Shown here: piece by piece, positions 1 to 64,000 of the stretch
Layout: each line of letters starts with the position of its first letter
How positions within the stretch are numbered: the stretch's first letter is position 1
Source: Microbacterium testaceum StLB037
GTDB taxonomy: Bacteria; Actinomycetota; Actinomycetes; Actinomycetales; Microbacteriaceae
Length of the DNA: 64,000 nt
NCBI RefSeq assembly: GCF_900104345.1
Contig: NZ_FNJN01000003.1
Coordinates: forward strand, 248,001-312,000
Direction of reading: 5' to 3'
The notes under the pieces: model-generated
The model's input: the letters and a program-made list of their open reading frames with translations, nothing else
What the model was told of the DNA's origin: nothing
Database searches by the model: none
Made by a program: the position numbers and the translations under genes

Positions 1-103
1 CCGATGACGACGTGTCCGGAACGGATTCGTAGGTTCGGACAACCGATTCTGCGGCGGATTCGCCTCTTCCTAGGCTGGGGTCATCCCAAACTATGGAGGC
101 AGA

Positions 104-1312
104 GTGGCCGAGATGACGGACGTCTTCTTCGTCGACGGAATGCGCACCCCCTTCGGGCGCGCCGGCGAAAAAGGCATGTACTGGAACACCCGCGCCGACG
201 ACCTCGTGGTCAAGGCGATCATCGGGTTGATGGAACGCAACGGCGACGTGCCCAAGGACCGGATCGACGACGTGGCGATCGCCGCGACCTCGCAGACCGG
301 TGACCAGGGACTGACCCTCGGGCGCACCGCGGCGATCCTCGCGGGTCTGCCGATGACGGTGCCGGGCCTGGCGATCGAGCGCATGTGCGCGGGCGCCATG
401 ACGAGCGTCACGACGATGGGCGCCTCGATCGGCGTCGGCATGTACGACATCGCCCTCGCCGGCGGCGTCGAGCACATGGGACGCCACCCCATCGGCGGAA
501 ACGTCGACCCCAACCCGCGCTTCGTGGCCGAGAAGCTCGTCGACCCGGGCGCGCTCAACATGGGCGTCACCGCCGAACGCATCCACGACCGCTTCCCGCA
601 CCTGACGAAGGAGCGCGCCGACCGCTTCGGCGCCGCCAGCCAGCACAAGGTGCAGGCCGCCTACGAGGCGGGCAAGATCCAGCCCGACCTGGTCTCGGTC
701 GCCGTCAAGGACGCCGAGGGCGCGTGGGGTCTCGCCACGGAGGACGAGGGGCGCCGCCCCGAGACCACCGTCGAGGGCCTCGCGACGCTCAAGACGCCGT
801 TCCGCCCCCACGGGCGCGTCACGGCCGGTACGTCGTCGCCCCTCACGGACGGTGCGACCATCAGCCTGCTCGCCGGAGCCGGCGCCGTGAAGGAGTTCGG
901 CCTCGCGCCCAAGATGCGTATGGTGTCGTTCGCCTTCGCCGGCGTCGAGCCCGAGATCATGGGCATCGGCCCGATCCCCTCGACCGAGAAGGCCCTCAAG
1001 AAGGCCGGCCTCACGATCGACGACATCGGTCTGTTCGAGCTCAACGAGGCCTTCGCCATCCAGGTGATCTCGCTGCTCGACCACTTCGGCATCGCCGACG
1101 ACGACCCGCGCGTGAACCCCTGGGGTGGCGCCATCGCCCTGGGCCACCCGCTCGCGGCATCCGGAGTGCGTCTCATGATCCAGCTGGCGGCGCAGTTCGC
1201 CGAGCGACCCGACGTGCGCTACGGCCTCACCGCCATGTGCGTGGGCCTGGGTCAGGGCGGCTCGGTCATCTGGGAGAACCCGTTCTTCGACGGAAAGAAG
1301 AAGCGCACGTGA
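104..1312 (+). CDS. Thiolase family protein (acetyl-CoA C-acyltransferase)
   Basis: Thiolase of 402 residues, the usual family length, expected to cleave 3-ketoacyl-CoA in the cytoplasm as the last step of beta-oxidation. The nucleophilic Cys is Cys95 in ERMCAGA. The C-terminal catalytic pair is His348 in ALGHPLAASG and Cys379 in AMCVGLGQGG, so all three catalytic residues are present. I chose the GTG at 104, four bases after a GGAGG at 95-99; an in-frame ATG at 113 would give a protein three residues shorter. The next gene starts inside its stop codon (GTGA), so the two are translationally coupled and are probably the beta and alpha parts of one fatty-acid oxidation complex. Chain-length preference cannot be read from the sequence. 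The 103 bases upstream hold no clear promoter. Confidence 0.92.
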   Translation: MAEMTDVFFVDGMRTPFGRAGEKGMYWNTRADDLVVKAIIGLMERNGDVPKDRIDDVAIAATSQTGDQGLTLGRTAAILAGLPMTVPGLAIERMCAGAMTSVTTMGASIGVGMYDIALAGGVEHMGRHPIGGNVDPNPRFVAEKLVDPGALNMGVTAERIHDRFPHLTKERADRFGAASQHKVQAAYEAGKIQPDLVSVAVKDAEGAWGLATEDEGRRPETTVEGLATLKTPFRPHGRVTAGTSSPLTDGATISLLAGAGAVKEFGLAPKMRMVSFAFAGVEPEIMGIGPIPSTEKALKKAGLTIDDIGLFELNEAFAIQVISLLDHFGIADDDPRVNPWGGAIALGHPLAASGVRLMIQLAAQFAERPDVRYGLTAMCVGLGQGGSVIWENPFFDGKKKRT

Positions 1313-3447
1313 GCAACTACACCTCGATCGACTTCACGCCCCTCGACGCCCTCACCGGCGACGAGGTGGTGACCCACTCCCCCGTCCGCGACGTGCGTCT
1401 GCCCTCGGGCAACGTGCTCGCGCTGATCACCCTCGACAACGGTCGCGACCACACCCGGCCCAACACGCTGGGACCTGCGACCCTCGCCGAGCTCGGGCAG
1501 ACGCTCGAGACGCTCAAGAAGCGCGCCGACGCCGGCGAGATCCACGCCGTCGCGATCACCGGCAAGCAGTACATCCTGGCGGCGGGCGCCGACCTGTCCG
1601 ACGTGGCGAAGCTGCCCTCGAAAGATGTCGCGCGCCTCATCGCACAGCGCGGACACCAGGTGATCGGGTCGCTGTCGGAGCTCGGCGTCCCCTCGTTCGC
1701 GTTCGTCAACGGCCTCGCCCTCGGCGGCGGTCTCGAGATCGCGCTCAACTCGACCTATCGCACGGTCGACTCCTCCGCCGCGGCGATCGCGCTGCCCGAG
1801 GTGTTCCTCGGGATCATTCCCGGCTGGGGAGGCGCCTACCTGCTGCCGAACCTCATCGGCATCGAGAACGCGCTCGAGGTCGTCATCTCGAACCCGCTCA
1901 AGCAGAACCGCATGCTCAAGCCGCAGCAGGCCTTCGATCTCGGGATTATGGATGCCATCTTCCCGGCGGCCAGCTACCTCGAGGACTCGCTGCGGTGGGC
2001 CGATGGCGTGCTCACCGGTCGGGTGCGCGTCGAGCGCAAGAACGAGCCGGGCAAGCTCGAGCGCCTCACCAAGTGGCCCATCGCCATCAAGATGGCCCGC
2101 GGCATGCTCGAGTCGAAGATCGGCACCGTGCCCCGCTCCCCCTACGTCGCGCTCGACCTGCTCGACAAGGCGAAGGGCGGCACCAAGGCCGAGGGCTTCG
2201 CGCGCGAAGACGAGGCGCTGGCCGAGCTCATCACGGGCGACCAGTTCGCGGCATCCATGTACGCCTTCGACCTCGTGCAGAAGCGCGCCAAGCGTCCGGT
2301 CGGGGCCCCCGACAAGGCTCTCGCGAAGAAGGTCACCAAGGTCGGCGTCATCGGCGCGGGCCTCATGGCCTCGCAGTTCGCGTTGCTGTTCGTGCGCAAG
2401 CTGCGGGTGCCCGTGATCATCACCGACCTCGATCAGGGGCGGGTCGACAAGGGCGTGGCATCCATTCGAGACGAGATCGGCAAGCTGGAGGCCAAGGGCC
2501 GCCTGGACGGCGACACCGCCAACCAGCTGCGTGCGCTCGTGCACGGCACGACCGACCGGTCTGAGTTCGCCGACTGCGACTTCGTCATCGAGGCCGTGTT
2601 CGAAGAGGTGGGCGTCAAGCAGGAGGTGTTCTCGGCCATCGAGAAGATCGTCGCCGACGACGCCATCCTCGCCACGAACACCTCGTCGCTCTCGGTCGCC
2701 GAGATCGGCTCGGTGCTGCAGAACCCGGAGCGCCTGGTGGGCTTCCACTTCTTCAACCCCGTCGCGGTCATGCCGCTCATCGAGGTCGTGAAGACGGATG
2801 CCACCTCCGACGCTGCACTGTCGACGGCTTTCGTCGTCGCGAAGGGTCTCGGCAAGAACGCCGTGCTCACCGCGGACGCACCCGGCTTCGTGGTGAACCG
2901 CCTACTGGCGAAGGTCATGGGCGAAGCCGCTCGCGCGGTCTACGAGGGAACGCCGATCATGGTGGTCGAGAAGGCGTTCGCGCCCCTCGGCCTGCCGATG
3001 GGGCCGTTCCAGCTCATCGACCTCGTCGGCTGGAAGGTCGCCGCGCACGTGCAGGACACGATGGCGCACGCGTTCCCCGACCGGTTCTTCGCCTCGGAGA
3101 ACTTCCACGAGCTCGCCGCGCTCCCCGAGGTCGTCGAGAAGGACAAGGGCGGCCGCGTGACCGGCTGGACGAAGGCCGCGCAGAAGGTTCTCGTCACCGG
3201 CAAGACGCCCGTTGCGCCTGAGACGATCCTCGCCCGCGTACAGGACGGCCTCGCACAGGAGATCAAGATCATGCTCGACGAGGGCGTGGTCCCCGAGGTG
3301 CAGGACATCGACCTGTGCCTCATCCTCGGCGCCGGCTGGCCCTTCATCGATGGTGGCGCCTCGCCCTACCTCGACCGCGAGGGGGCGTCGGAGCGCGCCT
3401 TCGGCGACACGTTCCACCACCCGCCCATCCGAGGCATCGGGGCCTGA
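1309..3447 (+). CDS. Multifunctional 3-hydroxyacyl-CoA dehydrogenase / enoyl-CoA hydratase (FadB/FadJ type)
   Basis: A 712-residue fusion for two beta-oxidation steps: hydration of enoyl-CoA and NAD-dependent oxidation of 3-hydroxyacyl-CoA. The N-terminal crotonase domain (about 20-260) has the oxyanion-hole segment LALGGGLEIAL near residue 140. The NAD-binding domain starts near 345 with VGVIGAGLMA, followed around 480 by GFHFFNPVAVMP, which carries the catalytic His of the family. A C-terminal 3HCDH domain follows. The glycine loop reads GAGLMASQFA where GAGTMGxGIA is usual; it is still compatible with NAD binding. The GTG start overlaps the thiolase stop by four bases, so the pair forms an operon. 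A strong hairpin follows the stop. Confidence 0.92.
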   Translation: MSNYTSIDFTPLDALTGDEVVTHSPVRDVRLPSGNVLALITLDNGRDHTRPNTLGPATLAELGQTLETLKKRADAGEIHAVAITGKQYILAAGADLSDVAKLPSKDVARLIAQRGHQVIGSLSELGVPSFAFVNGLALGGGLEIALNSTYRTVDSSAAAIALPEVFLGIIPGWGGAYLLPNLIGIENALEVVISNPLKQNRMLKPQQAFDLGIMDAIFPAASYLEDSLRWADGVLTGRVRVERKNEPGKLERLTKWPIAIKMARGMLESKIGTVPRSPYVALDLLDKAKGGTKAEGFAREDEALAELITGDQFAASMYAFDLVQKRAKRPVGAPDKALAKKVTKVGVIGAGLMASQFALLFVRKLRVPVIITDLDQGRVDKGVASIRDEIGKLEAKGRLDGDTANQLRALVHGTTDRSEFADCDFVIEAVFEEVGVKQEVFSAIEKIVADDAILATNTSSLSVAEIGSVLQNPERLVGFHFFNPVAVMPLIEVVKTDATSDAALSTAFVVAKGLGKNAVLTADAPGFVVNRLLAKVMGEAARAVYEGTPIMVVEKAFAPLGLPMGPFQLIDLVGWKVAAHVQDTMAHAFPDRFFASENFHELAALPEVVEKDKGGRVTGWTKAAQKVLVTGKTPVAPETILARVQDGLAQEIKIMLDEGVVPEVQDIDLCLILGAGWPFIDGGASPYLDREGASERAFGDTFHHPPIRGIGA

Positions 3448-3460
3448 CCCCGGATACGAC

Positions 3461-3490
3461 AGCGGCGCCGTCCCGAGGGGCGGCGCCGTT
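3461..3490. terminator. Bidirectional terminator between the fad pair and dxs
   Basis: A GC-rich inverted repeat (AGCGGCGCCGTCCC, loop, GGGCGGCGCCGTT) lies between two convergent stop codons, 13 bases after the fad stop and 15 bases from the dxs stop. The + strand arm is followed by TGTAATT. Confidence 0.7.
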
Positions 3491-3505
3491 GTAATTCGTG
3501 CGGGT

Positions 3506-5455
3506 CTACGGGCGCGACTTCTCCCACTCCTCGATCGTGGGGATCGAGCCGGTCGGCGTCTGACGCGCCATGGGGATGCGCGTGCCCAGCACCTGGGCGA
3601 CCACGTCGTGTGCGATCTTCGAGGCCGTCAGGCCGGCATCCTCGAGAATCTGCTCGCGCGTCGCGTGGTCGATGAACTCGTCGGGGATGCCGAGCTCGTC
3701 GACGGCCGTGTCGACGCCCGCCTCGCGCAGCACCTGCCGCACGCGCGTGCCGACGCCGCCGACGCGGATGCCGTCTTCGATCGTGATCACGAGACGGTGC
3801 TCGCGCGCCAACTCGACGATCGAGGGCTGCACCGGGATCGCCCAGCGCGGGTCGATGACCGTCGCGCCGATGCCCTGCGCCTTGAGACGCTCGGCGACCT
3901 CGAGGGCGAGGTGCACCATCGGACCGATGCCGACCAGCAGCACGTCTTCGCTCGAGCCGCGGCTCAGCACATCGACGCCGTCGTGGAGGCGCTCGATCGC
4001 CTCGACGTCGTCGTTGACCTTGCCCTTGGGGTAACGCACCACGGTGGGCGCGTCTTCGACCGCGGTGGCCTCGCGGAACACCTCGCGCAGGCGCGCGGCG
4101 TCTCGCGGGGCGGCGATGCGGATGCCGGGGACCAGCTGCAGCATGGCCAGATCCCAGATGCCGTGATGACTCGGGCCGTCGGGGCCGGTGACGCCGGCGC
4201 GATCGAGCACGAACGTGACGCCGGCCTTGTGCAGGGCGACGTCCATCATGACCTGGTCGAACGCGCGGTTCATGAACGTCGCGTAGATGGCGACGACCGG
4301 GTGGAGGCCGCCGAAGGCCAGACCGGCGGCGGATGCCACGGCGTGCTGCTCCGCGATGCCGACGTCGTACACGCGCTCGGGGAATCTCTCGGCGAAGTGC
4401 TGCAGACCCGTGGGGCGGAGCATGGCCGCGGTCATCGCGATGATGTCCTGGCGCTCGGTGCCGACCCTCACGAGCTCTTCGGCGAAGATGTCGGTCCACT
4501 GCAGACCGCCGCCCGAGCCCAGGGCTTCGCCCGTGATCGGATCGATCTTGCCCACCGCGTGGAACTGGTCGGCCTCGTCGCTCATCGCCGGGGCGTAGCC
4601 GCTGCCCTTGTCGGTGATGGCATGCACGATGACCGGAGCACCGTACGACTTCGCGAGCTCGAGGGTCTCGATGAGTGACTCGAAGTCGTGGCCGTCGATG
4701 GGACCGAGGTACTTGATGTCGAGGTTGCTGTACAGCGCCTCGTTGTTGGTGAAGCGCGACAGGAAGCCGTGGGTGCCGCCGCGGACGCCGCGATACACGG
4801 CACGCGCCGCGGGGCCCAGGCGACGGAAGAGCGTGTCGGAGCCGCGGTGCAGCGTCCGGTAGGCGTCGTTGGTGCGCACGCGGTTGAGGTAGCGCGCCAT
4901 GCCCCCGATGGTCGGGGCGTAGGACCGGCCGTTGTCGTTGACGACGATCACGAGGTTGCGCTCGTTGTCGTCGCTGATGTTGTTGAGGGCCTCCCAGGTC
5001 ATGCCGCCGGTGAGGGCGCCGTCGCCCACGACGGCGATCACATGACGGTCTCGACGACCGGTGCGGCTGAACGCGCGCGACACGCCGTCCGCCCAGCTCA
5101 ACGAGCTCGACGCGTGCGAGGACTCGACGACGTCGTGCTCGCTCTCGGAACGCTGCGGGTAGCCCGCGAGGCCGCCGCGCGAGCGGAGAGCCGAGAAGTC
5201 CTGCCGACCGGTGAGCATCTTGTGCACGTAGGACTGGTGCCCGGTGTCGAAGATGATCGGGTCGGACGGTGAATCGAAGACCTTGTGCAGGGCGATCGTC
5301 AGCTCGACGACGCCGAGGTTCGGACCGAGGTGCCCGCCGGTGCGGGCGACGTTCTCGACGAGGAACGAACGGACCTCCGCGGCCAGCTGTCGTAGCTGGT
5401 CGGGGTTCAGTCCGTCGAGGTCACGGGGGCCGTGAATGCCGGGTAGGAGAGCCAT
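3506..5455 (-). CDS. dxs: 1-deoxy-D-xylulose-5-phosphate synthase
   Basis: A 649-residue thiamine-diphosphate enzyme condensing pyruvate and glyceraldehyde-3-phosphate, the entry step of the MEP isoprenoid pathway. The N-terminal domain has the HIGPNLGVVELT-type region written as HLGPNLGVVELT, and the ThDP/Mg motif VGDGALTGGM near residue 143. The middle pyrimidine-binding domain carries DVGIAEQHAV and GLHPVVAIYATF; the C-terminal transketolase domain ends near EDGIRVGGVGT. The start is the ATG in MALLPGIHGP, preceded by GAGAGGAG; a longer open frame upstream lacks a ribosome site and homologous sequence. A TAGAAT box lies upstream. Length and motifs match the family, with nothing unusual. 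Confidence 0.97.
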   Translation of the reverse strand: MALLPGIHGPRDLDGLNPDQLRQLAAEVRSFLVENVARTGGHLGPNLGVVELTIALHKVFDSPSDPIIFDTGHQSYVHKMLTGRQDFSALRSRGGLAGYPQRSESEHDVVESSHASSSLSWADGVSRAFSRTGRRDRHVIAVVGDGALTGGMTWEALNNISDDNERNLVIVVNDNGRSYAPTIGGMARYLNRVRTNDAYRTLHRGSDTLFRRLGPAARAVYRGVRGGTHGFLSRFTNNEALYSNLDIKYLGPIDGHDFESLIETLELAKSYGAPVIVHAITDKGSGYAPAMSDEADQFHAVGKIDPITGEALGSGGGLQWTDIFAEELVRVGTERQDIIAMTAAMLRPTGLQHFAERFPERVYDVGIAEQHAVASAAGLAFGGLHPVVAIYATFMNRAFDQVMMDVALHKAGVTFVLDRAGVTGPDGPSHHGIWDLAMLQLVPGIRIAAPRDAARLREVFREATAVEDAPTVVRYPKGKVNDDVEAIERLHDGVDVLSRGSSEDVLLVGIGPMVHLALEVAERLKAQGIGATVIDPRWAIPVQPSIVELAREHRLVITIEDGIRVGGVGTRVRQVLREAGVDTAVDELGIPDEFIDHATREQILEDAGLTASKIAHDVVAQVLGTRIPMARQTPTGSIPTIEEWEKSRP

Positions 5456-5501
5456 GAGACTCCTCTCGTGCGATTCGCGCGGGGGCCGCGCGTACGGGTC
5501 G

Positions 5502-5507
5502 ATTCTA
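5502..5507 (-). promoter_or_regulatory. Probable -10 box of dxs
   Basis: TAGAAT on the minus strand, about 47 bases upstream of the dxs ATG. A TTGCCG lies upstream but 22 bases away, too far for a standard -35, so only the -10 is proposed. Confidence 0.4.
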
Positions 5508-5573
5508 GTCTCCGAGGGTGCGAGAGGCCCGGCAACGGGTTGCGCGCCGGGGCCGTGTACTGTCTGCGAACGC

Positions 5574-5610
5574 GATGTGCCCCGGGAGCGCGAGGCTCCC
5601 GGGGCACATC
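5574..5610 (-). terminator. Terminator of acnA
   Basis: A perfect 16-bp inverted repeat, GATGTGCCCCGGGAGC and its complement, around a 5-base loop. It lies 11 bases downstream of the acnA stop and separates acnA from dxs. Confidence 0.8.
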
Positions 5611-5621
5611 GATGAAGCGGG

Positions 5622-8462
<2,841 letters not shown>

Positions 8463-8574
8463 GATCGTCTCCTTCGTCGGCGAATGCGCAGGCGTCAGCC
8501 CGCATTTCTCCATCTTCCCCGCGCGGAGAGGTCGATTCCAGGAAGGTCGACCTAACCGCTCGGAGCTGCGGATT

Positions 8575-8592
8575 TATCTTGATGTCAAGATA
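8575..8592. promoter_or_regulatory. 18-bp palindrome upstream of acnA, putative operator
   Basis: TATCTTGATGTCAAGATA consists of two 8-base arms around a 2-base centre. It lies about 113 bases upstream of the acnA start and just after the DUF3159 stop. On the minus strand it contains TTGACA and is directly preceded by GATAAT, so it overlaps promoter-like elements reading toward acnA. The cognate regulator is unknown to me. Confidence 0.55.
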
Positions 8593-8595
8593 TTA

Positions 8596-9351
8596 TCAGG
8601 ACTCTCGGCGAGGGTGGAGAGCCCGCACCACGAGCCACGTCACCGCCAGCATCGGGGCGAACAGCGGCAGGCCCATGACGATCTTGAGCGTGCCGAGCGC
8701 GGTCACGTCTCCCGCGAAGTACAGCGGCAGCTGCACGGCGAGTCGTGCGACGAACAGGGCGGCCCAGGCGATCGAGAGCCACGTGTAGGCGCGGCGCTTG
8801 CGCTTGTCGGCGCGCCAGCGCGTGCCCTCGCCGAGCAGATACCCGGCGGCCAGACCGATCAGCGGCCAGCCGATGAGGGCCGAGACGAGGAACGCCGTTC
8901 CGTACGCGCCGTTCGTGAAGAAGCCCAGCACGAAGTTGTCCTGCCCGCGGCCCGTCACCAGCGACAGGACGGCGGCGCCCGCGGTCGCGAGGAGTCCGCC
9001 GATCGCGGCGCTCGGGGGCGACTTGGCGATCAGACGCGCGAGGGTGAAGACGACGGCGAGCCCGACGGACACCCCGAGGCTCACCCACAGGTTGCCCTGG
9101 CGTGTCTCGGGGTCGATCGTGACGGTGAAGAGCACGACGAACGCGAGCGAGGGCAGGACGGATTCCAGGATGCCGCGCACCCCGCCCATCGCCGACCACA
9201 CGGCGGCCCCGGTCGAGGTGTGCTTCGAAGGGTCGAGCCCCGCGCGGCGCGCGGCGTTGCCGAGAGCCGCGCTGACGCTGTCCGCCGCGGACGGCGGGTC
9301 GAGGGGGACGCGGTCGTCTTCTCGCGCCGGGCGTGCGGAGTCGTCGCTCAT
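8596..9351 (-). CDS. DUF3159 family membrane protein
   Basis: A 251-residue protein with about 40 hydrophilic N-terminal residues followed by roughly six hydrophobic segments (for example LPSLAFVVLFTVTI, LWVSLGVSVGLAVVF and LFAPMLAVTWLVV). The family is conserved in actinobacteria and has no assigned function; I recognise it as DUF3159 from its topology and from its place after DUF3710. The ATG overlaps the DUF3710 stop by four bases (ATGA), making it the third gene of a dut-DUF3710-DUF3159 operon. The gene ends just before the acnA operator palindrome. A transport or envelope role would be a guess. Confidence 0.85.
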   Translation of the reverse strand: MSDDSARPAREDDRVPLDPPSAADSVSAALGNAARRAGLDPSKHTSTGAAVWSAMGGVRGILESVLPSLAFVVLFTVTIDPETRQGNLWVSLGVSVGLAVVFTLARLIAKSPPSAAIGGLLATAGAAVLSLVTGRGQDNFVLGFFTNGAYGTAFLVSALIGWPLIGLAAGYLLGEGTRWRADKRKRRAYTWLSIAWAALFVARLAVQLPLYFAGDVTALGTLKIVMGLPLFAPMLAVTWLVVRALHPRRES

Positions 9352-9983
9352 GCGGTTCCGGGGCTCGACGGCATCCGGAGGGGGATGAGGTCGCGCGGCG
9401 GCATCGGTGACGATCCGCGGACCACGACGATCGAGCGGAAGAGGTCCTCGACGGCGGCGGCTGCCTCGACGTCGCTGGTCGCGGCTCCCCCGACGACCCC
9501 GCGCAGGAACCAGCGGGGCCCGTCGACGCCCACGAAACGCGCGAGGCGCTTGGCGGCGCCGTCCGCGCCGGCCATGACGGGCACCTCGGCGAGCAGCTCG
9601 GGACCGAGCGGGCCCTCCCGCTCTTCGACGCGGCCGCCCTGCTGCTTGACCTGCTGGCGGATCTGCTCCCGCGTCTCTTCCCACAGGCCGCTCGAGCGCG
9701 GCGCGGCGAAGGGCTGCACCTGCAGGGTGGAGTCGGCGTAGTCGAGGCCCACGGCCACGATGCGCTTGGTCTGCTCCTCGACCTCCAGGCGGAGGTTCAG
9801 CCCCTCGCGCGGGAGGATCTTGATGCCACCCAGGTCGATGTAGGGGCGGACGGGGTTCGCCTCGGCCTCGTCGAACGGACCCGCGGTCTCGCGATCGGTG
9901 GGGGCGCTCTTGAGCGCCTGCACCGCTTCGTTTCCGGGCTGGTCGGCGGTGTCGGGCGTGGTCTGCGACTCGTCGTCGGTCAT
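9348..9983 (-). CDS. DUF3710 family protein
   Basis: A 211-residue soluble protein of the actinobacterial DUF3710 family, function unknown. The first 40 residues are polar and low complexity; the conserved core starts near [11 protein letters not shown] and includes [18 protein letters not shown] and a C-terminal [11 protein letters not shown]. No membrane segment or known catalytic motif is visible. It overlaps dut upstream by four bases and DUF3159 downstream by four bases, so the three proteins should be made in step. The shared operon with dUTPase is conserved in this phylum, but that alone does not define a role in nucleotide metabolism. Confidence 0.88.
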
Positions 9984-10435
9984 CGGGTGCTCCCTTGCAG
10001 AGTCTGGTATCCGCTCGATCCGAAGCCGCCTTGACCGCGCACGCTGTCGGGCAGTTCGTCGACGGGGACGAAGCGCACGGCCGGGACGGGCATCACGATG
10101 AGCTGGGCGATGCGGTCTCCGACCGCGATGTCATAGGCCTCGTCGAGGTCGGTGTTCAACAGGGCGACCTTGATCTCGCCGCGGTACCCGGCGTCGATCG
10201 TGCCGGGCGCGTTCACGATCGTGATGCCGTGTTTGGCGGCCAAGCCGCTGCGCGGCACGACGAACGCGGCGTATCCCTCGGGAAGTGCGATGCGCACACC
10301 CGTCGAGACGAGAGCGCGTCGCCCAGGCTCCAGGCGTACCGCCTCGGCGGCGGTCAGGTCGGCTCCGGCGTCGCCGGGGTGGGCGAAGACCGGAGGCTCG
10401 GATGCGACAATGAGGACGTCCACCGTTTCGGTCAC
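9980..10435 (-). CDS. dut: Deoxyuridine 5'-triphosphate nucleotidohydrolase (dUTPase)
   Basis: A 151-residue trimeric dUTPase that hydrolyses dUTP to dUMP and pyrophosphate, keeping uracil out of DNA and feeding dTMP synthesis. The conserved motifs appear in order: [35 protein letters not shown] with the catalytic Asp and Tyr, [10 protein letters not shown], and the C-terminal arm [10 protein letters not shown] that closes over the substrate. The GTG start is set by the family's N-terminus (TETVDVLI). No good ribosome site precedes it. It is divergent from DUF3093 with only 12 bases between the start codons, so its promoter must overlap that gene or it is leaderless. Confidence 0.96.
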
Positions 10436-10447
10436 CCCACGAGGGTA

Positions 10448-10939
10448 ATGCAGAAGAGGGGGTGCGGCATCCGCACCGCAGCCGAGTATCGAGAGCGTCT
10501 GAGCCCGTCGCTGTGGGCGTTGGTCGCCGCAGCCGTGTGCGGCCCCATGGCGGCCGTCGTCTTCTCCCCGCTCGACACGACCTTGGCCCTTTTCATCGGG
10601 CTGCTCGTGTCGGTGGCGATCGTGACGGGCCTTCTCGCGCTCGCACCGGTCATCGAGATCCGTGACGGGGAGTTCCGAGCGGGACGGGCGCACATCCCGG
10701 TCGATCTTCTGGGCGTTCCCACCGGCGTCATCGCCGAAGAAGCGCGTACCGCCCGTGGGAGTGGTCTCGACCACCGGGCGTGGCATGTCATCCGGGGCGG
10801 GATCGACGGGATCGTCACGGTTCCCGTGATCGATCCCGATGATCCGACTCCGTCGTGGGTGGTGTCCACCCGCACGCCGGACCGCCTGGTGGCGGCGATC
10901 CAGCGCGCTCAGGTCAGGCTGCGCACTCCAGGCAGATGA
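10448..10939 (+). CDS. DUF3093 family membrane protein
   Basis: A 163-residue protein of the DUF3093 family, function unknown. The family opening [12 protein letters not shown] is followed by two membrane segments, roughly residues 21-37 and 45-66, then a soluble C-terminal domain ending ISTRTPDRL-like as [12 protein letters not shown]. The ATG at 10448 follows GAGGG with only two bases between, so initiation may be weak or leaderless. Its start lies 12 bases from the divergent dut start. Its 3' end overlaps the convergent DUF4193 gene by 26 bases. The arrangement next to dut and DUF4193 is typical of actinobacteria. Confidence 0.87.
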
Positions 10940-11207
10940 AGCCGGGGCCGCTCTCTTCGGCGATCTGCGAACGGTGCTTCACGAGGAAGCAGTTCATGCA
11001 GGTGAACTCGTCTTCCTGAGGGGGAAGCACGACGACATCGAGCTCGATGTCGGAAAGGTCGGCGCCGGGCAGTTCGAAGCCCGAGGGGTTATCGGCATCC
11101 TCGTTGTCGATCGACCCCGACGCCTTGTCAGGCACGCGCTCCTTGAGGGCCTCGATCGACTCGCTGTCGTCCTCGGTCTTGCGCGGTGCGTCGTAATCGG
11201 TTGCCAT
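10914..11207 (-). CDS. DUF4193 family protein with two CxxC motifs
   Basis: A 97-residue acidic actinobacterial protein of the DUF4193 family. The C-terminal part holds CMNC and CLEC, a likely four-cysteine zinc site; the N-terminal half is rich in Asp, Glu and Ser. Function is unknown; a small zinc-binding regulator is possible but unproven. The ATG at 11207 opens [10 protein letters not shown]. The last 26 bases overlap the 3' end of DUF3093 on the other strand, so the two messages are complementary at their tails. Confidence 0.88.
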
Positions 11208-11428
11208 GCGTGCAGGTCTCTACTTCCGGTTTTCGTGGTGCTGTGCCCCATCGGGTGCCCGATCGGGCGGCCATAGTTTGCATGACCCGTCCTCGATAAG
11301 CAAATGCTCCGAGACGGGCGTGCGTGTCAGGCCTGACGGGAAACTCGCGGCGCGCCCGCGATATTCCCGGATGCGGACCGTGAGCGTGTCAGCATGAACG
11401 CTGACCGCAGATCGGAGGGGTGTTTCGT

Positions 11429-12457
11429 ATGGAACAGCTCAAAGTCATCGGAACCGAAGATGACGTCCTCGTCGTGGCGACGCAGGCGGGCGAACGCTTC
11501 GCCCTCGCGCTCGATGAGGTGCTGCGCGCTGAGGCGCGCCGTGCGCGTCGGGACCGTGAGGACGACGACCGCGCCCCGCGCCCGAGCCCCCGAGAGATCC
11601 AGGCGCACATCCGCGCCGGCCTGTCGGCGCGCGAGGTGGCGACGCTGCTGAACGCCCGCGTCGAAGACGTCGAGCGTTTCGAGGGACCCGTGCTCGCGGA
11701 GCGCGAGCACGTCGTCGCCCAGGCGCTGGCCGTCCCGGTCCTGCTGGGTGGCACTCTCGAGCACGACTCCCCCATCACCTTCGGTGCGGCCGTCCGGGCG
11801 AAGCTCGCCGAGGCCGGTGCCTCCGCCGAGCGATGGACGAGTTGGAAGGAGTCGTCGGGCTGGTCCGTCAAGCTCGAGTTCACCGCCAACGGCATCGACC
11901 ACGACGCGCGCTGGAGCTTCGACCCGCGCCGCAGCATCCTCTCGCCGCAGAACGCCGACGCGATCCAGTTGTCGCGGCAGGGATCGCTCCCCGAGGGGCT
12001 GATCCCCCGTCTGCGCGCTCTCGACAACGTCTCGAAGGACGACTCGCGGTTCGACAGCGGAGCCTTCGGGCCCCGCCGCATCGACATCGACGACGAGCCG
12101 GGCGTCGAGGCGACCGGTCCCGTCGCCCCGGCCGTTCAGGCTGCGGCGATCAAGCGAGCGCCCGATGCCCCCGTCACCTCGGCCGAGACCGCCGATCTGC
12201 TCGAGGCATTGCGTCGTCGACGCGGACAGCGCGAACCTCTGCCCGGCGCGACCGAGATCGAGCCCGAGCCGCGCCCCTCGTCGAGCGCCCCCGTGGCCCT
12301 GTTCGACGCCGTCGAGCCGGGGTACGCCGACGATGTTGACGAGTCCGCGGGCGAACCCGAGCGACCTTCGTCCGACAACGGCCGCCGGACGAAGGGACGT
12401 CCGTCGATGCCCTCGTGGGACGAGATCGTCTTCGGGGCCCGCTCCGACGAGAGCTGA
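11429..12457 (+). CDS. sepH: Septation protein SepH (DUF3071)
   Basis: A 342-residue SepH-type protein. In the actinomycetes where it has been studied, SepH binds FtsZ and promotes division-ring assembly. The N-terminal DUF3071 domain (about 1-165) starts MEQLKVIGTEDDVLVV and contains a helix-turn-helix, REIQAHIRAGLSAREVATLL, near residues 55-75. A variable acidic linker (about 200-320) leads to a short conserved tail, RPSMPSWDEIVFG, presumed to be part of the FtsZ-interaction end. The ATG at 11429 follows GGAGGGG by about nine bases; a GTG nine bases upstream overlaps that site and is less likely. It is transcribed alone and followed by a hairpin. Confidence 0.92.
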   Translation: MEQLKVIGTEDDVLVVATQAGERFALALDEVLRAEARRARRDREDDDRAPRPSPREIQAHIRAGLSAREVATLLNARVEDVERFEGPVLAEREHVVAQALAVPVLLGGTLEHDSPITFGAAVRAKLAEAGASAERWTSWKESSGWSVKLEFTANGIDHDARWSFDPRRSILSPQNADAIQLSRQGSLPEGLIPRLRALDNVSKDDSRFDSGAFGPRRIDIDDEPGVEATGPVAPAVQAAAIKRAPDAPVTSAETADLLEALRRRRGQREPLPGATEIEPEPRPSSSAPVALFDAVEPGYADDVDESAGEPERPSSDNGRRTKGRPSMPSWDEIVFGARSDES

Positions 12458-12498
12458 CGCGGGTCCTCCCCCGGCTCACGGCGCCGCAGACGCCCCTT

Positions 12499-12538
12499 CG
12501 GAGTGAGGGGGCCGGATGCCGGCATCCGGCGCACTCCG
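12499..12538. terminator. Terminator between sepH and the phosphatase gene
   Basis: Nested inverted repeats, an outer CGGAGTG/CACTCCG and an inner GCCGGATGCC/GGCATCCGGC, lie between the convergent sepH and phosphatase stops and could serve both. Confidence 0.6.
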
Positions 12539-12544
12539 ACAGGC

Positions 12545-13672
12545 TCAGGCGAACGCGCCGAGACGCAGCAGCGGAACGGTGCGTTCCTCGTCGGTGAGCG
12601 AACCGTGCTGGCCGACCATCCGCTGCGGACGCTTGTCCGCCTCGCGGTCGTCGTAGTACGCGAAGCGCCCCCGCGCGGCGACCAGGACGTCCCCGATCCG
12701 GGGACGCACGTCCTTGTCGACGGCCCCGAAGAGGCCCGCCGCGATCGCCTCATCGCGCGTCATCACCCAGGCCCGTGCGGCCTCGGTCTCGCGCCACAGG
12801 GAGGCCACGGCATCCGCTCGTCCCTCGTCCGTGTAGAGGTGGAGCATGCGGGGCTCGCCGCCGAGGAGGGCGACGCCGTCGAGGCGCGGATCGCCCTCGC
12901 GCAGCAGCACATGCTTGTGGGCGGGGACGTCAACCATGCCGTGGTCTGCGGTGATCAGGACGCCCGTGTGCGCGTCGATCCCGTCGGCGAGGCGTCGGGC
13001 CGCGGCATCCACCCGCTCGAGGGCGTCGGTCCAGCGATCGGATTCCCACCCGTCGCGGTGACCGGCCGTGTCGAGCTCGGGGGCGTACAGGTAGGTGACC
13101 GATCCCGGATGCCGTGCCGCCAGGTCGGCCGCGAGACGCACACGCTCGTCGAGGTCGTCGGAGGGGAAGAACTCGGCCCCGCGCAGTGTCGCCTCGGTGA
13201 AACCGGTGCCCGTGTACGAGGGACGCGACACCACGAAGCTCGGTCGTCCCGCGGCGGCGCGGCGGGCGAACAGCGGCTCGGAGCGCTGCCAGGTGTGCGG
13301 GTCGAGACCGTCGGTCTCCCACCCGTGCAGCTGGTTCGGGGCCTTGTCGGTCCCCGGGATGCGTGCGCGATAGCCGACGATGCCGTGCACGCCCGGACCG
13401 GTACCGGTCAGAAGACTCGACAGGGCCGCGGCGGTGGTCGAGGGGAAGACGGTTCGGGCGACATCGCGCCGACCGCCGACCGAGCCGAGGAAGCGCGCGT
13501 GCCCGCGACGGGCGGCCAGGTTGTGCGAGCCGAGGCCGTCCACGAGCATGACGATCGCGCTGCGCGCGGGCGCGAACCACTCGGATTCGCCGGTCAGCGC
13601 GGCGATCGACTGCTCCACCACACCGGTGAGGCTCCGGGAGCGCGGCGGGTCCGCCGGTAGGCTGAGTGACAT
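12545..13672 (-). CDS. Alkaline phosphatase family / nucleotide pyrophosphatase-phosphodiesterase
   Basis: A 375-residue member of the alkaline phosphatase superfamily (type I phosphodiesterase/nucleotide pyrophosphatase). Metal and nucleophile motifs are visible: [12 protein letters not shown] near residue 40, [16 protein letters not shown] with the presumed Thr nucleophile near 79, [10 protein letters not shown] near 200, and [13 protein letters not shown] near 250. No signal peptide is seen, so the enzyme is probably cytoplasmic. The natural substrate is unknown. The ATG at 13672 has GGAGA nine bases upstream. It is divergent from parC with 71 bases between the starts. The order sepH, phosphatase, topoisomerase IV is familiar from related actinobacteria. 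Confidence 0.88.
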
Positions 13673-13743
13673 CGGGCCCAGTCTCCCACAGGAGCCCCGA
13701 TCCCCGTCGAGACGCGACGCCCGCCCGACCCGAGGCCGTACCT

Positions 13744-16212
13744 ATGCCCGATTCCCGTTCCTCCTCCTCCGCGACGTCACCCGTCGTCGAGCGCATCGAA
13801 GACGTCGATGTCTCGACCGAGATGCAGGGGTCGTTCCTCGAGTACGCCTACTCGGTCATCTACTCGCGGGCCCTTCCCGACGCCCGCGACGGACTCAAGC
13901 CGGTGCAGCGCCGCATCCTGTACCAGATGGCGGAGATGGGGCTGCGACCCGACCGCGGGCACGTCAAGAGCGCTCGCGTCGTCGGCGAGGTGATGGGAAA
14001 GCTCCACCCCCACGGTGACGCCCCCATCTACGACGCCCTCGTGCGCCTCGCGCAGTACTTCTCGCTGCGGGTGCCGCTGGTCGACGGCCACGGCAACTTC
14101 GGCTCGCTCGACGACGGTCCCGCCGCGCCCCGCTACACCGAGGCGCGCCTGGCCGCCCCGGCGATGGCGCTGACCGAGAACCTCGACGAAGACGTCGTCG
14201 ACTTCATCCCCAACTACGACGGGCAATTCCAGCAGCCCGAGGTGCTGCCGGCGGCCTTCCCCAACCTGCTGGTGAACGGCGCGACGGGCATCGCGGTCGG
14301 CATGGCCACGAACATGGCCCCGCACAACCTCATCGAGGTCGTCGCCGCCGCGATCCACCTGCTCCAGCATCCGGACGCCACCGTCGAAGAACTCATGGAG
14401 TTCGTGCCCGGCCCCGACCTGCCCTCGGGCGGCATCATCGTCGGTCTCGACGGCATCAAGGACGCGTACACGAACGGCCGCGGCACGTTCCGCACCCGCG
14501 CGAAGGCGTCGATCGAGTCGCTCGGCCCGCGCCGCACCGGAATCGTCATCACCGAACTGCCCTACCTCGTCGGCCCCGAGCGCGTGATCGAGAAGATCAA
14601 AGACGCGGTGCAGGCGAAGAAGCTGACCGGCATCGCCGACGTCACCGACCTCACCGACCGCAACAACGGCCTGCGCCTGGTGGTCGCCATCAAGACCGGC
14701 TTCGACCCCAAGGCCGTGCTCGAGCAGCTCTACCGCCTCACCCCGCTCGAGGACTCGTTCGGCATCAACAACGTCGCCCTCGTCGACGGTCAGCCGCAGA
14801 CGCTCGGCCTGCGCGAGATGCTGCGGGTGTACATCGATCACCGCATCCGTGTCGTCACGCGGCGCAGCGAGTTCCGCCTGGCGCGTAAGCGCGAGCGGCT
14901 CCACCTGGTCGAGGGTCTGCTCATCGCGATCCTCGACATCGACGAGGTCATCCAGGTCATCCGCTCCTCGGACGACGGTGAGCAGGCCCGCACGAAGCTG
15001 CAGGAGGTCTTCGACCTCTCGCACCTGCAGGCCGAGTACATCCTCGAACTGCGCCTGCGCCGCCTGACGAAGTTCTCGCGCATCGAGCTCGAGGCCGAGC
15101 GCGATCAGTTGAACGCCGAGATCGCACAATTGGTCGAGCTGCTGGGCAGCGAGACGCTGCTCCGTCAGCAGGTGGCCAGAGAATTGGATGCCGCGGCCGA
15201 CGCGTACGGCACCCCTCGCCGCACGATGCTGCTGAACGGTGGGCCCGTGCAGCCCCGCTCGGCGCGGGCCGCGGCCGCTGCCGCCGACCTGCAGATCGCC
15301 GATGCCCCCTGCCGCGTGTACCTCTCGGCCACCGGACGCATGGTCCGCGCCGAGCTGATCGCCGACGCGCCCGCCGGTGGGGTCGTTCCGCCCGCGCGCC
15401 GCTCAAAGCACGACGCGATCCGCTCCTCGGTCGATACGACCACGCGCGGCGACATCGGCGCCGTGACCTCGGCCGGTCGTCTCGTGCGCTTCTCGCCGGT
15501 GGACCTGCCGTCGGTCCCTGCGAACTCCGTCCAGGTCGCCGCGGGCACGAAGGTCGAGCAGTACCTTCCGCTCGCGAAGGGCGAGAAGGTCGTGGCCCTC
15601 GTGCCGCTGATCGACTCCCCCACCATCGCGCTCGGCACCGAGCAGGGTGTCGTCAAGCGCGTCGCGGCCACCGAGCTCGGCACGAAGGACGAGATCGAGA
15701 TCATCTCCCTACGCGACGGCGACCGGGTGGTAGGCGCGGCTCCGGCCGGGGACAACGCCGAGCTCGTCTTCGTCGCGAGCGACGCGCAGCTGCTGCGTTT
15801 CGAGGCCTCTTCCGTGCGGCCCCAGGGCCGATCCGCGGGCGGGATGGCCGGCATCCGCCTCTCCGACGGCGCCCGGGTGATCGACTTCGCCGTCGTCGGG
15901 GCCTCGGCCTTCGACGCGGTGGTCGTGACCATCGCCGGCTCGTCTGCCGCCCTGCCGGGCACCGACGCGGGCAGCGCTAAAGTCTCGGCTTTCACGGAGT
16001 TCCCCGCGAAGGGGCGCGCCACCGGAGGCGTGCGCGCCCAGCGCCTGTTGCGCGGCGAAGACGGCCTCGTGCTCGCCTGGGTGGGCACCGATCCGCGCGC
16101 GGTCGGGCCCGACGGCTCGGTGCGTGCGCTTCCGGATGTCGGCGCGAAACGCGACGCCTCGGGTCAGCCCCTCGACGCCGTCGTCGGCGCGATCGGCACC
16201 GTCGTCCGCTGA
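13744..16212 (+). CDS. parC: DNA topoisomerase IV subunit A
   Basis: An 822-residue type IIA topoisomerase breakage-reunion subunit; with ParE it decatenates replicated chromosomes. The winged-helix/tower core includes [11 protein letters not shown], the quinolone-region segment [19 protein letters not shown], and the catalytic Tyr131 in [10 protein letters not shown]. The C-terminal half (about 500-820) forms the beta-pinwheel. I call it ParC rather than GyrA because the gyrase signature QRRGGKG is absent; the corresponding region reads [11 protein letters not shown]. The ATG at 13744 follows a weak GAGG. The partner parE lies downstream in the opposite direction, with 150 bases between the stop codons that hold no convincing terminator. 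Confidence 0.92.
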
Positions 16213-16362
16213 GGCGCCTCCGCCGGTGCGCGTCCCTGGGGCGTGCGCGATGGCGGGAGTTTCGGGCGGCGCGCCGGTGGGGCCGAGCCGCGCGCGGCGT
16301 GTCGGTCGTGGCATCCGCGGTTGTGCTCGGGTGGGACGTGATGGCCCCAGCGGCCGGCAGGC

Positions 16363-18432
<2,070 letters not shown>

Positions 18433-18440
18433 GATCTCCC

Positions 18441-18446
18441 AGCGTA
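18441..18446 (-). promoter_or_regulatory. -10 box of parE, possibly leaderless
   Basis: TACGCT on the minus strand, eight bases upstream of the GTG. A TTGATC farther upstream is a weak -35 candidate. Confidence 0.4.
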
Positions 18447-18596
18447 ATCGGGGGCACCGACATCGCCTGCCAGACACACAGCAAGGTCGGGTCGCGTACG
18501 CGCACAGCGAAATGTGATCAAGCCGCGGCATAGGGGAAACATCCGCGTGGTTGTATATGGAGACTCGCCCACGACCACCTGAGGAGGGCACCCGAC

Positions 18597-18818
18597 ATGA
18601 CCACCACGACTGCACCCGAAGCGTCAGCCGTCCTCGATCACCGCCTGACGGCGGCCGATCGCTGCGACTCCTGCGGCGCACAGGCGTACATCGCCGCTGA
18701 AGTGAACGGCAGCGAGCTGCTGTTCTGCGCGCACCACGGCCGCAAGTACGAAGAGAAGCTCCGCAGCGTCGCCACCTCGTGGCACGACGAGACGGCGCGA
18801 CTCAACGCCGCCGACTGA
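18597..18818 (+). CDS. Small zinc-motif protein (DUF7455-like)
   Basis: A 73-residue protein found as a single small gene beside topoisomerase or sigma-factor genes in actinobacteria; I place it in DUF7455 with moderate confidence. Two metal-ligand pairs are visible, DSCGAQA (one Cys here, with Cys also just before in RCDSC) and FCAHHGRKY, giving a CxxC...CxxH pattern typical of a small zinc knuckle. There is no membrane segment. GAGGAGGG lies upstream of the ATG. It is divergent from parE and followed by a strong terminator. Function is unknown. Confidence 0.85.
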   Translation: MTTTTAPEASAVLDHRLTAADRCDSCGAQAYIAAEVNGSELLFCAHHGRKYEEKLRSVATSWHDETARLNAAD

Positions 18819-18833
18819 GACCATCACCTCGAA

Positions 18834-18871
18834 ACGGGCCCCCGCACGCACGAAGTGCGTCGGGGCCCGTT
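18834..18871. terminator. Bidirectional terminator
   Basis: ACGGGCCCC and GGGGCCCGT arms enclose an inner GCACGCAC/GTGCGT pairing. It sits between the small zinc protein and the alanine racemase gene, which converge here, and can serve both. Confidence 0.75.
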
Positions 18872-18878
18872 CCGCGTT

Positions 18879-19919
18879 TCAGGCGTCGGTGGAGGTGTAG
18901 TCGCGCGGAACGGTCGGCGACACGCGCAGCGCGATCTCCTCGCCGATCGTGTCGATCAGTTCGGCCAGATCGGTCGCCGTGTGCAGAGCCGCGGGACCGA
19001 ACAGGGCGATCTCGTCGCCGGGCTGAGCGCCCCACGGGGCGAGCACCGTCTCGGTCGCCGCGATCGCCTCGACCCGTCGCGGCCCCCCGGGGGTGACAAC
19101 GTCGAATCGCCCGCCCAGGGCGCTGGGCAACCCGTGCAGACTTCCGAGGTCGAGGTGCACGCCCGCGGCATCCACCGCCGTCACCGTGGCCGACAGCGTC
19201 GCGATCGGCTCGATGCCGAGCTCCCGCTCCCCCGGGCCGCCGGCGGGACGGATGCCGTACGAGAACGCCCCGACCCGCACGATGTCTTCGCGGAACTCGT
19301 CGCGCGCGAACCCTGCCGCACTGGCGGCCAAGTGCGAGAAACGCGGGTCGAGCCCCGCGGCGCGCGCCGTCTCGCGCGCGGCCAGGAACACCGCTCGGGC
19401 GTCGTCGTCGTCGGCATCCGAGGCCTCGGAGATGTGCGACCAGATCCCCTCGAAGGCCACCCGGCCCGCGGTGACGAGCTCCGAGGTCTGCGCGAGAGCG
19501 GCCTCCCATCGTTCGGGACGGATGCCGTTGCGGTGAAGGCCCGTGTCGATCTTGAGGTGCACGCGCGCGGGCCGGTGGGCCTCGAGCCGGGACAGGTCGT
19601 CGAGGAGCGCTTCGTCGCCGATGCCCAGGTCGAGGTCGGCCGCGATGCCCGCGGCCAGATCGTCGGATCCGCCGATCAGCCACACGAAGATGCGCACGTC
19701 GGGACCGGCGATGCGGCGAACGGCCGCCCCGGTGACGACGTCGAAAGCGCCGATCCAACGGATGCCCTCCGCGACGGCCCGCGTCACGATCGGCTCCAGA
19801 CCGTGGGCGTAGGCGTCGTCCTTGACGACGAGCATGTGCGCCGCGGGGGCCACGGCCTCTCGCACGCGACGGAGGTTGCGAGCGAAGGCGTCGAGGTCGA
19901 CGCGGTAAACGGCGCTCAC
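18879..19919 (-). CDS. Alanine racemase-like protein with PLP barrel and degenerate C-terminal domain
   Basis: A 346-residue fold-type III PLP protein. The TIM-barrel domain is complete and begins YRVDLDAFARNLRRV, with the PLP-binding Lys33 in VVKDDAYAHG (canonical VVKADAYGHG). The C-terminal domain keeps the family ending TIGEEIALRVSPTVPRDY, but the segment that should hold the catalytic Tyr (SYG) instead reads LDLGSLHGLP. In alanine racemases each active site uses Lys from one subunit and Tyr from the other. The gene directly upstream, overlapping by four bases, has that Tyr but lacks the barrel. I infer that the two products form a hetero-oligomer. It could instead be a racemase for another amino acid or a regulatory PLP protein. 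Confidence 0.8.
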   Translation of the reverse strand: MSAVYRVDLDAFARNLRRVREAVAPAAHMLVVKDDAYAHGLEPIVTRAVAEGIRWIGAFDVVTGAAVRRIAGPDVRIFVWLIGGSDDLAAGIAADLDLGIGDEALLDDLSRLEAHRPARVHLKIDTGLHRNGIRPERWEAALAQTSELVTAGRVAFEGIWSHISEASDADDDDARAVFLAARETARAAGLDPRFSHLAASAAGFARDEFREDIVRVGAFSYGIRPAGGPGERELGIEPIATLSATVTAVDAAGVHLDLGSLHGLPSALGGRFDVVTPGGPRRVEAIAATETVLAPWGAQPGDEIALFGPAALHTATDLAELIDTIGEEIALRVSPTVPRDYTSTDA

Positions 19920-20566
19920 GCGGTCACCCGCCGATCGGCGCGGACGCCCACGACGGCGACGATCTCGGCGGCACCGAGCCCCGTGGCATCCGTCCACTCC
20001 TCGAGCGAGGGGTGCCCCTCTGCGGGGTCGCCGAAGTAGACGACCTCCGCTCCGCGCGGCACAGCGGCGTGCTCGACGTCCACGACGCAGACGTCCATGG
20101 CCACGCGCCCGACGATGCGGTGCCGGCGCCCATCGATCGCGACCGTGGCGGCGTTCCCGAGCGAGCGCACCACGCCCTGCGCGTAGCCGCCGGTGACGAG
20201 GGCCACGGTGGTGTCGTGAGGAGCGCGGTGCGTGTAGCCGTACGAGACGCCCTCGCCGCGCAGGAGCGGCTTGATTCCCAGAGCGCGTCCGCGCAGCGAC
20301 ATCACGGGCTGTGCGTGCGAGCCGGGCAGGCCGAACAGGACCGCTGCGTCGAGGGGCGCGGCATCCATCCCGAGATCCGAGAGCACGGATGCCACCCACT
20401 CGGCGCCGTGCCCCCACGCGTCGGCGGCGAGAACGTCGTCGGCGCCACTCGCGGTGCCGGCGGCGAGGGCGAGGGGCGCGTTGCGACGCAGGGCCGATTC
20501 GGAGACGAGGGCCACCGGGGCCACTCCGCCGGCCGCGGGCAAGCGGGCAGGGAGCGTGGAGGTCAC
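19916..20566 (-). CDS. Alanine racemase C-terminal domain protein with vestigial N-terminus
   Basis: A 216-residue protein made mainly of an alanine racemase C-terminal domain. It has GEGVSYGYTHR with the catalytic-type Tyr109, then VTGGYAQGVVRSLGN and VGRVAMDVCVVD, all close to the canonical enzyme. The first 90 residues are a shrunken remnant of the barrel: SALRRNAPLALA resembles the opening, and VLAADAWGHG matches VVKADAYGHG with the PLP Lys replaced by Ala47. It cannot bind PLP in the usual way alone. Its stop overlaps the start of the next gene, which has the Lys and barrel. The GTG start lies six bases after TAGTCT, suggesting leaderless transcription. Confidence 0.82.
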   Translation of the reverse strand: MTSTLPARLPAAGGVAPVALVSESALRRNAPLALAAGTASGADDVLAADAWGHGAEWVASVLSDLGMDAAPLDAAVLFGLPGSHAQPVMSLRGRALGIKPLLRGEGVSYGYTHRAPHDTTVALVTGGYAQGVVRSLGNAATVAIDGRRHRIVGRVAMDVCVVDVEHAAVPRGAEVVYFGDPAEGHPSLEEWTDATGLGAAEIVAVVGVRADRRVTA

Positions 20567-20570
20567 CCCT

Positions 20571-20579
20571 TTAGACTAA
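20571..20579. promoter_or_regulatory. Palindromic -10 element shared by divergent genes
   Basis: TTAGACTAA reads as a -10 box on both strands: TAGTCT toward the racemase pair (six bases before its GTG) and TAGACT toward the ATP-grasp gene (about 34 bases before its ATG). Use of one element in both directions is an inference. Confidence 0.5.
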
Positions 20580-20610
20580 CGGGGTCCTTCGTCCCCGACC
20601 TCGGAGCCTC

Positions 20611-21633
20611 ATGCCTCAACAGGGTTTCTCCCCCGTCACACGCCTGCGTTACCTCGCCGGGCGGGCCCGCCGCATCGACGTCGGATCCGTCGTCGAACGA
20701 GCCAAAGAGGCCTCCGCGCAGCACGGCAAGGCCCTGCCACTCGTCGTCGCGGACATGCTCTTCCAGGCCGGTGTCAAGAACGTCGGCTTCCAGGACTACA
20801 TCGACTACGACTTCGCGATCCTCACCCCCGCCGAGCGCGCGACGTACATGACGCACCCGGTCTCGAACCAGATCTCGCAGAAGTACGACCACCCCGACTA
20901 CCGCGGCCTGTTCCAGGACAAGGTCGAGTTCGACAAGACCTTCAGCGAGTTCCTCCGTCGTGACTGGATGGTGGTGGATGCCGGCAACGCCGACGAACTG
21001 CGCGCCTTCACCGAGCGCCTTGGAACCATCGTCACCAAGGAGCCGGTCGGTCAGGCCGGCACCGGCGTGCACCGGTATCACGCGGCCGAGGTCGACGACT
21101 GGAGCGCCTTCCACCGCGGACTGCTCGAGCGCGGGGAGATCCTCGTCGAAGAGGTCATCCGCCAGCACGACGACCTCGCGGCCGTCTGCCCCGGCACCGT
21201 CAACACCACGCGCGTCACCGCGTTCTTCGACGGACAGAAGACCCACATCCTCGCAATGGCGCAGAAGTTCGGCCGCGGCGCGGTGAGCGACCAGATGACC
21301 TTCGGCGGCTTCTACACGATGCTCGACGAGAACGGCCATGCGCTCGGCGCCGGCTACGACTCGCACGGTCACGTGCACGAGCTGCACCCCGACTCGGGCG
21401 TGCGCATCGCCGACTTCCAGCTGCCGATGATCGACGAGGTGAAGGCGTTCGTCGACCAGGTCGCCCGCGTCGTCCCCCAGGTGCAGTACGTCGGTTGGGA
21501 CATCGTCGTCGGCCCCGACGGCCCCGTACTCGTCGAGGGCAACTGGGGCGCCGGTGTCTACGAGAACAAGCCGAGCGTGACCGGAATCCGCACCGGGCAC
21601 AAGCCGCGCTACCAGGCCGCCATCGGGTTCTGA
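20611..21633 (+). CDS. ATP-grasp protein related to sugar-transfer-associated ligases
   Basis: A 340-residue soluble protein that I assign to the ATP-grasp group associated with sugar-transfer/exopolysaccharide loci (ATPgrasp_ST type). Features seen are the segment VTKEPVGQAGTGVHRY, the strand EILVEEVIRQH, MTFGGFYTMLDENG, and the metal-binding end GPVLVEGNWGAGV with Glu and Asn. Such enzymes activate a carboxylate with ATP and join it to an amine or thiol; neither substrate nor product can be read here. It stands alone between the divergent racemase pair and a strong terminator. The divergent promoter shared with the racemases hints at a cell-wall role, but this is weak evidence. Confidence 0.72.
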   Translation: MPQQGFSPVTRLRYLAGRARRIDVGSVVERAKEASAQHGKALPLVVADMLFQAGVKNVGFQDYIDYDFAILTPAERATYMTHPVSNQISQKYDHPDYRGLFQDKVEFDKTFSEFLRRDWMVVDAGNADELRAFTERLGTIVTKEPVGQAGTGVHRYHAAEVDDWSAFHRGLLERGEILVEEVIRQHDDLAAVCPGTVNTTRVTAFFDGQKTHILAMAQKFGRGAVSDQMTFGGFYTMLDENGHALGAGYDSHGHVHELHPDSGVRIADFQLPMIDEVKAFVDQVARVVPQVQYVGWDIVVGPDGPVLVEGNWGAGVYENKPSVTGIRTGHKPRYQAAIGF

Positions 21634-21645
21634 TCCCAGATGCCG

Positions 21646-21678
21646 AGAGGCCCGTCCCCCGCGTGGGGGCGGGCCTCT
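21646..21678 (+). terminator. Terminator of the ATP-grasp gene
   Basis: AGAGGCCCGTCCCCC and GGGGGCGGGCCTCT pair around a short loop, 12 bases after the stop. Confidence 0.8.
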
Positions 21679-21792
21679 GCTGTATTCCGTCGGCGCGAAA
21701 GATGCTCACTCCCTCGGTCCCCCGCCCGGTGGCGCGCGGCGTGAACACCTACCGGGGCCGCGTGGTGAGTACGCCCCACACGCCGCAGCCGC

Positions 21793-22020
21793 GCGTGAGT
21801 GTCGCGAGCCGTTCGTTTGCCGCAAAGGGCCGCCGGAAGTGGCCGGTGGCGTGCATTTGCGGCACATGAAAGTCGTGCGCTGCGTGAGCGCCGCGGGCCG
21901 TTCGTTTGCCGTAAATGGGCGCCTGGAGTGGCCGGTGGCGTGCATCTGCGGCACATGAGCGCCGTGCGTGGGCGCCTCGAGCCGCTCGTTTGCCGCAAGT
22001 GGGCGCCCGGCGGGGCCGTC
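21793..22020. repeat. Three tandem copies of an 84-89 bp element
   Basis: This fills most of a 500-base gene-free gap (21634-22133). Copies start at 21793, 21882 and 21966, with offsets of 89 and 84 bases. Each opens GCGTG(A/G)G, then has TCGTTTGCCGCAAA or a close variant. Copies 1 and 2 continue GTGGCCGGTGGCGTGCAT(T/C)TGCGGCACATGA (in two parts); copy 3 decays after about 50 bases. Within a copy, TTTGCCGCAAA and ATTTGCGGCA are inverted relative to each other, so each copy can fold. On the minus strand copies read ATGTGCCGCA, the same first ten bases as the DUF2277 gene in this window. No intact coding frame spans the array. The rest of the gap (21679-21792) shows nothing I can name. Confidence 0.75.
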
Positions 22021-22087
22021 GCCGCGCAACCGGGGCGAGACATCTGGGTGACGGGCGCGGGCGGTTGGGAGGCGGCATCCGGGAACG

Positions 22088-22123
22088 CGAGAGGCCCGCC
22101 CCGAGAACGGGACGGGCCTCTCG
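22088..22123 (-). terminator. Terminator of the rpoD operon
   Basis: A 15-bp stem, CGAGAGGCCCGTCCC on the minus strand with one wobble, around a GTTCTC loop, 11 bases downstream of the CofE-like stop. Confidence 0.8.
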
Positions 22124-22133
22124 ACGAGGTGTC

Positions 22134-22828
22134 TCAGGTGTGGCGCACGATGCCGAGCGGCGTCGACTCGTGGCCCTGACCGAGCGGGTTGTCCTTGAGG
22201 ATCGCGACGAGGCGCTTCTCGCCGGCCTTGTCCATCGTCGAGCCGAGGATGTTGCCACCCAGGTCGTTGATGTCGACCACGGCCACCTGCAGGTCGCCGC
22301 CGAGCAGCGACTTGAGGCGGGCGGCCACCTCGCGCGGACGCTCGGGTCCGAGCACGACGGCCTGGTTGTACGGCGGGATCGTGCCCTTGGTGGGGCCGTC
22401 GATCGCGCGCGCCTTGTCGCCGGCGATGCGGTAGAAGTCGCCCTTGCGTCCGAACGCCTTGGTCACGGCCGAGACGGCCGCGGCGAACAGGATGCGGGGC
22501 GTTCCGCACTCGCGCAGCGCCATCTCCATCGTCTCGGGCATGCCGAGACCGATGCCGTAGGGCGTGCGGGTGACGTACTTCGACAGGAAGAGCGCGAGCT
22601 TGCGGGGCTTGATCGTGTCGAGCTTGAACGACCGGCCCTGCGTGATCGCGACGATCTTCTCAGTGACGAACAGCAGGTCGCCCGGCTGCACGGCATCCTT
22701 CGCGTACTCGAGGATGAACGCGTCGAGGTCGTCGCCCGGCATGACGACCCGCGTGCGGATCGGGATGCGGGCGTACGACGTGCCCTCGACGGTGACGGTG
22801 AGCGCCTTGCCGGCGTTGGCCTCGCCGC

Positions 22829-22832
<4 letters not shown>
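22134..22832 (-). CDS. Coenzyme F420-0:L-glutamate ligase-like protein (CofE/FbiB-N superfamily)
   Basis: A 232-residue protein resembling the F420-0:gamma-glutamyl ligase fold: [14 protein letters not shown] near the start, [15 protein letters not shown] with the characteristic Glu-Lys, and [17 protein letters not shown] with Asp/Asn metal ligands. CofE uses GTP to add glutamate to F420-0. Here it is a stand-alone ligase domain without the FMN-dependent domain of FbiB, and no other F420 gene is in the window, so a different acceptor is possible. It overlaps the rpoD stop by four bases and shares its transcript. That coupling to the principal sigma factor is unexplained. Confidence 0.75.
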
Positions 22833-24148
<1,316 letters not shown>

Positions 24149-24360
24149 GTTTCGCCTTTCACCGGGAACGTACGCTGCACGGCCACCGGTCGTTCTCGGA
24201 CACTAGTAAGACCCTTGTCAAGTCCCGAACCGAGGAGCGGGGGCTCCTGGTCCGGTTGACAACGGGTCAGGTTCTTCATTGTCTCACATTCCCGGACCGG
24301 GACTTGACGTGGACCGGGGATCTATGCGTAGACAACGCTCGCGCCCGATGGGACATTCCC
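24149..24360 (-). promoter_or_regulatory. rpoD upstream region with TTGACA element
   Basis: The minus strand holds TTGACA at 24221-24216 and TAGTGT about ten bases later; the spacing between them is too short, so they may belong to different promoters. A further TTGTCA lies upstream. No alternative-sigma (GGAAT-GTT) promoter with correct spacing was found. The 5' untranslated region would be about 50-70 bases. Confidence 0.35.
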
Positions 24361-24384
24361 GGGATGCCGACTCCTCGGCATCCC
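24361..24384 (-). terminator. Terminator of the PAC2 gene
   Basis: A perfect 10-bp hairpin, GGGATGCCGA / TCGGCATCCC with a 4-base loop, 23 bases downstream of the PAC2 stop and upstream of rpoD. It lacks a strong U tract. Confidence 0.6.
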
Positions 24385-24407
24385 GTCGACGCGGATGTCG
24401 GATGCCG

Positions 24408-25334
24408 TCAGCCGAGCTTGCCGCGACGATCGTCGTCGCCGGGGCGCGAGGCGAGGAAGCGCTCGAGCTCGGCGGCGAGCTCGTCGGCACTCGGCAGATC
24501 GCCCGTGTGGATGATCGGCGTGGCTTGGGTCGAACCCGCCATGTATGCGTCGTAACGCTCCTCGAGGTTCTCGAGCATGCGGGTCAGCTCGTCGCTGCCT
24601 TCGACCTGCTCGGTGACCTTCTCGAGGAACTCGCGGTTCTCTTCGCGCAGCACTTCTCCCGAGAACACCAGACCGGTCGCGACGGTCAAGCTGTCGAGAG
24701 CGGCGAGGGCTGCGGCGGGGTACTCCGTGTCGCCCAGGTAATGGGGAACGAGCAGGGCGAAGCCCGCCACCTTGGCGCCGGCTTCGGCGAAGCGGTACTC
24801 GAGAAGGTGGCCCGCCGTGGAGGGCACCTGGGTGTGAGGGCGCCAGACGGAGTGGGCCTCGGCGAGGTCGGGGCGCGTTCCGCTGACGGTGGTGCCGATG
24901 GGGCGCGTGTGCGGGACCGGCATGGGGATCGCGTGCACCCACGAGATCGACGAGACCTGCAGTCCCGCCGACAGCTCGAGGACGGTCTCGGCGAAGGCCT
25001 CCCAGAGGAAGTCGGGCTCGTATCCCGCGAGGAGCAGGAAGGGCTGCCCGAGGGAGTCGTGTGCGAGCGACAGCTCGAGGCGCGCGGGTCGGTAGTCCGT
25101 GAGGTGGTCCTCGACGAACGTGATCGCGGGTCGGCGCGCGCGGTAATCCAGCAGCGCGTCGTTGTCGAAGACGAAGAGGGCGTTGGGCTGCACGTCGTTT
25201 CGGAAGTACTCGACGAGACGGGTCACCGCGCCACCGGCATCGGTGAAGCCGGTGAGGGCGATCACGAGCGGCAGGCCCGACGGCACGGGGGGCGCCGCAG
25301 GGGCGCGGTCGTACAGCGGGGCGGAGGAACGCAT
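24408..25334 (-). CDS. PAC2 family protein (proteasome assembly chaperone-like)
   Basis: A 308-residue PAC2-domain protein, a family named for a eukaryotic proteasome assembly chaperone and common in actinobacteria. The N-terminal core begins GLPLVIALTGFTDAGGAVT; later come LLLAGYEPDFLWEAF and the second half HLLEYRFAEAGAKVAGFALLVPHYL, followed by a helical C-terminus with LENLEERYDAYM. No catalytic motif is evident. Members with proteasome genes are thought to act in assembly, but Microbacteriaceae generally lack a 20S proteasome, so the role here is open. GGAGGT directly precedes the ATG. It is divergent from pepA. Confidence 0.85.
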   Translation of the reverse strand: MRSSAPLYDRAPAAPPVPSGLPLVIALTGFTDAGGAVTRLVEYFRNDVQPNALFVFDNDALLDYRARRPAITFVEDHLTDYRPARLELSLAHDSLGQPFLLLAGYEPDFLWEAFAETVLELSAGLQVSSISWVHAIPMPVPHTRPIGTTVSGTRPDLAEAHSVWRPHTQVPSTAGHLLEYRFAEAGAKVAGFALLVPHYLGDTEYPAAALAALDSLTVATGLVFSGEVLREENREFLEKVTEQVEGSDELTRMLENLEERYDAYMAGSTQATPIIHTGDLPSADELAAELERFLASRPGDDDRRGKLG

Positions 25335-25405
25335 ACCTCCACTCTACGAGCGTGCCGGTTGCGTCGGCCGCGGTGCGTCCCGCTCCTAGCGAACACGCTC
25401 GAACC

Positions 25406-25411
25406 TAGGAT
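25406..25411 (+). promoter_or_regulatory. -10 box of pepA (leaderless)
   Basis: TAGGAT lies exactly seven bases before the ATG at 25419, placing the transcription start at or next to the start codon. No ribosome site is present. Confidence 0.5.
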
Positions 25412-25418
25412 GGATGCC

Positions 25419-26885
25419 ATGCCGTTTCCCTCCGTGGCGTATACCGACGCCCCCGTTCTCGAGTCCGACGCCGACGCGATCCTTCTGATCGTCCCCACTG
25501 TTTCGGAGGGGGCTCCGGATCCGGCCGGCTGGGAGGGACTGATGGCGTCGCTGTCCGCCGTCGGTTTCACCGGCGCGGCGGGCTCGTTCCAGCGGGTGCA
25601 CGTCCCGGGCGTCTCCACCCCCGTGGCCGTGGCCGGTGCGGGCTCGAACCCGGCGGACGCGGCTCTGCGTGACGCCGCGGGCACGGGGCTCCGCCAGCTG
25701 ACCGGCTTCGAGCACGTCGCCGTGCAGTCGCTCGTCGCCTCCCCGTGGCGTCCGATCGCCGAGGGTGCCGCTCTCGGCGGATACCGCTTCGCCGACTACA
25801 AGAAGAAGGCGGCGAAGGTGCGCGCGACCCGCGTGACGGTGGTCGCCGATGAGGCGCCCGCCGACAGCGACACCGCTGCGGTCGCGGCCGTCGCCGGTGC
25901 GGTCGCGCTGGTGAAGGACCTGGTGACGACCCCGGCCGAGTGGCTCGGGCCCGCCGACTTCGCCGACGCCGCTGTGAAGGCTGTCGAGGGCCTGCCCGTC
26001 GAGGTCGAGGTGCTCGACGAGAACGCCCTTCGCGAGGGCGGATACGGCGGCATCCTCGGAGTCGGGCAGGGATCCGACCGCCCGCCGCGCATGGTGCGCC
26101 TCGACTACGCGCCCGCCGACGCGGAGCGTCACGTCGCCCTCGTCGGCAAGGGCATCACGTTCGACACCGGTGGCCTCTCGCTCAAGCCGCCGGCATCCAT
26201 GGTCGGTATGAAGTACGACATGTGCGGCGCCGCGACAGTGCTCGCCGTCCTCAAGGCCGCGGCCGAGATGCGTCTGCCCGTGCACGTGAGCGCCTGGCTC
26301 TGCATCGCGGACAACATGCCCTCGGGTCGCGCGACGCGCCCGGGCGACGTACTGCGCACCCTCGACGGCACGACCGTCGAGGTGCTGAACACCGATGCCG
26401 AAGGTCGCCTCGTGCTCGCCGACGGCCTCGCCGCGGCCAGCCGCGAGAACCCCGATCTCATCGTCGACGTGGCCACTCTGACGGGGGCGATCACCGTCGC
26501 GCTCGGCAACCGCCACACCGGTGTGATGGGAGACGACGAGGCGGTCGCGACGTACCTGGCCGCGTCTTCGCGGACGGCAGAGCTCGCCTGGCAGTTGCCG
26601 CTCCCGGACCACATGGTCGACGACCTCGACTCCCCCATCGCCGACCTGCAGAACGCCAAGATCGGCGATCCCGCGGGCGGCTCGCTGTTCGCCGGATTGT
26701 TCCTGCGCCACTTCGTGGGTCGTGTCTCGTCGGACGCCGATGCTCCGCGTATCCCCTGGGTGCACCTCGACATCGCCGGTGTGGGCATGAACAAGTCCGC
26801 GCCCTTCGGGTACACCGACAAGGGCGTGACGGGAGCGACGGTCCGCTCGCTCGTCGAGATGCTGGCCACGGACGGCGTACGGTGA
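25419..26885 (+). CDS. pepA: Leucyl aminopeptidase (M17)
   Basis: A 488-residue cytosolic M17 metallo-aminopeptidase that removes N-terminal residues from peptides with two metal ions. The catalytic domain carries VGKGITFDTGGLSLKP with the Lys and Asp ligands, KYDMCGAATVL, and the family signature NTDAEGRLVLADGL. I chose the ATG at 25419 rather than the one nine bases upstream because the -10 box TAGGAT is correctly placed for leaderless initiation at 25419, and neither ATG has a ribosome site. The stop overlaps the GTG of lpdA by three bases, so the two are coupled. Confidence 0.95.
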   Translation: MPFPSVAYTDAPVLESDADAILLIVPTVSEGAPDPAGWEGLMASLSAVGFTGAAGSFQRVHVPGVSTPVAVAGAGSNPADAALRDAAGTGLRQLTGFEHVAVQSLVASPWRPIAEGAALGGYRFADYKKKAAKVRATRVTVVADEAPADSDTAAVAAVAGAVALVKDLVTTPAEWLGPADFADAAVKAVEGLPVEVEVLDENALREGGYGGILGVGQGSDRPPRMVRLDYAPADAERHVALVGKGITFDTGGLSLKPPASMVGMKYDMCGAATVLAVLKAAAEMRLPVHVSAWLCIADNMPSGRATRPGDVLRTLDGTTVEVLNTDAEGRLVLADGLAAASRENPDLIVDVATLTGAITVALGNRHTGVMGDDEAVATYLAASSRTAELAWQLPLPDHMVDDLDSPIADLQNAKIGDPAGGSLFAGLFLRHFVGRVSSDADAPRIPWVHLDIAGVGMNKSAPFGYTDKGVTGATVRSLVEMLATDGVR

Positions 26886-28255
26886 CCGAGTACTCCGCCG
26901 ACGTCGTCGTGCTCGGCGGTGGAAGCGGTGGCTACGCCGCCGCCCTCCGCCTCGCCGAGCTGGGCAAAGACGTCGTGCTCGTCGAGAAGGACAAGCTCGG
27001 CGGCACCTGCCTGCACCGGGGGTGCATTCCGACCAAGGCGCTCCTCCACGCCGGCGAGGTCGCCGATGCCGCCCGTGGCGCGGCCGACATCGGCGTCGAT
27101 GTGACCTTCTCGGGCATCGATCCGGCGCGCGTGCGGGCGTACCGCGAAGGCATCGTCGCGAAGAAGTTCAAGGGACTCGAGGGCCTGATCTCGGCTCGCG
27201 GCATCCGTGTCGTCCACGGCGAAGGGGTGCTCGCGGCGGGGCCGACGGTTCGCGTCGGCGACGACGTGTACCGCGGAACCGATGTCATCCTCGCCACCGG
27301 CTCGTACAGCCGGAGCCTGCCGGGCCTCGAGATCGGCGGGCGGGTGCTCACCAGCGAGCAGGCCCTCGACCTCGATGTGATCCCCGAGCGAGTGGTCGTC
27401 CTGGGCGGTGGCGTGATCGGTGTCGAGTTCGCGAGCGTGTGGCGTTCGTTCGGCGTCGACGTCACGATCGTCGAGGCACTCCCCCACCTGCTGCCGGCCG
27501 AGGACGTGGCGTCGAGCAAGGCGCTCGAGCGCGCGTTCCGAAAGCGCGGGATCTCGTTCCAGCTCGGGAAGAGGTTCGCCTCCCTCTCGCAGTCCGCGGA
27601 CTCGGCGACCGTGACCCTGGACGACGGCTCCGAGCTCGTGGCCGATTACGTCCTGGTCGCTGTCGGCCGGGGCCCGGTGACCGCCGGACTCGGCTACGAA
27701 GAAGCCGGCGTCGTCCTCGACCGCGGCTTCGTCCAGACCGACGAGCGTCTGCGCACCGCCGCGGACCACGTGTGGGCGGTGGGCGACATCGTCCCCGGCC
27801 TGCAGCTCGCGCACCGCGGCTTCCAGCAGGGCATCTTCGTGGCGGAGGAAATAGCCGGGCTGGCGCCCGTGCTGGTCCCCGACGTCGACGTCCCCCGCGT
27901 CGCCTACTCGCACCCCGAGGTCGCGTCCGTCGGGCTCACCGAGGCGCAGGCGCAGGATCGTTACGGATCCGATGCCGTGAACGCGTACGAGTACAACCTG
28001 GCCGGAAACGGACGCAGCGAGATCATCGGCACCTCGGGCATCGTGAAGATCGTCCGACGTGTCGACGGCCCCGTCGTCGGCGCCCACCTCGTGGGCGATC
28101 GCGTCGGTGAACTGATCTCGGAGGCGCAGCTCGCCGTGGGGTGGGAAGCCCACCCCGAAGACATTGCGCCGTTCGTCCACGCACACCCCACCCAGAGCGA
28201 GGCGCTCGGCGAAGCCTTCCTGGCTCTCGCCGGCAAGCCCCTGCACGCACTCTGA
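26882..28255 (+). CDS. lpdA: Dihydrolipoyl dehydrogenase (E3)
   Basis: A 457-residue flavoprotein reoxidising dihydrolipoamide in 2-oxoacid dehydrogenase complexes with NAD. The FAD motif VVVLGGGSGGYAAALRL leads to the redox disulfide Cys43/Cys48 in GGTCLHRGCIPTKAL; the NAD-binding motif VVLGGGVIGVEFASVW is near residue 170. The C-terminal interface has the catalytic His-Glu in HAHPTQSEALGEA. The start is GTG, overlapping the pepA stop, and the E2 gene sucB follows after 54 bases. Together with aceE elsewhere in the window, this gives all three parts of a pyruvate or 2-oxoglutarate dehydrogenase. Confidence 0.96.
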   Translation: MTEYSADVVVLGGGSGGYAAALRLAELGKDVVLVEKDKLGGTCLHRGCIPTKALLHAGEVADAARGAADIGVDVTFSGIDPARVRAYREGIVAKKFKGLEGLISARGIRVVHGEGVLAAGPTVRVGDDVYRGTDVILATGSYSRSLPGLEIGGRVLTSEQALDLDVIPERVVVLGGGVIGVEFASVWRSFGVDVTIVEALPHLLPAEDVASSKALERAFRKRGISFQLGKRFASLSQSADSATVTLDDGSELVADYVLVAVGRGPVTAGLGYEEAGVVLDRGFVQTDERLRTAADHVWAVGDIVPGLQLAHRGFQQGIFVAEEIAGLAPVLVPDVDVPRVAYSHPEVASVGLTEAQAQDRYGSDAVNAYEYNLAGNGRSEIIGTSGIVKIVRRVDGPVVGAHLVGDRVGELISEAQLAVGWEAHPEDIAPFVHAHPTQSEALGEAFLALAGKPLHAL

Positions 28256-28309
28256 CCGCAAACCGGTCACTAAGCTAGGTACCGCATCCGGTACGAAGGA
28301 GACATATCC

Positions 28310-30034
<1,725 letters not shown>

Positions 30035-30051
30035 TCCCACCGAGCACCGGC

Positions 30052-31065
30052 TCATGATGGCTGGTCCGCGACCGTTCTGACGGCGCGGACCAGCCATCGC
30101 TCGTTCTGGCGCACGAGGGTGACGTACTGCGTCGCTTCTGCCGCATCGACCCGCACGACGGTCACTCCCCCGAAGTCGTCGACGACGGTGATCTTTCCTG
30201 CCGCCGCCCCAGCCGCTACAGGTTCCCGTGGGAAGGCGGAGTTCTCTTCGTACCTGGACACGCAGGCCGCGTCGCCTCGGCATCCCTGCAGCTCCGTGAA
30301 CAGTGTGCGGGCGATCTGTTCCACGTCGTCGGACAGCGGACGGCGCTCGTCCACCGGCAGCGGGTCCGACAGCCACGGCGTCGTCGAGGTCGGCGCGGGA
30401 TCGACGACGGTTTGGCCGGTAGAAGGCTGCGGCGTTGCGCGGTCTCCGGGGATCAGGCAGAAGGCCAGCACGGCGATCACCCCGATGCTCGCGCTCAACG
30501 TGGACATGCGGAACACGCGAGACCGACGCCAGTGTCCGCGGACACGCTCGAGCGCTTGTCGGGTCGCGTCGGCGAGGTCGGCATCGACGAGGTCGAGCAC
30601 CCGGATCGCCGGGCCGTCCTGCTCGCGCGTCGGCGGATCCGCGACGGGTTCCGCTGCCGGGAACAACGGGCCGAGCACGAGCGGAACGGGCGTCGCGTGC
30701 GCGAACAGACGCCTCTCGACCGCCTCCCAATCGCGTGGAGGGCGCGTCAACACGCTTTCTCGTGCGCGACCGACGATCTCGCGCGTGGGCGTGTCGTCGG
30801 CGATGTTAGCGAGGTGCGCAAGCGTCTCGGCGGTCGCTGCGATCGCGTCGGGTCCGTCCGGGTCGTCGATCGCCACGGGGCACCCGGTCGCGGTGAGCCA
30901 CCAGGTCTTCCCGTCCGCCGCGGTGGTGGATGCGCGGCATCCGCGAAGGAGGCCGACGGCTGCCGTGACGGCCTCCCCCGGCGTCAGGGGAAGGGTGCTG
31001 CGCGCTCGACGTCTGAGGTACGCGTCGAGGGGTTCGGCGAGAACGGATGCCGTGGAGCTGCTCAT
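30052..31065 (-). CDS. Unknown protein with one membrane segment
   Basis: I do not recognise this 337-residue protein. The N-terminal 175 residues are soluble and begin AEPLDAYLRRRARSTLPLTPGEAV, reminiscent of regions beside phospho-signalling proteins but without a kinase motif. A single membrane segment, LSASIGVIAVLAFCLIP, is near residue 200, so the C-terminal 120 residues should be extracytoplasmic. These contain a Cys pair (GCRGDAACVSRY), possibly a disulfide, and a beta-rich end, VVRVDAAEATQYVTLV. The ATG at 31065 is chosen from the first plausible Met; a longer open frame upstream looks random. It converges on sucB and is divergent from DUF4191. Confidence 0.7.
   Translation of the reverse strand: MSSSTASVLAEPLDAYLRRRARSTLPLTPGEAVTAAVGLLRGCRASTTAADGKTWWLTATGCPVAIDDPDGPDAIAATAETLAHLANIADDTPTREIVGRARESVLTRPPRDWEAVERRLFAHATPVPLVLGPLFPAAEPVADPPTREQDGPAIRVLDLVDADLADATRQALERVRGHWRRSRVFRMSTLSASIGVIAVLAFCLIPGDRATPQPSTGQTVVDPAPTSTTPWLSDPLPVDERRPLSDDVEQIARTLFTELQGCRGDAACVSRYEENSAFPREPVAAGAAAGKITVVDDFGGVTVVRVDAAEATQYVTLVRQNERWLVRAVRTVADQPS
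30056..30098 (+). terminator. Terminator of sucB inside the 3' end of the convergent gene
   Basis: A perfect 15-bp inverted repeat, GATGGCTGGTCCGCG and its complement, around a 13-base loop. It lies 21 bases past the sucB stop but within the last codons of the opposite-strand gene (stop at 30052). Confidence 0.65.
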
Positions 31066-31170
31066 TCCGCGATGGTGGCCGAACCCGCCGCCCCTCGAGG
31101 GCGCGTCGCCCCTGAAGTGGGGAGCGAACGAGGGATCCGCCGCCTGGGGAGGAAGGACTCGCGGCGAAGA

Positions 31171-31176
31171 TAGAAT
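31171..31176 (+). promoter_or_regulatory. -10 box of the DUF4191 gene (leaderless)
   Basis: TAGAAT, a near-consensus -10, lies seven bases before the ATG at 31184. There is no ribosome site between. Confidence 0.55.
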
Positions 31177-31183
31177 CATTCTC

Positions 31184-31894
31184 ATGGCCGCTCGCACCAC
31201 CACGCCCGAGAAGCGTCCGGGCTTCTTCTCGCAGATCAAAACCCTGTACACCTTCACCCAGAAGGAGTACCGGTGGTTGCCGTTCCTGCTGGCCGGAATC
31301 GTGCTGGTGGGCATCGCCCTCGGTGTGCTCATCGGTTTCCTGATCCCGCCGCTGGCGGCCTGGAGCATCATCCTCTGGGGTGTCACGGGCCTGCTGGCCG
31401 GCATCCTGGCGTCGATGATCACGATGACGCGTCTGTCGACGACCGCGATGTACAAGAAGATCGACGGCATGCCCGGCGCCACCGGTCACGTGCTGTCGTC
31501 GTCGCTCGGGCGCAACTGGCAGGCCTCCGAGGCTCCGATCGGCGTCAACCCGCGCACGCAGGAGGCCGTCTACCGGGCCATCGGCCGCGGCGGTGTCGTC
31601 CTCATCGGCGAGGGTAACCGCAGCCGTCTGACGCGTCTCGTCGGCGAGGAGCGCTCCCGTGTGACGCGCGTCGCCGCCGGCGTGCCCGTCACCGTTCTCT
31701 ACGTCGGACACGGCGACGACGAGGTGCCGATCGCCAAGCTCGCCTCGACGATCAAGGCGCTCCCGAAGAAGGTCGACCGCTCGACGATGGCCGCCGTCAT
31801 CAAGCGCGTGTCCTCGGTGTCGCAGGGCCTGTCGTCGCTGCCGATCCCGAAGGGCGTCGACCCGACGAAGATGCGCTCCCCGCGTCCCCGCTGA
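31184..31894 (+). CDS. DUF4191 family membrane protein
   Basis: A 236-residue actinobacterial protein of the DUF4191 family, function unknown. A basic N-terminus (KRPGFFSQIKTLYTFTQKEY) precedes two membrane segments, WLPFLLAGIVLVGIALGVL and AAWSIILWGVTGLLAGILAS. The soluble C-terminal domain has GRNWQASEAPIGVNPRTQ and a nucleotide-binding-like VVLIGEGNRSRLTRLV, and ends in a basic tail. Homologues typically sit between the E2/lipoate genes and glnA, as here. The -10 box seven bases before the ATG points to leaderless expression. A strong terminator follows. Confidence 0.9.
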   Translation: MAARTTTPEKRPGFFSQIKTLYTFTQKEYRWLPFLLAGIVLVGIALGVLIGFLIPPLAAWSIILWGVTGLLAGILASMITMTRLSTTAMYKKIDGMPGATGHVLSSSLGRNWQASEAPIGVNPRTQEAVYRAIGRGGVVLIGEGNRSRLTRLVGEERSRVTRVAAGVPVTVLYVGHGDDEVPIAKLASTIKALPKKVDRSTMAAVIKRVSSVSQGLSSLPIPKGVDPTKMRSPRPR

Positions 31895-31903
31895 TCTCAT
31901 GAG

Positions 31904-31931
31904 AAAGGCCCCCGCTCCGGCGGGGGCCTTT
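31904..31931 (+). terminator. Terminator of the DUF4191 gene
   Basis: AAAGGCCCCCG and CGGGGGCCTTT pair perfectly around a six-base loop, followed by TT. It is the most canonical intrinsic terminator in the window, and can also serve the convergent RDD gene. Confidence 0.88.
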
Positions 31932-31947
31932 TCCATGGATCGGGGAT

Positions 31948-32376
31948 TCAGGAACGCACGAGGACCGTTCCGACGACTTTGTCGTGCAGGCCGCGCTGGT
32001 CGGCGTCCCACACGACCGCGGGGATGATGAGGGCGAGGAGGACGGTTCTCACGATCGGGCGCCAGAGGCCCACCCAGCCCCCGGATGCCAGCTCCAGGCG
32101 CATCCCCAGGATCCGGTGTCCGGGGCTGCCGCCGAGGAGGGGGATGAAGAGGATCTGGACGGCGAAGAAGATCAGGTTCGTCGCGATCGGATTCGCGAAC
32201 GGCACGCCCGTCACCGGGTCGGGTGCGGAGAAGAACGCGTAGCCGATGAGGCCGGCGCTCGCGACGTCGATGAGCAGGGCCGCGATGCGGCGTCCTGGGC
32301 GGGCGATGGAGCCGCGACCCTCGCGGGGAAGGCCGAGCCGCTGGCCCGGATACTCGTTCTCGGCGGGGACGCTCAC
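31948..32376 (-). CDS. RDD family membrane protein
   Basis: A 142-residue RDD-domain protein with three membrane segments. The first carries the family Arg-Asp pattern, RIAALLIDVASAGLIGYAFF; the second is LIFFAVQILFIPLLGG followed by the conserved GHRILGMRL; the last is LLALIIPAVVWD with a terminal LHDKVVGTVLV. RDD proteins are small inner-membrane proteins of mostly unknown, possibly transport-related, function. The GTG start is seven bases after TACGCT, so it is probably leaderless. It is divergent from glnA, as in many actinobacteria. Confidence 0.88.
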   Translation of the reverse strand: MSVPAENEYPGQRLGLPREGRGSIARPGRRIAALLIDVASAGLIGYAFFSAPDPVTGVPFANPIATNLIFFAVQILFIPLLGGSPGHRILGMRLELASGGWVGLWRPIVRTVLLALIIPAVVWDADQRGLHDKVVGTVLVRS

Positions 32377-32383
32377 GGCATCC

Positions 32384-32389
32384 AGCGTA
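32384..32389 (-). promoter_or_regulatory. -10 box of the RDD gene (leaderless)
   Basis: TACGCT on the minus strand, seven bases (GGATGCC) before the GTG. Confidence 0.45.
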
Positions 32390-32400
32390 ATCGGCGCCGC

Positions 32401-32416
32401 GTAACATCCCCGAAAC
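32401..32416 (+). promoter_or_regulatory. GlnR-type box upstream of glnA
   Basis: GTAACATCCCCGAAAC matches the actinobacterial GlnR consensus gTnAc-n6-GaAAc at every specified base. It lies about 33 bases upstream of the proposed glnA -10. A second half-site pair downstream is poor. Confidence 0.55.
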
Positions 32417-32448
32417 ATGCGAGATATGACCGGGACACCGGTTCTGGG

Positions 32449-32454
32449 TAGGGT
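32449..32454 (+). promoter_or_regulatory. Probable -10 box of glnA
   Basis: TAGGGT, 55 bases before the glnA ATG; TGACC about 18 bases upstream is a weak -35. The GlnR-type box is where an activator would bind. Confidence 0.4.
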
Positions 32455-32509
32455 CGAGGAGGCTGGCCGAGGCCGGCATGATCCCGAATGTTCTACCTCT
32501 GGAGTCTTC

Positions 32510-33934
32510 ATGTTCAAAGATTCGTCCGAGGTGCTCAAGTTCATCCAGGACGAGGACGTCAAGTTCCTCGACATCCGTTTCACGGATCTTCCTGGTGTGC
32601 AGCAGCACTTCAACATCCCCGCCTCGACCGTCGACGAGGAGTTCTTCACCGTCGGACAGCTGTTCGATGGCTCGTCGATCCGCGGGTTCGCGAACATTCA
32701 CGAGTCGGACATGCAGCTGATCCCCGACGTGACCACCGCGTACGTCGATCAGTTCCGCGAGGCTAAGACCCTCGTCATGATCTTCGACATCTACAACCCG
32801 CGTAATGGTGAGATCTACGGCAAGGACCCGCGTCAGGTCGCCAAGAAGGCCGAGAAGTACCTCGCCTCCACCGGCATCGCCGACACCGCGTTCTTCGCCC
32901 CCGAGGCCGAGTTCTACATCTTCGATGACGTCCGCTACGAGGTGAAGCAGAACTCGAGCTTCTACTCGGTGGACTCCGAAGAGGGCGCCTGGAACACCGG
33001 ACGCGAAGAGGAGGGCGGAAACCTCGCCAACAAGACCCCCTACAAGGGTGGATACTTCCCCGTCTCGCCGGTCGACAAGACGGCCGACCTGCGCGACGAC
33101 ATCACCCTCAAGCTGATCGAGGCGGGCTTTGCGCTCGAGCGTTCGCACCACGAGGTCGGCACCGGTGGTCAGCAGGAGATCAACTACCGCTTCGACACGA
33201 TGCTGCACGCGGCCGACGACATCCTGAAGTTCAAGTACATCGTCAAGAACACCTGCGAGCAGTGGGGCAAGGTCGCGACCTTCATGCCCAAGCCGCTCTT
33301 CGGTGACAACGGCTCCGGCATGCACACGCACCAGTCGCTGTGGAACGACGGCAAGCCGCTGTTCTACGACGAGACCGGCTACGGCGGACTCTCCGACGTC
33401 GCCCGCTGGTACATCGGCGGTCTGCTGGCGCACGCCCCCGCGGTCCTCGCGTTCACCAACCCGACCCTCAACAGCTACCACCGCCTGGTGAAGGGCTTCG
33501 AGGCTCCGGTCAACCTGGTGTACTCGGCCGGTAACCGCTCCGCGGCCATCCGTATCCCGATCACGGGTACCAACCCCAAGGCAAAGCGCATCGAGTTCCG
33601 CGCTCCCGACGCCTCGGGCAACCCGTACCTCGCGTTCGCGGCTCAGCTCATGGCCGGTATCGACGGCATCAAGAACCGCATCGAGCCGCACGAGCCCGTC
33701 GACAAGGACCTCTACGAGCTCCCCGCCGAAGAGGCCAAGAACATCCCGCAGGTTCCGAACTCGCTGCTCGACTCGCTCGAGGCTCTGCGCGCCGACCACG
33801 AGTTCCTGCTCGCCGGCGGCGTGTTCACGCAGGAGCTCATCGACACCTGGATCGAGTACAAGATCGAGAACGAGATCCAGCCGATCGCCCAGCGCCCGCA
33901 CCCCTTCGAGTACGAGCTGTACTTCGGGGTCTGA
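32510..33934 (+). CDS. glnA: Glutamine synthetase type I
   Basis: A 474-residue GSI, the main ammonium-assimilating enzyme, making glutamine from glutamate, ammonia and ATP as a dodecamer. The beta-grasp part has [12 protein letters not shown] and [12 protein letters not shown]; the catalytic part has [23 protein letters not shown] and [10 protein letters not shown]. Tyr402 in [10 protein letters not shown] is the adenylylation site, and the adenylyltransferase gene glnE is 2.2 kb downstream, so activity is likely controlled by covalent modification. GGAG lies upstream of the ATG. A GlnR-type box upstream suggests nitrogen-dependent transcription. It has its own terminator. Confidence 0.97.
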
Positions 33935-33956
33935 TCGCCCGATCCTCCACGTCGAC

Positions 33957-33986
33957 GCCCGTCCCCGCCGTTTCGCGGGGGCGGGC
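33957..33986 (+). terminator. Terminator of glnA
   Basis: GCCCGTCCCCGC and GCGGGGGCGGGC pair around a CGTTTC loop, 22 bases past the glnA stop and before the convergent DUF2277 stop. Confidence 0.8.
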
Positions 33987-34005
33987 ATCGTCGTTCGCCT
34001 GCGGA

Positions 34006-34317
34006 TCATCCGGCGCGTGACGCTCGCTTCTGCTCCTGGAAGACGCGGATGGCTTCGTAGCGCTCGGCCGAGCGGGCCTGCCGCTTCGCCGCCTCGACCT
34101 CGCGCACCTTCGGCGGGGCTTTCGTCACCAGGTCGTCGAGCAGATTCCGGACGGATGCCGCGATCTCGTCCACGGCGCGATCGAAGACATCCTGGTTGGC
34201 CCGCGATGGCGTCGTCGTCCCCACGATCTTGCGGACGAACTGGAGCGCCGCGTCGTGGCACTCGGCATCCGTCGCCGGAGGCGTGAAGTTGTGCAGGGGA
34301 ACGATATTGCGGCACAT
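34006..34317 (-). CDS. DUF2277 family protein
   Basis: A 103-residue protein with the family's invariant start MCRNI followed by LHNFTPPAT and ALQFVRKIVG; the C-terminal half is helical and basic (AAKRQARSAERYEAIRVF). Function is unknown. The CRNI cysteine at position 2 is striking for a conserved cytosolic protein. The ATG lies seven bases after TAACCT on the minus strand and has no ribosome site, so it is probably leaderless. It converges on glnA and is divergent from fadD. Its first ten bases recur in the tandem repeat near 21.9 kb. Confidence 0.9.
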   Translation of the reverse strand: MCRNIVPLHNFTPPATDAECHDAALQFVRKIVGTTTPSRANQDVFDRAVDEIAASVRNLLDDLVTKAPPKVREVEAAKRQARSAERYEAIRVFQEQKRASRAG

Positions 34318-34324
34318 GCGGGCC

Positions 34325-34330
34325 AGGTTA
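34325..34330 (-). promoter_or_regulatory. -10 box of the DUF2277 gene (leaderless)
   Basis: TAACCT on the minus strand, seven bases before the ATG. Confidence 0.5.
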
Positions 34331-34446
34331 GGCCGATCGGCCGCCGGTTGCGAGGGTCGTCAGTTTTTCGCCTCGTCGCCGGCTTCCCGGCATCCCTTCA
34401 GGTGAACCTCCGCCGCGATGTCGGAGGGGCACGGGAGGATGGGAGC

Positions 34447-36141
34447 ATGGCCGAGTCCCCATACGCGTCGCGTCCGTGGTCCACCTCCTACGCCGAGGGG
34501 GTGCCCCTCGAGATCGACGAGCCCTCGCAGACACTGCCCGAGATGCTGGCGGCCTCGGTCGCGCGGTACGGAAAGAAGACCGCCCTCGAGTTCTTCGGTG
34601 CGCCGACCACCTATCGCGAGCTCGGCGACCAGGTCTCCCGCGCAGCAGAGGGCCTGCGTCGACTGGGGGTTCGGGCCGGCGACCGCGTCGCCCTCGTCCT
34701 GCCGAACTCGCCGCAGCACGTCGTCGCGTTCTATGCCGCGCTGCGCCTCGGCGCGATCGTCATCGAGCACAACCCGCTGTACACGCCCCGCGAACTGCGT
34801 CATCAGTTCGAGGACCACGGCGCCCGGTTCGCCATCGTGTGGGACAAGCTGGCCGACACCGTCGCCGAGTTCCCGGCCGACCTGGCGCTCGAGAAGATCA
34901 TCAGCGTCGACATCACGACCGCCCTCCCCTTCGCGAAGCGCCTCGCGCTGCGCCTCCCGGTGGCGAAAGCCAAGGCCGCGCGCGAGCAGCTCACCAGCGC
35001 GCCGCGGTCCAAGCGTCCGCAGGCGTGGGAGAAGCTCCTCACGCACGGCACGTTGTCTCGAAAGCACCCCGGCCCCGTTCTCGACGACATCGCACTGCTG
35101 CAGTACACGAGCGGCACCACGGGCAGCCCCAAGGGCGCCGTCCTCACCCACTCGAACCTGCGGGCCAACGCGATGCAGGGCCGCGCGTGGGTACCGGGCC
35201 TTCGCGACGGTGAAGAGACGTTCTACGGGGTCCTCCCCCTGTTCCACGCCTACGGGCTCACGCTCTGCCTGACATTCGCCATGAGCATCGGGGCGAAGCT
35301 CGTGCTCTTCCCGAAGTATGACCTCGAGCTGGTCGCGGCGGCGGCGAAGAAGAGCCCGCCCACCTTCCTTCCCGCCGTTCCCCCCATCTACGACCAGCTC
35401 GCGCGCGCCGCAGCCCGGGGCACGCTCGACCTGAGCACCGTGCGCTTCGCGATCTCGGGGGCGATGAGCCTGCCCGTCGCCACCGTCGATCGGTGGGAGG
35501 CCGCCACCGGGGGTCTTCTCGTCGAGGGGTACGGAATGACCGAGTCGTCGCCGGTCGCCCTCGGCAACCCCATCGGCCCGTCCCGCCGCCCCGGAACGGT
35601 GGGCGTGCCTTTTCCGAGCACCGACATCCGCGTCGTCGACCCCGAGGACCCGACCGTCGACCGGCCCCTCGGCGAGCCCGGAGAGCTCCTCCTGCGCGGT
35701 CCCCAGGTCTTCCAGGGGTACTGGAACCGCCCCTCCGACACGGCGGCGACACTGCTCGACGGCGGGTGGCTGCGCACGGGCGACATCGCCTCGGTCTCAC
35801 CGGACGGCTTCGTCACCATCGTCGACCGTCTCAAAGAGATCATCATCACGGGCGGGTTCAACGTGTCGCCCAGCGAGGTCGAAGACGTCCTGACCTCGCA
35901 CCCCGACATCGCCGGAGCGGCGGTCGTCGCCCTACCCAAGTCGAGCGGCGGAGAAGACGTCGCGGCGGCGATCGTGCTGCGCGACGGCGTCCACGTCGAA
36001 CCCGACGCGATCCGCGACTTCTGCAAGGCGCGCCTCGCGGCCTACAAAGTGCCGCGTCGTGTCGTCGTGGTCGACGACCTGCCCCGCTCCCTCATCGGGA
36101 AGGTCCAGCGACGCGAGGTGCGCGAACGTCTCATGTCGTGA
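34447..36141 (+). CDS. Long-chain fatty acid-CoA ligase (AMP-forming)
   Basis: A 564-residue ANL-superfamily acyl-CoA synthetase that activates fatty acids through acyl-AMP. The P-loop-like motif is LLQYTSGTTGSPKGAVLTH near residue 220; the adenine-binding part is VEGYGMTESSPVA near 360; the hinge and C-terminal domain have GWLRTGDIAS and VDRLKEIIITGGFNVSP; the catalytic Lys is in RSLIGKVQRRE near the end. Chain length cannot be read safely; long-chain is assumed from resemblance to FadD. GGAGGAT precedes the ATG. It would feed the beta-oxidation pair at the start of the window. It is monocistronic, with a strong terminator. Confidence 0.92.
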   Translation: MAESPYASRPWSTSYAEGVPLEIDEPSQTLPEMLAASVARYGKKTALEFFGAPTTYRELGDQVSRAAEGLRRLGVRAGDRVALVLPNSPQHVVAFYAALRLGAIVIEHNPLYTPRELRHQFEDHGARFAIVWDKLADTVAEFPADLALEKIISVDITTALPFAKRLALRLPVAKAKAAREQLTSAPRSKRPQAWEKLLTHGTLSRKHPGPVLDDIALLQYTSGTTGSPKGAVLTHSNLRANAMQGRAWVPGLRDGEETFYGVLPLFHAYGLTLCLTFAMSIGAKLVLFPKYDLELVAAAAKKSPPTFLPAVPPIYDQLARAAARGTLDLSTVRFAISGAMSLPVATVDRWEAATGGLLVEGYGMTESSPVALGNPIGPSRRPGTVGVPFPSTDIRVVDPEDPTVDRPLGEPGELLLRGPQVFQGYWNRPSDTAATLLDGGWLRTGDIASVSPDGFVTIVDRLKEIIITGGFNVSPSEVEDVLTSHPDIAGAAVVALPKSSGGEDVAAAIVLRDGVHVEPDAIRDFCKARLAAYKVPRRVVVVDDLPRSLIGKVQRREVRERLMS

Positions 36142-36147
36142 GCTGTG

Positions 36148-36183
36148 CGGAAGGGATGCCGCGAGCGGGCGGCATCCCTTCCG
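36148..36183. terminator. Bidirectional terminator between fadD-like gene and glnE
   Basis: CGGAAGGGATGCCGC and its exact complement form a 15-bp stem around a six-base loop, directly after the ligase stop and before the convergent glnE stop. Confidence 0.82.
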
Positions 36184-36190
36184 CTCACGG

Positions 36191-39181
36191 TCATCCGTAA
36201 AACAGCTTGTCGAAGACGCGGCGCGCGCGGCGCGTGGTGCCCAGGTAGTCCTCTTCGACCTGCGTGGCCGAGCGCGGAGCATATTCGAGGATGCGACCGA
36301 TACCGTCGAGCTTCGCTCGGTCCACGGGAAGCACATCGCTCGTCTGGCCCGACAACAGCGTGTTCGCCGAACGAAGACGGCTCGCGAGATGCCAAGCCGC
36401 GGCGAGCTTCTCGGCCGCGTCGGCCTCGATGATCCCCTCGTCGACAGCGGCATCCAACGCCTCGAGCGTCGACGTCGTCCGCATCGCGGGGATCGCGCGC
36501 GCGTGCTGGAGCTGCAGCAATTGCACGAGCCACTCCACGTCGCTGATCGAACCGGGGCCGAGCTTGAGGTGCCGAGCGGGGTCGGCGCCCTGCGGCAGAC
36601 GCTCGTTCTCGACGCGCGCCTTGATGCGCCGGATCTCGCGGAGCCCGTTCTGATCGGCCGACACCGGATACCGCACCTCGTCGGCGAGCTCGAGGAACGC
36701 CCCGATGAGCATGACACTGCCGGCCACGCCACGGGCGCGCAGGAGCGCCTGCGCCTCCCACGACAACGACCACCGCCGGTAGTACTCGGCGTAGGCGTCG
36801 AGGGAGCGGGCGAGAGGACCGCTCCGCCCCTCGGGTCGGAGCTCCGCATCGAGGTCGAGCGGCAGACGGTGGTCCTCCGACTGCTCGCGCAGGCCGGCGA
36901 CGAGCTTCAGCGCGAGCTGACTGGCCCGCTGCGGGTCGATTCCGTTCGCGCGATAGACGTACATCACGTCGGCATCCGATCCGAAACCGATCTCGCGTCC
37001 GCCGAAGCGTCCCATCGCGATGACCGCGAAGTCGAGATCGTCGTCCTCGGGCGGGACGACGACACGGCGCACGGCGCGCAGGGTGGCCTGGATGGTGACC
37101 TCGGTGATGGTGCTGAGGGCGTCGGAGAGCTCCTCGAGCGAGACCGTTCCGAGAACCGCGGCCATCGCGACACGCAGCATCTCGCGCCGGCGCAGCGCCC
37201 GCACCGAACGCATCGCGTCGTCGATGTTCTGCCAGCGGGTCTGGATGGCCCGCGCCTCTTCTTCGAGCGCCTTTCCCGAACGGGGGCGCAGCAGCGCGTC
37301 GTCGTCGAGCCAGGCCACCGACTCGGGGATCCATTCCATGAGCTCACCGATGTACCGCGAGCCCGAGAGCACCCGCGTGAGGCTCTCGGCGGCCCCGGCC
37401 GAGTCGCGCAGCATCCGCAGGAACCAGGGGGTGTTGCCGAGCCGCTCGCTGATGCGGCGGAAGACGAGCAGGCCGTAATCGGGATCCACGCCGTCGGCGA
37501 ACCACCGGATCATGATCGGCATGAGGTGCCGTTGGATCGTCGCCTTGCGGCTCAAGCCGCTGGTCAGCGCGGCGATGTGGCGGAGCGCTCCGGCCGGGTC
37601 GCGGAAGCCGATCGCGGCGAGGCGATCGCGCGCCTGCCCGGTCGACAGGGTGCGCTCCCCCTCGGGAAGGGCGGCCACGGCCGACAGCAGGGGGCGGTAG
37701 AACAGGCGCACGTGGATGTCGCGCACCTCGCGCTTGATGCCCTCCCACACGGCCTGCACCCCGGATGCCGAGTCGGCCAGTCGCGACGCTCGTGCGAGGA
37801 CCCGCAGGTCGTCGTCCTTCTCGGGCAACAGCGCCGTGCGGCGGAGACCGCGAAGCTGGAGGCGGTGCTCGAGCAGACGCAGGAGGCGATAGTCGCGACC
37901 GAACGCCTCGGCCTCGGACCGCCCGATGTACCCCTCGGCGACCAGCGCGTCGAGCGCCTCGAGCGTGCCGCGCTGGCGGATCCGTTCATCGGTCAGACCG
38001 TGGACCAGCTGCAGGAGCTGCACGGTGAACTCGACATCTCGGATGCCGCCGGGCCCGAGCTTGAGCTGTCGATTGACCTCCGCGGACGGAATGTGATCGG
38101 TGACGCGTTCGCGCATGCGCTGGACGCCCTCGACGAAGTTCTCTCGCGCGGCGCTGTGCCACACCAGGGGCTGGACGGCGGCGACGTACTCGGCCCCCAA
38201 CGTCGGGTCCCCGGCGATCGCCCGGGCCTTCAGCAGGGCTTGGAACTCCCAACTCTTCGCCCACCGCGCGTAGTACTGCTCGTGCGAGGCGAGGCTGCGG
38301 ACGAGCGCGCCCTGCTTGCCCTCGGGGCGCAGGTTCGGGTCGACCTCCCACAGGGGCGGCTCGATCTCGGGACCCGAGATGCCGCGCATCGTCTGCACGG
38401 CGAGCCGCGTGCCGATGTCGATCGCGCGCGCCTCGGTGACGGCGTCCTCATCGGCCGATCCCCCCACGAAGATCACGTCGACGTCGCTGACGTAGTTCAG
38501 CTCACGCGCGCCCGTCTTGCCCATCGCGATGATCGCGAACCGGGTCGCCTCCACCTGTTCACGAGCGAACGATCCCGGCCCGGGCCCGCTGACCCGCGCC
38601 CTCGCCACGCTGAGAGCCGCCTCGAGGGCCGCTCCCGCCAGGTCGGCCAACGACGAGGCCACGGCGGGAATCGCGCCCGCGGGGTCGTCCTGCCCGAGGT
38701 CGTAGGCCGCTATCCGGGCCAGCAGTCGCCGATAGCGCACGCGCAACGCCACCCACGCGGCATCCGAGGCATCCGACGCGAAGCCCTCGACGTCGCCGAC
38801 GGATGCCAGGAGCTCGGCGCGCATGAAGGGCTCGTCGGGCAGGGTCAGGCCCGCACCCGAGAGATGCGCGAGCTCATCGGGGTGGCGCAGGTAGAACTCC
38901 GCGAAGCCGTCGGAGGCGCCCACGATGTCCCACAGGGCGCGCCACGCTCCCGCGTCCGCCGCCGCCGCGCGAACCGCTTCGCGATCACGGCGGGCGACCT
39001 GCAGGATCGACAGCAGGGCACGGTCGGGGTCGGCCACGCGCTGCGCGAGCTGCATGGCATCCGCCCGCTCCACCCCCACCGACTCCTCGAGCTCGGAGAG
39101 CAGGGTGTCTGCTTCGGCGAGCCGTGAGAAGCCGGTGCGGGCGAGGGCGGTGAGCGCGGTGGAACGATCGCCCGAGGTCAT
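36191..39181 (-). CDS. glnE: Bifunctional glutamine synthetase adenylyltransferase/deadenylase
   Basis: A 996-residue GlnE with two nucleotidyltransferase domains that add and remove AMP on glutamine synthetase Tyr. The N-terminal domain shows VSDVDVIFVGGSAD near residue 235 with its DxD pair; the C-terminal one shows GSDADVMYVYRANG near 735. Between them lies helical regulatory sequence, and each half has the family LKLGPGGIRDVEFTVQL / LKLGPGSISDVEWLVQL segment. The length matches actinobacterial GlnE. It starts 10 bases after the glnA2 stop, so the pair is an operon. The target is expected to be Tyr402 of GlnA in this window. Confidence 0.96.
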   Translation of the reverse strand: MTSGDRSTALTALARTGFSRLAEADTLLSELEESVGVERADAMQLAQRVADPDRALLSILQVARRDREAVRAAAADAGAWRALWDIVGASDGFAEFYLRHPDELAHLSGAGLTLPDEPFMRAELLASVGDVEGFASDASDAAWVALRVRYRRLLARIAAYDLGQDDPAGAIPAVASSLADLAGAALEAALSVARARVSGPGPGSFAREQVEATRFAIIAMGKTGARELNYVSDVDVIFVGGSADEDAVTEARAIDIGTRLAVQTMRGISGPEIEPPLWEVDPNLRPEGKQGALVRSLASHEQYYARWAKSWEFQALLKARAIAGDPTLGAEYVAAVQPLVWHSAARENFVEGVQRMRERVTDHIPSAEVNRQLKLGPGGIRDVEFTVQLLQLVHGLTDERIRQRGTLEALDALVAEGYIGRSEAEAFGRDYRLLRLLEHRLQLRGLRRTALLPEKDDDLRVLARASRLADSASGVQAVWEGIKREVRDIHVRLFYRPLLSAVAALPEGERTLSTGQARDRLAAIGFRDPAGALRHIAALTSGLSRKATIQRHLMPIMIRWFADGVDPDYGLLVFRRISERLGNTPWFLRMLRDSAGAAESLTRVLSGSRYIGELMEWIPESVAWLDDDALLRPRSGKALEEEARAIQTRWQNIDDAMRSVRALRRREMLRVAMAAVLGTVSLEELSDALSTITEVTIQATLRAVRRVVVPPEDDDLDFAVIAMGRFGGREIGFGSDADVMYVYRANGIDPQRASQLALKLVAGLREQSEDHRLPLDLDAELRPEGRSGPLARSLDAYAEYYRRWSLSWEAQALLRARGVAGSVMLIGAFLELADEVRYPVSADQNGLREIRRIKARVENERLPQGADPARHLKLGPGSISDVEWLVQLLQLQHARAIPAMRTTSTLEALDAAVDEGIIEADAAEKLAAAWHLASRLRSANTLLSGQTSDVLPVDRAKLDGIGRILEYAPRSATQVEEDYLGTTRRARRVFDKLFYG

Positions 39182-39191
39182 GGGACGACTG

Positions 39192-40532
39192 TCAGAGCGC
39201 TTCGAGGTTGCTCGCGAGCTCGAACGGCGTCACCTGAGCGCGGTACTGCTGCCACTCGCGCCGCTTGTTGAGCAGCACGTACTTGAAGACCGTCTCGCCG
39301 AGCGTCTCGGCGACAAGCTCTGACTCCTCGAGGTATTCGAGGGCGTGGTCGAGGCTCGCCGGCAGCGGTGCGTAGCCGAGCGCGCGGCGCTCCGCGTCGC
39401 TGAGCGACCAGACGTTGTCCTCGGCCTCGGCCGGGAGCTCGTACTCCTGCTCGATGCCCTTGAGGCCCGCCGCGAGCATGAGCGCGTACGACAGGTAGGG
39501 GTTGGCGGCGGAGTCGAGCGCGCGGTATTCGACCCGCGTCGACTGGCCCTTGTTCGGCTTGTACAGCGGCACGCGCACGAGAGCGGAGCGGTTGTTGTGG
39601 CCCCAGCAGATGAAGCTGGGAGCCTCGTCGCCGCCCCACAGGCGCTTGTACGAGTTGACGAACTGGTTGGTCACGGCCGAGATCTCGTTCGCGTGACGCA
39701 GCAGGCCCGCGATGAAGTGACGGCCCACCTTCGACAGCTGGTACTGCGCGCCCTCTTCGTAGAACGCGTTCATGTCGCCCTCGAACAGCGACAGGTGCGT
39801 GTGCATACCGCTGCCGGGCTGGCCGCTGATCGGTTTCGGCATGAAGGTGGCGTACACGCCCTGCTCGATCGCGACCTCTTTCACGACCGTGCGGAACGTC
39901 ATGATGTTGTCGGCCGTGGTCAGCGCATCGGCGTAGCGCAGGTCGATCTCGTTCTGGCCGGGTCCACCCTCGTGGTGGCTGAACTCGACCGAGATGCCGA
40001 GGTCTTCGAGCATGCGCACCGACCGGCGACGGAAGTCGTGCGCCGTGCCGCCGGGGACGTTGTCGAAGTACCCGGCCGAGTCGACCGGCTGCGGGCGACC
40101 GTCGGCACCCAGCTGCGAGGACTTCAACAGGTAGAACTCGATCTCGGGGTGCGTGTAGAACGTGAACCCGGCGTCGGCCGCCTTTGCGAGCGTGCGCTTG
40201 AGCACGTGACGCGGGTCGGCGACGGCCGGCTGCCCGTCGGGCGTCGTGATGTCGCAGAACATGCGCGCGGTCGGGTCGATCTCACCGCGCCACGGCAGGA
40301 TCTGGAAGGTCGTGGGGTCGGGGTGCGCGAGCAGGTCGGACTCGTACGACCGCGTCAGTCCCTCGATCGCGGAGCCGTCGAAGCCCAGCCCCTCGGTGAA
40401 GGCGCCCTCAACCTCGGCCGGGGCGATCGCCACCGACTTGAGCGTGCCGACCACGTCGGTGAACCAGAGGCGGACGAACTTGACGCCCCGCTCCTCGATC
40501 GTGCGCAAGACGAAATCGCGCTGCTTGTCCAT
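39192..40532 (-). CDS. glnA2: Glutamine synthetase-like protein GlnA2
   Basis: A 446-residue GSI-family protein of the second actinobacterial type. Catalytic motifs are kept: HPEIEFYLL, GQPGSGMHTHLSLFEG, and WGHNNRSALVRVP. It lacks a clear adenylylation Tyr motif: the corresponding region reads EYELPAEAEDNVWSLSD, where Tyr lies at a shifted place. In related species GlnA2-type enzymes are dispensable, and some act on polyamines rather than ammonia. I start it at the second ATG (MDKQRDFVLR), six bases after GAGGG; the ATG six bases upstream is too close to that site. It is co-transcribed with glnE. Confidence 0.92.
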   Translation of the reverse strand: MDKQRDFVLRTIEERGVKFVRLWFTDVVGTLKSVAIAPAEVEGAFTEGLGFDGSAIEGLTRSYESDLLAHPDPTTFQILPWRGEIDPTARMFCDITTPDGQPAVADPRHVLKRTLAKAADAGFTFYTHPEIEFYLLKSSQLGADGRPQPVDSAGYFDNVPGGTAHDFRRRSVRMLEDLGISVEFSHHEGGPGQNEIDLRYADALTTADNIMTFRTVVKEVAIEQGVYATFMPKPISGQPGSGMHTHLSLFEGDMNAFYEEGAQYQLSKVGRHFIAGLLRHANEISAVTNQFVNSYKRLWGGDEAPSFICWGHNNRSALVRVPLYKPNKGQSTRVEYRALDSAANPYLSYALMLAAGLKGIEQEYELPAEAEDNVWSLSDAERRALGYAPLPASLDHALEYLEESELVAETLGETVFKYVLLNKRREWQQYRAQVTPFELASNLEAL

Positions 40533-40557
40533 CGTCATCCCTCGTTTCGGTGGGCGT

Positions 40558-40761
40558 TCAGCGGGTGGAGCCGGAGCCCCAGTCGTCGCGGGCGTCTTCT
40601 TCGGCCCACTGCTTCGAGCGCTCCTTCATGAGCTGCGGCGCGTTGGCCGCCTCTTCGGCGGTGTCGAAGGGGCCGGCGCGATCCACCGCGGGCGACTCGT
40701 ATCCCTGCTCGACCTTGCCGGTCTCGAGGTTGTACCAGTACTTCTTGTCATCGTCGCTCAC
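40558..40761 (-). CDS. Small SPOR-like protein
   Basis: A 67-residue hydrophilic protein beginning MSDDDKKYWYNLETGKVEQG, with FDTAEEAANAPQLMKERSK in the middle. The pattern (YWYNxxTGxVExG, then an aligned helix) resembles the short proteins annotated as SPOR-domain in Microbacteriaceae, but the fold is much smaller than a true SPOR domain and there is no membrane segment. Function is unknown. It is 25 bases upstream of glnA2 on the same strand and may be the first gene of the glnA2-glnE operon. Confidence 0.8.
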   Translation of the reverse strand: MSDDDKKYWYNLETGKVEQGYESPAVDRAGPFDTAEEAANAPQLMKERSKQWAEEDARDDWGSGSTR

Positions 40762-40844
40762 GATCGCTCCTCACGTGGATCTCGCGTCTCGGCGCGAACC
40801 GCCGGTGCTCCCCCGATCCTACTGATCCCGACCGTGCGGCTGGA

Positions 40845-40850
40845 TAGGCT
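40845..40850 (+). promoter_or_regulatory. -10 box of ppgK (leaderless)
   Basis: TAGGCT, seven bases (GAGGGGT) before the ATG. The GAGGGG in between is too close to the ATG to act as a normal ribosome site. Confidence 0.5.
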
Positions 40851-40857
40851 GAGGGGT

Positions 40858-41643
40858 ATGGCAACGAATGCGTCTCGTGCGGTCGGAGTGGACATCGGCG
40901 GAACCGGCATCAAGGCCGGGATCGTGGATCTGGATGCCGGTGAGCTGATCAGCGACCGGGTGAAGGTCGCGACGCCCGAGGGTGCAGAGCCGGCCGACGT
41001 CCTCGCTGCGGTGAAGCAGGTGCTCGAGACTCTGGAGGCCCCCGCGGATCTTCCCCTGGGCGTCGCGTTCCCCTCGATCGTGAAGGGCGGCCGCACCCTT
41101 TCGGCCGCGAACGTCTCGAAGTCGTGGATCGGTTTCGAGGCCGAGAAGTTCTTCGAGCACGGCCTGTCGCGCGACATCCACTTCGCCAACGACGCCGACG
41201 TCGCCGGTATCGCCGAGGTGCGCTACGGCGCGGCCAAGGGCGTGAACGGTCTCGTCATCCTCACGACGCTCGGCACGGGCATCGGGTCGGCGATGATCTA
41301 CGACGGCGTGCTCGTTCCCAACAGCGAGCTCGGTCACCTGCAGCGCGCCGGGCACAAGAAGGACGCCGAGCACTTCGCGGCCTACTCGGCCATGGAGCGC
41401 GAGGAACTGTCGTGGGACAAGTGGGCGAAGCGCCTGCAGTGGTACTACGACTACGTCGAGTTCCTCTTCAGCCCCGACCTCATCGTCGTCGGCGGGGGCG
41501 TGTCGAAGCACTCCGAGAACTTCCTCCCCCTGCTGAAGCTGCGTGCTCCCATCGTCCCGGCGAAGCACCGCAACAACGCCGGCATCATCGGCGCCGCGTC
41601 GCTCGCGGTGCCGGTGCCCGAGGCGCTGCCCGCGGTCAAGTAG
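40858..41643 (+). CDS. ppgK: Polyphosphate glucokinase
   Basis: A 261-residue ROK-family kinase phosphorylating glucose, using polyphosphate and often ATP. The phosphate-binding loop is VGVDIGGTGIKAGIVD; the sugar site has FANDADVAGIAEVRYG with the catalytic Asp; the second phosphate motif is LTTLGTGIGSAMI; the actinobacterial polyphosphate-type segment NSELGHLQRAGHKKDAE replaces the zinc-binding Cys cluster of glucose-specific ROK enzymes. Length and the basic GHKKDAE stretch support polyphosphate use. The ATG is seven bases after TAGGCT, implying leaderless transcription. Confidence 0.94.
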   Translation: MATNASRAVGVDIGGTGIKAGIVDLDAGELISDRVKVATPEGAEPADVLAAVKQVLETLEAPADLPLGVAFPSIVKGGRTLSAANVSKSWIGFEAEKFFEHGLSRDIHFANDADVAGIAEVRYGAAKGVNGLVILTTLGTGIGSAMIYDGVLVPNSELGHLQRAGHKKDAEHFAAYSAMEREELSWDKWAKRLQWYYDYVEFLFSPDLIVVGGGVSKHSENFLPLLKLRAPIVPAKHRNNAGIIGAASLAVPVPEALPAVK

Positions 41644-41677
41644 ATCCGGGGCCGGTGCCGTGGCATCCGGAAACCTT

Positions 41678-41968
41678 TCAGGCGGCGTCTGCCCGACGCA
41701 GGCTGACCGCGTTGCGCCACACGACGGGTGCCCAGTGGCCGCCCTCGCACGGCACCTCGAGCATGACCACGCGGTCGTTGCCACCCGTCGCCCACGCGGG
41801 TTCGCGGGTGGCGGCCCGGTTGGGCCAGGTCACCCACGCCCATACGGGGCGCTTCTGCGCGTACCACTCGATGGGCCGCGCTCCCCAGGTCTCGGGCTGC
41901 AACGTGCAGGGGGCGATGGATGCCAATACCCGAGCGACCATCTCGTCGCTGACTCTCGTCGAACCCAT
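41678..41968 (-). CDS. Small Trp-rich protein of unknown function
   Basis: I do not recognise this 96-residue protein. It is unusually rich in Trp (six, for example WYAQKRPVWAWVTWPNRA and GGHWAPVVWRN) and has no membrane segment or signal peptide. Coding is supported by a ribosome site, GGAAGGGG, placed correctly before the ATG at 41968, and by a TACACT box at 42003-41998 about 30 bases upstream. Its stop lies 34 bases from the convergent ppgK stop. A small nucleic-acid- or lipid-binding protein is imaginable, but nothing shows it. Confidence 0.6.
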   Translation of the reverse strand: MGSTRVSDEMVARVLASIAPCTLQPETWGARPIEWYAQKRPVWAWVTWPNRAATREPAWATGGNDRVVMLEVPCEGGHWAPVVWRNAVSLRRADAA

Positions 41969-42049
41969 GCACCGGACCCCTTCCCCGGCCGTGGTCGAGT
42001 GTAGAACATATGTCCGACACTCGGCATCGGGGGTGACCCGCGAGCGCGT

Positions 42050-42364
42050 CTAGCCGAGCAGCAGATGCACCCGGTCGCGCATGGCGGCGACGGCCTGCTG
42101 GCGCGTGCGCCCATTGCTCGGCGCCTGCAGGAGCTCCGCCGCGACCTCGACGAGGATCGCCGTGCCGAGGAACAGATCGGCCGCGCCGACGGCCCCCGAA
42201 TCGCCGTCGCGGCTGCGCGTCGTCTGCAGCGCGGCCGCGGGCGTGCCGAAGCGCGCACGCGCGATCGCCCGCTCGTCGGCGGTCGCGTCCCAGAAGGGTC
42301 GTCCTGTCGCGTCCGCCCGATCGATGAGATTGACCAGGAAGTCCCGTGCGTCGTCTTGTGCCAC
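42050..42364 (-). CDS. Small hypothetical protein downstream of rnpB
   Basis: A 104-residue protein, unknown to me, mostly helical: RDFLVNLIDRADATGRPFWDA, then RAIARARFGTPAAALQTTRS, then a hydrophobic helix FLGTAILVEVAAELLQA and RTRQQAVAAMRDRVHLLL. I start it at the GTG at 42364; a GTG at 42385 would add seven residues, and neither has a good ribosome site. It lies about 70 bases downstream of the RNase P RNA on the same strand with no terminator visible between, so it may be reached by read-through. Coding support is the long frame with normal codon use only. Confidence 0.5.
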   Translation of the reverse strand: MAQDDARDFLVNLIDRADATGRPFWDATADERAIARARFGTPAAALQTTRSRDGDSGAVGAADLFLGTAILVEVAAELLQAPSNGRTRQQAVAAMRDRVHLLLG

Positions 42365-42431
42365 GACAGGTCTTCGGAGCCGCACGGCGCTCAGATGCCG
42401 ACCGGACTACTGGTTTTCGGCGTGCGATCCC

Positions 42432-42811
42432 GAGGGGCGAATGGGCCGGCCTGTACGCCGGGTTCTGTCCGGGGGTCGAAACCCCGTGGACGGTCATCTC
42501 TCTCGGCGACACGTTGCCGTGCCGCTCCAGCGGCCTACCCGGGGACTCGGCGAGCCGCGTCGTCATCCCCTGTCTGGCCTTGCTCCGGACGAGGTTTACC
42601 TCGCGGGTCGTGTCACCACGACCCCGGTGGTCTCTTACACCACCCTTTCACCCTTACCCCGCACCCCGAGGGGACGGGGCGGTCTGCTCTCTGTGGCACT
42701 GTCTCGCGGATTGCTCCGGGTGGGCGTTACCCACCGTCCTGCCCTGTGGAGCCCGGACGTTCCTCGGCACGGGCGAACCCGTGACGCGACCGTCCAGCCG
42801 ACCCATTCGCG
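42432..42811 (-). ncRNA. rnpB: RNase P RNA (type A)
   Basis: The catalytic RNA of RNase P, which trims tRNA 5' leaders. Conserved elements appear in order on the minus strand: GAGGAACGTCCGGGCTCC near the 5' end, CAGGGCAGGACGG, CCGGAGCAATCCGCG, GTGCCACAGAGAGCAGACC, GGGTAAGGGTGAAAGGGTG with GTAAGAGACCACC, and near the 3' end GACAGAACCCGGCGTACAGG. Helix P1 is formed by GCGAATGGGTCGGC and GCCGGCCCATTCGC, which fixes both ends to within a few bases. About 380 nt, normal for a type A RNA of actinobacteria. TAGACT at 42823-42818 is a -10 box about seven bases before the 5' end. Confidence 0.96.
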
Positions 42812-42817
42812 CTCGCT

Positions 42818-42823
42818 AGTCTA
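42818..42823 (-). promoter_or_regulatory. -10 box of rnpB
   Basis: TAGACT on the minus strand, about seven bases upstream of the predicted RNA 5' end at 42811. Confidence 0.55.
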
Positions 42824-42847
42824 CGGGGCCGTGCCGCGCCGACACCG

Positions 42848-43870
42848 TCACCGGGCGACGAGCAAGACGCCACCGAGGATCGCCGCGGGCACTCCGATGA
42901 CGAGCCCGAGCAGAATGGCGATGTCGCACCAGACCGAACGCCGCCGCAGACGTCTCCCCGCGGCGGCGACCTGCGTGCGGGGGAACACAGCGCGGGGGTC
43001 GGTGTACGGCACGACCTGCGTGCGGATTTCGGCACCCAGGAGGGTCGCGAAGCGCAGCAGAGCGGGCACTTCCGTGGCATCCCGGCCCCGCCGGAATCGG
43101 GTGGATGCCACGAGCAGGAGGTCGTCGACGACTTCGACGTCCCAGTTCCGTCCGTGCTCGAGGAGGCAGACGAGGACGTCGGGTGTGAGGACTTGGAGAG
43201 CGTCGCGCGCGTAGCCGAGAGGAGCGTAGACCGCGAAGTGGCGATCCATCTCGCCCTCGAGGGACACCCGTTGCGCGCCCGGTAGCTCGGCTCGGAGGCG
43301 TCCGTTGCGCACCGAGTCGATCATGATGTGCGGCATCGGGCGGGGCAGCCGGAGAGCGAGGAAGCGAAAAGCGTGGCGCGGCCCGCGCGCGGCATCCCGT
43401 CCCCCCTCGAACGTGGCGACGCCCAGGCGAAGCGGGGCATCGTCGAAAGGTGGCCGATACAGCTCGAAGGCGCTCCCGTACGAGGGATCGGCACCGGGGG
43501 CCCGCTCGGCGAAGAAGACTCCGCCCATCTCGAGAGGTGCGCCGAATCGCGCGTACGACAACCCCACAGAACGCGCGAAGCGGTGCAGGGCGAGTTCGCG
43601 CCGCACTCCGGCCGGATAGGCGACCAGTGCGGCCCCGAGCGCCAGCCCGAGGACACCCGCCCACAGTAGGACGACAGCGACCAGTCCCGCGAGCGTGTCG
43701 AGCCATGCGGCTCTGACGACCTCGAACTGCACGAGCGCCCACCCGACCAGGAGCAGGACTCCGAGGGCGAGTGTCCCCACGCCCGACGCGGCCAGGCGGT
43801 AGGCGAGCGGATCGGCGTCCCTCACCGCGGCATTCGAGGCGCGTCGCGGGTACGGCGGCAGCTCGATCAC
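42848..43870 (-). CDS. Unknown membrane protein
   Basis: A 340-residue protein I do not recognise. Two N-terminal membrane segments (GTLALGVLLLVGWALVQF and LAGLVAVVLLWAGVLGLALG) lead to a large soluble domain (about 105-310) with ARFGAPLEMGGVFFAER, MPHIMIDSVRNG and EVVDDLLLVAS, and a C-terminal membrane segment IAILLGLVIGVPAAILGG. The overall shape is like DUF3137-type proteins. The GTG start at 43870 is six bases after TACGCT, so it is likely leaderless; longer frames upstream run into the polymerase gene. It ends just before the rnpB promoter. Function is unknown. Confidence 0.72.
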   Translation of the reverse strand: MIELPPYPRRASNAAVRDADPLAYRLAASGVGTLALGVLLLVGWALVQFEVVRAAWLDTLAGLVAVVLLWAGVLGLALGAALVAYPAGVRRELALHRFARSVGLSYARFGAPLEMGGVFFAERAPGADPSYGSAFELYRPPFDDAPLRLGVATFEGGRDAARGPRHAFRFLALRLPRPMPHIMIDSVRNGRLRAELPGAQRVSLEGEMDRHFAVYAPLGYARDALQVLTPDVLVCLLEHGRNWDVEVVDDLLLVASTRFRRGRDATEVPALLRFATLLGAEIRTQVVPYTDPRAVFPRTQVAAAGRRLRRRSVWCDIAILLGLVIGVPAAILGGVLLVAR

Positions 43871-43876
43871 CCCTCG

Positions 43877-43882
43877 AGCGTA
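43877..43882 (-). promoter_or_regulatory. -10 box of the 340-residue membrane protein (leaderless)
   Basis: TACGCT on the minus strand, six bases before the GTG. Confidence 0.45.
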
Positions 43883-43893
43883 CCGAGCGCCTG

Positions 43894-45594
43894 TCAGCCC
43901 TTGTCTGCGGTCGTGCCGACGCGGAGGTCGAGGGGGAAGTCGATGGGGAACGCTCCGAAGAGCAAGCGCCCGGCGAATGCCGCCGCCTCCCGCACCGCGT
44001 CGGCCACGGCATCCGCGTGCGCAAGAGGGGTGTGCACCACGATTTCGTCGTGCAGGAAGAAGGCGAGGTGCGGCGCCCGGTGGAACACCGGTCCCGACGC
44101 AGGCGCCGCGTGGGCGGCATCCACCTCGGGGAATTTCGCGAGACGTGAGCGGAGGTCGGCCAGCCATGCCAGCGCCCACTCGGCTGCCGTGCCCTGGACC
44201 ACGAAATTGCGTGTGAAGCGTCCGCGGTCGCGCGCGGATCGGCGCGCGCGGGTTTCGTCGATCCCGGATGCCGCAGCGTCGCTCGCCCGAGATTGCAGCG
44301 CGCGCCAGGACTCCCCAGCAGTGGGGGACGTCCGACCGAGCCAGGTGTGAACGACCCCGCCGTCCTCTCCCGTGCGCGCCGCGTCGTCGACCAGTTGCAT
44401 CGCGCAGGGGAACGTGCTCCGCAGCCGCGGGAGAAGCCGTCCGCTCTCTCCGGTGGTGGCGCCGTACATCGCCCCGAGCATCGCGAGCTTCGCTTCGGCG
44501 CGGGTGGCGACGGCACCGCGCTCGACGATGCCGGCATAGAGATCGCGACCGGATGCCGCCTCGGCCAACGCCGTGTCACGTGCCATCGCGGCGAGGACAC
44601 GGGGTTCGAGCTGGGCCACGTCGGCGGTGACGAGCGTCCAGCCGGGGTCGGCCCGCACCGCGGTCCGCAGGGCGCGTGGGATCTGCAGGGCTCCCCCGCC
44701 CGACGAGGCCCACCGCCCGGTGACGACGCCGGCCGGCACGTAGACGGGACGGAACCGACCGTCGCGCACCCACTCGGCCAGCCACGCCCAGCCGTTCGCG
44801 GTGTAGAGGCGCATCTGCTTTTTATAGGCGATCAGCGGGGCGACGGCGGGGTGGTCGTGCTCGGACAGCTCCCAGCGGCTCGTCGATTGCACGAGCAGGC
44901 CGGCGCGGTGCAGGGAGCGCAGCAGTCGCGGCTGCGAGTCGAGCGAGGCTTTCGGGTCGCCGAGCGCGTCGCGGACGACGGCGGCGGTCTGCTCGATGCG
45001 CTCCGGGAGCCCGCCGCCGCGCCGCGGCCCGAGCTCGGTCTCCAGCAGGCGCTCGTGCGCCTCGACACTCCACGGCACGCCCGCCGCGTGCAGTTCGACG
45101 GCGATGAGCGCACCGGCCGACTCGGCGGCGGCCAGCAGCCGCAGGGCGCCGGGTGTCGCTGCGGCGGCGATGGCGCCATGCTGGCGCCGGTATTCGGCGA
45201 CCGCTTCGTCGGCGGATTCGGGGACTCCGGATGCCGATTCCCCCAGGTCGAAGAGGGCGTCGCCCGCGTCGGGTGGGGTGGATGCGGCATCCCAGGCGGT
45301 CGCGCGGCGGAGCCCGGCGTCGTCGGTGACGGCCACGGCGTCGCGCAGGATCGCGTGCACCAGCCGAAGGTCCCACGCTCGCGCGACGCGTACGCCTGCA
45401 TTGAGCAGCTCTGGGTAGGCGGTGGTGGTGTCGGGCCAGACCCAGCGCACGTCGCCCGCGTGCTCGCGCGCACGGACGGCCGCGACGAGCTCGTCGACCT
45501 CGGTCGAGCGAAGCGGGTTCGCGTCGGCGTCGAGCTCGATCAGGACGGGGGAACCGGATGCCGCGCGGGCGACGACGACCGTGTCAGAGGCCAC
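43894..45594 (-). CDS. DNA polymerase I-like protein (short, exonuclease domain degenerate)
   Basis: A 566-residue family A polymerase, much shorter than Pol I and without a 5' nuclease domain. The N-terminal 190 residues align with a 3'-5' exonuclease fold but lack its DxE signature. The polymerase motifs are present with changes: motif A is TADVAQLEPRVLA (usually DYSQIELRVLA), motif B is RAEAKLAMLGAMYGATTG, and motif C is FLHDEIVVHTP with the catalytic His-Asp-Glu. The three acidic residues survive, so activity is possible. Related actinobacterial proteins are annotated as bifunctional exonuclease/polymerase. It follows the zinc-ribbon gene by 12 bases and is likely co-transcribed with it. 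Confidence 0.88.
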   Translation of the reverse strand: MASDTVVVARAASGSPVLIELDADANPLRSTEVDELVAAVRAREHAGDVRWVWPDTTTAYPELLNAGVRVARAWDLRLVHAILRDAVAVTDDAGLRRATAWDAASTPPDAGDALFDLGESASGVPESADEAVAEYRRQHGAIAAAATPGALRLLAAAESAGALIAVELHAAGVPWSVEAHERLLETELGPRRGGGLPERIEQTAAVVRDALGDPKASLDSQPRLLRSLHRAGLLVQSTSRWELSEHDHPAVAPLIAYKKQMRLYTANGWAWLAEWVRDGRFRPVYVPAGVVTGRWASSGGGALQIPRALRTAVRADPGWTLVTADVAQLEPRVLAAMARDTALAEAASGRDLYAGIVERGAVATRAEAKLAMLGAMYGATTGESGRLLPRLRSTFPCAMQLVDDAARTGEDGGVVHTWLGRTSPTAGESWRALQSRASDAAASGIDETRARRSARDRGRFTRNFVVQGTAAEWALAWLADLRSRLAKFPEVDAAHAAPASGPVFHRAPHLAFFLHDEIVVHTPLAHADAVADAVREAAAFAGRLLFGAFPIDFPLDLRVGTTADKG

Positions 45595-45606
45595 GGCCGT
45601 CTCGGG

Positions 45607-46335
45607 TCATCGGGACTCTTCGGTGCGGACGAGGATCGCGCCGCACTCGGGGCAGAACACGACCTCGTCTGTCTGCGCGCGGCGGACGACGGCGAGATCG
45701 CTCGGCGGAAGCACCATGCGGCACGCTTCGCACGCCCCGGCACGCAGGAGTCCGGCACCGTTGCCGCGCGAGGCGAGCCGCTCGTAGAGCCCGAGCAAGT
45801 CGGCGGGAACCGAAGCGGCCACGGCCTCACGATCACGGCGCGCGCCCTCGAGTCGCGTGGTCGCGTCGGTGACGGTGGATTTGGCCTCGGCGCTGAGCTG
45901 AGCGCCCTGCGCGTTGGTGTCGGCGATCACTGCCTCTTGCTCGGTGACAGCGGCATCAGCTGCCTCGAGCCGCTCCATGAGCGCGATCTCCATGTCTTCG
46001 AGGTCGCTCTTGCGCCGCTTGAGCGAGGTCAGCTCGCTCTCGAAGCCCTGGGCCTGCTTGGGGTTCGACGACGCGGCAAGTCGCTCGGTGTCGCGGGCGA
46101 TGCGGGCGTCGACCACGGCGACGTCGGACTCGAGGCGCTTCAGTTCGGCGTTGATGTCGTCGCGGACGTTGGCGCGCGTCGAAAGCTCCTGCGTGAGCGT
46201 CGCCCTTTGCGCGATGAGCTCGCGCACGCGGTCGGCCTGCGGTGGGTTGCCGGCGACCTTCTCGTCACGGTGGATACGCGCGTCGAGGTCGGCGAGGTCG
46301 AGCAGTTTGCGCTGGTCGGCGGGATCGGCATTCAC
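45607..46335 (-). CDS. C4 zinc-ribbon, coiled-coil protein
   Basis: A 242-residue protein with a long N-terminal coiled coil (about 10-180, heptads such as LKRLESDVAVVDARIARDTERL) and a C-terminal zinc ribbon with CEACRMVLPP and FCPECGAIL. This is the C4-type zinc-ribbon family (HP0958-like), found widely; proposed roles include RNA or DNA binding. It is the first gene of an operon with the pol I-like gene. The GTG start is seven bases after TAGCGT (leaderless); the longer frame upstream has no supporting site. Confidence 0.88.
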   Translation of the reverse strand: MNADPADQRKLLDLADLDARIHRDEKVAGNPPQADRVRELIAQRATLTQELSTRANVRDDINAELKRLESDVAVVDARIARDTERLAASSNPKQAQGFESELTSLKRRKSDLEDMEIALMERLEAADAAVTEQEAVIADTNAQGAQLSAEAKSTVTDATTRLEGARRDREAVAASVPADLLGLYERLASRGNGAGLLRAGACEACRMVLPPSDLAVVRRAQTDEVVFCPECGAILVRTEESR

Positions 46336-46342
46336 GTCCCCC

Positions 46343-46348
46343 ACGCTA
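46343..46348 (-). promoter_or_regulatory. -10 box of the zinc-ribbon/polymerase operon (leaderless)
   Basis: TAGCGT on the minus strand, seven bases before the GTG. Confidence 0.48.
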
Positions 46349-46456
46349 CCCCGGGCCTCGGACATCCGCGGTACGCGTACCTGGTGCGCGGTCACCACCG
46401 AATCGGGTCGACCGGGTGGAGCGGTGGTGGCGAGGCTTCTTCGAGGATCCGCTCAA

Positions 46457-46969
46457 CTATCCCCGCGTCCGTGCGCTCATGCTGTCGCCGGGGTAGTACC
46501 CCTCATAAAGGTCCTCCGCCGCATCGATGGTGCCGACTACACACAGATGAAGCAGCCGACGTATGTCATTGACATCGCGACCGGGGCGTCCTGCTCGAAG
46601 TTTCATCGCCAGCAGCGTCTCCGCCGAAGCGACCTCGATGACCACACCATCGGCGTCGTAGAGGTTCTCCCATTCGGCAGGGCGACCGATCCAGGGAGTT
46701 GCTCCGAGCTGGTCGACCTCGAAATTCAACCAATCCTTCGGCCATCCGCGTCGCTCGGCGACGCGCGCTGCCGCCTCGGCGACGGCATGATCGTCCTGGC
46801 TCGTCACCCCTGTTGCATCCAGGTCGTTTGTGGATTCCCGTTCGAAATGGCGGAGCGCGATTGCGGCTCCCCCGACGAGGCGGATGCCGACGCGATCCCC
46901 GCTGGCGACGAGTTCTTCGACGAGATCGCGCAATGCTGCGACGATGTCGTCCCGCCCGAGGATGGGCAC
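46457..46969 (-). CDS. Nucleotidyltransferase-like putative toxin
   Basis: A 170-residue protein with the minimal nucleotidyltransferase signature: LVGGAAIALRHFER followed by STNDLDATG, i.e. GG...DxD, as in AbiEii- and MNT-type proteins. Later segments ATPWIGRPAEWENLYDADG and SAETLLAMKLRAGRPGRDVNDI also recur in this group. The start is uncertain: GTG at 46969 lies just after the stop of the XRE gene (TGAGGTG), and GTG at 47008 gives a 38-base overlap. With the XRE gene upstream it resembles a two-gene toxin-antitoxin module, in which such enzymes transfer nucleotides to tRNA or to a partner protein. Substrate is unknown. Confidence 0.68.
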   Translation of the reverse strand: MPILGRDDIVAALRDLVEELVASGDRVGIRLVGGAAIALRHFERESTNDLDATGVTSQDDHAVAEAAARVAERRGWPKDWLNFEVDQLGATPWIGRPAEWENLYDADGVVIEVASAETLLAMKLRAGRPGRDVNDIRRLLHLCVVGTIDAAEDLYEGYYPGDSMSARTRG

Positions 46970-46970
46970 C

Positions 46971-47546
46971 TCAGACGCTCGCGAGGGTGTCGCTCCAGAT
47001 GAGGACACCGTGCTCGAGGAATTCTTCCGGTACGTCGCCGGGGCCAGGGCGCGGGTCGGCGGGGTCTACCTCCAGTGTCCTCGGTGACGGGAGGTGCCGG
47101 TTCGGTGTCTTGGTCCATTCCGGATGCGGCAGATTCTCTTCATTGAGGCGAAGAGAGACGAGCGCGGCGAGCGCGGAGTCCCACACGGCTTCCCCGGTGG
47201 GCTCCGGCTCGGCCACCACCAGCACTCCACGGATGAGCCCGCGTTCGGCCTGAAGGTCGTCGCTGAGTTGGATGAACGCGCGAAGCGCGCGGTGTCGATC
47301 GCCGCGCCGCAGATGCGAGCGAATGGACGACGCGGCAGTCGCGACATCGTCGCGACGAGTGGGGGCAGAGTACAACCGGTGGCCGGTCGCGCCGAGAATG
47401 CGCTCGACCGTTCCATACTCGAGCTCGCCCGCACTCTCGGCGCGCGAAATGCGCCCCTGATCGACGTGAAGCCGATCGGCGATGGCCTTCTGCGTGAGAT
47501 TGCGGCTCTTGCGAGCGGCGCGAAGCAGCGGTGTCGCGGTCGTCAC
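46971..47546 (-). CDS. XRE family helix-turn-helix protein, putative antitoxin
   Basis: A 191-residue protein with an N-terminal XRE helix-turn-helix at about 5-55 (ARKSRNLTQKAIADRLHV then GRISRAESAG). The C-terminal 120 residues form a separate helical domain (HRALRAFIQLSDDLQAERG) of unknown role. The GTG start at 47546 follows GGAGG by four bases. The promoter region carries an inverted repeat AATATG-N10-CATATT, a probable autoregulatory operator. It is directly followed by the nucleotidyltransferase gene. The pair sits next to tRNA-Val, a common spot for acquired modules, although no att site was found. Confidence 0.75.
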   Translation of the reverse strand: MTTATPLLRAARKSRNLTQKAIADRLHVDQGRISRAESAGELEYGTVERILGATGHRLYSAPTRRDDVATAASSIRSHLRRGDRHRALRAFIQLSDDLQAERGLIRGVLVVAEPEPTGEAVWDSALAALVSLRLNEENLPHPEWTKTPNRHLPSPRTLEVDPADPRPGPGDVPEEFLEHGVLIWSDTLASV

Positions 47547-47555
47547 GCGCCCTCC

Positions 47556-47577
47556 AATATGTACTACGTGCCATATT
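47556..47577. promoter_or_regulatory. Inverted-repeat operator of the XRE gene
   Basis: AATATG and CATATT separated by ten bases, an AT-rich patch just upstream of the GTG and overlapping the likely -10 region. Typical of antitoxin autoregulation; not proven. Confidence 0.5.
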
Positions 47578-47613
47578 ACAAGGTTCCCGTCTCGGTGGAT
47601 CGACGGGGCCGAT

Positions 47614-47619
47614 TAGGAT
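47614..47619 (+). promoter_or_regulatory. -10 box of tRNA-Val
   Basis: TAGGAT, 12 bases before the mature tRNA 5' end. Confidence 0.45.
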
Positions 47620-47630
47620 CGGACGGACCA

Positions 47631-47703
47631 GGGCCTTTAGCTCAGCTGGTAGAGCGCCACGTTTACACCGTGGATGTCGTCGGTTCGATCCCGGCAGGGC
47701 CCA
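47631..47703 (+). tRNA. tRNA-Val (TAC)
   Basis: A 73-nt tRNA, CCA not encoded. The acceptor stem is GGGCCTT / AGGGCCC with one wobble; the D-arm is AGCTCAGCTGGTAGAGC; the anticodon stem is CCACG/CGTGG with loop TTTACAC, so the anticodon is TAC (47664-47666), reading valine GTA. The T-arm is GTCGGTTCGATCCCGGC-like. Discriminator A. GTA is a rare codon in this GC-rich genome, so this tRNA may be of low abundance. Confidence 0.96.
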
Positions 47704-47748
47704 CCCCTTTCAGTCGCACTGTCTTTTCTCTCCTGGGATCATGGGCGG

Positions 47749-48411
47749 ATGGACCAGCTCACTCCGATCGACCTCGAGACGTGGCCCCGACGTCAGCACT
47801 TCGAGCACTACCTGCGCTCGTCGCCCTGCACCTACGCGATGACCGTCGAGATCGACGTCACCGACTTCGTGGCGGTTCGGCGCGCATCGGGGTGCCGCAC
47901 CTCCATCGCGCAGATCTGGGCCATCGCGTCGATCGTGAACCGGCATCCGGAATTCCGAATGCGCGTCGACGAAGCGGGCGCGCCCGCCGTCTGGAACGTC
48001 GTCCACCCGGCCTTCACGGTCTTCCACGCGGAGCGGGAGACGTTCGCCTGTCTCTGGGTGCCGTACGACTCGGACTTCGCGGCCTTCCACGCGAGCGCCG
48101 AACAGACCATCGCCGCGCACGCGAACAGTCTCGACTTCTTCCCGCAGGGTGAGCCGCCCCGCAACACCTTCGACGTATCGAGCGTGCCGTGGACGAGCTT
48201 CACGGGCTTCACCCTCAACATCGAGAACGGCGCGTCGCACCTCGCCCCCATCGTCACCATCGGGAAGTACGTCGAGCGCGGCGAGCGCCTGTTCATGCCC
48301 CTCTCCCTGCAGCTCCACCACGCGGTCGCAGACGGATTCCACGCGGCCCGACTGGTCACCGAGCTCGAGGACCTGATGGGCGCCCCGACCTGGCTGACGG
48401 CGTCGCGTTAG
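47749..48411 (+). CDS. Chloramphenicol acetyltransferase homologue (CAT type A fold)
   Basis: A 220-residue trimeric acetyltransferase of the CAT family, full length. Recognised segments are TPIDLETWPRRQHFEHYL, PCTYAMTVEIDVT, SFTGFTLNI, and the active-site motif HHAVADGFH with the catalytic His pair at 190-191 (usually HHAVCDGFH; the Cys is Ala here). It transfers acetyl from acetyl-CoA; whether it inactivates chloramphenicol is not certain, as chromosomal homologues may have other substrates. The ATG at 47749 lies 45 bases after tRNA-Val; there is no obvious ribosome site. Its stop overlaps the convergent gene's stop by three bases. Confidence 0.85.
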   Translation: MDQLTPIDLETWPRRQHFEHYLRSSPCTYAMTVEIDVTDFVAVRRASGCRTSIAQIWAIASIVNRHPEFRMRVDEAGAPAVWNVVHPAFTVFHAERETFACLWVPYDSDFAAFHASAEQTIAAHANSLDFFPQGEPPRNTFDVSSVPWTSFTGFTLNIENGASHLAPIVTIGKYVERGERLFMPLSLQLHHAVADGFHAARLVTELEDLMGAPTWLTASR

Positions 48412-49103
48412 TTCAGGATGTTCACGCTGCGCGAGATCACCAGCGCGAGAAGGATGAACCCCGACACCGCCTGCACCATCATGAACAGCTTCGCGCGCGT
48501 GCTGAGGGGCATGACGTCGGTGGGGCTGAAGGCCATGGCGTTGGATGCCGAGAAGTACAGGTAGTCGACGTACCCGGGCGCCCAGTCCTCGGTGTCGGAC
48601 GAACGGCGGGCAACCTCGCTCACCGCGTCGCGGTCGGAGTCCTGCGGGAATTGGAAGTCCGCGGGCGGAAGCTCGTCGCGTGCGTCGCGACGGCGAGCGA
48701 TGGGCCCTCCGCGGTCCATCTCCCAGTAGACGACGGCGTAGCCGATGACGTTGATCGCCCATACCTGCGCAGCCCCCAGCAGGGTGCCGGCCCCGCTTCC
48801 TTCCCCTCGCAGCAGCTGCTGGATGAGCAGGAAGAACGCGACCTGGTTCGCCACGAGCAGCACGGCGGTGAACGCCAGCGCGAACCCCCTCCCGACCGCC
48901 GACTCGCGCGACAGTCGGGAGGGGTTGGTCACGACCATGGGGATGGCGCACAGCACGCCGGCGATGACGACGACGTAGCGGAGCACGCCGGACGCCTCAT
49001 TCGGCAGCACCGCGTACAGCCCCGTACCGACGGCCAGGGCGATCAGGACCGGCCAGCGATGCTCCGGCCGGGTGCGGAAGCCCTCGCGCTCATGGGTACT
49101 CAC
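48408..49103 (-). CDS. Membrane protein with channel-like C-terminus
   Basis: A 231-residue protein with about five membrane segments: WPVLIALAVGTGLYAVL, VLRYVVVIAGVLCAIPMVV, GFALAFTAVLLVANQVAFFL, LLGAAQVWAINVIGYAVVYW, then, after a polar loop of about 50 residues, YFSASNAMAFSPTDVMPL and FMMVQAVSGFILLALVIS. The last two resemble the pore helix and inner helix of the ion-channel superfamily, but without the TVGYG selectivity filter. Similar proteins are unassigned (DUF1345-like). The GTG start is six bases after TACCCT, so it is likely leaderless. It overlaps the CAT gene's 3' end. Confidence 0.72.
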   Translation of the reverse strand: MSTHEREGFRTRPEHRWPVLIALAVGTGLYAVLPNEASGVLRYVVVIAGVLCAIPMVVTNPSRLSRESAVGRGFALAFTAVLLVANQVAFFLLIQQLLRGEGSGAGTLLGAAQVWAINVIGYAVVYWEMDRGGPIARRRDARDELPPADFQFPQDSDRDAVSEVARRSSDTEDWAPGYVDYLYFSASNAMAFSPTDVMPLSTRAKLFMMVQAVSGFILLALVISRSVNILN

Positions 49104-49109
49104 GGGCTC

Positions 49110-49115
49110 AGGGTA
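49110..49115 (-). promoter_or_regulatory. -10 box of the channel-like membrane protein (leaderless)
   Basis: TACCCT on the minus strand, six bases before the GTG. Confidence 0.45.
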
Positions 49116-49258
49116 GACCTGCGTCCTCGAGCGCCTTGTCGCGGCGCGGGGGCTGCAGGCGTTCTCGACGGGCATCCACTCGTCTCGACATCGAACCGTC
49201 TGCGCGCAGGGCGAGGATCGCTCGCGCCCGCCGCGCATCCGATCCCGTTCCGACTCGC

Positions 49259-49264
49259 TAGGCT
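49259..49264 (+). promoter_or_regulatory. Probable -10 box of aceE
   Basis: TAGGCT, 91 bases before the aceE GTG, implying a leader of about 85 bases that contains the inverted repeat at 49321. Confidence 0.45.
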
Positions 49265-49320
49265 GGACGCTGGTTGATTGTGCGGAGCGAACAAGGGTTG
49301 CCGCACTCGTATGGCGATTC

Positions 49321-49339
49321 TCTGGCATGACCTGCCAGA
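49321..49339 (+). promoter_or_regulatory. Inverted repeat in the aceE leader
   Basis: TCTGGCA-TGACC-TGCCAGA: 7-base arms, 5-base loop, seven bases upstream of the AAAGG ribosome site. It could be an RNA hairpin affecting aceE translation or a dimeric regulator's operator. Confidence 0.5.
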
Positions 49340-49355
49340 CGACGAAAGGTCTTCC

Positions 49356-52082
49356 GTGACTGTTCACGACCAGGATCCGTATTCGCAGGGGCCGCAGGAC
49401 AGCGACCCGGAAGAGACCGGGGAGTGGCAGGAATCCCTGCGCCAGCTGGTCCAGGCGAAGGGTCCGGCTCGCGCTCGCGAGATCATGCTGAGCCTGCTCA
49501 AGGGCTCGAAAGAACTGCACCTGAACGTGCCGATGGTTCCGACCACCGACTACATCAACACGATCTCGCAGAAAAACGAGCCCGAGTTCCCCGGTGACGA
49601 GGAGCTCGAGCGCCGCTACCGCAAGTGGATCCGCTGGAACGCCGCGGTCACCGTGCACCGCGCTCAGCGTCCCGGCATCGGCGTCGGCGGCCACATCTCC
49701 ACCTACGCCTCGTCGGCGGCGCTCTACGAAGTGGGCTTCAACCACTTCTTCCGCGGCCTCGACGACCCGTCGGGTGGCGACCAGATCTTCATCCAGGGCC
49801 ACGCCTCCCCCGGCGCCTACGCCCGTGCCTACCTCGAGGGCCGTCTCACCGAGGCGCAGCTCGACGGCTTCCGTCAGGAGAAGTCGCAGGCGCCCAACGG
49901 CATCCCGTCGTACCCGCACCCGCGCCTCATGCCGGAGTTCTGGCAGTTCCCTACCGTGTCGATGGGCCTCGGCCCGATCAACGCGATCTACCAGGCGATG
50001 TCGAACAAGTACCTGTCGAACCGCGGCATCAAAGACGTCAGCGACTCGCACGTCTGGGCCTACCTCGGCGACGGCGAGATGGACGAGGTCGAGAGCCGCG
50101 GTCAGCTGCAGGTCGCGGCGAACGAGGGCCTCGACAACCTGACCTTCATCGTCAACTGCAACCTCCAGCGCCTCGACGGCCCGGTGCGCGGTAACGGCAA
50201 GATCATCCAGGAGCTCGAGAGCTTCTTCCGTGGTGCCGGCTGGAACGTCATCAAGGTCGTCTGGGGCCGCGAGTGGGACGACCTGCTCGCCCGCGACACC
50301 GAGGGCGCGCTGCTCAACCTCATGAACAGCACCCCCGACGGCGACTACCAGACCTACAAGGCCGAGAACGGCGCCTACGTGCGCGAGAACTTCTTCGGTC
50401 GCGACCCGCGTGCCCTCGAGCTCGTCAAGGACTACACCGACGAGCAGGTCTGGGGCCTCAAGCGCGGTGGCCACGACTACCGCAAGGTGTTCGCGGCGTT
50501 CAAGGCGGCCAAGGAGCACAAGGGTCAGCCCACCGTCATCCTGGCGAAGACGATCAAGGGCTACGGCCTCGGTCCGCACTTCGAGGGTCGCAACGCGACC
50601 CACCAGATGAAGAAGCTGACACTCGACGACCTCAAGTCGTTCCGCGACGCGATGGACATCCCCGTCACCGACGCGCAGCTCGACGAGAATCCGTACCAGC
50701 CGCCGTACTACAACCCCGGTGAGCAGGACGAGACGATCAAGTACATGCTCGAGCGTCGTCGCGCGCTCGGCGGGTTCCTGCCCGAGCGCCGCACCACGCA
50801 CGTCGGTTTCGAGCTGCCCGGTGACGCCGCGTACGCGCTGCCCAAGAAGGGATCGGGGACGCAGGAGATCGCCACGACCATGGCGTTCGTGCGTCTGCTG
50901 AAGGACCTGCTGCGGGTCAAGGACTTCGGTCACCGCATCGTGCCGATCATCCCCGACGAGGCGCGCACGTTCGGTATGGACGCGTACTTCCCGACGGCGA
51001 AGATTTACAACCCCAAGGGTCAGCACTACACCTCCGTCGACCGCGAGCTGCTGCTGGCGTACAAGGAGAGCCCGCAGGGTCAGATCATCCACGTCGGCAT
51101 CAACGAGGCGGGCGCCCTCGCGGCGTTCACCGCGGCGGGCACGGCGTACTCGACCCACGGCGAGCCGCTGATCCCGGTCTACGTCTTCTACTCGATGTTC
51201 GGCTTCCAGCGCACGGGCGACGCCCAGTGGGCGGCCGGCGACCAGATGGCTCGCGGCTTCATCATCGGCGCCACAGCCGGTCGCACCACCCTGACCGGTG
51301 AGGGCCTGCAGCACGCCGACGGCCACTCGCAGCTGCTCGCCTCGACGAACCCGGCGACCGTGTCGTACGACCCGGCCTACGGTTACGAGATCTCGCACAT
51401 CGTTCGCTCGGGCATCGAGCGCATGTACGGCGGCAACCACCCCGACCCCAACGTCATGTACTACATGACGGTCTACAACGAGCCGTACGTGCAGCCGGCC
51501 GAGCCCGAGGGGGTCGACGTCGACGGCATCGTCCGCGGTATCCACCACATCTCGGCGGGCGAGGGCGATGGTCCCCGGACGCAGCTGCTCGCTTCGGGCG
51601 TCGGTGTGCCGTGGGCCTTCGAGGCCCAGCGTCTGCTGAAGGACGACTGGGGCGTGACGGCCGACGTCTGGTCGGTCACCTCGTGGAGCGAGCTGCGCCG
51701 CGACGGTCTCGCCGCTGACGAGCACAACTTCCTGCACCCCGAGGAAGAGCCCCGCGTGGCCTACCTCACCGACAAGCTGAAGGAAGCCGACGGCCCCGTG
51801 GTCGCCGTCAGCGACTGGATGCACGCGGTGCAGGACCAGATCCGCCAGTGGGTCCCCCAGAACTACTGGACCCTCGGCGCCGACGGCTTCGGCTTCTCGG
51901 ACACGCGTGCCGCGGCCCGTCGTTTCTTCAAGATCGATGGTCCGTCGCTCGCCGTCCGTGCCCTGCAGGCGCTGGCCGCCGAGGGCAAGGTCGACGGCGC
52001 GGTCGTGGGTCAGGCCATCGAGAAGTACCGCCTGCACGACGTCAACGCCGGTACCAGCGGCAACGCGGGTGGCGAGGCCTGA
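49356..52082 (+). CDS. aceE: Pyruvate dehydrogenase E1 component (homodimeric)
   Basis: A 908-residue thiamine-diphosphate enzyme that decarboxylates pyruvate and acetylates the E2 lipoyl arm. The ThDP/Mg motif is [15 protein letters not shown] near residue 238 with the paired Asn in [14 protein letters not shown]; the family segment [21 protein letters not shown] lies near 110. The transketolase-like C-terminal half has [18 protein letters not shown] and [13 protein letters not shown]. It starts at GTG ([11 protein letters not shown]) after AAAGG. Partners lpdA and the two-lipoyl E2 are 22 kb upstream. The regulator and fab operon follow five bases past the stop, linking acetyl-CoA production to fatty-acid synthesis. 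Confidence 0.96.
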
Positions 52083-52086
52083 GCGC

Positions 52087-53379
52087 GTGACGAGCACCAC
52101 CGACGGGTCCGGTTCCGCCTCCATGGGCGGGGCCGGGCCCGACCGGTCTGCGGGCGCGGTCGCGGCCGCCGCGCAGGAGAAGGCCGACACCCTCACCTGG
52201 CTGCGGCGCATCTCGGGCGATCTCGCGACGGCGACCATCCAGCGCCTCGAAGAGACGCTTCCCTGGTACGCCGAGATGCCGCCAGCCCGGCGGTCCGCCG
52301 TCGGGCTCGTCGCCCAGGCCGGCATCACCTCGTTCCTGCAGTGGTTCGAGGAGCCGGCATCCACTCCGGCGATCGCCGCCGACATCTTCGCCGCGGCCCC
52401 TCGTGAGCTGCTGCGCAGCGTCAGCCTGACGCAGACCCTGCAGCTCGTGCGCGTCACCGTCGAGGTGATGGAAGAGCGCGTCGCCGGACGCAGCGAGAAG
52501 GTGCGCGAGGCGATGCTGTCGTACTCGCGCGAAGTCGCCTTCGCCGCGGCCGACGTCTACGCACGCGCCGCCGAGGCCCGGGGCCTCTGGGACGCTCGCC
52601 TCGAAGCGCTCGTGGTCGACTCGATCCTCACCGGCGAGGCCGACGACGAACTCCCCAGCCGCATCGCCGCGCTCGGCTGGCACGGCCACGGAGAGGTCGC
52701 GGTGCTCGTGGGCACCACTCCCCCGCAACTCGACGTCGACCAGGTGCGTCGCACCGCGCGCAAGCTCGGCGTCGACGTGCTCATCGGCGTGCAGGGCTCG
52801 CGCCTGGTGCTTGTGGTCGGTCGTGCCGACCTGCCGGCGCGCGGTGGAGAGGATTCCGCCGAACTGCCCTTCCCCGAGATCGCCAAGCGTCTCGAGCCCG
52901 GTTTCGGGTCGGGCCATCTCGTCCTCGGACCGGCGGTCCCCGCGTTGGTCGACGCCGGGCAGAGCGCTCGTGCCGCCCTCGCCGGCTTCGCCGTCGCCCG
53001 CGCGTGGCGTCATGCCCCGCGGCCGGTGGAGGCCGATGATCTTCTGCCCGAGCGCGCCCTCGCTGGCGACGCCGTTGCGAAGCAGACGCTGGTGGATCGC
53101 GTCTACCAGCCGCTGCAGGCGCACAGCGCCGATCTGGTGGCGACGCTGTGGAGCTACCTCGACAACGGGCGCTCGCTCGAGGCGACGGCGCGCGAGTTGT
53201 ACGTGCACCCCAACACGGTCCGCTATCGCCTGAAGCGCGTGTCGGAGGTCATCGGATGGGATGCCACGGGCCCCCGGGAGGCGCTCATCCTGCAGACCGC
53301 GCTGATCCTGGGATCGATCGGAACGGATGCCACGCGCCGTCGCGGACCCGTGGGTCGACGGTCGCCCCTGGCGCGCTGA
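52087..53379 (+). CDS. fasR: PucR-type regulator of fatty-acid synthesis (FasR-like)
   Basis: A 430-residue regulator with a long N-terminal helical domain, a middle GGDEF-like/CdaR-like region (about 190-290) and a C-terminal PucR helix-turn-helix, ARELYVHPNTVRYRLKRVSEV, near residue 380. In Streptomyces, FasR, encoded just before fabD, activates the fabD-fabH-acpP-fabF operon; the gene order is the same here, so I use that name by position. The GTG at 52087 lies five bases after the aceE stop, so it may be read from the aceE promoter. The symbol is by synteny; binding sites were not identified. Confidence 0.82.
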   Translation: MTSTTDGSGSASMGGAGPDRSAGAVAAAAQEKADTLTWLRRISGDLATATIQRLEETLPWYAEMPPARRSAVGLVAQAGITSFLQWFEEPASTPAIAADIFAAAPRELLRSVSLTQTLQLVRVTVEVMEERVAGRSEKVREAMLSYSREVAFAAADVYARAAEARGLWDARLEALVVDSILTGEADDELPSRIAALGWHGHGEVAVLVGTTPPQLDVDQVRRTARKLGVDVLIGVQGSRLVLVVGRADLPARGGEDSAELPFPEIAKRLEPGFGSGHLVLGPAVPALVDAGQSARAALAGFAVARAWRHAPRPVEADDLLPERALAGDAVAKQTLVDRVYQPLQAHSADLVATLWSYLDNGRSLEATARELYVHPNTVRYRLKRVSEVIGWDATGPREALILQTALILGSIGTDATRRRGPVGRRSPLAR

Positions 53380-53461
53380 TGCACGGCGCGCACAAAGACA
53401 CGCCGTATATCTGTGTCGATATCTCCATAAGCGTGGGCTCGATCGTTGGCAGGATGGAACG

Positions 53462-54382
53462 GTGATCATCGCCGTCTTCCCCGGGCAGGGCTCTCAGACC
53501 CCCGGTTTCCTCTCGCCGTGGCTCGAACTCGACGGAGCGCGCGAGCGTCTCGGGGCCTTCTCGGAGCAGGCGGGCGTCGACCTCGTCGCCGCCGGCACCG
53601 AATGGGATGCCGATCAGATCCGCGACACCGCCGTCGCCCAGCCGCTGATCGTCGCTGCGAGCCTGCTGTCGTGGACTGCGCTGAACGATCGCGCCACGAC
53701 CTCCGTCGCCGGTGTCGCGGGGCACTCGGTGGGCGAGATCGCCGCGTTGGCGGCATCCGGAGTGCTCTCCGACCAGGACGCGCTGCGCCTGGTCGGACTG
53801 CGCGGCCGTGCGATGGCCGAGGCCGCCGCCACCGTCGAGACCGGCATGAGCGCCGTCGTCGGGGGCGACGAGACCGCTGTGCTCGAACGCCTCGAGGCGC
53901 TCGCACTCACCCCCGCCAACTACAACGGCGGCGGGCAGATCGTGGCCGCCGGCGAACTCCCCGCCCTCGCCGAGCTCGCCGCCGAGGCCCCGCGCGGCAC
54001 TCGCGTCATCCCGCTGCAGGTCGCGGGCGCCTTCCACACCCGTTTCATGGAGCCTGCCGTCGAGACGCTGCACGCCGCGGCCGACGACGTGCAGGTGAGC
54101 GACCCCGCCACGACGCTGTGGACCAACTCCGACGGCTCCGTCGTGACCGAGGGCCGCCGCGCTCTCGACCTCGTGGTGGCCCAGGTCTCGTCGCCCGTGC
54201 GCTGGGACCGCTGCATGGCCTCGTTCGCCGAGCAGGGCGTGACCGGCATCATCGAACTCTCGCCCGCCGGTGCCCTCACGGGCCTTGCGAAGCGAGCACT
54301 GCGCGGCACCCCCACCGTGGCAGTCAAGTCCCCCGACGACCTCGACGCGGCCGTCTCACTCCTGAAAGAAGACCAGGCATGA
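53462..54382 (+). CDS. fabD: Malonyl-CoA:ACP transacylase
   Basis: A 306-residue transacylase moving malonyl from CoA to ACP for fatty-acid elongation. The N-terminal VFPGQGSQTPGF, the nucleophile Ser89 in GHSVGEIAAL, and the catalytic His192 in GAFHTRFM are all present; Arg of the malonyl-binding site is in LRGRAMAEAA. The start is GTG; CAGGAT lies six bases upstream, like the leaderless promoters elsewhere but off-consensus. It is the first gene of the fab operon; its stop overlaps fabH by four bases. The 82-base gap before it is relatively AT-rich and may hold the regulator's site. Confidence 0.96.
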   Translation: MIIAVFPGQGSQTPGFLSPWLELDGARERLGAFSEQAGVDLVAAGTEWDADQIRDTAVAQPLIVAASLLSWTALNDRATTSVAGVAGHSVGEIAALAASGVLSDQDALRLVGLRGRAMAEAAATVETGMSAVVGGDETAVLERLEALALTPANYNGGGQIVAAGELPALAELAAEAPRGTRVIPLQVAGAFHTRFMEPAVETLHAAADDVQVSDPATTLWTNSDGSVVTEGRRALDLVVAQVSSPVRWDRCMASFAEQGVTGIIELSPAGALTGLAKRALRGTPTVAVKSPDDLDAAVSLLKEDQA

Positions 54383-55383
54383 GCACCCCCACCCTCCGTC
54401 AGCTGCAGGGAGCCGCTCACACGCGCATCTACGCCTACGGTGCCGCGCGCGGTGAGAACTTCGTGCCCAACGACGACCTCGTGGGGCCCATCGACTCCAG
54501 CGACGAGTGGATCCGCCAGCGCACCGGCATCGTCACGCGCGTCCGCGCGAACAAGGACACGGATGCCATCGATCTGGCCACCGAGGCCGCGCGCGAAGCC
54601 GTCGAGAAGTCGGGCATCGCCCCCGACCAGATCGACGCCGTGATCGTCGCGACGATCAGCAACCCCAAGCAGACCCCCTCGGCCTCGGCCATCGTCGCCG
54701 ACCGCATCGGGGCGAACCCCGCGGCCGCCTACGACCTGAACGCCGCGTGCGCCGGCTTCGCCTACGGCGTCGGTCAGGCCGACGCCCTCGTGCGGGCGGG
54801 CCTGGCGAAGCATGTCGTCGTCGTCGGCGCCGAGAAGCTCAGCGACGTCGTCGACCCCACCGACCGCAGCATCTCGTTCCTGCTCGGCGACGGCGCGGGC
54901 GCCGTCGTGGTCGGACCGAGCGAGACCCCCGGCATCGGACCCACCGTGTGGGGCTCGGACGGTTCGAAAGCGGACGCCGTGGGCATGAACGCCACGCTCA
55001 CCGACTTCCGCGACGGCGTCGCCCCGTGGCCGACCCTGCGCCAGGAGGGCCCCACCGTCTTCCGCTGGGCCGTCTGGGAGATGGTCAAGGTCGCCCGTCA
55101 GGCGATCGAGGCCGCGGGCATCGAGCCCGCCGACCTCGCCGCCTTCGTGCCGCACCAGGCGAACATGCGCATCATCGACGAGTTCGCCAAGCAGCTCGGC
55201 CTGCCCGAGACCGTCGTCATCGGTCGCGACATCGAGACGACCGGCAACACCTCCGCGGCATCCATCCCCCTCGCCACCCACCGCCTGCTCGAGGAACACC
55301 CCGAGCTGAGCGGCGGCCTCGCGCTGCAGATCGGCTTCGGCGCCGGACTGGTGTTCGGCGCGCAGGTCGTCGTGCTGCCCTGA
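54379..55383 (+). CDS. fabH: 3-oxoacyl-ACP synthase III
   Basis: A 334-residue ketoacyl synthase III starting fatty-acid chains by condensing acyl-CoA with malonyl-ACP; in actinobacteria it often takes branched primers. The triad is Cys124 (LNAACAGFAYG), His259 (VPHQANMRI) and Asn290 (TGNTSAASIP). The N-terminal extension of about 20 residues is longer than in E. coli FabH, and the dimer segment SDEWIRQRTGI is standard. The ATG overlaps the fabD stop (ATGA). It has a separate promoter-like element after it for acpP. Confidence 0.96.
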   Translation: MSTPTLRQLQGAAHTRIYAYGAARGENFVPNDDLVGPIDSSDEWIRQRTGIVTRVRANKDTDAIDLATEAAREAVEKSGIAPDQIDAVIVATISNPKQTPSASAIVADRIGANPAAAYDLNAACAGFAYGVGQADALVRAGLAKHVVVVGAEKLSDVVDPTDRSISFLLGDGAGAVVVGPSETPGIGPTVWGSDGSKADAVGMNATLTDFRDGVAPWPTLRQEGPTVFRWAVWEMVKVARQAIEAAGIEPADLAAFVPHQANMRIIDEFAKQLGLPETVVIGRDIETTGNTSAASIPLATHRLLEEHPELSGGLALQIGFGAGLVFGAQVVVLP

Positions 55384-55407
55384 CGCGGCGACACCGAACC
55401 CTAGACT
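55380..55407 (+). promoter_or_regulatory. Internal promoter before acpP
   Basis: CTGACG and TAGACT with a 16-base spacer, starting at the fabH stop. The start site would lie about 37 bases before the acpP ATG, allowing extra ACP synthesis. Confidence 0.45.
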
Positions 55408-55450
55408 GATCGGGGCCTGACAGGCCCGCCCCCAAGAAACAGGAGACATC

Positions 55451-55699
55451 ATGGCATTCACCAACGACGAGGTTCTCGCCGGCCTTGCCGAGCTCATCAC
55501 CGACGAGACGGGTATCTCGGCCGACGAGGTCGCGCTCGAGAAGTCGTTCACCGACGACCTCGACATCGACTCCATCTCGATGATGACGATCGTCGTCAAC
55601 GCCGAGGAGAAGTTCGGCGTCACCATCCCCGACGACGAGGTCAAGAACCTCAAGACCGTCGGCGACGCCGTGACCTTCATCACGTCGAACCAGTCCTGA
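55451..55699 (+). CDS. acpP: Acyl carrier protein
   Basis: An 82-residue acidic four-helix carrier of growing acyl chains. The phosphopantetheine Ser is Ser41 in DDLDIDSISM (often DSLD in other bacteria). AGGAGA lies before the ATG. Within the fab operon it has its own promoter-like element upstream and a strong hairpin downstream, which together should raise its level above the enzymes. Confidence 0.97.
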   Translation: MAFTNDEVLAGLAELITDETGISADEVALEKSFTDDLDIDSISMMTIVVNAEEKFGVTIPDDEVKNLKTVGDAVTFITSNQS

Positions 55700-55705
55700 C
55701 ACCTC

Positions 55706-55731
55706 CCGGTGGGGGCTTCGGCCCCCACCGG
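55706..55731 (+). terminator. Hairpin between acpP and fabF
   Basis: CCGGTGGGGG and CCCCCACCGG pair around a CTTCGG-type loop, six bases after the acpP stop, with no U tract. It may be a partial terminator or an mRNA-stabilising 3' end for acpP. Confidence 0.65.
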
Positions 55732-55767
55732 TCACGACCTGTCGGCCGCACCAAGGATTCTTCGCTC

Positions 55768-57006
55768 ATGAGCACACCCCGCATCGTCGTCACCGGCATC
55801 GGCGCCACCTCGCCCATCGGCGGTACGGCCCCCGAAAGCTGGTCCGCCCTGCTCGCCGGTACCTCCGGCGCCCGTTCCCTCGAGCACGAGTGGGTCGAGC
55901 AGTACAACCTGCCCGTCACCTTCGCGGCCGAGGCGCTCGTGCGCCCCGAGACCGTGCTCGAGCGACCCGTCGCCAAGCGGCTCGACCCCTCGTCGCAGCT
56001 CGCCATGGTCGCGGCCAAAGAAGCGTGGGAAGACGCGGGTTCGCCCGACATCGACCCCGACCGCCTCGGCGTCGACTTCGCCACCGGCATCGGCGGCGTG
56101 TGGACGCTGCTCGACGCCTGGGACACCCTGCGCGAGAAGGGCCCGCGTCGCGTCATGCCGATGACGGTGCCCATGCTCATGCCGAACGCGGCCGCCGGTA
56201 ACCTCTCGCTGCACTTCAACGCCCGCGCCTTCGCGCGCACCGTGGCATCGGCGTGCGCCTCGAGCACCGAGTCGATCGTCAACGCGGTGCAGCACATCCG
56301 CGACGGCCTCGCCGACGTCGTCATCGCGGGTGGAACCGAATCGGCCATTCACCCGATCACGATCGCCTCGTTCGCGTCGATGCAGGCGCTGTCGAAGCGC
56401 AACGACTCGCCCGAGACCGCTTCGCGTCCGGCCAGCATCGACCGCGACGGCTTCGTCATGGGCGAGGGCGCCGGCGTGCTGATCCTCGAGACCGAGGAGC
56501 ACGCCAAGGCCCGCGGCGCCAAGATCTACGCGTCGATCGTGGGCGGTGGCGTCACCGCCGACTCGTACCACATCACCGCGAACGACCCCGAGGGTCATGG
56601 CGCCGCTCGCGCCGTGCACATGGCACTCGAGATGGCGGGCGCGTCGGTCGACGACGTCACGCACATCAACGCGCACGCCACCTCGACGCCGGTCGGCGAC
56701 CCGAACGAGTACAAGGCGCTGCGCGCCGTCTTCGGCGATCGGGTCGACGAGATCCCCGTCTCGGCCACAAAGGCCTCCACCGGCCACCTTCTGGGCGGCA
56801 CCGGAGCCCTCGAGGCGATCTTCACGGTTCTCGCCCTGCAGAACCGCGTCGCGCCCCCCACGATCAACCTGACCGAGCAGGACCCCGAGGTTCCGTTCGC
56901 GCTCTCGGGATCGCCCGTCGAGCTCGGCGCGGGAGACCAGCTCGCGATCAGCAACTCCTTCGGCTTCGGCGGGCACAACGCCGTCGTCGCCATCGCCTCG
57001 GTCTGA
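55768..57006 (+). CDS. fabF: 3-oxoacyl-ACP synthase II
   Basis: A 412-residue ketoacyl synthase carrying out chain elongation. The catalytic residues are Cys163 (ASACASSTES), His303 (NAHATSTPVGD) and His340 (KASTGHLLGG); the terminal GFGGHNAVVAI is conserved. N-terminal start RIVVTGIGATSPIG is standard. It is the last gene of the operon and is followed by a long perfect terminator. No sign of duplication. Confidence 0.97.
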   Translation: MSTPRIVVTGIGATSPIGGTAPESWSALLAGTSGARSLEHEWVEQYNLPVTFAAEALVRPETVLERPVAKRLDPSSQLAMVAAKEAWEDAGSPDIDPDRLGVDFATGIGGVWTLLDAWDTLREKGPRRVMPMTVPMLMPNAAAGNLSLHFNARAFARTVASACASSTESIVNAVQHIRDGLADVVIAGGTESAIHPITIASFASMQALSKRNDSPETASRPASIDRDGFVMGEGAGVLILETEEHAKARGAKIYASIVGGGVTADSYHITANDPEGHGAARAVHMALEMAGASVDDVTHINAHATSTPVGDPNEYKALRAVFGDRVDEIPVSATKASTGHLLGGTGALEAIFTVLALQNRVAPPTINLTEQDPEVPFALSGSPVELGAGDQLAISNSFGFGGHNAVVAIASV

Positions 57007-57023
57007 GCGCGTTCCCCGTCACG

Positions 57024-57079
57024 ACGAGAGCCCCCTGGCATCCCCCCGACTGCGATCGGGGATGCCAGGGGGCTCTCGT
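57024..57079 (+). terminator. Terminator of the fab operon
   Basis: A perfect 22-bp stem (ACGAGAGCCCCCTGGCATCCCC and its complement, in parts) around a 12-base loop, followed by TTCGTC. The longest perfect hairpin seen in the window. Confidence 0.88.
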
Positions 57080-57161
57080 TTCGTCAAGCGAGGGATACGC
57101 GTTCCCGGTGCCGGGTGTGTTCACCGACCTCCGGTAGTGGCGCCTCCCCCACTCGACGGGC

Positions 57162-57665
57162 TCATCCGACCTTGTGCAGCCACACGATCTGCTGGTCGTC
57201 TCCGGCGTGGCGGAAGGGCTCGAGCTCCTCGTCCCAGGCCGAGCCCAGGGCGACGTCGAGTTCGCGCTGCAGCTCGAAGGGGTCGCCGGCCGCGACCTCC
57301 ATCGCGTAGCGCACGCGATCCTCGGCGATGACGACGTTGCCGGCCGAATCGGTTTGAGCGAAGTGGATGCCGAGACCCGGCGTGTGCATCCAGCGTCCGC
57401 CGTCGCTGCGGGGCGTGGGATCCTCGCTCACCTCGAAGCGCAGGTGTTCCCACCCCCGGATCGCGCTCGCGAGTGCTGCGCCGGAACCGACGGGGCCCTC
57501 CCAGTAGAACTCCGCGCGACGGCTGCCCGTCAACACGGGCTGTTCGGCCCAGTCGAAGTTGACGGCGCGGCCGAGAGCGCGTCCGACCGCCCACTCGAGG
57601 TGGGGGCACAGCGCGCGGGGCGCGGAGTGGATCAGGATCACTCCGCGCGAAGACGTGATCGCCAT
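57162..57665 (-). CDS. DUF3145 family protein
   Basis: A 167-residue actinobacterial protein of the DUF3145 family, function unknown. It begins RGVILIHSAPRALCPHLEWA, continues with FDWAEQPV and FYWEGPVGSGAALASAIRGW, and ends EPFRHAGDDQQIVWLHKVG. There is no membrane segment. The sequence is strongly conserved in actinobacteria and the gene is typically found near the fab cluster, as here. GAGAAACC lies before the ATG. It converges on fabF. Confidence 0.92.
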   Translation of the reverse strand: MAITSSRGVILIHSAPRALCPHLEWAVGRALGRAVNFDWAEQPVLTGSRRAEFYWEGPVGSGAALASAIRGWEHLRFEVSEDPTPRSDGGRWMHTPGLGIHFAQTDSAGNVVIAEDRVRYAMEVAAGDPFELQRELDVALGSAWDEELEPFRHAGDDQQIVWLHKVG

Positions 57666-57824
57666 GGTTTCTCCTTCGTCAGGTACGTCTTCCCCTACGA
57701 CCTGTGATGGAGTGCCGGCGATTGTTCGGTTGTCCGGCCATTATCGCCCGTGCATAACGAAATCACAACACTGTGATTCCTCCGCGCGTCCCGCGGGGCG
57801 GCCGCGCGATCGGCCCAGCGGGTG

Positions 57825-58694
57825 TCAGCCGAACCACAGCGCCCAGTAGAGCGCGAAGTTGCGGTTGCCGTACGCCGAGCAGGCGTCGCCCGTCCCCCAT
57901 CGCGCGGCGAGGGCCGCCGGGTTCGGCTGATACGGCGTGTAGTTGTACAGCGCCGCGGTGGCCGCGTTCGCGATCGTCACGTCTGAACCCCCACACGAGG
58001 GATCCGGTGAATAGGCGAGATAGTGCGTTCCCGGCTGCCGCATGAAGTCCGAGGCGCTGTACGACTTCAGATCGGTGGCGGCCTGGGCGACCTGGGCGCC
58101 GAATCCGGCGGCACCGGCGTCGCACGGGGCGGTGTCGGGGCATCTCGCCCCCATTGCTGCACCGAGCTGCTGGGGTGACGGGGCGCGCGCCGTTCGGCCC
58201 GACACGAGGCTCTGCTCCTTCTGGAGGGTGACGAGCAGCACCTTGGCCGAGATCCCGCACGCGCGTTGCAGGCGATCGATGATCTGGGCGGCGGTGAGCT
58301 GTACCCCGTCGTAGCCCTCGCAGATCGTGCGGCCCGTGGCATCCGAGACGATCGGTCCCCGCGCGGGCAGGTCGGACCGCAGAACCGAGAGACAGGAGTC
58401 GTTGCGGCACTCCCCCACCTCGTCGTCGAGGAAGGACTGGATCTGATCGGCCGTCATGGCGTCGCCGTCGTAGAACTGCTCGTCGTCGATGAGGTGGCCG
58501 GGATCGAACGAGGTGAGGTCGATGGCCTCGCGCCGGGCCTCCGTGTTCCACGCGGCGGTGAGGGAGACGAGGGGGATGACCGCCAGAGCGATCAGGCCCA
58601 CGAGGACCATGGCGACCGCGGCGAACGTCATGCGTCGTCGCCGGATCAGCCGTTGCCGGGGCGTCCGCCGTCGGCGCGTCCGAGTTCTCGCCAC
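57825..58694 (-). CDS. Membrane-anchored extracellular protein of a common actinobacterial domain
   Basis: A 289-residue protein with a basic N-terminus (RTRTRRRRTPRQRLIRRRR), one membrane anchor (MTFAAVAMVLVGLIALAVIP) and an extracellular domain. That domain has the pattern I recognise at the C-terminus of many actinobacterial wall proteins: DDEQFYDGDAMTADQIQSFL, two Cys pairs (GECRNDSC and ARCPDTAPC), AKVLLVTLQKEQSLV, and the ending GNRNFALYWALWFG. It has no assigned function; the LLVTLQKEQ stretch resembles a lysozyme-type helix with Glu, which would suggest murein binding or cutting, but this is a guess. The start is uncertain (GTG at 58694; GTG 18 bases upstream). Confidence 0.72.
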   Translation of the reverse strand: MARTRTRRRRTPRQRLIRRRRMTFAAVAMVLVGLIALAVIPLVSLTAAWNTEARREAIDLTSFDPGHLIDDEQFYDGDAMTADQIQSFLDDEVGECRNDSCLSVLRSDLPARGPIVSDATGRTICEGYDGVQLTAAQIIDRLQRACGISAKVLLVTLQKEQSLVSGRTARAPSPQQLGAAMGARCPDTAPCDAGAAGFGAQVAQAATDLKSYSASDFMRQPGTHYLAYSPDPSCGGSDVTIANAATAALYNYTPYQPNPAALAARWGTGDACSAYGNRNFALYWALWFG

Positions 58695-58770
58695 CGAACG
58701 ATCGTGCCCCACCGCGCTGACCGCGTGCTGCACGCGCAGGGCGTGGCGCGCGGTCAGCGCGGGGCGCTGT

Positions 58771-59322
58771 TCAACTGCCCGGCGTTGCGGGAGGAGTCGG
58801 AGCGGTTCCCTCCGCGGGCGGGGTCGGAGCGGTGCCATCGGCCGGAGGCGCGGGAGGCGTGAGCTTCTGCCCGTCGGCGGGAGGGGTGGGCGCCGTGCCG
58901 TCGGCGGGCGGTGCGGGCTTGGCAGCGTCGCCCTTCGGGGCGCCGGGCCCACCGGGGCCGGTAGGTCCGCACGCGCCGGGTTCCTTGCCATCGGCGGGTG
59001 CCGCCGGAGCGGTTGCGTCCGCGGGAGGCGTCGGAGCCGTGCCGTCGGCCGGGGTTGTGGGCGAGGCCCCCGGGGTCGGGGTGGTACCGGGGGTGCTACC
59101 CGGTCCGGTGGATCCGCCGTCGGCGCTGGGCGCCGAGGTCGACGAGGCGGCGAGGGACCCCGCGCCGTTGCTCTGCGCCGCGAGGGCGGCGGTTCCGCCG
59201 GTGAGGCCGGCGGCCACGATCACGGCGCCAGCGATCAGCGCCGGTCCGCGCCACGAGCGGCGGCGGGGTTCGGGGGTCTCGTCCTGTCGCGGCAGCGGCA
59301 GCGTGGGGTTGTCGTCGTTCAT
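58771..59322 (-). CDS. Pro/Ala/Thr-rich surface protein with one anchor
   Basis: A 183-residue protein: a 24-residue polar N-terminus, one membrane segment (GPALIAGAVIVAAGLTGGTAA), and a low-complexity tail of Pro, Ala, Thr, Gly with repeats of PPADGTAPT and a GPTGPGGPGAP stretch holding the only Cys. Such tails span the wall and may be glycosylated. GGAAGAG lies before the ATG. It is divergent from the response regulator gene, with a direct repeat of the type such regulators bind between them, so it is a candidate target of that system. Function is unknown. Confidence 0.72.
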   Translation of the reverse strand: MNDDNPTLPLPRQDETPEPRRRSWRGPALIAGAVIVAAGLTGGTAALAAQSNGAGSLAASSTSAPSADGGSTGPGSTPGTTPTPGASPTTPADGTAPTPPADATAPAAPADGKEPGACGPTGPGGPGAPKGDAAKPAPPADGTAPTPPADGQKLTPPAPPADGTAPTPPAEGTAPTPPATPGS

Positions 59323-59379
59323 GATTCTCTTCCCGTCCGGTGTCGGTCACCGGCTCTGAGACCAGACTTTGAGCCGGGA

Positions 59380-59397
59380 CTGAAGCGAACCTGAAGC
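59380..59397. promoter_or_regulatory. Direct repeat, putative OmpR-type regulator site
   Basis: CTGAAG at 59380 and 59391, 11 bases apart (CTGAAGCGAACCTGAAG), one DNA turn, as bound by OmpR/PhoB-type dimers. It lies between the surface protein gene and its divergent response regulator. Confidence 0.5.
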
Positions 59398-59454
59398 CCG
59401 CGCACCCGCCTGCTTCGCATAGGTAAGCCATAACCGGCGTACAGCCCGCGTCCG

Positions 59455-59460
59455 TATCGT
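59455..59460 (+). promoter_or_regulatory. -10 box of the response regulator (leaderless)
   Basis: TATCGT, seven bases before the ATG. Confidence 0.5.
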
Positions 59461-59467
59461 CGCCCGG

Positions 59468-60142
59468 ATGTCCTTCGCTGCCCGCGTGCTCGTCCTCGAC
59501 GACGACGAGACGATCCGCATCGCCGTCACCACGGCCCTGCGCGCCGACGGTTTCCTCACCGAGGCGGCGCCCGACGGGACCGATCTCAGCGACCGTCTCG
59601 CCTCGTTCCGCCCCGACCTCGTGATCATCGACTGGATGATGCCCGGGCCGAGTGGCATCCGTCTGCTTCCGCTCGTGAGAGCCGCCGGTGACACGGCGGT
59701 GATCATGCTGACCGCTCGGGACGAGGTCGACGATCGCCTGCGCGGGTTCGCGGAAGGGGCCGACGACTACGTCGTCAAGCCGTTCACGATGGCCGAGCTC
59801 GTCGCGCGTAGCGGCGCGGTCCTCCGCCGTCGCGGGCGGTTGCCGCAGACCGTGTCGGTGGGCGATCTCGTCGTCGATCCCGACGCGGCGACGGCGCATC
59901 GCGGCGGGGTGTCGCTCGAGCTGACGGCCACCGAGTTCCGGCTGCTGCAGCTTCTCGCCGAGAGCCGCGGACGCACGCTCTCGAAAGCGCAGATCCTCAC
60001 GCAAGTGTGGGGCTACGAGGACTACGACCCCAATCTCGTCGAGGTGCACCTGAGCGCCCTCCGGCGCAAGATGGAGCAGCGCGGCCCCCGGCTGATCCAC
60101 ACCGTCCGCGGGCTCGGCTATCGCTTGAGCGAGGAACGATGA
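59468..60142 (+). CDS. OmpR-family response regulator
   Basis: A 224-residue regulator. The receiver domain (1-118) has the acidic pocket LVLDDDE and the phosphoacceptor Asp55 in VIIDWMMPGPSG, with Thr and Lys in MLTARDE and YVVKPF. The winged helix DNA-binding domain (about 125-222) has SLELTATEFRLLQLL, VEVHLSALRRKME and TVRGLGYRL. The stop overlaps the kinase start by four bases. The CTGAAG direct repeat upstream suggests that it regulates itself and the divergent surface protein. The ATG is seven bases after TATCGT. Confidence 0.94.
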   Translation: MSFAARVLVLDDDETIRIAVTTALRADGFLTEAAPDGTDLSDRLASFRPDLVIIDWMMPGPSGIRLLPLVRAAGDTAVIMLTARDEVDDRLRGFAEGADDYVVKPFTMAELVARSGAVLRRRGRLPQTVSVGDLVVDPDAATAHRGGVSLELTATEFRLLQLLAESRGRTLSKAQILTQVWGYEDYDPNLVEVHLSALRRKMEQRGPRLIHTVRGLGYRLSEER

Positions 60143-61578
60143 GCATCTCTCCCCCGCTCAGATCGGGGTCGCTGCGTCGCCGCACGATCGTCGCGGTGGT
60201 CGCCCTGGTCGCGCTCCTGCTCGTCGTGCTCGCGATCGTCGTCGACGTGGCGTTGGGTGCGCGCCTGCGCGGTCAGATCGAAGACCGTCTTCGCGATCGC
60301 GCCGCCGCGGCGGCATCCCTCGTGGGCACCGTCGACGACTCCGACCTCGCCGAGCGACTGTCCGACCAGGGACTCGCCGTGCGCATCGACGGCGCGAGCG
60401 GGGACTCCGTCGTCGCCGGACCCAGCCCCGAGCAGTTGCGCGACGGCCCTCCGGGCGGCCCCGGCGGTCCAGGCGGAGGGCCGGGTGCCCGGTCCACTCC
60501 GCAGCCCACCGGCTCGAGCGACGTCAGCGTCGTCGCCTCGGAGGTGACGGGAGACAGCGACCTGGTCACGCTCCGCTCGACCCTCAGCGACGGCTCGACG
60601 TTGACGCTGACGGCATCGGCGGCGGGGATCGACGACACGCTCGTGCAGGTGCGGTGGATCATGGCCCTGTCGTCCATCGGGGTTCTCGTTCTCGCCGCGG
60701 GGGCAGTCACCCTGGTGGTGCGCCGGAGCCTGCGCCCCCTCGACCAGGTGTCGCGGGTGGCGCGCGCCATCGGTTCCGGAGAGCGCGAGAGGCGCCTGCA
60801 CCCCACGCGACCCGACACCGAGATCGGGCGCGTCGCGACCGCCCTCGACGACATGCTCGACGACGTCGTGGGGGCCGAGCAGGCGGCCGTCGACGCGGAG
60901 CAGCGGCTGCGTGCCTTCCTTTCCGACGCCGCGCACGAACTGCGCACGCCGGTCGCCGGCATCCGTGCCGCCGCCGACACCCTCGTCCGCGCCGACCTCG
61001 CCGGACCCGAACGCGAGGTGCTCGCCGCGCACGTCGCCCGCGAGGCCGCGCGTGCGTCGCGTCTCGTCGACGACCTGCTCACTATGGCGCGCGTCGACCG
61101 CGGCCTCGAGCTCTCCCGGGCCGACCTCGATCTGCGTTCCCTCGTCACCGCCGAGGCGGAGCGCGTTCCTCTCGTGCACCCCTCGTTGCGCATCCGGACG
61201 GAGATCTTGGATGCCACGGTTCCCGTCCACGCGGACCCCGACCGCGTCGCGCAGGTGCTCTCGAATCTCATCGAGAACGCCGCTCGTGCCACGGATCGCA
61301 CCGGACGGGTCACGATCGCCGTCGAACGGCGGGGGTCCACCGCGGTCGTGGCCGTCACCGATGACGGGCCGGGCGTGCCACCGGCGGACCGCGAGCGCAT
61401 CTTCGAGCGTCTCGTCCGCCTCGACGATGCGCGCGCGGCCTTCGGAGGGGTGGGCCTGGGGCTGCCGATCGCGCGCGGCATCGCGCGGGCGCACGGCGGC
61501 GACGTGCGATGCGTCGACAGCGATCGCGGTGCGCGCTTCGAGGTCACCCTGCCGCTCGAGCAGCGAGCAGCAGGGTGA
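60139..61578 (+). CDS. Sensor histidine kinase
   Basis: A 479-residue HAMP-type kinase. TM1 is at about 15-38 (TIVAVVALVALLLVVLAIV), TM2 at about 175-197 (IMALSSIGVLVLAAGAV), and between them is an extracytoplasmic domain with an odd Gly/Pro-rich stretch, DGPPGGPGGPGGGPGA, near residue 105. HAMP follows, then the phosphorylated His266 in SDAAHELRTPVAG, the N box NLIENAARA and G boxes DDGPGVP and GVGLGLPIARGI. All catalytic boxes are intact. It is translationally coupled to the regulator. The signal is unknown; the Gly/Pro stretch recalls the GPTGPGGPGAP in the neighbouring surface protein. Confidence 0.94.
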   Translation: MSISPPLRSGSLRRRTIVAVVALVALLLVVLAIVVDVALGARLRGQIEDRLRDRAAAAASLVGTVDDSDLAERLSDQGLAVRIDGASGDSVVAGPSPEQLRDGPPGGPGGPGGGPGARSTPQPTGSSDVSVVASEVTGDSDLVTLRSTLSDGSTLTLTASAAGIDDTLVQVRWIMALSSIGVLVLAAGAVTLVVRRSLRPLDQVSRVARAIGSGERERRLHPTRPDTEIGRVATALDDMLDDVVGAEQAAVDAEQRLRAFLSDAAHELRTPVAGIRAAADTLVRADLAGPEREVLAAHVAREAARASRLVDDLLTMARVDRGLELSRADLDLRSLVTAEAERVPLVHPSLRIRTEILDATVPVHADPDRVAQVLSNLIENAARATDRTGRVTIAVERRGSTAVVAVTDDGPGVPPADRERIFERLVRLDDARAAFGGVGLGLPIARGIARAHGGDVRCVDSDRGARFEVTLPLEQRAAG

Positions 61579-61587
61579 CTCCGGAAC

Positions 61588-61929
61588 TCAGGCCGAGCGA
61601 CCGCCCACCGGCTGCCGCGGCGGCGCCGTGGTCGCCGGCGCGATTCCCGCGGCGGTGAGCGTGAGCCCGTCGGCGCCACTGGCGTCGTGCATCATCTGGT
61701 CGACCAGGGCGCGGTCGATCGCCGGCTCCCGGCCACCGTAGAACTGCAGGACCAGCGCGTTCGAGGCGTGGATCCAGAGGCTGGCCTGGCGCACGCCTTC
61801 GTTGACGGGCAGTTGCAGCATGAAGCCCTCGTTGCGCCGGAGCTTGTTCATCACGACGATGCGGAGGTGGGCTAGGATGCGGTCGTCGATGTCGAACGAC
61901 GCGCGGTCACGATAGATGAGACGTCCCAT
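61588..61929 (-). CDS. DUF7882 family small protein
   Basis: A 113-residue protein starting MGRLIYRDRASFDIDDRILA, with HLRIVVMNKLRRNEGFML and LWIHASNALVLQFYG, the pattern of small Microbacteriaceae proteins (DUF7882, often mis-annotated as DNA ligase). It has no ligase motif. The C-terminus is a Pro/Ala tail. AAAGGA precedes the ATG at 61929. It converges on the kinase gene with only nine bases between the stops. Function is unknown. Confidence 0.85.
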   Translation of the reverse strand: MGRLIYRDRASFDIDDRILAHLRIVVMNKLRRNEGFMLQLPVNEGVRQASLWIHASNALVLQFYGGREPAIDRALVDQMMHDASGADGLTLTAAGIAPATTAPPRQPVGGRSA

Positions 61930-62064
61930 CACAGGTCCTTTTCTGGCTCGACGAATCGAACCGTGTTTCGTGGGGACCGCGCTGGGGCGCAGCAATGGGG
62001 GCCTCTTCATTGTGCCACCCGGCCCCGCCTCGGGGGCGGTTTCCGGGAGGACGTGCACGGGCGT

Positions 62065-62679
62065 TCAGGTGCGGGGAGCCTGCTCGGCATCCGCTCCGAC
62101 CGAGTCGACGACGCCGAAGGCCGAGCGCGAGAGGAACGAGACGATGTCGACCGCGGGCATCTCGGTGCCGAGGGCGAGTTCGACGAGAACCTCTTCGGCG
62201 AAGTTCACCCAGGAACGCAGCGCGACGCGCAACAGGGGCGAGTCCTCGGCGCCGAGCTCGAGGAACCCGTCGGTGACCCATCCGGCGGTCACGTCGCGCG
62301 CGCGATCCACCTCGTGCCGCACCTCGGTGTCGCCCGACGCGACGCCGCGCACGAGCGAGAAGAACGTGCCGCGGTGCTCGCGGACGAAGCTCACGATGCG
62401 CGCCAGCGTGTCGTCGAGCCGCTCCCGGGCAGCGAGATCCTCACGCGGGACGGATGCCGCGAGCAGTGCCGCCGCGGCGGTGCCCACCACCTCGCGATGG
62501 AGTCCTTGACGTGATCCGAAGTAGTGGAAGAGCAGGCCCCGCGAGACCCCGACGCGCTCGGACAGCACCTCCATCGTGAGGTCGTCGAGCGGCTTCTCGA
62601 CGAGGAACGCCACGCCCGAGGCGACGAGCTGGGCGCGCCGCTGATCGGGAGTGAGGCGCGTTCGCCGGTCGCTCGACAT
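62065..62679 (-). CDS. TetR family transcriptional regulator
   Basis: A 204-residue TetR repressor-type regulator. The DNA-binding domain (about 10-55) has RRAQLVASGVAFLVEKPLDD, then MEVLSERVGVSRGLLFHYFG, a classic helix-turn-helix. The C-terminal ligand domain is helical with SWVNFAEEVLVELALG. The start is an ATG six bases after TAGAGT (leaderless). It is divergent from the DUF6230 operon, whose promoter holds a perfect ATTGACA-CTC-TGTCAAT palindrome, the likely operator. The ligand is unknown; related regulators often sense fatty acyl-CoAs or lipophilic compounds. Confidence 0.9.
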   Translation of the reverse strand: MSSDRRTRLTPDQRRAQLVASGVAFLVEKPLDDLTMEVLSERVGVSRGLLFHYFGSRQGLHREVVGTAAAALLAASVPREDLAARERLDDTLARIVSFVREHRGTFFSLVRGVASGDTEVRHEVDRARDVTAGWVTDGFLELGAEDSPLLRVALRSWVNFAEEVLVELALGTEMPAVDIVSFLSRSAFGVVDSVGADAEQAPRT

Positions 62680-62685
62680 GAGGAA

Positions 62686-62691
62686 ACTCTA
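62686..62691 (-). promoter_or_regulatory. -10 box of the TetR gene (leaderless)
   Basis: TAGAGT on the minus strand, six bases before the ATG. Confidence 0.48.
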
Positions 62692-62714
62692 ACGAAGCGA
62701 TGCGCCGGCGATCT

Positions 62715-62743
62715 ATTGACACTCTGTCAATGAGGCGTAGCCT
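62715..62743 (+). promoter_or_regulatory. Promoter and TetR-type operator of the DUF6230 operon
   Basis: TTGACA (62716-62721), 16 bases, TAGCCT (62738-62743). The -35 is inside a perfect palindrome, ATTGACA-CTC-TGTCAAT (62715-62731), so a bound regulator would block the polymerase. The best complete promoter in the window. Confidence 0.75.
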
Positions 62744-62789
62744 GAGGTCGCTCGGCGCCGTCGCCGGGCCCGCTTCCGCAGGAGGATCG

Positions 62790-63386
62790 ATGAAGTTCCG
62801 TGACCTGACCCGCTCCCGTACCGGCCGTGTGGCCCTCGCCACCGTCCCCGTCGCCGCCGTGGCGAGTCTTCTTCTCACCGGTGTCGCCCAGGGCGCTGTG
62901 CCCGTGTCGTTCTCCGTCTCGGGCAGCCAATTCCAGATCAGTGCTTCGCAGCTCGAGGGCACCGGCTTCTCGCAGTACGCCGGCGTCACCAACGACACCG
63001 CCGGCGGGGAGCACAACGTCGCCATCGCGAACATCACGTCGGCGACGCTCGCCGACCTCTGCCAATCGGTCGTCAGCGAGACCCCGCTCGGCAAGGTCGG
63101 CGTCCTCATCACCGCGGGCGGCGGGGGCTCCCCCGCGTCGGCCTCCGACCTGCAGATCGGCATGACGGGCCTGCAGGGCGATTCCTCGTTCGGCAACATC
63201 CGCATCGGCGTGGACGCCTCGACCGTCAACACGTCCGCGAAGGGCACCGCGGGTGACTTCGCGCAGGATGCCGACACCATCTCGATCGCGAACCTCAAGC
63301 AGACCGCGTGGAGCACGCAGGCGTCGGTCTTCACTCTCACCGGCATGAAGCTCGAGCTGACCGACGGCTCGAAGACGTGCTTCTGA
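62790..63386 (+). CDS. DUF6230 family secreted protein
   Basis: A 198-residue exported protein. A twin-positive N-terminus and hydrophobic stretch (RVALATVPVAAVASLLLTGVAQG) form a signal peptide. The mature part begins VPVSFSVSGSQFQISASQLEG and is beta-rich, with one Cys pair (ADLCQSVV and the C-terminal KTCF). Family DUF6230 has no known role; it occurs in actinobacteria next to DUF6114. The ATG at 62790 follows GGAGG. It is the first gene of a three-gene operon under TetR-type control. The short string SQF..SASQLEGTGF is conserved among family members I recall. Confidence 0.82.
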   Translation: MKFRDLTRSRTGRVALATVPVAAVASLLLTGVAQGAVPVSFSVSGSQFQISASQLEGTGFSQYAGVTNDTAGGEHNVAIANITSATLADLCQSVVSETPLGKVGVLITAGGGGSPASASDLQIGMTGLQGDSSFGNIRIGVDASTVNTSAKGTAGDFAQDADTISIANLKQTAWSTQASVFTLTGMKLELTDGSKTCF

Positions 63387-63397
63387 TCGGCGCCGCC

Positions 63398-63826
63398 ATG
63401 ACCTCCCCCGACCTCACCGCGCGGGCGCGCTTTCGCGCATGGCGCCGCCGTCGCCCCCTCGTGGGCGGACTGCTCGTCGCTCTCGGCGGCATCGAGATGT
63501 TCTTCTCGGGCCAACTCGACATCGGTCAGCTGCACATCCAGCTCGGAATCGAAGGCCTCCAGGCGACGGTGATCCCCCTCGTCCTGGTGCTCCTCGGCAT
63601 CCTGCTCATCTCGATGCCCGCGCACCGGATCTTCTACGGGGTCATCGCCCTTGCCGTGGCCGTCTATTCGCTCGTCGGGGTGAACCTCGGAGGTTTCCTG
63701 CTCGGGATGCTGTTGAGCACGGTGGGTGGCATCATCGCGGTGTCGTGGGCGCCGCCCCGGTCGCAGGACGATCCGGCGCCGACGGCCGAGGAGGCGGAGA
63801 GCGCGATCACGGGAGCCGGGCGATGA
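63398..63826 (+). CDS. DUF6114 family membrane protein
   Basis: A 142-residue protein with four membrane segments (PLVGGLLVALGGIEMFFSG, TVIPLVLVLLGILLISMP, FYGVIALAVAVYSLVGVN, GFLLGMLLSTVGGIIAVSW) and a short acidic tail. The N-terminus FRAWRRRRPLVGG is typical of DUF6114. Function is unknown. It lies 11 bases after DUF6230 and overlaps the next gene by four bases. With DUF6230 as the secreted partner and DUF6114 in the membrane, an envelope complex is plausible. Confidence 0.85.
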   Translation: MTSPDLTARARFRAWRRRRPLVGGLLVALGGIEMFFSGQLDIGQLHIQLGIEGLQATVIPLVLVLLGILLISMPAHRIFYGVIALAVAVYSLVGVNLGGFLLGMLLSTVGGIIAVSWAPPRSQDDPAPTAEEAESAITGAGR

Positions 63827-64000
63827 AGCGCGCGCGAGCAGCGGCCGCGCTGACGGCAGCGATGCTCCTGCTGGGCGGTGCGACAGGCGCCGGAGCCGCG
63901 TGGGCGGACGACGGCACGCGGCCGGCGCGCCTATGCATCCCGATCCTGCTCCCGTGCAGCGACCCGTCTCCGTCGCCCACGCCCAGCCCCACACCCACGG
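63823..64000 (+). CDS. Secreted protein, cut by the window end
   Basis: The ATG overlaps the DUF6114 stop (ATGA), and the frame stays open for the last 59 codons. It starts KRARAAAALTAAMLLLGGAT, a clear signal peptide ending near AGAAWA, then has two Cys (LCIPILLPC) and a Pro/Ser/Thr linker, SPSPTPSPTPT, that runs off the window. It is the third gene of the TetR-controlled operon. The C-terminal part is not seen, so no function is assigned. Confidence 0.7.
   Translation, partial: MKRARAAAALTAAMLLLGGATGAGAAWADDGTRPARLCIPILLPCSDPSPSPTPSPTPT

Follow-up and report, generated by a model that had tools for sequence, protein, structure and literature searches.

In the genome of Microbacterium testaceum StLB037, two genes of the alanine racemase (Alr) family overlap on the minus strand, and each of them has lost a part of the active site that the other one retains, which raises the question of whether the two products work together as one enzyme and, if so, on which amino acid. 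Alanine racemase is a textbook homodimer and a drug target. The window, i.e. the whole stretch of 64,000 nucleotides that was analysed (contig NZ_FNJN01000003.1, positions 248,001 to 312,000), contains the following features, where up is the upstream and dn the downstream gene of the pair:

18879..19919, minus strand: dn gene, the Lys-half, with a complete barrel and K33, a C-domain without the SYG strand, and Glu327 at the Tyr354 position
19916..20566, minus strand: up gene, the Tyr-half, Ala_racemase_C with Y109, M157 and D158, a residual ADAWGHG motif, no PLP Lys and little barrel
19916..19919, minus strand: overlap of up and dn by four bases (up stop, dn start), seen in the sequence
20240..20242, minus strand: codon of up Tyr109, the catalytic-type Tyr
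20426..20428, minus strand: codon of up Ala47, at the PLP-Lys position
19821..19823, minus strand: codon of the PLP Lys33 of dn
18939..18941, minus strand: codon of dn Glu327, the substrate-specificity position (Tyr354 of Bacillus Alr)
20611..21633, plus strand: divergent ATP-grasp gene (ATPgrasp_ST), the proposed partner ligase
22134..22832, minus strand: CofE-like (F420_ligase) gene, usually accompanied by the ATP-grasp gene at the site between SigA and the pair

The pair has complementary half-sites and overlapping genes, co-occurs across genomes and is under purifying selection. According to the reading favoured here, to which a probability of about two in three is given, up and dn would form an obligate heterodimer with one composite site, which would racemise a diamino acid, probably ornithine, for group B peptidoglycan. 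The two proteins would be different subunits of a fold-type III racemase with one working active site: dn would contribute the barrel, PLP and Lys33, and up would be a stripped-down partner whose C-domain contributes Tyr109, Met157 and Asp158, residues that come from the other subunit in ordinary alanine racemases. Up and dn are predicted to bind each other as in the Alr dimer, and the second, unused site would have decayed on both proteins. Glu327 of dn, in place of the alanine-restricting Tyr, should favour a substrate with a side-chain amine, and the D-ornithine produced would enter the bridge of group B peptidoglycan, probably via the neighbouring ligase-type genes.

Complementary half-sites of up and dn

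The coordinates of the pair, its orientation, the overlap and all key residues were confirmed in the sequence. Up has 216 and dn 346 amino acids; the start of dn was taken at 19919, the start of the overlap, and the listed open reading frame reaches 20417 via an earlier GTG. In up, a barrel stub precedes the C-terminal domain, and the PLP-lysine motif of this stub has Ala for Lys (Ala47 in VLAADAWGHG); Tyr109 lies in the motif VSYG, and Lys33 of dn in VVKDDAYAHG. Only Ala_racemase_C is found above the Pfam cut-off in up (E 3e-30), and dn gives a full-length match to Ala_racemase_N (E 1e-44) and has a C-domain remnant below the cut-off; the Ala_racemase_N and Ala_racemase_C domains required of an Alr are present only in up and dn jointly. 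Both proteins score below the TIGR00492 equivalog cut-off of 168 bits (up 97.9, dn 114.4), and the other Alr of the genome reaches 274.3. The single-chain structure model of dn (pLDDT 93.5, pTM 0.91) superimposes on a Streptomyces alanine racemase over its whole length (Z 40.8, rmsd 1.7, 344 residues, 32% identity), and model and alignment give dn the features of the fold-type III PLP racemase superfamily, namely a (beta/alpha)8 barrel, a C-terminal beta domain, the PLP Lys, Arg219, Ser204 and Tyr43. The loss of the Tyr from dn is due to deletion of its strand and not to a point change. A preliminary description of the locus had assigned Tyr109 and an Ala at the Lys position to up, which is borne out by sequence, Pfam and alignment; its view that dn has a full barrel with Lys33 and has lost the SYG Tyr holds as well, and so does the four-base overlap, which lies at 19916-19919.

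The comparison was extended to 72 Microbacteriaceae loci with two racemase open reading frames near ParE/DUF7455, which were retrieved from 100 family and 59 genus genomes; they were picked by matches to the proteins of the window and are hence a non-random sample, in which no two loci have identical DNA. Together with the window, they give 73 aligned pairs. Residues are numbered after Bacillus Alr, a numbering that we assume from the positions of the motifs. In the alignment, Tyr265 and Met312 are present in 73/73 up proteins and Asp313 in 70/73 (Asn in three), and Lys39, Tyr43, Arg136, His166, Ser204 and Arg219 are each present in 73/73 dn proteins, all of which lack Tyr265. The PLP Lys and the catalytic Tyr are thus on different chains in 73 of 73 pairs. 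In one up protein (L147), the Lys column is occupied by K amid degenerate surroundings; the up proteins of L119 and L150 are nearly full length (363 and 389 aa) yet have already lost the Lys, and by their sequences appear to resemble intermediates. In an alignment-free motif test, all 73 up proteins have the Tyr motif without the Lys motif, and 72 of 73 dn proteins the Lys motif without the Tyr motif; the exception, L120, is a regex miss, with the Lys present in the alignment. Both motifs are carried by 14 of 14 ordinary Alr proteins, of which only the Tyr is informative, because they were chosen by the Lys motif (16 of 30 candidates skipped).

Of 65 further loci (named ones, relocated ones and ones taken for comparison), 44 contain the exact split; ten of these 44 are repeats (nine are identical in DNA to first-set loci, and L199 repeats L197). 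Among the remaining loci, seven have one intact Alr and two, from Clavibacter, have two; the Lys motif only is found in four single His-type paralogues and in one dn cut by a contig end, and neither motif in three loci (two fragments, one His-type). L264 is a regex miss, and dn of L287 has a coincidental SY motif at another position. In two Microbacterium records, L224 and L234, the dn frame is broken; a sequencing error is likely, since parC of L224 also matches in two pieces. Taken together, the comparison lends strong support to complementary half-sites that would act as one enzyme.

Co-occurrence, selection and relatives of the pair

In the genus sample, the pair is present in 48 of 59 genomes (46 with both open reading frames in the fetched loci, window included, together with G122 and with G143, which is cut by a contig end), and neither gene is present in the other 11. 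The two genes do co-occur across genomes, on which the preliminary description had made its proposal depend. All 11 genomes without the pair retain a match of the ordinary Alr type (a partial one in G145, 81% complete), and two of them, G111 and G147, have an additional intact racemase paralogue. They are scattered over several separate places on the ParE tree, and therefore up and dn appear to have been lost together, repeatedly. Absence of the pair from the ParE locus was at first equated with its absence from the genome, which is wrong for L195, L235 and L247/M. schleiferi, where a whole-genome search found the pair elsewhere; this search left out L218, L222 and L248, and L209, L226 and L238 are cut inside or beside dn. 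A separate full-length alr, for which a survey had been proposed, is present elsewhere in the genome of the window; the pair is therefore probably not the source of D-alanine, and this role is disfavoured.

The geometry of a four-base overlap is available in 65 of the 72 locus pairs. Median dN/dS values among 12 sequences are 0.28 for up, 0.22 for dn and 0.08 for ParE; both genes of the pair are under purifying selection, with values about three times that of ParE. The reciprocal loss that had been proposed is matched by reciprocal retention, which is exact in the 73 pairs, in genes that are both kept by selection. A mirror-tree comparison of up and dn gave a partial r of 0.55 given ParE (n = 71, calculated without permutation test).

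Relatives with an intact active site are found in tandems of two racemase genes at another locus in the 12 genomes looked at (L127-L138). The first copy has Tyr (11) or Trp (1) at position 354, and the second copy, t2, has Asp (8) or Glu (4) and keeps both the Lys and Tyr265. In a tree of the barrels, dn proteins and the 12 intact second copies share a branch that is separate from ordinary Alr (support 0.994), within which 59 dn proteins (55 Glu, 4 Asp) group with the four Glu copies (support 0.995) and 15 Asp-type dn proteins with the eight Asp copies (support 0.84). The tree gives no clean Glu/Asp split, as the Asp-type dn proteins of L119, L146, L149 and L150 fall into the group on the Glu side. 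Since dn and the acidic intact copies share one branch, the acidic residue probably predates the split, and since the intact copies are nested among dn proteins, the split may have occurred more than once or been undone. Other racemase paralogues, most of which have Phe for Tyr43, carry His or Gln at position 354; they were seen in L139, L141, L142, L143, L155, L156, L159, L165, L293, L294, L297, L299 and L300.

The same design is also found away from the ParE locus. Genome G077 has a second pair, made up of adjacent genes for a Lys-half with Tyr354 kept (L145:6765-7874) and a Tyr-half (L145:5992-6765); it shows no ordinary full-length Alr, and dn is its only other strong Ala_racemase_N match. 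In G020, G073 and G049, a Lys-half and a Tyr-half are one open reading frame (L158:5793-7679 in G020; L154:5348-7210 and L157:6073-8052), in which a second, Tyr-bearing C-domain comes after the Lys-half that lacks the SYG strand; the fusion of L157 is also joined on to TsaE. The fused frame of G020 (L158) is the sole match to up and the sole strong Ala_racemase_N match in this genome (3e-56, the next being 3.5e-18) and is therefore probably its essential alanine racemase; additional racemase-like matches are present in G073 and G049. The fused chains support the proposal less than the split pair does, because they might be ordinary homodimers with a decayed insert. The L158 fusion was also tried as a stand-in for the heterodimer in a single-chain AlphaFold model (pTM 0.68), in which the PDB matches span from the barrel to the second C-domain like one ordinary chain; the model is uninformative on the pair, because its alignment mixed in ordinary Alr rows that favour such a fit.

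Position 354, the wall locus and the substrate

In ordinary Alr, Tyr354 restricts the enzyme to alanine. This position is acidic in 73 of 73 dn proteins (Glu in 54, Asp in 19) and Tyr in none. According to the excerpted text of one study, the Tyr354 position controls the specificity of Alr, and Asp or Glu at this position cut alanine racemisation in one Alr (PMC4517790). In lysine racemase, the equivalent residue is Thr391, which, in a docking model, touches the amine on the D-Lys side chain; in the excerpts of the study concerned, 53% of the Lys activity is left in the variant T391Y, and the authors give more weight to Ser394 for specificity (PMC3485190), so that position 354 alone is a weak predictor of the substrate. 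The small Thr or Ala of lysine and broad-spectrum racemases is replaced by Glu or Asp in dn. R130-N131 of dn is comparable to Arg173-Asn174 of lysine racemase; as the ordinary Alr of the genome has R-N too, these residues do not discriminate. The acidic residue, the wall setting and the intact homologues turn the new PLP enzyme, which had been offered as an alternative to the heterodimer, into a prediction, namely a diamino-acid racemase.

Of the named loci fetched, a M. testaceum record (L243) comes closest to the window by ParE and other genes. Species names were taken from one scan that was meant to be pair-neutral. Among the best 80 of the matches listed, the pair is present in records of M. 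galbinum, M. testaceum, M. maritypicum and M. hydrocarbonoxydans and also of stercoris, salsuginis, jejuense, yannicii, resistens, aoyamense, aurantiacum, kyungheense and luticocti; it is also found in a record of M. schleiferi and in a Homoserinimonas MAG. Glu is present at position 354 in the pairs of M. galbinum, M. testaceum, M. maritypicum, M. hydrocarbonoxydans, M. schleiferi and Homoserinimonas. In the excerpts of the cited reports, the wall of M. galbinum contains D-Orn, M. testaceum belongs to cluster IV, with D-Orn except for M. enclense, and M. maritypicum and M. hydrocarbonoxydans to cluster V with D-Orn (PMC10757982); Orn is given for M. schleiferi (PMC10978784) and d-Orn for the genus Homoserinimonas (PMC7033078). 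Asp is found at this position in intact copies from Herbiconiux and Clavibacter, and also in pairs from Leifsonia and Humibacter; the Herbiconiux copy is L127, with coordinates identical to those of the named Herbiconiux genome. The excerpts list D- and L-Dab for the genus Herbiconiux (PMC10011130) and Orn and DAB for Leifsonia and Humibacter (PMC6346192). M. albopurpureum, a species outside the genome set compared, has been reported with L-ornithine.

Nine genomes searched whole lack the pair, namely those of M. paulum, M. oleivorans, M. pullorum and six others, one of which is labelled Stenotrophomonas. The L-Lys side of the correlation is thin, as M. paulum is the only pair-less named genome within the M. 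lacticum clade, which we take to have L-Lys walls. The contigs L205, L218 and L235 are labelled Stenotrophomonas, Candidatus Microthrix and Planococcus and have Microbacterium-type sequence; labels or binning look wrong. Rathayibacter and Plantibacter have DAB walls, and their genomes searched here contain only ordinary Alr and no acidic paralogue. The same holds for the Cryobacterium genome searched, and excerpts of one report give DAB for this genus (PMC7033078), which rules out dn-type genes as a marker of all DAB walls; the acidic racemase is therefore not the sole route in the family. Overall, the correlation between pair and wall type is coarse, as it covers few species, mostly by statements on the genus or cluster and not on these strains. 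Ornithine is the likeliest substrate, because D-ornithine walls are reported for species with the pair, and the indirect evidence points to a diamino acid, likely ornithine.

The genes next to the pair are of the ligase type. MurT/GatD acts on the alpha-carboxyl of D-glutamate in lipid II, the starting point of the group B bridge. In 129 distinct complete loci, counted whether they have the pair or not (after removal of nine repeats; 137 before), the site between SigA and the pair (window 20611-22832) holds the ATP-grasp and CofE-like genes in 72 and MurT- and GatD-like genes, named from Pfam and from NCBIfam matches far below their cut-offs in one example, in 50; five have the CofE-like gene alone, two have neither and none has both systems, i.e. 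the two replace each other across genomes. Because the ligase-type genes are also present in loci without the pair, they mark the wall locus and not the pair. The ATP-grasp gene was rejected as a constant companion: it is missing within the stretch in 19 of 77 distinct Microbacterium-type pair loci, some of them incomplete (21 of 85 before repeat removal), and MurT/GatD-like genes hold the site in 16 of 72 distinct complete ones (18 of 79 before). M. schleiferi (strain FXH-192) has the pair at a site apart from ParE, where it is lined up with a TauD-family gene and a second ATP-grasp gene, a relative of that of the window. The TauD-family dioxygenase (L287:3245-4225) heads this relocated ATP-grasp/up/dn row; as a guess, it might be the glutamate hydroxylase of hydroxyglutamate-containing walls.

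It is unlikely that a heterodimer with one site acts on something other than ornithine, for instance on alanine as a backup, on lysine, on arginine or on a broad range of substrates. Only residue 354, which by itself is not decisive in lysine racemase, and the coarse wall correlation point to ornithine; however, the exchange of Tyr354 for an acidic residue in 73 of 73 pairs is a change that lowers alanine activity in the one Alr studied, an ordinary alr is present in the genome of the window, and each of the 11 pair-less genus genomes has a match of the ordinary Alr type, accompanied in G111 and G147 by the further intact paralogue.

Alternative partners, known systems and meaning

An Alr that has lost Tyr265 can become able to catalyse other reactions. 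This, the confident fold of dn by itself and its match to whole Alr chains (Z 40.8, 344 residues) would suit a dn that works alone as another PLP enzyme, e.g. a D-amino-acid aldolase, decarboxylase or transaminase, with up as a scaffold or relic; such a role is improbable, as up is kept at exactly those residues that the other subunit gives to the Alr site, is under purifying selection and is absent together with dn. The full-length Alr encoded in the same genome could in principle serve each half as a partner instead of the other half, which is highly improbable given that up and dn are adjacent, overlap and are gained and lost together, and that in G077 a related Lys-half stands beside a Tyr-half in a genome whose only other strong Ala_racemase_N match is dn. 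Functionless, degenerating duplicates, as might be suggested by the loss of most of a domain in up, by dN/dS values above that of ParE and by the broken dn frames of L224 and L234, can practically be dismissed in view of dN/dS values of 0.22-0.28, catalytic residues kept in 73 of 73 pairs and a conserved overlap.

The proposed heterodimer shares with the homodimeric Alr (TIGR00492) the fold, the PLP site and the two-base layout of Lys and Tyr, in which the Tyr comes from the partner subunit; it differs in that two separate genes encode the Lys and Tyr sides, a single site remains, Glu replaces Tyr354 and both proteins are below the TIGR00492 cut-off. The racemases Lyr, Bar and Bsr have the Alr fold with the Tyr354 position replaced as well, and accept basic amino acids according to the excerpts of one report (PMC3485190), but Lyr and Bar are single-gene homodimers with Thr (Lyr) or Ala (Bar) and not Glu, and the three are not the nearest relatives of the pair by sequence. 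Closer to dn are the intact t2 copies, e.g. of Clavibacter and Herbiconiux (twelve in the tree), which share the acidic residue and the branch of dn but carry both Lys and Tyr on one gene. Prozyme-type heterodimers, such as LCB1/LCB2 of serine palmitoyltransferase and AdoMetDC/prozyme of trypanosomes, resemble the pair in that a paralogue with no catalysis of its own completes its partner or activates it, and differ from the pair in their folds; we know of none in the Alr family. In Enterococcus faecium, an aspartate racemase and an ATP-grasp D-Asp ligase likewise combine a racemase gene with a nearby ATP-grasp gene that puts a D-amino acid into the wall bridge, but the racemase belongs to an unrelated family and the bridge position is different.

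No prior description of a heterodimeric alanine racemase in Microbacterium was found in the open-licence PMC literature, as judged by titles and abstract openings, nor was a named racemase for the D-ornithine or D-diaminobutyrate of group B walls found in this literature. New beyond the preliminary description are the acidic residue at position 354, its sharing with intact single-gene relatives, the ligase-type neighbours and the occurrence in species reported to have D-ornithine walls. More tentatively, the pair could be the first obligate two-gene heterodimer of the Alr family, with a single composite site that makes a D-diamino acid for group B walls, governed by a one-residue code common to the intact relatives (Glu for D-ornithine, Asp for D-diaminobutyrate), and the same design of Lys-half and Tyr-half could have arisen in an apparent alanine racemase itself, split in G077 and fused in G020.

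If the heterodimer exists as proposed, a natural Alr divided into complementary half-sites would show in a clear-cut way how paralogues can subfunctionalise within a single active site. The pair also provides a specific candidate for the enzyme that supplies D-ornithine, and perhaps D-diaminobutyrate, to group B cell walls, and the peptidoglycan type could become predictable from sequence.
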